A stretch of 27,398 nt of DNA from a virus, in the IMG/VR virus record IMGVR_UViG_3300021373_002979, positions 1 through 27,398 of that record; one strand, given 5' to 3'. Below, one piece after another: positions 1-27,398 of this stretch (its first letter is position 1; the number at the start of each line of letters is the position of its first letter). Below the pieces are notes generated by a model. It did not search any database. It was not told where the DNA came from and worked only from the letters and a program-made list of their open reading frames with translations. The translations under genes and the position numbers were made by a program.

Positions 1-57
1 GGTAAGAATGCGCGCAGTTTTTGACTACATATGAGGATTTTCTAGGGAGGTGAAAAA

Positions 58-633
58 GTGACCAGCTCAAGCAAAGAACCAGCTTGGCAGAAAGAATTGG
101 ACATGGCCGTTCGTAAAGGCTGGATGACTCAGCAACAAACAGCTAGTAGTTTAGAAATAACGGTTAAAAGTTTTAATGAATGGCTGATACCGCACCGAGA
201 TAAAATAAACCGCAAAAAATACTACACGATGCGGGATATTCTCGATAACAGAATTGAGCACGAAAAACAGAAAATCGAGGAAAAATTCGCTGCTCAATTT
301 GCTGAAGAAGATTCGAGATCTTATCAAGAATTAAGGCTGACAAAAGCCAGAGCAAAACAGCTAGAAATTAAAAACGCTGTATCTGAAGGTAAGCTTGTAC
401 CCATCGAATTAATCACAGTGATACTATCAGAGCTAAGCGGAGAAATAGCCGGTTACCTAGATACTATCCCACAAAAAATGAAACGGCGTTACCCCGAATT
501 AGAAAGTCAAATGATAGAAGCTGTTAAGTGGCATATTGTGAAAGCAATGAATAATATTTCTGATATGAGTGAAGTTGTTGAAAGGGTTATTGATGACTAC
601 AACGATAGACAAGAGACGCACACGGCAGATTAA
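58..633 (+). CDS. Terminase small subunit (Nu1-like)
   Basis: Probable DNA-recognition subunit of the packaging terminase, 191 aa. The first 45 residues contain a helix-turn-helix-like segment (GWMTQQQTASSLEITVKSFN), as in gpNu1-type proteins that bind cos or pac sites. A charged, coiled-coil-prone middle follows (about residues 65-110), and the C-terminal part may be the oligomerisation or large-subunit contact. The GTG start at 58 is supported by GGGAGG at 45-50. The 3' end overlaps the large terminase gene by about 40 bp, which suggests translational coupling. The identification rests mainly on its position directly before a clear lambda gpA-type large subunit. The 57 bp upstream hold no gene that I can see; the DNA recognition site may lie there or beyond the window edge. 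Confidence 0.8.
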   Translation: MTSSSKEPAWQKELDMAVRKGWMTQQQTASSLEITVKSFNEWLIPHRDKINRKKYYTMRDILDNRIEHEKQKIEEKFAAQFAEEDSRSYQELRLTKARAKQLEIKNAVSEGKLVPIELITVILSELSGEIAGYLDTIPQKMKRRYPELESQMIEAVKWHIVKAMNNISDMSEVVERVIDDYNDRQETHTAD

Positions 634-2596
634 AAAAGCTGTTATAGATGGCTTACGTGTATTTGTTCGTCCAGTACCGCAAACACTTAGTGAGTGGGCA
701 GACGATAATTTTTATTTATCAAGTGAATCCAGCTATATTGAAGGGCGTTGGGAAACGCTACCCTTTCAAGTTGGTATAATGAATGCTATCGGTCATCCTG
801 ATATAGAGCAAGTAAATTTTATTAAAAGTGCGCGTGTTGGATACACTCAAATGATACGGGCTGCTATCGGCTATTTTCTTCAACACAAATCAAGAAACCA
901 AATATTATACCAACCGGTTGATGCTCAAGCCTCTAATTTTATGAAGTCGCATATAGAGACAATGATTAGAGATGTACCGGTCATTAAAAAACTATCACCC
1001 TGGATAGGTAAAAAGCATAGAGATTCAACGCTTGACACAAAAAGATTTAGCAACGGGAAACAATTGTGGGTTTACGGCGGAAAGAGCGCTAAAAACTACC
1101 GCGAAAAATCAGCTGATTGTGTTTACTACGATGAACTAGCCGGATTTGATGACGATATAGAAAAAGAGGGAAGCCCAACATTTTTGGGTGATAAGAGGCT
1201 GGAAGGCTCGGCCTTTCCAAAATCAATACGCGGCTCAACTCCAAAAGTGGCGGGATCATGCCAGATTACAAAGGCTTCTGAAGAGTCGGCGCATTTAATG
1301 AAGTTCAATCTGCCCTGTCCTGAATGCACACAAGAGCAGGTTTTAAAATGGGGTGGTCCAGATTGTGAGTTTGGTTTAAAGTGGGATGAAGACGATCCAA
1401 AGAGCGCGTTTTATGTGTGTGAGCATTGCGGTTCAATCATTAGAAATAATCAACTTGAAGGCATGCAAGAGGGTGGTGTGTGGCGATGCGAAAAAACCGG
1501 ACTCTATACAAAAGACGGAATAAGCTACTACAACAAAGAAGGCGAACGGCAAGACGCGCCAGAAAGCATAACCTTTCATATTTGGAGCGCATACAGCCTA
1601 TTCTCAACCTGGAGCAAAATAGTATCGGATTTTCTAAAGTGCAAGGGCGATACCAGCAAATTAAAAACATTCGTTAATACCACTTTAGGTGAAACGTGGG
1701 AGGAGGACCAGGGGCAGAAAATAGAGCCTGATATTTTGTATGCTCGCAGAGAGCATTATGTAGCACCGGTACCAGTTGAAAGCGGCGTTATAACTTGCGC
1801 GGTTGATACCCAGGATGATCGCTTTGAGCTTCAACATGTTCTATGGCTTGGCGGTGAGGAAAGCTACGTCATAAACTACGAGAGGATTTACGGCGATCTT
1901 TCAAAACATAATATATGGAATGTTTTAAAACGTCGAATTGATCGCACCTTTAAAACTCCAAGCGGCGTGGAAATGGAGGCTAAAATCTGTTTTATAGATT
2001 CGGGTGGGCACTATACCGATGAAGTATATCAATTCTCCAAAAGGAAAGGTGTTAGAAAGTATGTACCCATAAAAGGCCATAATATGGCGGGCAAACCGGT
2101 GGTAATGTGGCCTAGGAAGCGGAATGATAAAGGCGTTTATCTTGCCATGATTGGAACTGATACGGCAAAAGAACTAATATCGGACCGTCTAAATAACTAT
2201 AAAGTTGGTGAGGGTTATATTCATTTTCCAGTAAATGAGCATTTTGATGAAACCTATTTTAAACATTTAACAAATGAGCGCAGAAAAGTAGAGGTTAGGA
2301 AAGGTAAGAGGGTGTATGTTTGGGATGCTGGCGGTAGGCGTAATGAACCTTTTGATTTGGCGGTATATAACCTTGCTGCGGTTCGCGCCTTAACCCAACA
2401 CTTCGGAGTAAAATTACCCGCAAAAGAGCTGCCAAACTTGGATAAACCGGTTGTGATTGAAGAAGATGAAGAAAAAAGCGTATTAAAAAGTGAAAAGTTA
2501 GAAAAAATCAAGAAAAATAAAAAGAAAAATGGTAAGTTAGGGAGAGGGAGTAGAGATTCCAGTATTATAGATAGCGGTGATGGTGATTGGATATGA
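593..2596 (+). CDS. Terminase large subunit, lambda gpA family
   Basis: Packaging motor ATPase and nuclease that cuts concatemeric DNA and pumps it through the portal. The N-terminal third has the adenine/Walker A region KSARVGYTQM, nearly the same as lambda gpA KSARVGYSKM. It is followed by a Walker B-like segment (CVYYDELAGF) and a CPEC...CEHC pair of Cys clusters. The C-terminal half starts a nuclease domain at TCAVDTQDDRFELQ, which has the first metal-binding Asp expected of the RNase H-like fold. The tail is Lys-rich. A GTG at 569 would add eight residues, but I chose ATG at 593 because an AAAGGG ribosome site lies just upstream. Length (667 aa) is usual for the family. The gene ends in an ATGA overlap with the next gene. 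Confidence 0.95.
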   Translation: MTTTIDKRRTRQIKKAVIDGLRVFVRPVPQTLSEWADDNFYLSSESSYIEGRWETLPFQVGIMNAIGHPDIEQVNFIKSARVGYTQMIRAAIGYFLQHKSRNQILYQPVDAQASNFMKSHIETMIRDVPVIKKLSPWIGKKHRDSTLDTKRFSNGKQLWVYGGKSAKNYREKSADCVYYDELAGFDDDIEKEGSPTFLGDKRLEGSAFPKSIRGSTPKVAGSCQITKASEESAHLMKFNLPCPECTQEQVLKWGGPDCEFGLKWDEDDPKSAFYVCEHCGSIIRNNQLEGMQEGGVWRCEKTGLYTKDGISYYNKEGERQDAPESITFHIWSAYSLFSTWSKIVSDFLKCKGDTSKLKTFVNTTLGETWEEDQGQKIEPDILYARREHYVAPVPVESGVITCAVDTQDDRFELQHVLWLGGEESYVINYERIYGDLSKHNIWNVLKRRIDRTFKTPSGVEMEAKICFIDSGGHYTDEVYQFSKRKGVRKYVPIKGHNMAGKPVVMWPRKRNDKGVYLAMIGTDTAKELISDRLNNYKVGEGYIHFPVNEHFDETYFKHLTNERRKVEVRKGKRVYVWDAGGRRNEPFDLAVYNLAAVRALTQHFGVKLPAKELPNLDKPVVIEEDEEKSVLKSEKLEKIKKNKKKNGKLGRGSRDSSIIDSGDGDWI

Positions 2597-2811
2597 CGAA
2601 GGCACAAATTCAGGAAATGATTGCTCTGTATTTGAAAGCTGAAAAAGCCATTTTAACCGGCCAATCTTATTCTATAGCTGGGCGATCATTAACGCGGGCT
2701 AATCTGTCAGAAGTCCGACAAGCTAGAAACGATTGGGAGCAAAGGCTTTCTAATCTTGAAATACGATCACGCGGCGGAAACTCCAGCTACTCAGTAAGTA
2801 CATTTTGCTAA
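2593..2811 (+). CDS. Small head-tail connector protein (gpW position, DUF6148-like)
   Basis: A 72-aa protein between terminase and portal, the place of gpW in lambda. The segment around KAILTGQSYSIAGRSLTRANLSEVRQARNDWE matches my recollection of the DUF6148 pattern (a helical arm, a short beta turn containing TGQSY and GRSLTRANL, then a second helix). Proteins here usually sit in the head-tail connector and help retain packaged DNA. ATG at 2593 overlaps the terminase stop by 4 bp (ATGA). A TTG two codons upstream is possible but less likely. The family call is from motif memory and position, not from a search. Confidence 0.75.
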   Translation: MTKAQIQEMIALYLKAEKAILTGQSYSIAGRSLTRANLSEVRQARNDWEQRLSNLEIRSRGGNSSYSVSTFC

Positions 2812-2822
2812 CAGGTTTTTGA

Positions 2823-4370
2823 ATGTTTGAGAGAATTAATAACATTATAGAGCAAGCCGAAAGCCTTTTGGAGCGGGTAAACCCATCGTGGGCGCTAAGT
2901 AGAGCAAGAGCGCGACAAATGTTAGGCGCTTATGAAGCGGCAAAACCACGACGAAATAGAGTGATGAGGGGTGAGGCTAGAGGGCCAGATCTTGTTGCTA
3001 ATGAATCGGTTGAATCCTTACGATCACAAGCGCGTTTTTTAGATGAAAATTACGATATAGTTACGGGTGCCCTAGACACTTTAGTTGCCCGAACCGTTGG
3101 GCCACGCGGAATCATGGTTGAACCCATGGTTATGAATAAAAACGGCGACCTAAACGACGATATAAACAGACAGATCAATGACCTTTTTTGTGACTGGTGG
3201 GAAAACCCAGAAGTAAAGGGAGAATATAGCGGCTCACTAGTGGAACAGTTGGCGGTCAGAACATGGCTTAGAGATGGCGAGATGTTTACCCAGATGATAG
3301 AGGGAGACAAGCCAGGTCTAAGTAGAACGGCCGGTATTCCTTTTCACATCGAAATAATGGAACCGGACCTTGTGCCGGTAAACTATGAAAATAGCTCAAT
3401 ACGCCTTTTTCAGGGCATAGAGAAAAATGCATGGGGTAGACCTATTAAGTATTGGGTTTATCGTGGACACCCAAACGATTACAGCTATAGATTACCAGCG
3501 ATAGAGGATTTAAAGCCAATTAAGGGTGACAACCTTATTCACCTAAAGATGGTAAAAAGGATCGGCCAAACACGCGGAATTAGTCTACTTCATGCGGTAA
3601 TTACTCGGTTAGAGGATTTGAAGGATTATGAGGAAAGCGAAAGGATAGCGGCGCGAATATCAGCGGCGGCGGCCTTTTACATTAAAAAAGGTAACCCAGA
3701 CTCTTTTATTCCTGAAGATACTGATACAGCAGATGAAGAGCGGTCATTCAAGATTAAGCCTGGAATGGTTTTTGATAGGTTGAGAGAAGGTGAGGAAGTT
3801 GGAAGCATTCAAAGTAACAGACCATCCACACTCTTAGAGCCATTCAGAAACGCCATGGTTAAGGCGGTAGCTAGCGGTACTAGAACCGGCTATTCGAGCA
3901 TCTCGAAAGACTACAAAGGCTCTTATTCTTCACAGCGTCAGGAGTTAGTTGAACAGTGGGAGCACTACGCGACACTACAACAGCAGTTTGCAAAGATATT
4001 CAAGGCACCGATTTATAGACGATTCTTAAGGATGGCTATTTTATCTGGTAAAATAAAAGTACCGGTTGAAGTGGATGAAAAAACGCTTTATAGAGCGCAC
4101 TACCAAGGGCCCGCAATGCCTTGGATCGATCCAGACAAAGAGAGCAAGGCTAACGAGCGAAACAATAAAGCAGGGTATAACACTCGAAGCGCTATTATAC
4201 GCTCAAGAAATGAAAACCCGCTTGAAGTTGAACAGCAGCTAGCTAGAGAAAGAAAGCGTGAAAAAGAGCTAGGACTTGTTTTAACGAGTAACGCAGAAAA
4301 CGAGATACAGCAACCGCAACCGGTAGAGCAGCAAGAGCAAAAAGCCGAAGAGGTACAGAGCGATGATTAA
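2823..4370 (+). CDS. Portal protein, lambda gpB family
   Basis: Forms the dodecameric portal ring at the capsid vertex through which DNA enters and to which the tail attaches. The 515-aa sequence has the lambda-portal pattern: an N-terminal RARQMLGAYEAAKP-like segment, SLRSQARFLDENYDIVTGALDTLVARTVG, a central alpha/beta body, then GTRTGYSSISKDYKGSYSSQRQE, a hallmark stretch (YSS...SSQR) of the family. The C-terminal 60 residues are Glu/Gln-rich and probably disordered. The last 8 bp overlap the start of the protease-capsid gene. Confidence 0.95.
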   Translation: MFERINNIIEQAESLLERVNPSWALSRARARQMLGAYEAAKPRRNRVMRGEARGPDLVANESVESLRSQARFLDENYDIVTGALDTLVARTVGPRGIMVEPMVMNKNGDLNDDINRQINDLFCDWWENPEVKGEYSGSLVEQLAVRTWLRDGEMFTQMIEGDKPGLSRTAGIPFHIEIMEPDLVPVNYENSSIRLFQGIEKNAWGRPIKYWVYRGHPNDYSYRLPAIEDLKPIKGDNLIHLKMVKRIGQTRGISLLHAVITRLEDLKDYEESERIAARISAAAAFYIKKGNPDSFIPEDTDTADEERSFKIKPGMVFDRLREGEEVGSIQSNRPSTLLEPFRNAMVKAVASGTRTGYSSISKDYKGSYSSQRQELVEQWEHYATLQQQFAKIFKAPIYRRFLRMAILSGKIKVPVEVDEKTLYRAHYQGPAMPWIDPDKESKANERNNKAGYNTRSAIIRSRNENPLEVEQQLARERKREKELGLVLTSNAENEIQQPQPVEQQEQKAEEVQSDD

Positions 4371-6417
4371 TACCTTTTATGAGATTAAAGCGCAAGCCAA
4401 TAAAAACCCTGAAGTATGGTTGTATGGTTTTATAGGTAATTCAGTGTGGGACGACATAAATCCCAAAGCTTTGATTGAATCCATTAATGATTTGGATGTC
4501 AACGAAATTGACGTACATATTAATAGTGAAGGTGGTTCAGTTTATGGTGGGCATGCCATCTACAACGCTCTGAAGAACCATTCAGCTAAAATCAATGTAT
4601 TTATTGAAGGTTTAGCCGCTTCAATGGCCTCTATTATCGCTTTAGCTGGTGATAATGTGCAAATGGCTGAAAACGCGCTATATATGATTCATGATCCTTG
4701 GACTTGGGGCGAAGGTAACGCCGAAGAGCTGAGAAAGACAGCGGATAGGCTAGACAAGGCAAAAGAAACTTTAATCAATGTTTATGAGAGAAAAACCGGC
4801 ATTGACAGAGATCAAATAGCTTATCTTATGAGTGAAGAAAGCTGGTTTACTGCCAGCGAAGCCAAAGAACTAGGCTTTATTGATGAGATTACAGAGGAAA
4901 TTGACCTAGCCGCTTGCGCTAAAAACCTAACAAGTGATTTTTCAAGTTTAAAGAATACCCCCAAAAGTTTATTAAACGTTTTACATAAACCCACGCCGGA
5001 TACCGGCAAAACTGAAGAGGTGCAAACCATGGTTGATAAAGCCAAAGCGCCGGAAAAAACCGGCAAAGTTGAACCACAAGGCGCGGCGGTATCCGTTGAC
5101 GTTGAAGCTAAAGCAAAAGAAGCAGCTCAGGCCGCTTTAAAAGCTGAAGGCAAGAGACGTGAATCTGTAAAAGCCGTTTTCAAAGACTTTTCTGATTTTG
5201 GAAGCCTTGAACGTGAATGCTTGGATAATATGGAGTGTTCAGAATCTCAAGCTCAACAAAAGTTACTTAAGGCATTAAGCGAGAAACCATCTGAGCCTAT
5301 GGGTTTTTCTGTTCAGGTTCTCGAAGATGAGCGCGATAAAATCAAGGCAGGTTTTACGGCTGCCATGCTTGGTCGTTCAGGTTTGAAGAAAGACGATCAA
5401 TCAAACGAGTTTCGCGGTTACTCTCTTCAAGAAATGGCGCGTTATTGCTTGGAAAAATCAGGTGTTAACACTCGCAACATGCACAAGATGGAGCTTGTTG
5501 GTTCAGCAATGACTCACACGAGCAGCGATTTTCCAAACATCTTAAAGGATGTTATTAACAAAACAATGCTTAAGGGCTGGGATGAAGCGCCGGAAACTTT
5601 CCAGCAGTGGACTTCAAAAGGGATCTTGACGGATTTCAGAGAGGCTACGCGAGCGGGTATCAATAGTATCTCTTCACTTCCAGCGGTTTCAGATGGTGGT
5701 GAGTATAAGTATGGCACTGTCGGCGATCGAGGCGAGACAATCCAGCTTGCGACTTACGGTAAGCTTATTTCTCTTACTCGACAAACAATTATTAACGACG
5801 ACCTTGGAGCATTTACTAAAGTGCCAATGATGATGGGTCGAGCGGCGCGCCGAACTATCGGTAACTTGGCTTATGCTGTTTTAACTGCTAATGCGGCTAT
5901 GGCTGATGGTACAGCGCTTTTTCATGCTGACCATGCCAACCTTGGTGCTGCTGGAGCGCTTGCAACCGGAACTATTGACGAGCTCAGAAAGTTAATGGCG
6001 GTTCAGAAGGATAAAGACGCGAGCGCGGGAAGTGTTGCTAATGTTTCAGCGCTCGGTATTACCCCTTCATTCTTGTTAGTTCCTGAAGCGCTTCGCGGTA
6101 CTGCCATAGCTGTGATGGAGTCTGAAACAAGAATTGCATCAGGACAAAACAACAGTAAATATCCGAACAGCGTTCGCAATATTGCTTCAGTTATTTCTGA
6201 TGCTCGGCTTGATGCGGATGGTGCGACAGCCTACTACCTGGTTGCTAACCCTGCTCAATTTGATACTGTCGAAGTTGCATACTTGGATGGCGTTGAGGCT
6301 CCATATCTTGAGCAAAAAGACGGTTGGAGTGTAGACGGCTCAAGCTTCAAGGTTCGTATTGACGCAGGAGTCAAAGCGCTAGACTTTAGAACCATGGCGA
6401 AGAATGCAGGCGCTTAA
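4363..6417 (+). CDS. ClpP-type prohead protease / major capsid protein fusion
   Basis: One 684-aa polyprotein combines three functions that are often separate genes. Residues 1-185 are a ClpP-like serine protease: substrate strand INSEGGSVYGGHAIYNAL, nucleophile Ser87 in GLAASMAS, and His110 in MIHDP. The usual third acidic residue appears to be Glu159. Residues 190-300 are charged and Ala/Lys-rich, as in scaffolds. From about residue 310 to the end is a capsid protein of the HK97 type (GEYKYGTVGDRGETIQL, LTRQTIINDDLGAF, ADHANLG). The protease would digest the scaffold and release capsid protein during head maturation. An in-frame ATG at 5029 (Met223) has its own GAGG ribosome site and could make protease-less scaffold-capsid chains. 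Protease/MCP fusions of this kind are known in phages. Confidence 0.93.
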   Translation: MINTFYEIKAQANKNPEVWLYGFIGNSVWDDINPKALIESINDLDVNEIDVHINSEGGSVYGGHAIYNALKNHSAKINVFIEGLAASMASIIALAGDNVQMAENALYMIHDPWTWGEGNAEELRKTADRLDKAKETLINVYERKTGIDRDQIAYLMSEESWFTASEAKELGFIDEITEEIDLAACAKNLTSDFSSLKNTPKSLLNVLHKPTPDTGKTEEVQTMVDKAKAPEKTGKVEPQGAAVSVDVEAKAKEAAQAALKAEGKRRESVKAVFKDFSDFGSLERECLDNMECSESQAQQKLLKALSEKPSEPMGFSVQVLEDERDKIKAGFTAAMLGRSGLKKDDQSNEFRGYSLQEMARYCLEKSGVNTRNMHKMELVGSAMTHTSSDFPNILKDVINKTMLKGWDEAPETFQQWTSKGILTDFREATRAGINSISSLPAVSDGGEYKYGTVGDRGETIQLATYGKLISLTRQTIINDDLGAFTKVPMMMGRAARRTIGNLAYAVLTANAAMADGTALFHADHANLGAAGALATGTIDELRKLMAVQKDKDASAGSVANVSALGITPSFLLVPEALRGTAIAVMESETRIASGQNNSKYPNSVRNIASVISDARLDADGATAYYLVANPAQFDTVEVAYLDGVEAPYLEQKDGWSVDGSSFKVRIDAGVKALDFRTMAKNAGA
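5029..6417 (+). CDS. Possible nested scaffold-capsid product from internal start
   Basis: ATG at 5029 lies in frame with the protease-capsid gene and is preceded by GAAGAGGTG at 5014-5022, a good ribosome site at normal spacing. Translation from here gives a 462-aa protein that lacks the whole ClpP-like domain and starts at the scaffold-like charged segment. It would be analogous to lambda Nu3, which is translated from inside gene C. Many more capsid than protease copies are needed per head, so such a start would solve a stoichiometry problem. No promoter is needed. This is an inference from the start context and domain boundary. Confidence 0.45.
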   Translation: MVDKAKAPEKTGKVEPQGAAVSVDVEAKAKEAAQAALKAEGKRRESVKAVFKDFSDFGSLERECLDNMECSESQAQQKLLKALSEKPSEPMGFSVQVLEDERDKIKAGFTAAMLGRSGLKKDDQSNEFRGYSLQEMARYCLEKSGVNTRNMHKMELVGSAMTHTSSDFPNILKDVINKTMLKGWDEAPETFQQWTSKGILTDFREATRAGINSISSLPAVSDGGEYKYGTVGDRGETIQLATYGKLISLTRQTIINDDLGAFTKVPMMMGRAARRTIGNLAYAVLTANAAMADGTALFHADHANLGAAGALATGTIDELRKLMAVQKDKDASAGSVANVSALGITPSFLLVPEALRGTAIAVMESETRIASGQNNSKYPNSVRNIASVISDARLDADGATAYYLVANPAQFDTVEVAYLDGVEAPYLEQKDGWSVDGSSFKVRIDAGVKALDFRTMAKNAGA

Positions 6418-6508
6418 TTAGTAGTATTTTTTAAGGGTTTGGCCGTGAAACAAAAAGCGGTCATTCCCACCTAAACCAAATTTAATTTATATATGGAGGT
6501 CATTAACA

Positions 6509-6871
6509 ATGGCTACTAACTATGTTCAAGAAGGTAATATTGTCGAGTTTACAGCGGGTGCCGCTTATAGCTCTGGTGATGTTGTTGTGATTGGCGGCTT
6601 GCTTGGTGTTTGTCTTGCTGATGTTGCCAATGGTGCGGTTGGTCAAGCCCAGGTGTCAGGAGTTTTTACACTTCCTAAAGTATCGGCGGCCGTTATAGCA
6701 GCTGGTGAGCGCGTCCAGTGGGATGCTAGCGCTACTGGCGTTGAAGATGCAGCGGCGACAGCGGCCAGCGGCGACCTTGTTAATTGTGGTATTGCTATGG
6801 AAGCAGCTGGAAATGGTGTAACTGAAATTGACATTTTATTAAATGTTTCAGGCGCAACTATCACCGCTTAA
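6509..6871 (+). CDS. Capsid decoration protein (DUF2190-like)
   Basis: A 120-aa, Ala/Gly/Val-rich beta protein directly after the capsid gene, which is the usual place for a head-stabilising cement protein. The pattern MATNYVQEGNIVEFTAGAAY, then SGDVVVIGGLLGVCLADVANG, resembles DUF2190/capsid-cement proteins, in which beta strands alternate with Gly turns. The ribosome site is strong (GGAGG at 6495-6499, ATG at 6509), consistent with high expression. The preceding 91-bp intergenic stretch shows no clear terminator or promoter. Confidence 0.85.
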   Translation: MATNYVQEGNIVEFTAGAAYSSGDVVVIGGLLGVCLADVANGAVGQAQVSGVFTLPKVSAAVIAAGERVQWDASATGVEDAAATAASGDLVNCGIAMEAAGNGVTEIDILLNVSGATITA

Positions 6872-6893
6872 TAGATAAGAGCGATTTAATACC

Positions 6894-7178
6894 ATGTTTG
6901 AAGAGGATTTCACCGCATTTTTCAATACTGAAGAGCACGCCGACCATATTATTGTTCAGCGTAGCGGTGAAATCATCCATGGTATAATAGAGAAAGAATA
7001 CATTGAAACAAATGATATAAGCGGTTATAAGCCGGTTTTAATATGTCAAAGCAAAGAGCTAGAGAACGTCAAAAGAGGCGATATTCTAGAGCTTGGTAAA
7101 ACTTTGTATAGATTTATTAATAGTGAGCCTGACGGCACAGGTGTAAGTCAGTCAATGCTGGAGCTAATAAGCGACTAA
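6894..7178 (+). CDS. Head-tail joining protein, lambda FII-like
   Basis: A 94-aa protein in the head-tail connector region. The part LENVKRGDILELGKTLYRF...PDGTGVSQSMLEL lines up with the FII pattern (RRGDTLTIG...FWVDRVSPDDGG...LWL) in lambda gpFII. Such proteins cap the filled head and provide the site where the finished tail docks. The stop and the next start overlap by one base (TAATG). The family assignment is by motif memory and position. Confidence 0.75.
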   Translation: MFEEDFTAFFNTEEHADHIIVQRSGEIIHGIIEKEYIETNDISGYKPVLICQSKELENVKRGDILELGKTLYRFINSEPDGTGVSQSMLELISD

Positions 7179-7606
7179 TGCACAGAGTAGAAAGCATTCT
7201 TGAAGCTATCAAGACGACATTAACCGGTTTAGCGTCAACTGGCGACAATATAGAGCGCGACAGGGTTTACCCAGTTGAGACCTTGCCTTTTATTTCTGTT
7301 GAGCAAGGCAAAGACGAGAGGGAGCCAAACCCCTCAACCATTGCTAACGTTGAAAGTAATTTAGATGTTAAAATAGTTGTTTATGTAAAGAGTGAAAGCT
7401 TTACTACTGAATTAAATCAAGTTCGTGCCGAAGTCTACGCGGCTATGATGGCATCAAATCGACTAGGTTTAGGTTATGTTGAATCATTACGATGGATAGA
7501 TGACAGTGAGCCAGAGTTGAGCGGAGACGCCGAAATAAAAAACGCGGTCTGCACTATGTCATTTAAAATAGGGTATACTCATTCATTAACAACCAAAGAG
7601 TCATGA
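7178..7606 (+). CDS. Tail terminator / tail completion protein (gpU-like)
   Basis: A 142-aa protein with an N-terminal helix (VESILEAIKTTLTGLAS), then RVYPVETLPFISVEQGKDE, a central strand LDVKIVVYVKS and a C-terminal CTMSFKIGYTH strand. This alpha/beta layout fits phage tail-terminator proteins of the gpU class, which cap the tail tube when it reaches the length set by the tape measure. It starts on the TAATG overlap with the joining protein. It lies before the gpZ-like gene, whereas lambda has Z before U. Other small tail-completion folds cannot be excluded. Confidence 0.7.
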   Translation: MHRVESILEAIKTTLTGLASTGDNIERDRVYPVETLPFISVEQGKDEREPNPSTIANVESNLDVKIVVYVKSESFTTELNQVRAEVYAAMMASNRLGLGYVESLRWIDDSEPELSGDAEIKNAVCTMSFKIGYTHSLTTKES

Positions 7607-7607
7607 T

Positions 7608-8207
7608 ATGGAAATTTCCATTAACGGCAACTTTGAAGAGGTTCAGAAAATACTTGAATCTGTTCCGGTTAAAATAGCTCAACCGGCATTAATTCAAGCT
7701 CTTAATAGAGTCGGTAGAGACGCTAGGAACGCAGGTAGAAAGGCGCTAAGAAATGTAACCGGCATCAGTCCGAAAGCAGCCAGGACGAGAATTAGAGGCG
7801 CAACAAAAAAATCAAGAGCAACGCGCAAGCAGCCAAACGTTAGAATATTTGTAAGAACCGAAAAGCCGATCAAGTACAGTAAGGGCTTTAGTAAAACGAA
7901 GATACGCAAGAACAAAGAGCAGGGCAGCTTTTTGGCTACCATGCCCGATAGCGGTAAATTTAGCCGATGGAAGCGCCAAGGCGCAAAACGAAAGCCCACA
8001 AAAGGCTTTTATGCTGGTAAAAACTCAAGCCGTGGAGAGAGAAAAGGCCAGCCCATATTGAGACAGCCGATAGTAGAGCTTGAAAAGACTTTACACCCAC
8101 ACGGCACACGAGCAGCACAAGCGGCAATTTTTAGGAAGGTTCGCTCTGACTTATCGAAACAGGTTAAAAAATCAGTTAATTTAAAACTTAGCAAAATGAA
8201 GAGGTGA
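7608..8207 (+). CDS. Minor tail protein, gpZ-like
   Basis: A very basic 199-aa protein. The N-terminal part (SVPVKIAQPALIQALNRVGRDARNAGRKALRNVTGI) matches the GpZ pattern of a helix pair that begins with a run of Ala/Arg. The middle (residues 60-150) is Lys/Arg/Gly-rich, and the end is a helical VRSDLSKQVKKSVNLKLSK segment. In lambda, gpZ acts late in tail completion, and without it tails do not productively connect to DNA or heads. It lies one base after the preceding stop. Confidence 0.8.
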   Translation: MEISINGNFEEVQKILESVPVKIAQPALIQALNRVGRDARNAGRKALRNVTGISPKAARTRIRGATKKSRATRKQPNVRIFVRTEKPIKYSKGFSKTKIRKNKEQGSFLATMPDSGKFSRWKRQGAKRKPTKGFYAGKNSSRGERKGQPILRQPIVELEKTLHPHGTRAAQAAIFRKVRSDLSKQVKKSVNLKLSKMKR

Positions 8208-8211
8208 TAAA

Positions 8212-8631
8212 ATGGCGGCTATTGAATCGCAAGGAACAACACTTAAGCGCGGTGATGGTGGTGATCCAACTGAATTTTTTACCGCTATCGGTCGAGTAGT
8301 TTCAATCTCTGGAGTAGGTAACGGCTCAAGTACTGAGATTGATATAACAGATTTAAGCTCAACGGGTAAGGAGTATTTGCTAGGCCTCAAAGATGAAGGT
8401 GAAGTAACGGTTACTCTGAACCTCGATACTGGTGACACCATGCAAAGCGGGCTTAGAACAGATCGAGACAATCGAACCCTAAGAAATTTTGAGTTAGCAT
8501 TAACTGATACTTCAAACACAGTTATCTCTTTTGCTGCTTACGTTAAAACTTTTGGTATTGATGTTGGCGTTGATGATAAGGTGCCTTTAAATGTTAGCTT
8601 GCGAATTAGCGGCGCGGTGACTTGGGCTTAA
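8212..8631 (+). CDS. Major tail tube protein
   Basis: A 139-aa beta-rich protein that forms the hexameric rings of the tail tube. IGRVVSISGVGNGSSTEIDITDLSSTGKEYLLGLKDEGEVTVTLNLD is the tail-tube pattern (ID.T.L.S.GKEY..GL.D.GE....). It is shorter than lambda gpV because the C-terminal Ig-like domain is missing, so only the core tube domain is present. The ribosome site is strong (GAGGTGA just before ATG). The position between tail terminator/gpZ and the chaperones is as expected. Confidence 0.92.
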   Translation: MAAIESQGTTLKRGDGGDPTEFFTAIGRVVSISGVGNGSSTEIDITDLSSTGKEYLLGLKDEGEVTVTLNLDTGDTMQSGLRTDRDNRTLRNFELALTDTSNTVISFAAYVKTFGIDVGVDDKVPLNVSLRISGAVTWA

Positions 8632-8666
8632 TATTGGCTTTTTAAACATTAGGTAGGGGAAATTTA

Positions 8667-9035
8667 ATGGAAAAGCAGCTAAGTATTAACGATATTTTGA
8701 ATACGAATGATATTAAAACTAAAAAAATAGATATACCTGAATGGGGCGGTTTTGTAGAAATCCGATCAATGACCGGGGAATCTAGGGACGCTTATGAAGA
8801 GAGCGTTTTTAGAAAAATGGATAACGGCGAATATGAAAGGGATTTAAGCAACGCTAGAGCCAAATTGATAGCCGCTTGCGTTTATGGTCCTGATGGCCAA
8901 CGCATGTTTAAGAGTGATAACCAGGTGAAAGCCCTTGGCAGCAAGAGCGCCATTGTTCTTGATAGACTATTTGCCGAGTGCCAGAACTTAAACTCTATTA
9001 GCCAGCAAGACATGGATGAGCTAGAGGGAAAGTAA
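8667..9035 (+). CDS. Tail assembly chaperone G
   Basis: A 122-aa chaperone that binds the tape measure protein during tail assembly. It starts with a strand-rich segment (KKIDIPEWGGFVEIRSMTGESRDAYEE) and continues as helices (ARAKLIAACVYGPDGQRMF), a common pattern for siphovirus G-type chaperones. The end reads E-L-E-G-K-stop over the heptamer GGGAAAG (9026-9032). There a fraction of ribosomes should shift to -1 and make the longer G-T form. RBS: GTAGGGG upstream of ATG 8667. Confidence 0.9.
   Translation: MEKQLSINDILNTNDIKTKKIDIPEWGGFVEIRSMTGESRDAYEESVFRKMDNGEYERDLSNARAKLIAACVYGPDGQRMFKSDNQVKALGSKSAIVLDRLFAECQNLNSISQQDMDELEGK
9026..9032 (+). promoter_or_regulatory. -1 ribosomal frameshift site GGGAAAG (G/G-T)
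   Basis: The zero-frame codons are GGA-AAG-TAA. A -1 slip re-pairs them as GGG-AAA, then GTA. The heptamer is identical to the one in the lambda G-T gene. The stop codon follows the slippery codons immediately, so the site sits at the last sense codon of G. I see only weak secondary structure downstream. Confidence 0.9.
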
Positions 9036-9349
9036 GAGGCAGGCCATTTTTAAGGTTTTTACACCGATACTCCTTAGAGGTGGGCTTGCCGGTACCACTA
9101 CTTAAAAAGATCATGACAAGCCACGATATATCCGAAGCAATGGCTTATGAGAAAGTTGAGCCATTTTTAAGAACAAGGGTAGATTATTGGTGCAAATCAA
9201 TAATGGCTTTGCTTGTTAATTTAAACACAACAAGAGCCAATGCTGTTACGGCCTCTAAATTTTCCCCACCATGGGAGAAGCAGAGCAAGGTCGAAAACCT
9301 AACAGATAAAGTTAAATCTATGTTTGGTGTACCAAATAAAGAGGATTAA
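9032..9349 (+). CDS. Tail chaperone T extension (G-T by -1 frameshift)
   Basis: This frame is -1 relative to the G gene, is open from 9020 and has no credible start of its own; the first GTG at 9080 lacks a proper ribosome site. After slippage on GGGAAAG, ribosomes would continue from GTA at 9032 for 105 codons, giving a G-T protein of about 227 aa. The T part (LPVPLLKKIMTSHDISEAMAYE...) is helical and ends directly before the tape measure gene, as in lambda. In lambda the heptamer is the same and the T part recruits tail tube protein. The frame, heptamer, stop and gene order all agree. Confidence 0.9.
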   Translation, partial: VRGRPFLRFLHRYSLEVGLPVPLLKKIMTSHDISEAMAYEKVEPFLRTRVDYWCKSIMALLVNLNTTRANAVTASKFSPPWEKQSKVENLTDKVKSMFGVPNKED

Positions 9350-9351
9350 AA

Positions 9352-11022
9352 GTGGCTACCATAGCGAATTTAGTTGTAGAAATTGGCGGTAACTCATCAA
9401 AACTTATTAGTGAGTTAAAGCGAGTTGAAAAAGAGACTAAAAACCTGGACTCTGATTTTAAGAAATTCGCTAAAGGGGCAACTAAAGCAGTGGCGGCCAT
9501 TGGTACAGCTCTAGCCGCTGCCAATATCACAGATAAAATAATAAGTATTTCGGCAGAATTTGAAACATTAAAGGCGTCTTTAGAGACTGTTTTCGGGTCT
9601 CAAGAGGCAGCCGCCTTGCAATTTAGAAAAATAAACGATTTCGCAAGTCAAACACCATTTACTATTCAAGAAATAACAGAAGCCGCTATCAGAATGAAGA
9701 GCTTAGGCCTTGATCCATCAACAGAAGCGCTTAGAAGCATGGGTAATACTGCTAGCGCACTTGGAAAGCCTTTGATGCAGTTTACTGAAGCCGTAGCGGA
9801 TGCGGTTGTGGGTGAGTTTGAGCGGCTAAAGGAGTTTGGTATTAAATCAAGCTCAGAAGGTGATAGGGTTAAGTTTACATTCCAGGGTATGACCACGGAA
9901 GTACAAAAGAGCGCTAGCGCTATACAAGATTACCTGCTTGATATCGGTAATGTTCAATTTGCCGGTGCTATAGAGAAGCAAGCAGATACATTAGCGGGTG
10001 TTTTCTCCACTTTTGGCGGCGCGGTTGATAACTTGGCGGTAAAATTTGCAGAAGAAACCGGATTGGCTCAAGCTGTTAAAGATTCTGTAAAATGGATGAC
10101 TGAATTTATCAATACTACCCTGCTAGCCAGACCAACAGTTGAAGAACTATCTAGCCAGATAGAAACTTTAAAAGACAAGCTAGATAATGCTAGCGGAGAC
10201 GGTAGAAACAGCGGTGCAGCTGTATTGATTGCCAAGATTCAAAAGCTAAAGATGGAAATGGAAGAGGCTATACGCCTCCAAAATGAAATGACCATAGATA
10301 TTGGCGGAGGTGAGGTGGATCCAGGCACTATGCCGTCACCAATTCTAGGTATGACTCCAGAAGCTCTAGAAGAAGAGTTTAGCCGCATAGAGGAGAGCCT
10401 AAAAACAAAAGAAATACTGATACAGGAGGCCGCGCAAAATGAGCTAAATGTAATCATGGATATGAAGAGTAAGGAGCTTTTATCTAAAGAGCAATTTATG
10501 ATGCTTGAGCAGAAATTAGAAGATAAGCACATGAAGGCACTAAACAAGATTAGATCCCAGAAAGACAAAGAGGAAAAAGCAAAGAAAATCAAGCATCAGA
10601 GAGACTTGCTAGGGGCTACCGCTTCATTTTTTGGAGTTATGAGTCAACAGAGTAAGGGTTTCGCCATAGCTGAGGCTATCACCAATACGTGGTTGGGTGT
10701 ATCTCAATCTTTAGCGGCCTACCCTATGCCTATAGCGGCCATTTATGCAGCTAGTCATTTGGCGGCAGGGATACAGGCGGTAAATAACATTCGCTCAGGA
10801 AGTGAGGGCGGCACTGTTTCGGGTGGCGGCGGTGGAGCTGCGATACCCGAGGATAATAGCGCAATTCTGGAAGCCGCAAACGAAGAGGAAGCCGTTAATA
10901 AAACAGTATTTATAAATGTTGAAGGTATCGATGATGAGGCATTTTTAACGAAAAACCAGGTTAGAAGCATAGTAGACCAGATCAATGAAGAGCGTGATGC
11001 TAATGTGAGGATTATTATATAA
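9352..11022 (+). CDS. Tail tape measure protein
   Basis: Sets tail length and is ejected ahead of the DNA. The 556-aa protein opens with IANLVVEIGGNSSKLISELKRVEKETKNLD, typical of tape measures. It continues with a hydrophobic Ala-rich helix (about 40-60), the conserved ETVFGSQEAAALQF...FASQTPFTIQEITEAAIRMKSLGL segment, coiled-coil stretches (265-425), a second hydrophobic region (437-475) and a Gly-rich linker (484-497). GTG start at 9352, three bases after the chaperone stop. At the roughly 0.15 nm per residue known for tape measures, the tail would be about 80 nm, short for a siphovirus. The stop and next start overlap by one base. Confidence 0.93.
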   Translation: MATIANLVVEIGGNSSKLISELKRVEKETKNLDSDFKKFAKGATKAVAAIGTALAAANITDKIISISAEFETLKASLETVFGSQEAAALQFRKINDFASQTPFTIQEITEAAIRMKSLGLDPSTEALRSMGNTASALGKPLMQFTEAVADAVVGEFERLKEFGIKSSSEGDRVKFTFQGMTTEVQKSASAIQDYLLDIGNVQFAGAIEKQADTLAGVFSTFGGAVDNLAVKFAEETGLAQAVKDSVKWMTEFINTTLLARPTVEELSSQIETLKDKLDNASGDGRNSGAAVLIAKIQKLKMEMEEAIRLQNEMTIDIGGGEVDPGTMPSPILGMTPEALEEEFSRIEESLKTKEILIQEAAQNELNVIMDMKSKELLSKEQFMMLEQKLEDKHMKALNKIRSQKDKEEKAKKIKHQRDLLGATASFFGVMSQQSKGFAIAEAITNTWLGVSQSLAAYPMPIAAIYAASHLAAGIQAVNNIRSGSEGGTVSGGGGGAAIPEDNSAILEAANEEEAVNKTVFINVEGIDDEAFLTKNQVRSIVDQINEERDANVRIII

Positions 11023-11777
11023 TGGGTGCTATACAGTACGAAAATATCTTGCGCGGCGCTACGGTCTTAACTGATGAATCCATAGGTTCCGCTGCAAGCA
11101 AAATTATCGACGGTAGAACAAGCTCTAGCGCTAGATTTGCAACAGGCGCAACCAGGAATTTAACTTTTGATTGTGGAGCCTCAAAAACAGTTAAAAGCGT
11201 TTGCTTTGCAAGAAATAACGCTGGTAGCACGAGCGCAACAATAACGGTTAGATCTTCGTCTGACAATATTTCATATAGCACAGTTCACACGGCTAACCCA
11301 ACAGATGATAAAATCTATTTTCATATAGACCCATCTCAAGCAAGTGCTAGGTATTGGAATATTCAAATAAGCGGGCATAATGCAGAGTGTTATATAACTG
11401 ATTTGGCTTTAGGTGTACCGCTAACGCTTGAGCGAGACCAGAAAGGCGGGTTTATATCTCCACTTTATGCCAATAATGACGAGATCATACCGAATATTAC
11501 TAGAGGACAGAATCTAGCTGGAATCACGGTTAAGCCTGGAATAAAGAAAGTAAAATTAAGGCTACCCTATTACTCTAGTTCGTTTTATTCTAACTGGAGT
11601 GATTTAATTGATGTTTTAAAAACTTATCCAGTGTATTTAAAATGGGACAAGGCCGGAACTAAAGAGGCGTTCTACTGTTGGCCAGATAAGAAGCTACCTC
11701 AACCGGCTTACTCTAAAAACGTGGCAAATTACGCCTATTTAGACGCTATAATGAATCTTCAGGGGTTTGCAGAGTGA
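11022..11777 (+). CDS. Distal tail protein with possible discoidin-like domain
   Basis: A 251-aa protein after the tape measure, where the distal tail (Dit-like) or tail-tip ring protein usually lies. Residues 20-130 look like a beta-sandwich of the galactose-binding/F5-8 type C kind: ASKIIDGRTSSSARFATG, RNLTFDCGASKTVKSVCF, SSDNISYSTVHT and ARYWNIQISG follow the usual order of motifs. The C-terminal half (KPGIKKVKLRLPYYSSSFYSNWSDLIDVL) may form the ring-making core. A galactose-binding-type domain could bind surface sugars or other tail proteins. The fold call is from pattern only. Confidence 0.65.
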   Translation: MGAIQYENILRGATVLTDESIGSAASKIIDGRTSSSARFATGATRNLTFDCGASKTVKSVCFARNNAGSTSATITVRSSSDNISYSTVHTANPTDDKIYFHIDPSQASARYWNIQISGHNAECYITDLALGVPLTLERDQKGGFISPLYANNDEIIPNITRGQNLAGITVKPGIKKVKLRLPYYSSSFYSNWSDLIDVLKTYPVYLKWDKAGTKEAFYCWPDKKLPQPAYSKNVANYAYLDAIMNLQGFAE

Positions 11778-13357
11778 CATACCAGGATGGATTAGACAGC
11801 TTAAGCAGGCAAGAAACCTTCCTTGTGCGGCTGAATCTTGATACCTCTATAAGTGGCGTTAGTTACGAGACTATAACACTTGGAGATATTCCGAGTACAG
11901 AGGGATATTTTCCATGCGTTAACTCTATAAACTGGATACCTTCAAGAGCTTCAGAAGATGGCGGATTAGGCTATCTCGGCGAAGTAACAATAAAAGCAAA
12001 AGATTTTAGCTATGGGGATCAAGGTACTTTTTTTGGTCGATTGATAGCAAGTAATATTTATTATTTAAACAGGGTTATTGATATTTATGTTGGCTTCTAT
12101 GAGCTTGGCGAGACTTTCAATATCTCCAATTTCCAGAAAAGAACGTATTTTCTAAAGAGAATTGATGGCCCAGACCAAAATGGTAACGTTACAATCCAAG
12201 CAGCTGACGTATTAAGCCGGTTAAAGGAGGCTCAAGTACCTACCGCTACGGCGGGTGTTTTGGCTTCAAATATGACCGCAACCGAAACTGTTTCCACTGA
12301 TATAGCAGATACAACGGGCTTTGATTCTGGCGGCGGTTATGCACTGATAGAAGATGAGATAATCAGCTATTCATCCGTTGTTGATTCGACGAATATTGTA
12401 ACAGCGGCAAGGGGTCAAGGCGGGACGGAGGGCGCGGCGCATGATGCAGGAACGCCGGTTAGAAATATCTATCAAAATACTGGCAATGTTGTTGATGTTA
12501 TCAGGGATATAATCGAAGATTTTAGCGATATAGACCATGCAAGCTATTTGCCAGATACGGACTGGAACACGGAAAAAACGAATTATCTAAATTCGGAATC
12601 TGTTGAGTTATGGATAACCGAGCCGACCAGCTTAGATGAGGTTATAGATAAACTTTGCAAAGATTCTTATATTTCGCTATGGTGGGATGATGCAGCGCAA
12701 GAGATCAAGTTGAAAGCGCTCGGCCCTACATTATCGGCTATTACAGAATGGAACGACGATGAGCATATATTGGATGCACAGGTAAGAATTAAGCGCGACC
12801 AAAAGAAAGTATTAAGCGCAGTATGGTACTTTTACGGAAAGATCAACCAGACCGAAGGTAACAGCGCTGAAAACTTTGATTCCGTTTATATTAATATAGA
12901 TACCACTGTTGAAACGGATTTGGGCGAAGAGCGCGTTAAAAAACTTTATGCTGACAGCATACCAGATACCGGGAGCGGTACAGCTTCAAAAGTAACGGGC
13001 AGGTTACTTGCTCAGAATAAAGAACCGCTAGAATTTAGTTGTTATGTAGATGCTAAAGATAGCGGCGTAGATATTGGTGATGCTATAACAGTTAATAGCT
13101 CATTGATTCAAGGTTCTGATGGTAGCAACGCGCCGACTATTATGCGGGTAATAGAAAAAGCCCAAAAACAAAATAACCGCTACTTTTACAAACTTGTCAA
13201 AACCGGTCAAGAGGTTGGCGATAGGTACGCGGTTATAGGTCCAGACACTCTAAACGCTTACGCATCAGAAAGCACAGCGAACCGAAACAATTACGGCTTT
13301 ATCTCGAACAACACACCTGAGATGAGTAACGGCGATGATCCATACCTAATTTTATAA
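11774..13357 (+). CDS. Tail hub / tail-tip protein
   Basis: A 527-aa virion protein, probably the central hub of the tail tip. The N-terminal 150 residues are beta-rich, with YLGEVTIKAKDFSYGDQGTFFGRL and RTYFLKRIDGPDQNGNVTIQAAD. About residues 190-235 is an inserted loop, IEDEIISYSSV...TAARGQGGTEGAAHDAGTPV, a recurring motif in phage tail proteins (GxTRGxxGTxAxxHxxGTxV). The rest (DVIRDIIEDFSDI...LDEVIDKLCKDSYISLWWDD) resembles hub domains. GTG start in a GTGA overlap with the previous stop, with AGGGG as ribosome site. No enzymatic domain seen. Confidence 0.7.
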   Translation: MTYQDGLDSLSRQETFLVRLNLDTSISGVSYETITLGDIPSTEGYFPCVNSINWIPSRASEDGGLGYLGEVTIKAKDFSYGDQGTFFGRLIASNIYYLNRVIDIYVGFYELGETFNISNFQKRTYFLKRIDGPDQNGNVTIQAADVLSRLKEAQVPTATAGVLASNMTATETVSTDIADTTGFDSGGGYALIEDEIISYSSVVDSTNIVTAARGQGGTEGAAHDAGTPVRNIYQNTGNVVDVIRDIIEDFSDIDHASYLPDTDWNTEKTNYLNSESVELWITEPTSLDEVIDKLCKDSYISLWWDDAAQEIKLKALGPTLSAITEWNDDEHILDAQVRIKRDQKKVLSAVWYFYGKINQTEGNSAENFDSVYINIDTTVETDLGEERVKKLYADSIPDTGSGTASKVTGRLLAQNKEPLEFSCYVDAKDSGVDIGDAITVNSSLIQGSDGSNAPTIMRVIEKAQKQNNRYFYKLVKTGQEVGDRYAVIGPDTLNAYASESTANRNNYGFISNNTPEMSNGDDPYLIL

Positions 13358-13370
13358 CGGAGCTTTTAAA

Positions 13371-14366
13371 ATGGCTTATAGTGCAATAGCTAACAGTGAG
13401 ATAGATACAGATAGCCCAATAACCACTGGATTGATGACAAAAATACGTGATAATAATGTGTCTATGAAAGACGGCACAGGTATAGATAACAACGCTATTC
13501 TAGAAAGACACATTGCATCAGGCGCTATTCACCAATCTCAACTTGATACAGCTATAGATAACGCGGATATCTCTAATAGTGTACCCTCGTCAACAACAGC
13601 GTCAGATAATTTTTTACTTACCGAACCGGATTACACAATAGGTTTTACTTTTTCTGGTAGCGGATCGTCGCTAACATCAGATCACTTTATATCTGTCGAG
13701 TATTCTGGAACAAAATATGGTAATGATTCTGATTTTGGAACAAAAAACAGGTACATAGAAACAAAGAGAAGTAATCTCACTGGTAGCTCTAAGACTATTG
13801 GTATAGATACAGATATTCGATATATAAACGCTTCACCTCCATACGATTTGGGAGATGGGCAGATACCCCTGTTTAGTTTTTTAAGGCTGGACTCTGATAG
13901 TAAAGTTATTGCTGTTCATAACTCAGTAAACCCACCATGGGCGCACAACGGACCGACAAAAACAAAGCACAACGCTATAAGGGAAGGGAAAAAGGTATAT
14001 ATTGAAAAGTGTTTGAATGATGACGGTGAAATAGAACTTATAGAAACGGAGATAACGCAAGCTGTAAAAAATGCGGATATGGACACAATACCACATCCTT
14101 TTTTACTTAAACCAGGTGATAGCGTTGTTTTACTAGATCCGGTGGAAACTCTATATCTCGAAGAGCTACGGCAAACAGGCGAAAGGATAAGCAGACTTAT
14201 TTTTGATGACTACCTACGGCTTGATGGTGAAGAGATAACGAGGAATTGCCCGACAGGCGTAATGCCTAGGAAATTTAAATGGAAAAATACAAGGGCTAGA
14301 GCCGGGGAAAGAAAATCAGATAAAAGGCTTGGCCGTGGGAGATTCGCTAGAAGAAATAGGAATTAA
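13371..14366 (+). CDS. Putative tail fibre / tail tip protein with basic C terminus
   Basis: A 331-aa protein. The N terminus (AIANSEIDTDSPITTGLMTKIRDNN, then a second half with SGAIHQSQLDTAI) is a module common in phage tail-tip and fibre proteins, where it attaches to the tail. The middle is beta-rich without a family I recognise. The last 30 residues (RKFKWKNTRARAGERKSDKR...) are strongly basic, unusual for a fibre tip and possibly binding DNA, lipopolysaccharide or another virion protein. ATG at 13371 follows an AACGGAGC ribosome site. Receptor binding is inferred from position only. Confidence 0.5.
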   Translation: MAYSAIANSEIDTDSPITTGLMTKIRDNNVSMKDGTGIDNNAILERHIASGAIHQSQLDTAIDNADISNSVPSSTTASDNFLLTEPDYTIGFTFSGSGSSLTSDHFISVEYSGTKYGNDSDFGTKNRYIETKRSNLTGSSKTIGIDTDIRYINASPPYDLGDGQIPLFSFLRLDSDSKVIAVHNSVNPPWAHNGPTKTKHNAIREGKKVYIEKCLNDDGEIELIETEITQAVKNADMDTIPHPFLLKPGDSVVLLDPVETLYLEELRQTGERISRLIFDDYLRLDGEEITRNCPTGVMPRKFKWKNTRARAGERKSDKRLGRGRFARRNRN

Positions 14367-14370
14367 ATAA

Positions 14371-15144
14371 ATGAGTGAGCTATTTAAAAGTCCAGTAATG
14401 CCTGATTTTAATACACTGGCAACCATGGGCGCCATACCTAACGCTAAAACGGTCATAGTGTCGGGCCATCATCCAGATATAGATAGTGAAACGCGTGATT
14501 TATGGGGTTCAGATTCAAACTTTCATTTTCTCTCAAGCGCTGAAAGAATGGATATTGTTTCGAGTAGCGCTAATGATTCAGTGTCGGGTATTGGTCTTCA
14601 AGCCGTTAATATTTTTGGCCTCGACTCCGATTTTAAAGAGATCAATGAAACAGTTATATTGAACGGCGCAACAGCGGTGAAAACTGTTAAATCATATTTG
14701 AGAATTAATATGCTTATCGGCGTTCAGTGCGGATCACATGAAACCAACGCGGGCGACATAACAGCAACAGCAGAGACGTCATCCACATTGCAAGACGTCA
14801 TAAAAGCTGATAAAGGGGTTTCCCATTCTGGAAAATATACAGTTCCAGTAGGTTACACAGCGTTTCCTTTTTATTATTGTATGGATGTAAATAGAACTTT
14901 AGGAATTGCTGGATCGCTGGCAGATTTTAGAATAAAAACAAGATACAACTTACTAAATCCAAGCGCGCCATGGTTAGAAATGCTAGACATGCAAATAGAC
15001 ACGAATAATTCTTGTTTTGAGTCTATGACGCCACCAATCTTCATAGATTGGTATGAAAAAACAGATATCAAATTAGATGCTGTTTGCGACAATAACAATA
15101 TAAATTGCCGAGCAATACTGTGTTTGATTTTGCTTAAAAAGTAA
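14371..15144 (+). CDS. Conserved virion protein of the marine-phage 'GLD...ETV.LNG' type
   Basis: A 257-aa protein with a repeating beta pattern that I associate with a protein type seen in many marine phages. It has VSGHHPDIDSETRDLWG, then FHFLSSAERMDIVSSSANDSVSGIG, then VNIFGLDSDFKEINETVILNGATAV and a YTVPVGYTAF segment. Such proteins are thought to be structural (tail or capsid surface), but no biochemical role is known to me. It is the last structural gene before lysis. The C terminus is Cys-rich (four Cys in the last 45 residues). Confidence 0.55.
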   Translation: MSELFKSPVMPDFNTLATMGAIPNAKTVIVSGHHPDIDSETRDLWGSDSNFHFLSSAERMDIVSSSANDSVSGIGLQAVNIFGLDSDFKEINETVILNGATAVKTVKSYLRINMLIGVQCGSHETNAGDITATAETSSTLQDVIKADKGVSHSGKYTVPVGYTAFPFYYCMDVNRTLGIAGSLADFRIKTRYNLLNPSAPWLEMLDMQIDTNNSCFESMTPPIFIDWYEKTDIKLDAVCDNNNINCRAILCLILLKK

Positions 15145-15175
15145 TTGACAGAACTAAATTTAAACAAAACATATT
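15145..15175 (+). promoter_or_regulatory. Possible lysis promoter
   Basis: A perfect TTGACA at 15145-15150 directly after the previous stop codon is followed by AT-rich sequence. The -10 is poor: with an 18-19 bp spacer the candidates are ACATAT or CATATT. The same stretch also forms a weak AT hairpin (CATATT-AAA-AATATG, 15170-15184). If real, it would give separate transcription of the lysis genes. Confidence 0.35.
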
Positions 15176-15208
15176 AAAAATATGGTAACTTAGTAAAGGG
15201 GTTCAACA

Positions 15209-15472
15209 ATGATCATTGACTTGGTGTCATCCATGGAATATGAATTGCTTTTTGGCGCTATCGGCTCGCTATCTGCTGCAATAGTGTATTTGTATAAACT
15301 GCAAGTTAAGCAGAACAAAAGAATTGTTAACAAGCTTGATCAGTGTGAAGCCAAACACGAAAAAGCGAATGAAGAGCTTTTGAAGTTGACTTACAAGGTT
15401 GGCAAGTTGACGGGTACTAAAGAGATGTATGAGCGCGTTGAAAATAAAATAGAGGCCATTAACAATGGGTAG
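15209..15472 (+). CDS. Small membrane protein, holin or spanin candidate
   Basis: An 87-aa protein with one hydrophobic helix near the N terminus (about residues 12-30, LLFGAIGSLSAAIVYLYKL). A charged, coiled-coil-prone tail follows (QNKRIVNKLDQCEAKHEKANEELLKL). It overlaps the amidase gene by 8 bp, which places it in the lysis cassette. A single-helix holin (class III) or an inner-membrane spanin-like subunit both fit; the sequence does not settle which. RBS: AAAGGGG before ATG 15209. The amidase has no signal peptide, so some membrane-permeabilising partner is expected. Confidence 0.6.
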   Translation: MIIDLVSSMEYELLFGAIGSLSAAIVYLYKLQVKQNKRIVNKLDQCEAKHEKANEELLKLTYKVGKLTGTKEMYERVENKIEAINNG

Positions 15473-15869
15473 AATTATCGATGAGGTAATTGTACATTGT
15501 AGCGCAACAAAACCAAGTATGGATATTGGCGTTAAAGAGATTAATGAATGGCATTTAAACCGTGGATGGTCCGGCATTGGGTATCATTTTGTAATTAGAA
15601 GAAATGGCAAAATAGAACCAGGTAGGCCAACTAATCTAGTGGGCGCTCACTGTAAAGGCAGGAATAAGCATAGTATAGGTGTTTGCTTGGTAGGTGGTAT
15701 TAATGAGCGAGGTGAAGCGGAGTTTAACTACACAAGCAAACAGATTGTAACTTTAACCTATTTTTTAGTTAGTGAAAAGATATTGGGGCGAAAGATTAGC
15801 GGGCACAATCAGTACAGTTCTAAAGCGTGCCCATGTTTTAACGTACCAGCTTTCGCTAGTAATATATAA
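15465..15869 (+). CDS. Endolysin, T7-lysozyme-like N-acetylmuramoyl-L-alanine amidase
   Basis: Cleaves the amide bond between muramic acid and L-Ala in peptidoglycan. The 134-aa protein follows T7 lysozyme almost throughout: VIVHCSATKPS, GYHFVIRRNGKIEPGR, HSIGVCLVGGI and KACPCF. The zinc ligands equivalent to T7 His17, His122 and Cys130 are His11, His114 and Cys122, and the catalytic Tyr46/Lys128 equivalents are Tyr40 and Lys120. The spacing of the last three (+6, +8) is the same as in T7. It is a single catalytic domain with no signal peptide or cell-wall-binding domain. T7 lysozyme also inhibits its RNA polymerase; no such polymerase is in this window, so lysis is the likely role. Confidence 0.95.
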   Translation: MGRIIDEVIVHCSATKPSMDIGVKEINEWHLNRGWSGIGYHFVIRRNGKIEPGRPTNLVGAHCKGRNKHSIGVCLVGGINERGEAEFNYTSKQIVTLTYFLVSEKILGRKISGHNQYSSKACPCFNVPAFASNI

Positions 15870-15882
15870 AAGTTGCTTCCCT

Positions 15883-15911
15883 TGCGGCTACCCCTACCAG
15901 CCGCATTTTTA
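15883..15911 (+). terminator. Rho-independent terminator of the late operon (first)
   Basis: TGCGGCT (15883-15889) pairs with AGCCGCA (15899-15905), a perfect 7-bp stem with a 9-nt loop, followed by five T. It lies 14 bp after the endolysin stop. Confidence 0.85.
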
Positions 15912-15912
15912 T

Positions 15913-15943
15913 AGCCGGTGCCCTCCTAGAGCCGGCTTTTTTT
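15913..15943 (+). terminator. Rho-independent terminator of the late operon (second)
   Basis: AGCCGG (15913-15918) pairs with CCGGCT (15932-15937), with a 13-nt loop, followed by a run of seven T. It is in tandem with the preceding terminator and its T run reaches the stop codon of the converging minus-strand gene. Confidence 0.75.
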
Positions 15944-16194
15944 CAAGTTTTTTTTGCTTTGATGATATCTAGCGACAAACCAAGCCCGACAGTAAACCCA
16001 ATAAAAATAAACAGAATGGGGAAGCGTATAACGTCATAGATAACACCCATCCTTGAACGATTATGTATAATAAAAGGCGTAGGCTCCCTACTCTCTACAA
16101 AGTAGAATTTTTCCTCTTTCCCCTCTTCTGTTTTTCGCTCAAAAATATCATTAAAATTTGCTGTTCTTAGCTCATCATCAGACATCTTTTTCAT
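15943..16194 (-). CDS. Small membrane protein of minus-strand cassette
   Basis: An 83-aa protein of unknown function. An acidic/charged N-terminal cytoplasmic part (MSDDELRTANFNDIFERKTEEGKEEK) is followed by one strongly hydrophobic helix near the C terminus (about residues 54-75, FPILFIFIGFTVGLGLSLDII). I chose ATG at 16194 because GGGGGG lies at normal distance upstream; a longer ATG version (from 16233) has no ribosome site. It overlaps the upstream small gene by 17 bp, which suggests translational coupling. It is the last gene of the cassette. Confidence 0.65.
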   Translation of the reverse strand: MKKMSDDELRTANFNDIFERKTEEGKEEKFYFVESREPTPFIIHNRSRMGVIYDVIRFPILFIFIGFTVGLGLSLDIIKAKKT

Positions 16195-16336
16195 AGTATC
16201 TAATCCCCCCATAATCAATCCAATCCACACCAACCCACGACCATACTTTGAATAGATGCTTTACAATGTCACTTTCGGCTGTGATAGCGGTCATAGTAGC
16301 GCCGCTTTTAAGCTTAACAATTGCTATCTTATTCAC
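16178..16336 (-). CDS. 52-aa hypothetical protein (GTG start)
   Basis: A small open frame from GTG at 16336 to TGA at 16178, not overlapped by any other strong frame. It begins MNKIAIVKLKSGATMTAIT and ends with a Trp/Tyr-rich segment (WSWVGVDWIDYGGIRYY). A GGGG ribosome site precedes the start, and the end overlaps the next gene. The pattern (short beta strands, aromatic C terminus) looks like a real small protein. No family recognised. An internal ATG at codon 15 is an alternative start. Confidence 0.55.
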   Translation of the reverse strand: MNKIAIVKLKSGATMTAITAESDIVKHLFKVWSWVGVDWIDYGGIRYYEKDV

Positions 16337-16352
16337 AAGAAAACCCCGTTAT

Positions 16353-16370
16353 GGCGGCGCTATGGCCGCC
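16353..16370. other. GC-rich hairpin between small genes
   Basis: GGCGGC (16353-16358) and GCCGCC (16365-16370) form a 6-bp stem with a 6-nt loop. It lies between two cassette genes, just upstream of the ribosome site of the GTG-start gene. No T run follows on either strand, so it is not a standard terminator. It may affect mRNA processing or translation of the downstream gene. Confidence 0.4.
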
Positions 16371-16380
16371 GGTAAATAGG

Positions 16381-16539
16381 TTAAAGATCCTCTAAGAAAT
16401 CCACTGCTTTTTCATAGAGGTTTTCGGCTATGTCGGCTGTCATATGATGCAATCCAAAATGCACGAAAAAACACCCAGCTATAAACCCAGTAAAAAAAGG
16501 GTTTCTTTTACATGATTGCTCTAGTTTAGTTAACATCAT
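16381..16539 (-). CDS. 52-aa small membrane protein
   Basis: A small frame from ATG at 16539 (a second ATG is the next codon) to TAA at 16381. An AGGGG ribosome site lies about six bases upstream. The sequence has a short basic N terminus (KLEQSCKRNP), a hydrophobic stretch (about 14-31, PFFTGFIAGCFFVHFGL) and an amphipathic acidic tail (AENLYEKAVDFLEDL). It starts inside the 3' end of the preceding small gene. Function unknown; membrane location is inferred from the hydrophobic stretch. Confidence 0.6.
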   Translation of the reverse strand: MMLTKLEQSCKRNPFFTGFIAGCFFVHFGLHHMTADIAENLYEKAVDFLEDL

Positions 16540-16705
16540 TGTTACCCCTACCTTGGTTACTTTTAGACTCTAGATAATCAGCTAACAAGTCATTATTCTC
16601 GATTAATTTTTGACAACATTTCCTTAAATCATTAAGCTCGATATGCTGGACAAAGAAAAGACCAAACAGCGAAATAATCAATATTGTATGTATATCCACA
16701 TTCAT
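16526..16705 (-). CDS. 59-aa small membrane protein
   Basis: Starts at ATG 16705 in an ATGA overlap with the stop of the winged-helix frame and ends at 16526, overlapping the next gene by 14 bp. It has a GGGAGG ribosome site at normal spacing. One N-terminal hydrophobic helix (residues 4-20, DIHTILIISLFGLFFVQ) is followed by a charged helical tail with Cys30-Cys31. Overlap at both ends, the ribosome site and the hydrophobic segment argue for a real gene. Single-helix membrane or spanin-like topology is possible. Confidence 0.6.
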   Translation of the reverse strand: MNVDIHTILIISLFGLFFVQHIELNDLRKCCQKLIENNDLLADYLESKSNQGRGNNDVN

Positions 16706-17043
16706 GCCTGCTTAACCTCCCTTTTTAGTTCCCACTTTTTACCATTTTTCTCAATCAGTCCCGACTCAGACAGAGACTTAATAACAGAACTAACAGTACT
16801 TCGACCCGCTCCAGTGCTTTTTTGGAGACTATCATAATTGATATCAGCACCGCTTAAGATGGCCTTTTCAACAAGCTTGCGCGGTTTGTGAGTACTGCCT
16901 TTTCCTTTGGCCGGTGGTTTATTAGTCTTTTTAGGGACTATTGTTAGTTCTGGTCTTGGTCTTGGTTTCGGTTCTTGGTCCTGAATAGGCCTATTTGGGA
17001 CTTTTTCCGAGACTGTCGGCGCTTCAGTCTTCAAAAACTGCAT
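16702..17043 (-). CDS. Winged-helix DNA-binding domain, probably -1 frameshift extension
   Basis: The first ATG of this frame is at 17043, giving 113 aa. Residues 14-54 are a Pro/Lys-rich linker. Residues 55-108 form a winged-helix/HTH domain: LVEKAILSGADINYDSLQ, recognition helix region TGAGRSTVSSVIKSLSESGL, wing IEKNGKKWELK. No ribosome site precedes the ATG. The same frame is open upstream as far as 17160 with no other standard start codon. It lies in the -1 frame of the membrane protein gene, whose last codons form GGGAAAG-TAG. Slippage there would add 148 residues (35 acidic linker residues plus this domain) to the 249-aa membrane protein, giving 397 aa. A separate translation from ATG 17043 is the alternative. 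Confidence 0.75.
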   Translation of the reverse strand: MQFLKTEAPTVSEKVPNRPIQDQEPKPRPRPELTIVPKKTNKPPAKGKGSTHKPRKLVEKAILSGADINYDSLQKSTGAGRSTVSSVIKSLSESGLIEKNGKKWELKREVKQA

Positions 17044-17125
17044 TATGTGAGCGGGTATAGTCTCTTCTTTAAAAGTGGGGCTTTTAAAGTCTTGCTTTAG
17101 TCTTTCTTCTTTAGTTTCGTTTTCA

Positions 17126-17171
17126 GCCTCATTGTTAGAGGCCTCTACTTTCCCAGGCTTTCAAGCTCCTC
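17126..17171 (-). promoter_or_regulatory. Predicted -1 frameshift signal: SD-like element, GGGAAAG, stem-loop
   Basis: Read on the minus strand: GAGGAG (17171-17166), an 11-nt spacer, then GGGAAAG (17154-17148) with zero-frame codons GGA-AAG-TAG. A 5-nt spacer follows, then stem GCCTC/GAGGC (17142-17138 with 17130-17126) with loop TAACAAT. This is the three-part layout of bacterial dnaX-type -1 frameshift signals. The heptamer equals that of this phage's G-T site and that of lambda. In the -1 frame the nearest upstream stop is TGA at 17163-17161. Confidence 0.75.
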
Positions 17172-17894
17172 TTCTTTTCGTGGAGCCAGAATGTTGACAA
17201 GTACAGCGGTTAATAGAAGTGGTGTGATTATCATAGCAAAACCAAACGCTAGGCGAGCGTATAACCTGAATTGGTCTTCATCCATCCATCTTGGCATGAA
17301 CGCTAGACCAGCTGAAAAAACAACCTGGCTAGAAGGGGTGGAGGCGTCTAGCTTTGCTATCTGCTTTATCAAGTCGTCCCTATATTCTGTAACTTCTTCA
17401 AGCTTGCCCTGATGCTTGCTTTTGAATTTGTCTGCATTTTTTACGTTGTTACTCCAAGTTTCGACGCTATCATTTGCTTTAGCTAGTGAGATTGTAAGCT
17501 GATCCCTTTTAAAAGCGTCTCCACTCGATGTTTTTTGGGCATCTAAAGCAAGTATGCAGCTCAAGCAGGCAAAAAGAGACAGAGTTAACAGATAGCTAAA
17601 CCATGCCCAGCCTAGTATTGACAAGATCACGTTTTTTATCAGATTAGCAAAAAGAACCATGGCCAGCGCTAGAAGAGCGATATCTAAAAATGAATAAGAT
17701 AGCGGCATTACTATTCTTGTTAAGTCGCTTGGGCTGCTGTTTAATTGACCAAGCCTAAAATTGTAATATATGCTGCATGCTGTCAGAATGAGCATTGACG
17801 AAAAGCCAAAAAAGATACGGTGCTGATTGAATGCGTTAAATCCCGCTTGTGCTATCGCTTCCGCTTTTGACGCTGGCTGTGCTTGCGTTGACAT
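17145..17894 (-). CDS. Four-helix inner membrane protein (membrane anchor)
   Basis: A 249-aa protein with four predicted hydrophobic helices at about 27-45, 61-86, 90-117 and 209-236. An even helix number with the N terminus inside puts the C terminus in the cytoplasm. The 118-208 loop, periplasmic by this topology, is charged and coiled-coil-prone (AKANDSVETWSNNVKNADKF). The protein ends APRKEEELESLGK on the slippery sequence GGGAAAG-TAG, so a fraction of product should carry the winged-helix extension. It has an AGGAG ribosome site; ATG at 17894. No enzyme motif seen and no family recognised. The plan (four helices, linker, winged helix) recalls FtsK without its motor, but that likeness is architectural only. 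Confidence 0.8.
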   Translation of the reverse strand: MSTQAQPASKAEAIAQAGFNAFNQHRIFFGFSSMLILTACSIYYNFRLGQLNSSPSDLTRIVMPLSYSFLDIALLALAMVLFANLIKNVILSILGWAWFSYLLTLSLFACLSCILALDAQKTSSGDAFKRDQLTISLAKANDSVETWSNNVKNADKFKSKHQGKLEEVTEYRDDLIKQIAKLDASTPSSQVVFSAGLAFMPRWMDEDQFRLYARLAFGFAMIITPLLLTAVLVNILAPRKEEELESLGK

Positions 17895-18067
17895 TTTTTC
17901 TTTCTCCTAGATTTACGTTTAAGATTTGATTTACTGCTTTTTGATCGACGCTTTTTTAACGCCTTTTTTAGATTGCACTGGCGGCAAGGCTCAAGCTTTA
18001 ACGCCATAACAATCAAAAATGATATTGATATAATGCTAAAAAATATTATGAGTATTTCTTGTAGCAT
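17852..18067 (-). CDS. Small membrane protein with CxxC and basic tail
   Basis: A 71-aa frame. An N-terminal hydrophobic helix (residues 4-23, EILIIFFSIISISFLIVMAL) precedes CRQC, and the rest is extremely Lys/Arg-rich. It overlaps the upstream gene by 22 bp and the membrane-anchor gene by 43 bp. About 150 bp between those two would otherwise be empty, which supports it. Part of the basic tail is encoded in the overlap, so composition there is constrained by the other frame. No good ribosome site at ATG 18067; coupling with the upstream gene is likely. Function unknown. Confidence 0.5.
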   Translation of the reverse strand: MLQEILIIFFSIISISFLIVMALKLEPCRQCNLKKALKKRRSKSSKSNLKRKSRRKKKCQRKHSQRQKRKR

Positions 18068-18276
18068 TGATAAGCCGCTTCAAATGCTGGTCCGCTATAA
18101 AAAGCGGGGTTAGCTGCTAGCGTATTTTGTATATGGTCACTATTGTGCCCTTGCTCAATCATGCGAGCAAATTCAAAAAAGGGCGCTTCAGCGGCGAATA
18201 GCTCACCACCATTTTCATCAATACCCACCATTTTAGACAAAGCTATAATTCCAGCTCTTTTAATGCCATCTAACAT
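18046..18276 (-). CDS. 76-aa hypothetical protein
   Basis: A soluble-looking small protein of unknown function (MLDGIKRAGIIALSKMVG, then an acidic middle with FFEFARMIEQGHNSDHI and a C-terminal PAFEAAYQCYKKYS). A strong GGGAG ribosome site precedes ATG 18276. It overlaps the stop of the tiny upstream membrane protein by 7 bp and the next small gene by 22 bp, in the packed style of this cassette. Confidence 0.65.
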   Translation of the reverse strand: MLDGIKRAGIIALSKMVGIDENGGELFAAEAPFFEFARMIEQGHNSDHIQNTLAANPAFYSGPAFEAAYQCYKKYS

Positions 18277-18383
18277 CTTTTTTCACTCCCTGTTATTTTC
18301 CCTAATTTACTAAAGCAAAAAGACACGATAAAGCTACCTATTGCCAAAGTCCAAAGTTGTTCAATAATTGTCATTTCATGCAT
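18270..18383 (-). CDS. 37-aa membrane peptide, first gene of minus cassette
   Basis: ATG at 18383 with AGAGGG seven bases upstream starts a 37-aa peptide. It has a hydrophobic helix (about 8-25, EQLWTLAIGSFIVSFCF) and a short basic tail. A longer frame from 18452 exists but has no ribosome site. It would lead the overlapping cassette that runs to 15943. The upstream region (18384-18618) is AT-rich and must hold the promoter; TTGCAC...TATTAT with 16-bp spacing on the minus strand is a weak candidate. Confidence 0.55.
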   Translation of the reverse strand: MHEMTIIEQLWTLAIGSFIVSFCFSKLGKITGSEKRC

Positions 18384-18618
18384 AATGTAACCCTCTAGAT
18401 TCCTTTGTTTTTGGTTACTGCTAACAACTAATTTAATAATAATAAACATCACGAATAGTGCAAACTTTTTTATAGAAAAAAAGTAATTAATTTAAAAAAA
18501 ATTATTGTTTTGTATAAAGGGTGATCTAGCTTTGGTTTACTTTTAGTTAAATAGTGTTAACATTGTTTTAGTAGTTAATTTTTATTTCAAAATATATCAA
18601 ACGTAGAGGGTTAAAATT

Positions 18619-18744
18619 ATGATGTTAACAGCAAAGGCTATATTTATTTGGGTGATGGCAGTATCAGCAATGAGCGCAGCTAGCGAAGACGAAAGCAAAG
18701 AAGAGTCTGTGAGCATGATTCATTCGTCTCAGTATTTAGTGTAG
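18619..18744 (+). CDS. 41-aa peptide with signal sequence
   Basis: A short frame with a good AGAGGG ribosome site eight bases before ATG 18619 (second ATG next codon). Residues 3-21 form a typical signal peptide (LTAKAIFIWVMAVSAMSAA). What follows is an acidic, Ser-rich mature part of about 20 residues (SEDESKEESVSMIHSSQYLV). A strong terminator lies just behind the stop, which makes a separate small transcript likely. No family recognised. Export to the periplasm is inferred. Confidence 0.5.
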   Translation: MMLTAKAIFIWVMAVSAMSAASEDESKEESVSMIHSSQYLV

Positions 18745-18758
18745 ATTGACATATAGAT

Positions 18759-18781
18759 GGAGGCATTAAGCCTCCCTTTTT
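18759..18781 (+). terminator. Rho-independent terminator
   Basis: GGAGGC (18759-18764) and GCCTCC (18770-18775) form a perfect 6-bp stem with loop ATTAA, followed by CTTTTT. It ends transcription of the 41-aa peptide gene. Confidence 0.85.
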
Positions 18782-18805
18782 AACAAAACACAAGAGGGCT
18801 ATATA

Positions 18806-19009
18806 ATGGAATTTAAAGCTAAAAGCAAAGTAAAGGATATAAGACACTTTCAACTAGAGCAGAGAGTAGAAGCGCTAGAGGCTCTTTTAGAGAAAGAAAA
18901 AAGGATAAATAAGAAACTGACAGAATGCAGTCATAGATTAATTTCTATACTATCAGAGCACCAAGAGCTATCATTAAAGTATTTGAGAAGCGGAAGCGAA
19001 ACGCACTAG
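18806..19009 (+). CDS. 67-aa coiled-coil hypothetical protein
   Basis: A small charged protein, almost wholly helical with heptad character (FQLEQRVEALEALLEKEKRINKKLTE...). It has an AGAGGG ribosome site before ATG 18806 and a strong terminator right after its stop. It could be a dimeric regulator or adaptor; nothing in the sequence shows which. Because a terminator separates it from the 41-aa gene, it needs readthrough or its own promoter, which I cannot see clearly. Confidence 0.55.
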   Translation: MEFKAKSKVKDIRHFQLEQRVEALEALLEKEKRINKKLTECSHRLISILSEHQELSLKYLRSGSETH

Positions 19010-19024
19010 ATAAAATAAAAGGGA

Positions 19025-19052
19025 AGGGTAGCAATAGCTACCCTCTTTTTTT
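19025..19052. terminator. Terminator between converging transcripts
   Basis: GGGTAGC (19026-19032) and GCTACCC (19037-19043) form a perfect 7-bp stem with loop AATA. On the + strand TCTTTTTTT follows. On the - strand a less pure T-rich stretch follows, so it may also serve the helicase gene that ends at 19051. Confidence 0.85.
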
Positions 19053-20700
19053 ACACCGCCTCTCTTTCTGGCTCTTCCTCAAGCTCTTCTTTATCTTCTT
19101 TTTTCCACTCCCTATCAATTACTTTTGTAAAATTACCCTCTTTTGTGTAGTCAATATAAGTTGGCGAGTTACCGGTATTCATTAACTTACTGAGTTCTGT
19201 CAAGTCTTTAGCGTTGTTTACATCTCTACTATCTAAACCGCTTTTGTATGCTATCAACTTGATTTTATCAATTGCGATTTTTCCAGCGTAGCCGCCATGG
19301 GTGACAGGAAAATATTCGGTTATTGGCTTTTGATTCATTGCGCCATAATAAGACACTTTTATCATCTCTTTACCGCTAGACCTGCTAACATGAGTTGACC
19401 AAAACCAGTTGGTTGTAACCATCAAATAACTGTCAGTTTCACCCATTATGCAAGCTGTATTATCTATAGAGTAGCGCTTCTCCTCTCCGATAAATTCAAA
19501 ACCGCACGAAGTACACTTTTTAACTGATGCGTGTAATATTTCGTTGCATTCGGGACAATCTTTAGTTGGCGCTTCTCCCTTTTCCTTTTTTGTGTTTTTC
19601 TTGGGTTCTCTAACGTTAACTATAGGACCATGGCGGGTTATGTTGCCAGCAAAATCTAAAACCAAGCAGTGATCAGTATGGCTTTTTAGCCTCATTCCAC
19701 GGCCTACCATTTGAACATATAGGGCGGGTGACATAGTAGGGCGAACCAGCGCTATTAGATCGATATCAGGATAATCAAAACCGGTGGTTAATACGTTGGC
19801 ATTGGTAAGCGCTTGGATCTTTCCGGCTTTAAAATCTTCAAGTATTCTTTCCCGCTCTTTTTTACTTGTCTTACCTGTTATTACTTCAGCCACTATTCCA
19901 CGATCTATTAACAATTCTTTCATCTCGCTAGCATGATCTACCCCAGTGCAGAAAAATAGCCATGCTTTTCTACTTTCAGCTCTATTTATAACCTCTTCAA
20001 CAACGGCTACATTGCTTTCATACGTGTTCACAGCTTCTTGCAGCATACTCTCTATGTATTCACCGCCACGCTTTTTAACATTGTCAACATTAAGTTTGTG
20101 GCCGGTTCGCTTGCTCTTTAATCTTGCTAAATAATCCTGATCTATCAATTCTTTTATTGTTATTGGTTCAATAATATCATCAAAAAGGGCGGTCCCTTCA
20201 GTTATCAAGCCGTGCCCTAATCGGTAGGGTGTAGCTGTTAACCCAATTATTGATAATAGCGGGTTCAACTCTTTCAGCTCATCAATTAAAGATCGATAAG
20301 ATCCTTCTTCTTTATGTGATATCATGTGGCACTCATCGACTATAATAAAATCAATATGACCTAATATATCGGATTTACTTCTTATTGATTGGATACCGGC
20401 AAACGTGATCTGGTCACCGATATCTTTACGACCAACACTAGCGCTATAAATTCCAACCGGCGCGGTTGGCCAATGCTGCCTTAGCTTTTCGTAATTTTGC
20501 TCGATCAGCTCTTTTTGGTGAGTAAGCATTAAAATATTTAACTCAGGTTGCGCTTGTAACAAATGTTTACATAGATTAGCTACTATGTGACTTTTACCGC
20601 TACCCGTTGCCATTTTTAAACAAAGATTATTACCTAAGTTCGAGCCGATCCACTCACTAGTTAAATCAATTGCCTTTTGCTGGTAATCCCTTAATCTCAT
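19051..20700 (-). CDS. DEAD/DEAH-type SF2 helicase with zinc finger
   Basis: ATP-dependent helicase of superfamily 2, type III restriction/UvrB-like family, common in phage recombination modules. Motif I is ATGSGKS (31-37), motif II DECH (122-125), motif III TAT (155-157) and motif VI QMVGRGMR (330-337). A four-Cys zinc finger follows (Cys382, 385, 396, 399). The C-terminal 120 residues hold a DUF-like domain (KEMIKVSYYGAMNQKPITEYFPVTH) seen in phage helicases of this kind. Last gene of the minus-strand recombination operon, directly behind the nuclease gene. Probably unwinds recombination or replication intermediates. Confidence 0.92.
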   Translation of the reverse strand: MRLRDYQQKAIDLTSEWIGSNLGNNLCLKMATGSGKSHIVANLCKHLLQAQPELNILMLTHQKELIEQNYEKLRQHWPTAPVGIYSASVGRKDIGDQITFAGIQSIRSKSDILGHIDFIIVDECHMISHKEEGSYRSLIDELKELNPLLSIIGLTATPYRLGHGLITEGTALFDDIIEPITIKELIDQDYLARLKSKRTGHKLNVDNVKKRGGEYIESMLQEAVNTYESNVAVVEEVINRAESRKAWLFFCTGVDHASEMKELLIDRGIVAEVITGKTSKKERERILEDFKAGKIQALTNANVLTTGFDYPDIDLIALVRPTMSPALYVQMVGRGMRLKSHTDHCLVLDFAGNITRHGPIVNVREPKKNTKKEKGEAPTKDCPECNEILHASVKKCTSCGFEFIGEEKRYSIDNTACIMGETDSYLMVTTNWFWSTHVSRSSGKEMIKVSYYGAMNQKPITEYFPVTHGGYAGKIAIDKIKLIAYKSGLDSRDVNNAKDLTELSKLMNTGNSPTYIDYTKEGNFTKVIDREWKKEDKEELEEEPEREAV

Positions 20701-20705
20701 TTTTC

Positions 20706-21740
20706 CTAGCCTGTAATTGTTGCGTTAAATTCGCTTCTTAAAGCCTGAGTGAAGCTATCTTCTTTCGCGCATGCTTTCGGATTAGCTATTATTTCGCTGC
20801 TCTTTAATCCGTTTTCACCATTGCATACCTCTTTACCTTCAATCAAATAGGTAGCCGTGTTTTCATCTTTTCCTTCTTTTAGCTGCCACGGTACAAGGTC
20901 AGGGTGTAGAACGTGAGAAGGGCAGCCTTTTAACTGCTGATTATTTGGTATTGTGCTTTGCCAGCGCTCACAAAAAAAAGTATTATCTTCTTTTGGTGTT
21001 GCTCTAGCGCACGTCCTACAATTCACCTCTTTTGTTGTTTTTGAGCCATAACAAAAATCATGAGCAGCGCACATTTTGCACTGATACCATGTGCTATCGG
21101 TTTTAAATGGCTCGGGTATGCGCTCGGACATTGCTATTCTTTTAGCTCTACCTATGTATTTTTCTTTAAAAAATTTGGCTTCTTTCTTTTTTAGCTTCAC
21201 TCTTTCGGTGTACATTCTGTCATCGTTTTTACATACAGCAACATATAGAGCGCGATCTATTCCAGATGATTCCATGTAAACTTGCATTTGCGCGTAATGC
21301 ATCGGTTTTGACTCTTCAACACCTTTTCTAATCAAATCCTGAAACGATTTTAGGTTGTGTGTTTTGGCTTCTAATATGTGTTTTTTGTTTGGAGCATCAG
21401 GTACGCCGCTTTTTATAATACCGTCTAGCGAGCCGGAAACGTGAGAGCCTAGATTAACTCTATACTGATTATATTCACCAGCGTTTTCTATTTCTAACCC
21501 TATAGCGCGCAAGTCATGAACTATTGTGTGCTCTTCATTGTGCCCACGCCTAAACAATCTTAACATTCTACCTTCAAATCGCTCTATAACAGACCACCTG
21601 AATGAAAGCCAGAGCCAACGATCACAATCGTGGCCGCATTGAGATAGACCAAAGTGATAGCGCGGTGGTTCTTGTTTGTCTTCATGATGTTTATCAATCA
21701 TGCCTACAATTGTATTGATAGGTTGCTCTAGCTCTGTCAT
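20706..21740 (-). CDS. PD-(D/E)XK nuclease, Cas4/exonuclease-like
   Basis: A 344-aa nuclease. The catalytic pattern is GSLDG (Asp106), LEAKT (Glu124, Lys126) and Q-x3-Y (Gln151/Tyr155), as in RecB-type/lambda-exonuclease-fold enzymes. Several Cys pairs follow in the C-terminal half (221/224/230, 241/244, 257, 273), suggesting zinc or iron-sulfur binding like Cas4. It probably resects DNA ends for annealing by the Sak4-like protein. It lies between the SSB-like gene and the helicase in one operon. Confidence 0.85.
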   Translation of the reverse strand: MTELEQPINTIVGMIDKHHEDKQEPPRYHFGLSQCGHDCDRWLWLSFRWSVIERFEGRMLRLFRRGHNEEHTIVHDLRAIGLEIENAGEYNQYRVNLGSHVSGSLDGIIKSGVPDAPNKKHILEAKTHNLKSFQDLIRKGVEESKPMHYAQMQVYMESSGIDRALYVAVCKNDDRMYTERVKLKKKEAKFFKEKYIGRAKRIAMSERIPEPFKTDSTWYQCKMCAAHDFCYGSKTTKEVNCRTCARATPKEDNTFFCERWQSTIPNNQQLKGCPSHVLHPDLVPWQLKEGKDENTATYLIEGKEVCNGENGLKSSEIIANPKACAKEDSFTQALRSEFNATITG

Positions 21741-21757
21741 TTGCTGTATAACTCCAT

Positions 21758-22000
21758 TTATTCGGATGAAACAAAGTAAGAAAAGTGATTATGTTTTGAA
21801 ATAGTCATACCTGTTATTACACACAGTAATTCTCGACGATTAACAGCCATTTCTACAAACTCTTTGTGGTCAGGCTCAATAATTAATAACACTTCTTCAT
21901 CTTCTTTCATTTTATCTGCGAACTCATGAGCTTTTTTTAGTTCATGCAGGCTTATAATGTGACCTGAATCCCTTTTGACAATCTTGAATATATTTTCCAT
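21758..22000 (-). CDS. 80-aa hypothetical protein
   Basis: A small protein starting at ATG 22000 with an AAAGGGA ribosome site, in the recombination operon. It is alpha/beta-looking (IFKIVKRDSGHIISLHELKKAHEFADKM, EVLLIIEPDHKEFVEMAV) without a motif I recognise. A hairpin (22027-22047) lies in the gap upstream. Role unknown; context suggests DNA metabolism. Confidence 0.65.
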   Translation of the reverse strand: MENIFKIVKRDSGHIISLHELKKAHEFADKMKEDEEVLLIIEPDHKEFVEMAVNRRELLCVITGMTISKHNHFSYFVSSE

Positions 22001-22026
22001 TTAGATTTAATCCCTTTGCTTTGTTA

Positions 22027-22047
22027 AGCCCTCCAATAAAGAGGGCT
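22027..22047 (-). terminator. Intergenic hairpin, weak terminator or attenuator
   Basis: AGCCCTC (22027-22033) and GAGGGCT (22041-22047) make a perfect 7-bp stem with a 7-nt loop in the 66-bp gap between two operon genes. On the minus strand only TTAACAA follows, so termination would be partial at best. It may lower expression of the three downstream genes or protect the mRNA end. Confidence 0.4.
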
Positions 22048-22066
22048 GTATTTAAAAAATTTACCT

Positions 22067-22657
22067 CTAAAATGGTACATCATCATCGAAATCAGTTGGT
22101 TGTTGTTGGGGTTGTGTTTGTTGCTGAGGGGTTGCCCACGCTGGTACACTACTATTATTTTGCGGTGGTCTTTGCTGCTGGTTTTGCTGTTGCTGTGCTG
22201 GCATTGCGGATTGTTGCGGCATAGATGAGGCGATAGGCATTGAAGTTTTAGACGGTGAATCCACTAGTGATTTATAACCCTTAACCTCATTCCCATCACC
22301 ATATTGTTCATCTTTTTTAACAGTCACTTTTATAGATACATTACCACCTATCAACTGATCAGTGTCAGTTAGCGAATTAATGCCAAGCGCGCTAATTAAT
22401 GCGTTTATCTGTTTTAATCCTATTTCTTGCGCTTTTGGGTTTTGGTGGATGTAGTTGATTATTGTAAAAAGCTTTCGTCCTTGGTGAGTGGGACCATTCA
22501 CCGAAAAACGTATATTAATATATTTTCCAGTGCCGGAGTTGTTGTCCTTAACTTCTGCTTCTTCAATGACTGCATCATACCAGCCAGCCGGAAGCGGATC
22601 GAAATTATCTGCTTGTGGTAGGTCTTGTTGATTCAATGTAGCGTTTAATAGTGCCAT
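22067..22657 (-). CDS. DUF669 protein with SSB-like acidic tail
   Basis: A 196-aa protein. The N-terminal domain (FDPLPAGWYDAVIEEAEVKDN, GKYINIRFSV, GRKLFTIINYIHQNPKAQEIG) follows the DUF669 pattern, associated with single-stranded DNA binding in phage recombination modules. Residues 140-185 are a Gln/Pro-rich disordered linker. The end is FDDDVPF, nearly identical to the acidic tip of bacterial SSB (DDDIPF) that recruits partner proteins. It probably coats single strands during replication and annealing. Confidence 0.85.
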   Translation of the reverse strand: MALLNATLNQQDLPQADNFDPLPAGWYDAVIEEAEVKDNNSGTGKYINIRFSVNGPTHQGRKLFTIINYIHQNPKAQEIGLKQINALISALGINSLTDTDQLIGGNVSIKVTVKKDEQYGDGNEVKGYKSLVDSPSKTSMPIASSMPQQSAMPAQQQQNQQQRPPQNNSSVPAWATPQQQTQPQQQPTDFDDDVPF

Positions 22658-22709
22658 GTTTAATTACCCTTTAGTTTAGTTTATGTAAATTACTGCTTGT
22701 TACTCTCTA

Positions 22710-23111
22710 TTACTCTTCAATTAACTCTATTTTAAACCCCGGTTTGCTCGGCTTAGAAGTGATAGCACCGCTTAATCTATCTGTTATCTCTTCGCTTGCC
22801 GCTTTCCAGTCTTTCATTTTTAAATCTGCTTTCCATTTAAAAAGATGTTGGAGCGTTGTGTAATCAATCTCATACTCCATTGCTATTTCTTGCAGCAACT
22901 CAGTATCAACTTTTCGACTATGTTTAGTTGTTACTACTATTTTATAACCCCCCTGTTTTGTTGTGCTTGATCCCTCTTTGTTTTGATCGATTTCTAGCAG
23001 CTGTTCAAGCTCTTTTTCGATTAATACCCGCTCATCTTTTGCGAGCTTTTCAACTGCTTTTTGATCTAGCCATCTTGCAGATAGTGCCTTTATTTTGTCT
23101 TTGTCTATCAT
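22710..23111 (-). CDS. 133-aa hypothetical recombination-operon protein
   Basis: A protein between the Sak4-like ATPase and the DUF669 gene. The N-terminal half is helical (KALSARWLDQKAVEKLAKDERVLIEKELEQLLE), followed by GGYKIVVTTKHSRKVDTELLQEIA and a second helical part. This pattern (helix, short beta hairpin with KHSRKVD, helix) is common in phage operons of this type as an uncharacterised partner. It overlaps the ATPase gene by 4 bp (ATGA), which suggests a matched amount. No catalytic motif seen. Confidence 0.7.
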   Translation of the reverse strand: MIDKDKIKALSARWLDQKAVEKLAKDERVLIEKELEQLLEIDQNKEGSSTTKQGGYKIVVTTKHSRKVDTELLQEIAMEYEIDYTTLQHLFKWKADLKMKDWKAASEEITDRLSGAITSKPSKPGFKIELIEE

Positions 23112-23785
23112 TGATTTACCCCTTGTATCTTGTTAATGATATTACCCAAATGCGGCGGCTCCCATGTGTTTAACTTTCCGCTTCTATCTTTAGCGGTCCA
23201 CAATCCGTCACTTTCAGTTAATAGCATTCTGTTAACGCTATTTTCGTTTTTCTCAACTCGAAAGGCTAAAACTTCATCAAAGAAGTAGGGTAAACCTTGG
23301 CTTGATTTGTTCCCAGGCATGGAGGGGTAATATAGTAACCGGCCTTGTTCGTCTTTTGCTTTCTCAAGCTTGGCTGTCATATAGACGTGCTTGCCTGGAA
23401 TATCGCGGAAGTTACGAATAATGCTAGATACCTGATCCTGCATTTCTCCATATGCTTGTCGTGGGTCTTTTGACTCCTTTTTCTCTGCTGATAAAACAAC
23501 CTCTCCAATTTCCGATATTGAATCAATAGCCACGCTTTCAAATTGAGCTGACTCTTGCGATTTTGTCAGCCACTCATAGGCCTCTATTAAATCTGTCATA
23601 CTTTTAATTTCAATGTAAGGTAGCTGATAGTCACTAATAGATAATAGACCGCCTTCAGCGCTTAGAATAATTGGGCTGGGTAGTGTTGCTATGCCCGTTG
23701 TTTTACCTGCTCCCGACTCACCATAACCCAAAAGATTTACTTTTTTGTTTTGCGTGTCAGAGGTTGAATGTATTTGTATTGCCAT
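23108..23785 (-). CDS. AAA ATPase, Sak4-like single-strand annealing protein
   Basis: A 225-aa RecA-core ATPase of the phage nucleotide-binding (AAA_24) group, to which Sak4 single-strand annealing proteins belong. Walker A is GESGAGKT (22-29) and Walker B is VAIDSIS (Asp88). GKHVYMTAKLEKAKDE and FFDEVLAFRVE are typical of the family. It would anneal or pair DNA strands coated by the DUF669 protein, after resection by the nuclease. First gene of the minus operon, with an AGGAG ribosome site and a promoter about 70 bp upstream. Confidence 0.88.
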   Translation of the reverse strand: MAIQIHSTSDTQNKKVNLLGYGESGAGKTTGIATLPSPIILSAEGGLLSISDYQLPYIEIKSMTDLIEAYEWLTKSQESAQFESVAIDSISEIGEVVLSAEKKESKDPRQAYGEMQDQVSSIIRNFRDIPGKHVYMTAKLEKAKDEQGRLLYYPSMPGNKSSQGLPYFFDEVLAFRVEKNENSVNRMLLTESDGLWTAKDRSGKLNTWEPPHLGNIINKIQGVNQ

Positions 23786-23832
23786 ATTTAATGATGCTCC
23801 TTTTTTAAAACGTTTTGTTTAACTTGTAAATT

Positions 23833-23861
23833 AGTATTATTTTAATTTGCCAAACTGTCAA
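23833..23861 (-). promoter_or_regulatory. Promoter for the recombination operon
   Basis: On the minus strand: perfect -35 TTGACA (23861-23856), a 17-bp spacer and -10 AATACT (23838-23833, four of six matches). Its -35 lies inside the palindromic operator, so repressor binding would block it. Confidence 0.65.
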
Positions 23862-23862
23862 A
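23846..23862. promoter_or_regulatory. Palindromic operator candidate
   Basis: TTTGCCAAACTGTCAAA is an imperfect 17-bp palindrome with symmetric core TTTGnCAnnnTGnCAAA. It covers the -35 boxes of both divergent promoters. A small HTH protein is encoded 40 bp away and is the obvious candidate binder. Confidence 0.6.
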
Positions 23863-23875
23863 TATAAATTATATT
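23847..23875 (+). promoter_or_regulatory. Promoter for the Cro-like gene
   Basis: -35 TTGCCA (five of six), a 17-bp spacer and -10 TATATT (five of six). It lies face to face with the minus-strand promoter, the two -35 boxes only a few bases apart. The expected start point is near 23882, upstream of the GGAGC ribosome site. Confidence 0.65.
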
Positions 23876-23902
23876 TTTTTTATATTAATTAAATGGAGCG
23901 TT

Positions 23903-24094
23903 ATGGAAATGTGTAAAAAAGTTAAGATTGATTCTGAATTGATCAAACGCAAGCTTTCAGATCGAAATATAAGCGAAGTGGCAAAAGGTGCAGAATTAAG
24001 CGCTCAAACACTGTATAATTTTTTAGCTGGACGAAAAATGTTAGGAGGTAATAGCACTAACAAACTGGTGAACTACTTTTTAAATAATGGGTAA
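23903..24094 (+). CDS. Small HTH regulator (Cro-like)
   Basis: A 63-aa DNA-binding protein of the XRE/Cro type: ELIKRKLSDRNISEVAKGAELSAQTLYNFLAGRKMLGGNSTNKLVNYF. The helix-turn-helix is SEVAKGAELSAQTLYNFLAG and there is little else, so no room for a cleavage or inducer domain. It probably binds the operator just upstream and sets the balance between its own transcription and that of the recombination operon. GGAGC precedes ATG 23903; an ATG two codons on is an alternative. Confidence 0.85.
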   Translation: MEMCKKVKIDSELIKRKLSDRNISEVAKGAELSAQTLYNFLAGRKMLGGNSTNKLVNYFLNNG

Positions 24095-24103
24095 ATTGCG
24101 AGC

Positions 24104-24131
24104 AAAAAAAAGCCGTTCGAGGGGAACGGCT
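24104..24131 (-). terminator. Minus-strand rho-independent terminator
   Basis: AGCCGTTC (24111-24118) and GAACGGCT (24124-24131) make a perfect 8-bp stem with a 5-nt loop. The T run is on the minus strand (eight A at 24104-24111 on the + strand), so it stops leftward transcription. No minus-strand gene lies to its right in this window, which makes its job unclear; it may stop antisense transcripts from entering the operator region. Confidence 0.8.
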
Positions 24132-24169
24132 GAGATCATCACTTAGGCAAACAACAGGGATATTGTAGC

Positions 24170-26212
24170 ATGGCAAAACTAGAAACACCAATACGATTAG
24201 TTAAAGAAGTTGTTGAAATTAAAAAGAGTGCTGAAGAGCAGATACACAACCTATTTTTAGATTCACCTTTAGACAATCACCCAGCCCAACATGAAATAGT
24301 TATTGATAGTAAAATACATCGCTTTAATAGTGATACTAAAAAGGGTAAGAAAAACGGCTGGTATATATTTAGTCGTGATGCTGATTGTGTTCACGGTTCA
24401 TTCGGGTGCTGGAAACGTGATTTCACCTTCAATTTTAAAGAGGATACCGGTAAAAATTTAACACACGAGCAGATAGCAGAAATTGAAATAAAAAGAGCGG
24501 TGCTAGAAGGGGAGAAAGCAGCGTTGAAAGCGCGACAGGATGAAATAGCAAGAAAGAGCGCGGATAAAATATGGGAGTCATGCGAAGAGGCTAAAGAGCA
24601 TAGCTATCTAACGAAAAAAAGAATAGAGGCGCATGATTGCAGATTGACCGTCGGTGATGGCCGATTAGTGATTCCTATGTTTGATACTAATTTAAAATTA
24701 GCGGGATTACAGTATATTGATAGCAATTCAGAAAAAAGATTTTTAGGTAGCCAGCAAAATAAGATTCATTGTGTCGGTGACCCGTCTAATTCTGATTTAT
24801 GTTATATAGCTGAGGGCTACGCGACAGCCGCGACAATTTACGAGCAGACTAAAAAAGCGTGTTTTGTCGCATTTAATGCTGATAATTTAATAAATGCAAC
24901 CCGTATAATAAAACACAATTTTAAAGATTTGAAGATTATTAATGTTGCTGATAATGATAAAGCCGGATTAAGAATGATTGACGCGCTTAACGTTGAAGAA
25001 ATTGATTCCATTTTAATTCCAATCGAGGGGATGGATGCTAACGACTATTATTGTGCTGGTAAAGATTTAAAAGGCCTGTTAGATGGTGTTGGGCAACCCA
25101 GAAACCCAATGGGTTTGACATCGCTAAAAGATCTTAAAAAGAATAGAAAGCCGATAAGGTGGCTGGTTAAAAATTGGTTGCAGAGAAAAGCGCTTGTTAT
25201 GATTCACGGACCGAGCGGAGCGGGTAAAAGTTACGCGGTTTTAGATTTATGTATGAGGCTTTCGACACCTGGTTTTGATGATTGGGCAGGTAACACGGTT
25301 AAAAATGGAAATGTGGTTTATTTAGCTGGTGAAGGTAATGAAGGTTTATCTATACGTGCGGAGGCGTGGGAAACCAAATTTAAAAAAGAGGAGGTTGATA
25401 GTAATTTATGGATATCAGATCGAGGGTGTGGTTTAAACACGACAACCGGCTATTCTGAAGTAGTAGAGAGTTTAGATAAAAGTGGTATTAGTCCAGATTT
25501 AATAGTAGTCGATACGCTCCATAGATTCTTGGAGGGTGACGAGAACAGCTCAAAAGATGCAGCTACTATGATAGCCGCTTGTGATAAGCTCAAAAATGAT
25601 TATGATTGCACTGTTATTTTAGTGCACCATACTGGCAACAGTTTAGAAACACAGCATAGGGCGAGAGGTTCGACTAGCTGGAAAGCTGCGATGGATGGAG
25701 AGATCAGCATTAAGCCGATTGGTGACGGTCAAATAGAGCTAATACAGCGTAAAAACAAAGAGTTAGGTAAATCTGTGGAGCCGGTTTTGATGGAGTTTGA
25801 GAGCGTTGAAATACCCTTCTTTTTTGATGAGGATGGTGAGGTGGTATCAAGCTCTATTTTAAATGTTGCCGGAAATCAGAATAAGAGAGAGCGAAAAACG
25901 AAGGATAAAAAGCTGGTTGAGTATAGCCAAATTTTGCTAGATGCAGCGCTTGAAATTGCCGAGCCAGAGCGCGGAGATGATGGTTTAATAAACGGTTATG
26001 TAATGCAGAGTGGCGCTATTATTGATTATTTGGTAGCCGAAGGTTATGCCGGTAGCGCTAGTGTGGCTCGAAATATGACCAGTCCGCGCGGCACTAAGAT
26101 GTTTGGCATGCTATCCAGCTCTGGAATAGTGACGCAACCGAAAAAGCGATATTGGAGAATAATAGATCAAGAAATAATCACACAGATAAATCTAGCCAAA
26201 CAGTCTAAATAA
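24170..26212 (+). CDS. Toprim primase / RepA-like helicase
   Basis: A 680-aa replication protein that joins a primase and a hexameric helicase. The N-terminal region has a CDS-like HRFNSDTKKGKKNGWYIF segment and Cys73/Cys80 of a possible zinc site. The Toprim domain has YIAEGYATA (Glu215) and ADNDKAG (Asp261, Asp263). The RecA-type helicase has Walker A GPSGAGKS (347-354), LAGEGN, Walker B LIVVDTL (Asp448) and LVHHTGNS (His486/487), as in the RepA/AAA_25 group. The C-terminal 120 residues look like a winged-helix DNA-binding domain. Directly downstream is the iteron region, its probable target. AGGGA precedes ATG 24170. Confidence 0.92.
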   Translation: MAKLETPIRLVKEVVEIKKSAEEQIHNLFLDSPLDNHPAQHEIVIDSKIHRFNSDTKKGKKNGWYIFSRDADCVHGSFGCWKRDFTFNFKEDTGKNLTHEQIAEIEIKRAVLEGEKAALKARQDEIARKSADKIWESCEEAKEHSYLTKKRIEAHDCRLTVGDGRLVIPMFDTNLKLAGLQYIDSNSEKRFLGSQQNKIHCVGDPSNSDLCYIAEGYATAATIYEQTKKACFVAFNADNLINATRIIKHNFKDLKIINVADNDKAGLRMIDALNVEEIDSILIPIEGMDANDYYCAGKDLKGLLDGVGQPRNPMGLTSLKDLKKNRKPIRWLVKNWLQRKALVMIHGPSGAGKSYAVLDLCMRLSTPGFDDWAGNTVKNGNVVYLAGEGNEGLSIRAEAWETKFKKEEVDSNLWISDRGCGLNTTTGYSEVVESLDKSGISPDLIVVDTLHRFLEGDENSSKDAATMIAACDKLKNDYDCTVILVHHTGNSLETQHRARGSTSWKAAMDGEISIKPIGDGQIELIQRKNKELGKSVEPVLMEFESVEIPFFFDEDGEVVSSSILNVAGNQNKRERKTKDKKLVEYSQILLDAALEIAEPERGDDGLINGYVMQSGAIIDYLVAEGYAGSASVARNMTSPRGTKMFGMLSSSGIVTQPKKRYWRIIDQEIITQINLAKQSK

Positions 26213-26312
26213 TCTAAATTTACTAACCGATGACTTCAGCTACTACTAAAAACAGCTAAAAAGTAGCTTTTCCCTTCAAAACGTTGAAAAGTTAATCAAA
26301 ATAAGGCTGTTT

Positions 26313-26367
26313 TGTGATAGCACATCGCTCCAAATCATCGGACTTTAGTGCTAAAAAGTGACTTCAG
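26313..26367. repeat. 55-bp direct repeat, copy 1
   Basis: Begins TGTGATAGCACATCG and ends with AAAAAGTGACTTCAG. It matches 26516-26570 at 53 of 55 positions (two A/G changes). Each copy ends in an iteron. Confidence 0.95.
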
Positions 26368-26389
26368 CACTTTTGCGATGACTCCAGCA

Positions 26390-26411
26390 AAAAAGAGCCT
26401 GAAAACAGGCT
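26390..26411 (-). terminator. Minus-strand terminator in the origin region
   Basis: AGCCTG (26396-26401) and CAGGCT (26406-26411) form a 6-bp stem with a 4-base loop. On the minus strand CTTTTTT follows. It would stop leftward transcripts that start in the right part of the origin. Confidence 0.6.
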
Positions 26412-26446
26412 AATATTTAATCAAAACGATTAATAAATGATCAAAA

Positions 26447-26463
26447 GTGACAATTTTTGTCAC
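26447..26463. repeat. Inverted repeat GTGACAA-TTT-TTGTCAC
   Basis: A perfect 7-bp inverted repeat with a 3-nt loop, just left of an inverted iteron. It may be a protein-binding site or hairpin in the origin. Confidence 0.6.
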
Positions 26464-26515
26464 ATGAAGTCATCGTTTCGTAACGGTGATTACGAAACTC
26501 AATTTCAGTTTTTAC

Positions 26516-26570
26516 TGTGATGGCGCATCGCTCCAAATCATCGGACTTTAGTGCTAAAAAGTGACTTCAG
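26516..26570. repeat. 55-bp direct repeat, copy 2
   Basis: Second copy of the segment at 26313-26367, 203 bp to the right. It runs straight into the 21-bp tandem iterons. Confidence 0.95.
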
Positions 26571-26633
26571 ACCCCAAATCGATGACTTCAGACCCCAAAT
26601 CGATGACTTCAGACCCCAAATCGATGACTTCAT
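26560..26633. repeat. 21-bp tandem iterons
   Basis: Three full units (26560-26580, 26581-26601, 26602-26622) and a fourth partial one (26623-26633). The unit begins GATGACTTCAGACCCC; the first copy differs in its first two bases. There is no variation or spacer between units. A 21-bp period equals two helical turns, so bound proteins would line up on one face of the DNA. Confidence 0.95.
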
Positions 26634-26669
26634 AATTATCGGTGATTACGAACCCTGAAGTCATCGCTA

Positions 26670-26695
26670 CTACCCCCTCTCTATAGAGGGGGTAG
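26670..26695. repeat. Strong hairpin at the right edge of the origin
   Basis: CTACCCCCTCT (26670-26680) and AGAGGGGGTAG (26685-26695) form a perfect 11-bp stem with loop CTAT. It sits between an inverted iteron and a CGGTGATTAC repeat. No T run follows directly, so it is more likely a cruciform or single-strand initiation site than a terminator. Confidence 0.85.
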
Positions 26696-26782
26696 CGGTG
26701 ATTACAGGGACGGGTTTTTATAGTTGTTTTTTTTAAACAATGATGCCAATGTGAAATTACATTTTACTCATTACTTCTCTTG

Positions 26783-26811
26783 TTGACTTGCTGGTCTGGT
26801 TGAGTTATTTT
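26783..26811 (+). promoter_or_regulatory. Possible promoter for the HNH-like gene
   Basis: TTGACT (26783-26788), a 17-bp spacer and TATTTT (26806-26811). It would give a leader of about 160 bases, which includes a long-range stem (GTTGGGTAA at 26871 with TTGCCCAAC at 26949) and a small CCGC/GCGG hairpin. Apart from these I see nothing in 26812-26972. Confidence 0.35.
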
Positions 26812-26972
26812 CTTGCCCGCTCTGTCGAAAGAGTAAATAAAAAGTAGGTGGCAAAATAGAATCCTTTTTGGTTGGGTAATTCTTTTCTGTTGCCGTTTCT
26901 TGATCTTCCTTGATCCCGCCTGCTTGCGGCATTTCGACCGGATTGGGGTTGCCCAACTAAAGAGGTTTTTGT

Positions 26973-27380
26973 ATGTCTGATAAATTACCAAATTTCAAAA
27001 AGCTGCCAAAACTGAGTAGGCTAGAAGAGCTTTTCTCGTATGATCCCGTGTCTGGAAAGGTCTTAAGAAAGATATCCACGGGAAAGGGGAAGAAAGGTTC
27101 TTTTGCTGGACATATAGACGACAGGAGGGGGCTTAGGATTGGTATTGATGGTTTCAAGTATCTTTTACATAGAATAGCTTGGAAGATGCACTATGGAAAA
27201 GATCCTGATGATTATATTGTTTTTCTCAATTCTGATATTTTTGATCTTAGAATAGATAACATGGCTTTAGAGTCTAAAGCAAAAAGAAGAAGCAAAAAAA
27301 GAAAGCGCGATGAGTCGAAAGATAATATAAAGCCAGTGGCGCGCTTTAGTGCTGAAATATTAGTTAGCGGTAGATTATGA
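26973..27380 (+). CDS. HNH-family protein lacking the catalytic histidine
   Basis: A 135-aa protein with the layout of phage HNH endonucleases: LEELFSYDPVSGKVLRK, then GFKYLLHRIAWKMHYGKDP, then the core IVFLNSDIFDLRIDNM. The usual core reads (V/I)DHINGDxxDNRIxNL. Here the DH pair is VF and the DNR Asn is Leu, so the metal-binding and catalytic residues look lost, although the HRIAW His (residue 66) remains. It may be DNA-binding only. The C terminus is very basic. AGAGG precedes ATG 26973. It ends in an ATGA overlap with the next gene. Confidence 0.7.
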   Translation: MSDKLPNFKKLPKLSRLEELFSYDPVSGKVLRKISTGKGKKGSFAGHIDDRRGLRIGIDGFKYLLHRIAWKMHYGKDPDDYIVFLNSDIFDLRIDNMALESKAKRRSKKRKRDESKDNIKPVARFSAEILVSGRL

Positions 27381-27398
27381 GCATAGAGGTTATTTTGA
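27377..27398 (+). CDS. Start of a further gene (cut by window end)
   Basis: ATG at 27377 overlaps the stop of the preceding gene (ATGA) and opens MSIEVIL before the window ends. Too short to identify. Confidence 0.45.

Follow-up and report, generated by a model that had tools for sequence, protein, structure and literature searches.

A predicted −1 frameshift joining a four-helix phage membrane protein to a winged-helix domain

The membrane gene, its slip site and the −1 frame

The stretch of DNA analyzed here (the window) is a 27,398-nucleotide IMG/VR virus contig, with a lambda-type terminase, portal and tail region on its plus strand and a replication/recombination operon on its minus strand. 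Near the end of this operon lies a 249-amino-acid membrane ORF (17145..17894, minus strand) with the final codons CTG GGA AAG TAG. Reading and scripts both placed an in-frame G_GGA_AAG slippery heptamer (17148..17154, minus strand) directly 5' of the 0-frame TAG stop codon (17145..17147, minus strand), as the first-pass annotation had described for the GGA-AAG-TAG end of this gene. The −1 frame was also found to open just before the site, 13 nucleotides 5' of the membrane ORF stop, and it ends at 16702; taken from the slip onward (16702..17154, minus strand; GGG AAA GTA ...), it encodes a linker predicted to be unstructured, followed by a winged helix. Decoding through the slip would give a 397-amino-acid fusion with the predicted joint peptide LGK-VEASNNEAENETK, and the two lengths of 249 and 397 amino acids agree with those annotated previously. 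G_GGA_AAG has, beside A_AAA_AAG, been called highly shift-prone in E. coli (PMC5009743, excerpted text).

Both kinds of flanking signal named in the annotation are present. The SD-like GAGGAG (17166..17171, minus strand) was located by scripts 11 nucleotides 5' of the heptamer, and its duplex with the anti-SD sequence (−8.3 kcal/mol) is equaled or exceeded at 0.5% of 7,180 in-frame sites. On the 3' side there is a hairpin of 6 base pairs with a 7-nucleotide loop (17125..17143, minus strand; −9.4 kcal/mol), its spacing from the heptamer being 4 nucleotides instead of the 5 reported earlier. Its stability stands out when folded over 58 nucleotides (z −2.4; 2 of 200 shuffles as stable) and is not significant over 78 nucleotides (z −0.9; 41 of 200 shuffles as stable). 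Readthrough of the TAG codon was rejected as an explanation for the second product because the 0 frame meets another stop codon after 15 codons.

The first ATG of the −1 frame, at 17043, had been said to lack a ribosome site and to be preceded by no other standard start codon, and scripts confirmed both points: the best duplex upstream of it is +0.7 kcal/mol, the median over 25 gene starts being −5.8 kcal/mol, and there is no ATG, GTG or TTG 5' of it in this frame. Thus, of the two observations named beforehand as speaking against frameshifting, namely frames lying far apart and a good ribosome-binding site before the domain, neither is found in the window. Coding potential was then compared across the joint. 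In stretches of 19 codons, all 4 ahead of the heptamer favored frame 0 and all 7 past it favored frame −1, with the stretch spanning the heptamer being undecided or slightly −1. From the slip site to the first ATG (17151-17044), the 36 codons of the −1 frame scored +17.4 bits, against −15.3 and −50.1 bits in the other two frames; among 2,514 overlapping off-frame stretches of equal length and free of stop codons, taken from 24 other genes, none reached this score. Given that the −1 frame is coding upstream of the ATG at 17043, and that this ATG has no ribosome site, the heptamer is most likely where ribosomes pass into the −1 frame, as far as coding statistics can tell.

We then asked how often such signals would arise by chance. 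XXXYYYZ patterns of any kind occupy 62 of the 7,430 in-frame sites in the 25 window genes, while core heptamers (counted as A_AAA_AAR and G_GGA_AAR) occupy 6, two of which are the gene-end sites at 9026 and 17154. At this rate, which includes the very sites under test, a core heptamer would fall by chance into the short overlap of the window with P ~0.003. With the amino acids fixed and codons drawn according to the phage's own usage, P rises to 0.041 for the window heptamer, and SD-like strength is matched with P 0.28. The signals in the window by themselves would thus make a good, though not overwhelming, case for frameshifting.

The other gene-end site belongs to the tail-chaperone gene (region 8667-9349), which ends in the same GGGAAAG heptamer (9026-9032) followed by TAA; use of this heptamer at 9026 had been pointed out in the first-pass annotation. 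The ORF in its −1 frame matches phrog_337 and its hairpin is strong (−23.3 kcal/mol, z −4.8), while a strong SD-like site is absent. This appears to be a typical frameshift of the G-T tail-chaperone kind.

Relatives with and without a frame change at the joint

The protein is represented by three lineages in total, the window included. One consists of two IMG/VR contigs carrying the same gene (L002 and L003; 61% identity to the window protein). The L003, L005, L010, L012, L016 and L100 records are the second contig of this lineage and are counted with L002 as one. The L002 contig is also represented, cut differently, by L004, L008, L011, L014 and L099, as is the contig of the remaining lineage (L006) by L009, L013, L017, L098 and L101. 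A further candidate from a DNA pattern scan (L007) was dropped since it encodes a different, unrelated protein. In L002 and L003 the four-helix protein, linker and winged helix are encoded by a single in-frame ORF of 352 amino acids, with no stop codon at the joint. Because both parts are encoded there as a continuous fusion, the two parts in the window belong to one protein, and the fusion of membrane and winged-helix parts is, judged from these sequences, genuine.

L006 (57% identity to the window) resembles the window in its arrangement. Its membrane ORF ends at TGA, the winged helix lies in the −1 frame, and the joint carries an in-frame A_AAA_AAG 15 nucleotides 5' of the stop codon, with a GGGAG 11 nucleotides 5' of the heptamer, which is the same SD spacing as in the window. 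This A_AAA_AAG is the only one among three core heptamers in the 6,150 in-frame sites (26 ORFs) of its contig. No notable hairpin was detected downstream (z +0.3). Frame 0 again scored best in 4 of 4 stretches of 19 codons before the heptamer and frame −1 in 6 of 7 after it, the exception being the stretch 120-180 nucleotides past the slip. At the window's rate, the 142-nucleotide overlap would hold a core heptamer with P 0.036; with the amino acids fixed, P is 0.144 for the heptamer and 0.14 for SD-like strength. With amino acids fixed, the heptamers are therefore only modestly surprising in both the window and L006.

The first-pass annotation had proposed an alignment of homologues as a check, and what emerged was one in-frame fusion and one −1 arrangement that pairs another canonical heptamer with an equal SD spacing; its central claim of a −1 frameshift fusing a membrane protein to a winged helix is thus supported by the relatives. 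The −1 arrangement exists in two of the three lineages, and the third, in frame, has a run of nine A in its linker. This run is the only one of at least 9 A or T in the 38,462-nucleotide L002 contig, and it would arise given the peptide with P 0.148. Lengthening the run to ten A closes the frame after KKNT, and shortening it to eight closes it after KKHVKQD; slippage to either length would leave a membrane protein without the winged helix. We regard slippage on this run as a suggestive, sequence-based route to the short form. The unslipped product in L002 would be the long form, so the product ratio may vary among lineages. An SD-like site was not found 5' of the A run, and the fusion in L002 can be made without any shift. 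Within the winged-helix part of L002 there is also a further in-frame heptamer, G_GGA_AAA (3978-3984), at which a −1 slip would truncate the domain.

These comparisons bear on two alternatives to programmed frameshifting. It could be supposed that the fusion was ancestrally in frame and that the window and L006 each acquired an independent one-base indel, by mutation or assembly error, with the heptamers being incidental. The in-frame state of L002 and L003 fits such a history, and so does the finding that, with the amino acids fixed, the heptamers are not rare. However, two separate lineages would have had to arrive at an equal −1 phase, a canonical heptamer at the joint and an equal 11-nucleotide SD spacing, while, starting at the heptamer itself, codon usage in the −1 frame is intact, and neither ORF contains further breaks. 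We consider this history very unlikely. A second possibility is that the winged helix is a protein of its own, made by reinitiation or from an internal start codon. L006 has two weak possible starts, GTG 1917 (−2.4 kcal/mol) and GTG 2049 (−4.2 kcal/mol), of which the GTG with the −2.4 duplex overlaps the stop codon (GTGA), and overlapping starts are present elsewhere in these operons. By contrast, the window offers no start before 17043, initiation at this site lacking a ribosome-binding site would discard about 35 coding codons, and L002 is a fusion, so that separate synthesis seems just as improbable as the indels. Programmed two-product decoding by a −1 frameshift is in our judgment the best reading of the sequences, with a probability of roughly 0.78. 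That two distant relatives also place a slip-prone site at the joint suggests, at the level of sequence, that both forms matter to the virus.

Further relatives were not recovered. Searches by tblastn with the membrane proteins of the window, L002 and L006 found none in 50,697 phage records, and with that of L002 none in 72,556 plasmid records. Viral contigs queried with the −1 part alone yielded none, nor did scans of species genomes with two peptide patterns per scan, patterns with which absence is weak evidence. A profile search for the membrane or the winged-helix protein was negative in all of the 80 contigs it covered, out of 168 confirmed to carry the window's Cas4-type exonuclease, a weak negative given that, by eye, about 35 of the 80 extend 3.6 kb past the exonuclease, the distance of the gene in the window.

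Protein anatomy, neighborhood and possible role

Hydropathy predicts four membrane helices at about residues 28-46, 66-86, 91-117 and 213-235; the first stays under the cut-off in the window and exceeds it in L002 and L006, and was placed from these relatives. Helices 3 and 4 are joined by a helical loop of about 95 residues. With the N-terminus inside, this loop would be periplasmic and the C-terminus cytoplasmic. An AlphaFold2 model of the natural L002 fusion has low overall confidence (mean pLDDT 63, pTM 0.29), with the loop forming a confident helical hairpin (residues 121-170; pLDDT 84-91 per block), the winged helix reaching pLDDT 74-85, and the other parts being weak. A Foldseek search of PDB and BFVD with this model returned no hit with an E value of at most 0.001. 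The membrane part matched no Pfam or PHROGs family above threshold, its weak match being to phrog_6188, a family of unknown function (E 0.0033 for L002 and 0.039 for the window).

When the −1 part of the window was modeled alone with AlphaFold2, a winged-helix domain was obtained at residues 88-145 of the −1 frame (16720..16893, minus strand), with pLDDT 86-92 per block of 10 and an unstructured linker ahead of it. The model and its fold neighbors bear out the winged-helix assignment of the first-pass annotation, while the 35-residue acidic linker described there has to be replaced by about 87 residues predicted to be unstructured. In VIA-align the nearest fold was DasR, a GntR-type regulator (Z 8.4, rmsd 1.5, 56 aligned), followed at Z 7.3 by FtsK gamma and a viral Z-alpha domain, values under 8 being common by chance according to the tool's own note. 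Pfam returned weak matches below the gathering scores, mostly to winged-helix families, and the strongest PHROGs match for the winged helix was that of L006 to replication initiators (phrog_270, E 2.7e-6).

Three other assignments of the protein were rejected. A lipoprotein was discarded because LPAM_1 stayed under its cut-off. Regulators of the ToxR/CadC type have an N-terminal wHTH, one membrane helix and a periplasmic sensor, whereas the wHTH here is C-terminal and four helices are predicted. Finally, a fragment of FtsK was dismissed since neither window part matched a P-loop family in Pfam at E up to 1.

The gene is flanked by small ORFs on both sides. Just upstream is a small protein with one membrane helix, a CxxC motif and a very basic tail (17852..18067, minus strand), the tail holding 25 Lys/Arg in 48 residues. 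Its counterparts in L002 (2843-3022) and L006 (1007-1186) are each 22% identical to it, and a small CxxC membrane protein ending in a basic tail precedes the membrane gene in all three lineages. Immediately downstream is a small hydrophobic ORF (16526..16705, minus strand) with an ATG overlapping the −1 frame stop codon (ATGA), and by eye small hydrophobic ORFs with overlapping starts also follow the gene in L002 and L006. The remaining genes of the relatives differ from those of the window by eye, and the window's tail chaperone was found in none of three records of the relatives. The L002 terminase is nearest (about 50% identity) to those of Pelagibacter and Rhodoferax phages, which we take to be podophages. 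Because it is common to such different phages, the membrane cassette would seem to be a self-contained unit.

Two repeat arrays were recorded in these contigs. Downstream of the primase-helicase gene in the window, a 21-bp direct repeat (TGACTTCAGACCCCAAATCGA) occurs in 3.4 perfect copies (26562-26632); this array is iteron-like and might be an origin, which makes it a candidate for binding by the winged helix. The contigs of both relatives contain long, degenerate hexamer arrays (CCATAG; CTCTGG) at distances of about 1 to 7 kb (L014 1466-1656 and 1873-2071; L017 1-206), measured from the membrane gene.

We propose the following scheme for the two products. Most ribosomes would end at the TAG codon and release the 249-amino-acid inner-membrane protein with its periplasmic helical hairpin. 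Some would pause on the SD-like site and the hairpin, slip back by one base on GGGAAAG, and go on to add the flexible cytoplasmic linker and the winged-helix DNA-binding domain, giving the 397-amino-acid form. Both forms could then assemble into a mixed membrane complex that tethers phage DNA to the inner membrane, perhaps at an origin, and the ratio of the forms would set the number of DNA-binding heads per complex. Slippage and its rate, topology, oligomerization and DNA binding are what we infer in this scheme. A tethering role is suggested because the gene sits in a replication operon, a long flexible linker ends in a DNA-binding fold, and a membrane partner with a basic tail is encoded alongside; of the roles considered we take it to be the most likely, and we advance it tentatively, at odds clearly short of even.

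The same decoding could serve other ends. In one alternative, the long form would regulate transcription from the membrane, with the helical hairpin sensing a signal from the periplasm or the membrane. The fold of its winged helix is near those of GntR/IclR-type regulators, and the periplasmic part is conserved in three lineages. However, no operator or target is known, non-regulators (FtsK gamma, Z-alpha) are also among the fold neighbors, and a C-terminal domain behind a long flexible linker would be expected to relay signals poorly, so that we regard a regulator as rather unlikely. In another, the protein would act in the exclusion of superinfecting phages or in takeover of the host envelope. 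Phage inner-membrane proteins acting in exclusion, like P22 SieA, are described in the available part of PMC10883804, and the winged helix weakly matches the Ren-like exclusion family phrog_142 (E 0.0014). This family is only one of 14 weak matches, however, most of them to replication or transcription families, and the gene lies at the end of a replication/recombination operon, by eye apparently not beside a repressor; exclusion or envelope takeover is thus improbable in our view. Returning to the tether, a wider picture can be drawn. Lambda-type tailed and aquatic podophage-like viruses may share a cassette whose core protein is required both with and without a DNA-binding head, with three lineages reaching this end by three routes (GGGAAAG, AAAAAAG and slippage on nine A), the two-form protein being a phage's means of holding DNA at the inner membrane in a set ratio. 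This picture is speculative, and we give it somewhat less credence than the tethering role itself.

Comparison with known systems

Membrane proteins of two lengths made via slippage, frameshift genes and membrane DNA anchors are each already known, whereas the combination of a frameshift with a membrane DNA anchor, and the protein family itself, seem new. Literature searches combining frameshifting with phage membrane/DNA-binding or winged-helix proteins found no matching system, and within the portions covered of a review, of surveys of bacterial frameshift genes and of a phage frameshift-tool paper (main text), there was no membrane protein gaining a DNA-binding domain; one such survey, in the part available, includes four predicted transcriptional regulators among its candidates. 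Limited as they are, these searches agree with the earlier statement that no phage system of this kind has been described. If confirmed, the case would add a non-structural use of frameshifting in phages and open the way to studying the placement of phage DNA at the membrane.

The lambda G-T frameshift uses GGGAAAG, the heptamer also found in the membrane gene of the window, but it serves tail assembly, involves no membrane protein and adds no DNA-binding domain. In Citrobacter rodentium, transcriptional frameshifting yields two length variants of the inner-membrane protein TssM (PMC4256274, excerpt). TssM differs in being a type VI secretion part in which an interrupted gene is rescued, and the excerpt mentions no DNA-binding domain.

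Two membrane-bound DNA-binding proteins come close in architecture. The p16.7 protein of phi29 has a single helix, a homeodomain-like DNA-binding part and no known frameshift, and shares by prediction the combination of membrane anchorage with a cytoplasmic DNA-binding domain, which here is a winged helix behind several helices. Through this phage-encoded integral membrane protein, viral DNA is recruited to the membrane (PMC4974454, available text). FtsK likewise combines four membrane helices, a long linker and a C-terminal winged helix, and its gamma domain is one of many fold neighbors (Z 7.3, rmsd 2.2-2.3, 58 aligned), at a Z range common by chance. By contrast, no ATPase motor was found here, and identity over the aligned domain is 9%.

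The E. coli dnaX site is A_AAA_AAG, with an SD about 10 nucleotides upstream, and dnaX resembles the present gene in giving two C-terminal forms (tau/gamma) from one gene. The proteins are unrelated, and a slip would lengthen the product in the window and L006 but shortens it in dnaX; slippage in the present case is predicted from sequence. As stated in the part of PMC1088944 available, E. coli makes the two dnaX forms through ribosomal frameshifting, while Thermus relies on transcriptional slippage, its RNA polymerase slipping at nine A to yield the short form. The predicted frameshift in the window and L006 versus the run of nine A in L002 would repeat this pattern of two solutions and, if confirmed, provide a dnaX-like case in which relatives reach the same two products by different slip mechanisms.

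Follow-up and report, generated by a model that had tools for sequence, protein, structure and literature searches.

An iteron array behind a Toprim-RepA-type primase-helicase gene as the probable replication origin of a tailed phage

We propose that the noncoding region directly behind the primase-helicase gene of this phage is its replication origin, and that the product of this gene recognises it, through a C-terminal winged helix and a set of iterons. From sequence comparison, we put the probability of this reading at about 85%. The window analysed was the full length (27,398 bases) of one IMG/VR virus record, which contains lambda-type terminase, portal, tape-measure and lysis genes. An original prediction, made from the letters of this DNA, had described the region as an iteron-type origin, and the comparison with related loci supports that description, since the array lies behind the gene throughout the family and is exchanged together with the C-terminal domain of the protein. 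The features of the region and of the gene before it are listed in Table 1.

Table 1. Coordinates of the array, the gene before it and the upstream regulator gene in the 27,398-base record.
Feature	Position	Strand	Remark
Small Cro-like regulator gene	23903..24094	+	Weak PHROG transcriptional-regulator match; equivalent position in relatives; upstream of primase
Primase-helicase gene, 680 aa	24170..26212	+	Toprim_3 aa 212-296; RepA/AAA_25 helicase aa 318-490; C-terminal winged helix (predicted)
C-terminal domain aa 575-680, predicted winged helix, putative iteron-binding domain	25892..26209	+	AlphaFold2; class tracking; swaps
Putative recognition helix and flank, aa 627-642	26048..26095	+	Top excess mutual information with motif class; model helix aa 630-636
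Noncoding putative origin region, whole	26213..26760	.	548 bp, directly behind primase-helicase stop (26212)
Iteron CGATGACTTCAG	26228..26239	+	
72-nt duplicated unit, copy 1	26296..26367	+	Copy 2 at 26499-26570, 86% identical
Weak iteron-like site CCGATGATTT	26331..26342	-	Motif model
Iteron GTGACTTCAG	26358..26367	+	
Iteron variant CGATGACTCCAG	26376..26387	+	
AT-rich gap between two iteron sets	26388..26463	.	72% AT; candidate melting region
Iteron CGATGACTTCAT	26464..26475	-	
Iteron CGGTGATTACGA within palindrome TTTCGTAA-CGGTGA-TTACGAAA	26476..26497	+	
Weak iteron-like site CCGATGATTT	26534..26545	-	Motif model
Iteron GTGACTTCAG, unit 1 of 21-bp tandem	26561..26570	+	
Iteron, 21-bp tandem	26580..26591	+	
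Iteron, 21-bp tandem	26601..26612	+	
Iteron, final unit of 21-bp tandem	26622..26633	+	
Iteron CGGTGATTACGA	26640..26651	+	
Iteron on left side of hairpin	26655..26666	-	
Hairpin CTACCCCCTCT-CTAT-AGAGGGGGTAG	26670..26695	.	Between oppositely oriented iterons
Iteron CGGTGATTACAG on right side of hairpin	26696..26707	+	
T-rich tract past last iteron, second candidate unwinding element	26715..26738	+	Sequence

The two repeat motifs in the array share the consensus CGRTGAYTWC, and CGATGACTTCAG and CGGTGATTACGA are forms of this single word, which has 11 strict sites, or 12-13 with near matches, in both orientations. The original prediction had counted at least nine copies in both orientations, and these are present: six exact copies of GATGACTTCA (four on the plus strand and two on the minus strand), one GATGACTCCA at 26377 and two GTGACTTCA at 26358 and 26561. 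The tandem of four copies with a spacing of exactly 21 bp (starts 26561, 26582, 26603 and 26624) and the three repeats of CGGTGATTAC (26484, 26640 and 26696) were likewise found as described. The 548 bp contain TGAAGTCA 8 times, while the most frequent 8-mer of any other 548-bp window reaches 4 (257 windows of the record), and 1000 dinucleotide shuffles gave a mean of 2.2 and a maximum of 7; for CGATGACTTC, 6 occurrences compare with maxima of 2 in the rest of the record and 3 in the shuffles. Within the 27.4-kb record, the motif cluster is unique to the array. No ORF of at least 50 aa spans the array, and a search of Rfam gave no match.

The 80-bp gap between the two iteron sets has an AT content of 72%, against 60% for the record, and the two 72-nt copies show that an internal duplication occurred in the array. 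The hairpin, which had been noted as very stable with an 11-bp stem, is a perfect stem (26670-26680 paired with 26685-26695) closed by the loop CTAT, and none of the 258 control windows of the record held one as good. A switch of GC skew across 26213-26760, which had been suggested as a check, was not found in this record: the skew drops from positive values ahead of the array to zero within it, is positive once more at the record start, and reverses sign near 15.5 and 23.7 kb in step with gene orientation.

The gene whose stop codon immediately precedes the array had been called a Toprim-RepA type, and its Pfam domains, PF13362 Toprim_3 and AAA_25, agree with this; no Rep_3-type initiator is among its Pfam matches. 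In an alignment of six sequences, the active-site residues expected of both enzymatic domains are invariant, namely the acidic Toprim residues E215, D261 and D263 and the Walker A residues G347, G350, G352 and K353. The only PDB sequence relative of the profile was RSF1010 RepA (1g8y, E 3.1e-7), and the best overall Foldseek match of the whole-protein model was T7 gp4, with 1g8y at a TMt of 0.68. For the last 106 residues, AlphaFold2 predicted a winged helix with a mean pLDDT of 92.7 and a helix at residues 630-636. The matches from a fold search with this C-terminal model were no more than generic winged helices (Z at most 7.4, Foldseek E 5e-3), and therefore we name no family for the domain; the C-terminal structure of P4 alpha was not among the matches listed.

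Neither a single-sequence search of viral contigs for close relatives of the protein nor blastn among phages for close relatives found any. A profile search, built on an alignment, of viral contigs and bacterial genome contigs retrieved 160 loci, about 85 of which had usable full-length genes, and these about 85 viral and MAG loci form the compared set. Among named phages, the nearest proteins are 38-41% identical and belong to the Alteromonas phages PB15 and XX1924, the Idiomarinaceae phage 1N2-2 and the Salicola phage CGphi29. In these four phages the genes of the replication and recombination module stand in a common order, and each carries an array directly 3' of its primase gene, with the words GGTTCAY, GGTACAY or GGGGACA. 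Most of the about 89 relatives with enough downstream sequence likewise possess an equivalent array directly past the end of the homologous gene. In nearly all of the about 85 loci, a word of 6-8 bp recurs 5-13 times, in both orientations, within the 300 bp past the stop codon, and fewer copies occur in most control windows of each locus. Over 83 loci, the density of the word is 24.0 sites/kb behind the gene, compared with 0.23 upstream of it and 0.27 elsewhere, a contrast that measures uniqueness and not chance because the word was picked from the stretch itself. A few relatives, among them L011, L013, L024, L035 and L087, have no clear array behind the primase-helicase gene, and their origin may lie elsewhere.

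The words are specific to lineages and fall into about 18 classes, a sorting that preceded inspection of the C-terminal alignment of all loci. Many classes repeat a fixed layout around a gap, for example --+++ on each side of it in the GGGTCA class, and in 54 of 66 loci the gap between the iteron sets has a higher AT content than the locus as a whole. Within this family the array of our record is atypical, in that it is longer (480 bp), has the 21-bp spacing and is the sole member of its motif class. A search of other viral contigs for pairs of its own iterons found no array and only three exact-pattern matches, all in coding DNA of unrelated phages and with neither an array nor a primase match. 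We also considered reading its motif as GAAGTCA, kin to the GGGTCA class, with which it shares an 'RNM' helix in the C-terminus; this was dropped because the motif would then be inverted relative to the hairpin, and the motif was left as a class of its own.

A strong hairpin is found in 78% of the loci and in 20% of the control windows. In 84% of cases it ends in TTTA, TATA or a similar tip, against 0% of control hairpins, by a list of tip forms compiled after these hairpins had been viewed, and its 5' arm is rich in C in 55 of 58. The stem sequences vary widely across loci while pairing is retained; because the hairpins were picked for pairing, the evidential weight rests on their enrichment and not on the kept pairing. 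The C-rich 5' arm and the TTTA, TATA or TTA tip are kept across word classes, and the stem sequence changes with the cassette (for example, L015 at +109..133, L064 at +109..138 and L059 at +109..141). In the relatives, mean AT content is highest some 50-100 bp past the tip of the hairpin. A priming signal, a dyad and a terminator are candidate roles for the hairpin.

An HNH endonuclease gene (26973-27380) follows directly 3' of the putative origin region, ahead of the terminase end of the record, and its product could be an HNH protein associated with cos or a homing endonuclease adjacent to the origin. At the record ends (1-57 and 27381-27398), the HNH gene stands at one side and the small terminase at the other; this gene order suggests a complete genome of 27.4 kb, circularly closed or permuted, and no terminal repeat of at least 10 bp was found at the ends. 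In this record the array is flanked by the primase gene and the HNH-terminase end, with the HNH gene and the small terminase placed as in cos regions, and it might be a cos/pac packaging site bound by the small terminase. However, in PB15 and XX1924 the array is not next to the small terminase gene: it stays behind the primase, although the terminase lies about 5-6 kb away. In addition, the motif tracks the C-terminus of the primase, as described below. We therefore regard a packaging function as very improbable. On the other side of the primase, a recombination module on the minus strand (19051-23785) encodes a helicase, a Cas4-type exonuclease, an SSB-like protein, a DUF7173 protein and a Sak4-like protein; it is transcribed divergently from the Cro-primase operon, and this synteny is kept in PB15, XX1924, 1N2-2 and CGphi29.

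Returning to the proposed origin, the class of the word follows the C-terminal domain of the protein. Identity in the C-terminus predicted a shared word with an AUC of 0.885, against 0.68-0.76 for the other protein regions, and in a partial matrix correlation controlling for all other regions, the C-terminus alone was significant (r 0.29, 0 of 2000 permutations). The alignment columns most informative on the word are residues 627-642, which overlap the predicted helix at 630-636. The association between array and C-terminus could in part be physical linkage, though the signal peaks at the recognition helix. The most likely reader of the array, judged by these comparisons, is the protein's own C-terminal domain. 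The suggestion in the original prediction that a winged-helix-like C-terminal part could be the iteron binder thus gains support, since the motif tracks that domain alone and a winged helix is predicted there with high confidence.

The exchange of the array is seen in contigs that are 90-95% identical over kilobases and differ in a block formed by the last 62-104 codons of the primase and the array, with the motif changing along. Among close pairs with the same word, 127 were colinear through the region and none was broken. Close pairs with different words were broken in 40 cases, 39 of them at 188-358 bp before the stop codon and one at -2175, and in 26 of the 40 a similarity of 82-97% returns downstream of the stop codon, in most cases right after the array. 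In the pair L069/L076, for example, identity is 95.4% up to -188, the block is replaced, and identity is then 94.8% over 2275 bp from +166/+213. In another case, L071 has the backbone of L018 (helicase 99%), whose motif is GGTAAC, while its C-terminus is 91% identical to that of L039 and comes with the AGGGGGC word of L039, whose backbone is only 70% identical. The pattern occurs in at least 4 independent backbones. Assembly chimeras are an unlikely source, since contigs of different samples share the same junctions (for example, L012 and L021 versus L043, L051, L052, L055 and L065). In L026, the primase ORF seems truncated or interrupted around 6300-7150, and some 350-420 bp past its stop codon comes a stretch like the end of the L014 coding sequence; the L014/L026 pair is to be discounted because the reading frame of L026 looks disturbed. 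Colinear pairs with different words (n=28) are all GGTAAC versus CGGAAC, two classes in which the recognition helix mostly reads SAKQY versus SAKVY, and this points to word change by mutation too. In the wider family, domain and array thus appear to travel as one cassette, and because they move together, the motif would be private to each lineage.

The swaps also bear on the possibility that the repeats are not an origin but operators, bound by a transcription regulator such as the Cro-like protein whose gene precedes that of the primase. This regulator gene is conserved in relatives, and short inverted motifs can serve as operators. However, the 500 bp upstream of the primase gene show no enrichment of sites (the 0.23/kb given above), and in the pair L059/L069 the upstream 4.7 kb remain 90% identical although the motif changes, which makes the Cro-like protein an unlikely reader; we give operators very little credence. 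A third possibility is that binding of the primase-helicase to the array serves copy-number control, partition or autoregulation, while replication starts elsewhere. P4 uses two elements, ori and crr, so that a second element besides the origin has a precedent, and the iterons of plasmids also function in control. Against this stand the single cluster of the motif in the record and the finding that PICI and pRN1 elements at this position act as origins in tests, and we consider such a role, with the origin elsewhere, unlikely.

If the array is the main origin, as we favour, initiation may proceed as follows. The C-terminal winged helix would bind iterons of 10-12 bp through the helix at residues 630-636, and multimers would form on both iteron sets. 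The AT-rich stretch between or beside these sets would then melt, the attached RepA-type ring helicase would be loaded onto the melted DNA, and the Toprim domain would prime synthesis. As a guess, the hairpin between head-to-head iterons, with its TTTA/TATA-type tip, may act as a dyad for two rings or as a single-strand priming signal like the ssi hairpins of RSF1010.

For an entire group of tailed phages, those with T7-gp4/RepA-like primase-helicases, this reading predicts a replication origin and the domain that would read it, and the origin could be located simply by inspecting the sequence behind the gene. The natural domain swaps provide matched pairs for the study of origin privacy, co-infection exclusion and satellite escape, and a data set for the recognition code of winged helices. 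More tentatively, and with less than even confidence, we suggest that these phages, most of them uncultured, form a large group whose origin code is private and diversifies fast. A cassette of C-terminal winged helix and iterons would be exchanged between phages and also altered by mutation, giving the about 18 specificity classes, under selection by satellites, origin-directed nucleases or co-infecting relatives. If this is true, the pairs amount to a natural catalogue in which recognition residues of winged helices are matched with their DNA words. A literature search found no description of this phage system, which is not proof that none exists.

Several known systems share parts of this organisation. 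In PICIs, the origin follows the initiator gene directly on its 3' side and has an AT-rich region flanked by two iteron sets, a layout described as particular to phage-inducible islands and termed unique to PICIs among known bacterial replicons (PMC6092414). The SaPI Rep helicase reads iterons directly downstream of its own gene via its C-terminal domain, and the C-terminal domains of SaPI Rep and SCCmec Cch2 are precedents with tested function (PMC7581432). In our phage, too, an iteron cluster lies immediately 3' of the putative initiator gene, two sets of short iterons flank an AT-rich stretch (as in 54 of the 66 loci, not all), and a C-terminal domain of the helicase would recognise the iterons, as in SaPI/PICI (PMC6092414, PMC7581432). 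The origin called 'plasmid-like' in the original prediction is better termed 'PICI/SaPI-like or P4-like'. Unlike in these islands, the initiator is not of the SaPI Rep / D5-like Pri-Rep helicase family; its helicase is RepA/AAA_25 (RecA fold), is fused to a Toprim primase, and occurs in autonomous tailed phages with a conserved hairpin. The presence of a PICI-type layout on an unrelated helicase in autonomous phages therefore suggests convergence or domain capture.

T7 gp4, which the whole model of the phage protein resembles most, is not known to have a C-terminal winged helix or an iteron array. P4 alpha contains an SF3 helicase and a C-terminal winged helix and acts on iterons. Passages of PMC4234260 describe Toprim primase, helicase and origin-repeat binding in one polypeptide for P4 alpha with ori/crr; the phage protein likewise joins a Toprim primase (PF13362 Toprim_3) to a helicase and ends in a predicted winged helix that would bind the origin repeats, whereas its helicase is of the AAA_25/RepA type. 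With RSF1010 RepA/RepB'/RepC, the phage shares a helicase domain homologous to RepA (1g8y), with a RepA-like RecA-fold core, and the combination of iterons with hairpins (ssi), the latter according to passages of the same source (PMC4234260). In RSF1010, however, these functions lie on three separate proteins, and RepC, not the helicase polypeptide, reads the iterons. The origin of pRN1 lies directly behind orf904, which encodes a primase-helicase also ending in a winged helix; its function has been tested, and a sequence-variable core lies between conserved flanks (PMC4234260), as in the phage. ORF904 differs in its AEP prim-pol and SF3 helicase, and its origin has a stem-loop without iterons. 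In the PLE elements of V. cholerae, the DNA-binding domain of the initiator RepA and the origin are exchanged as a module, apparently under pressure from an origin-directed nuclease (PMC8263062), though this initiator is of the RepA_N type with an N-terminal binding domain and serves a satellite, not a self-sufficient phage. The Rep_3/RepA/TrfA initiators of iteron plasmids differ from the phage protein, which is not of the Rep_3 type. On sequence and structural models, the phage system would work like those of SaPI/PICI, pRN1, P4 and PLE while belonging to none of them, with a helicase related to RSF1010 RepA and a whole-protein model closest to T7 gp4.
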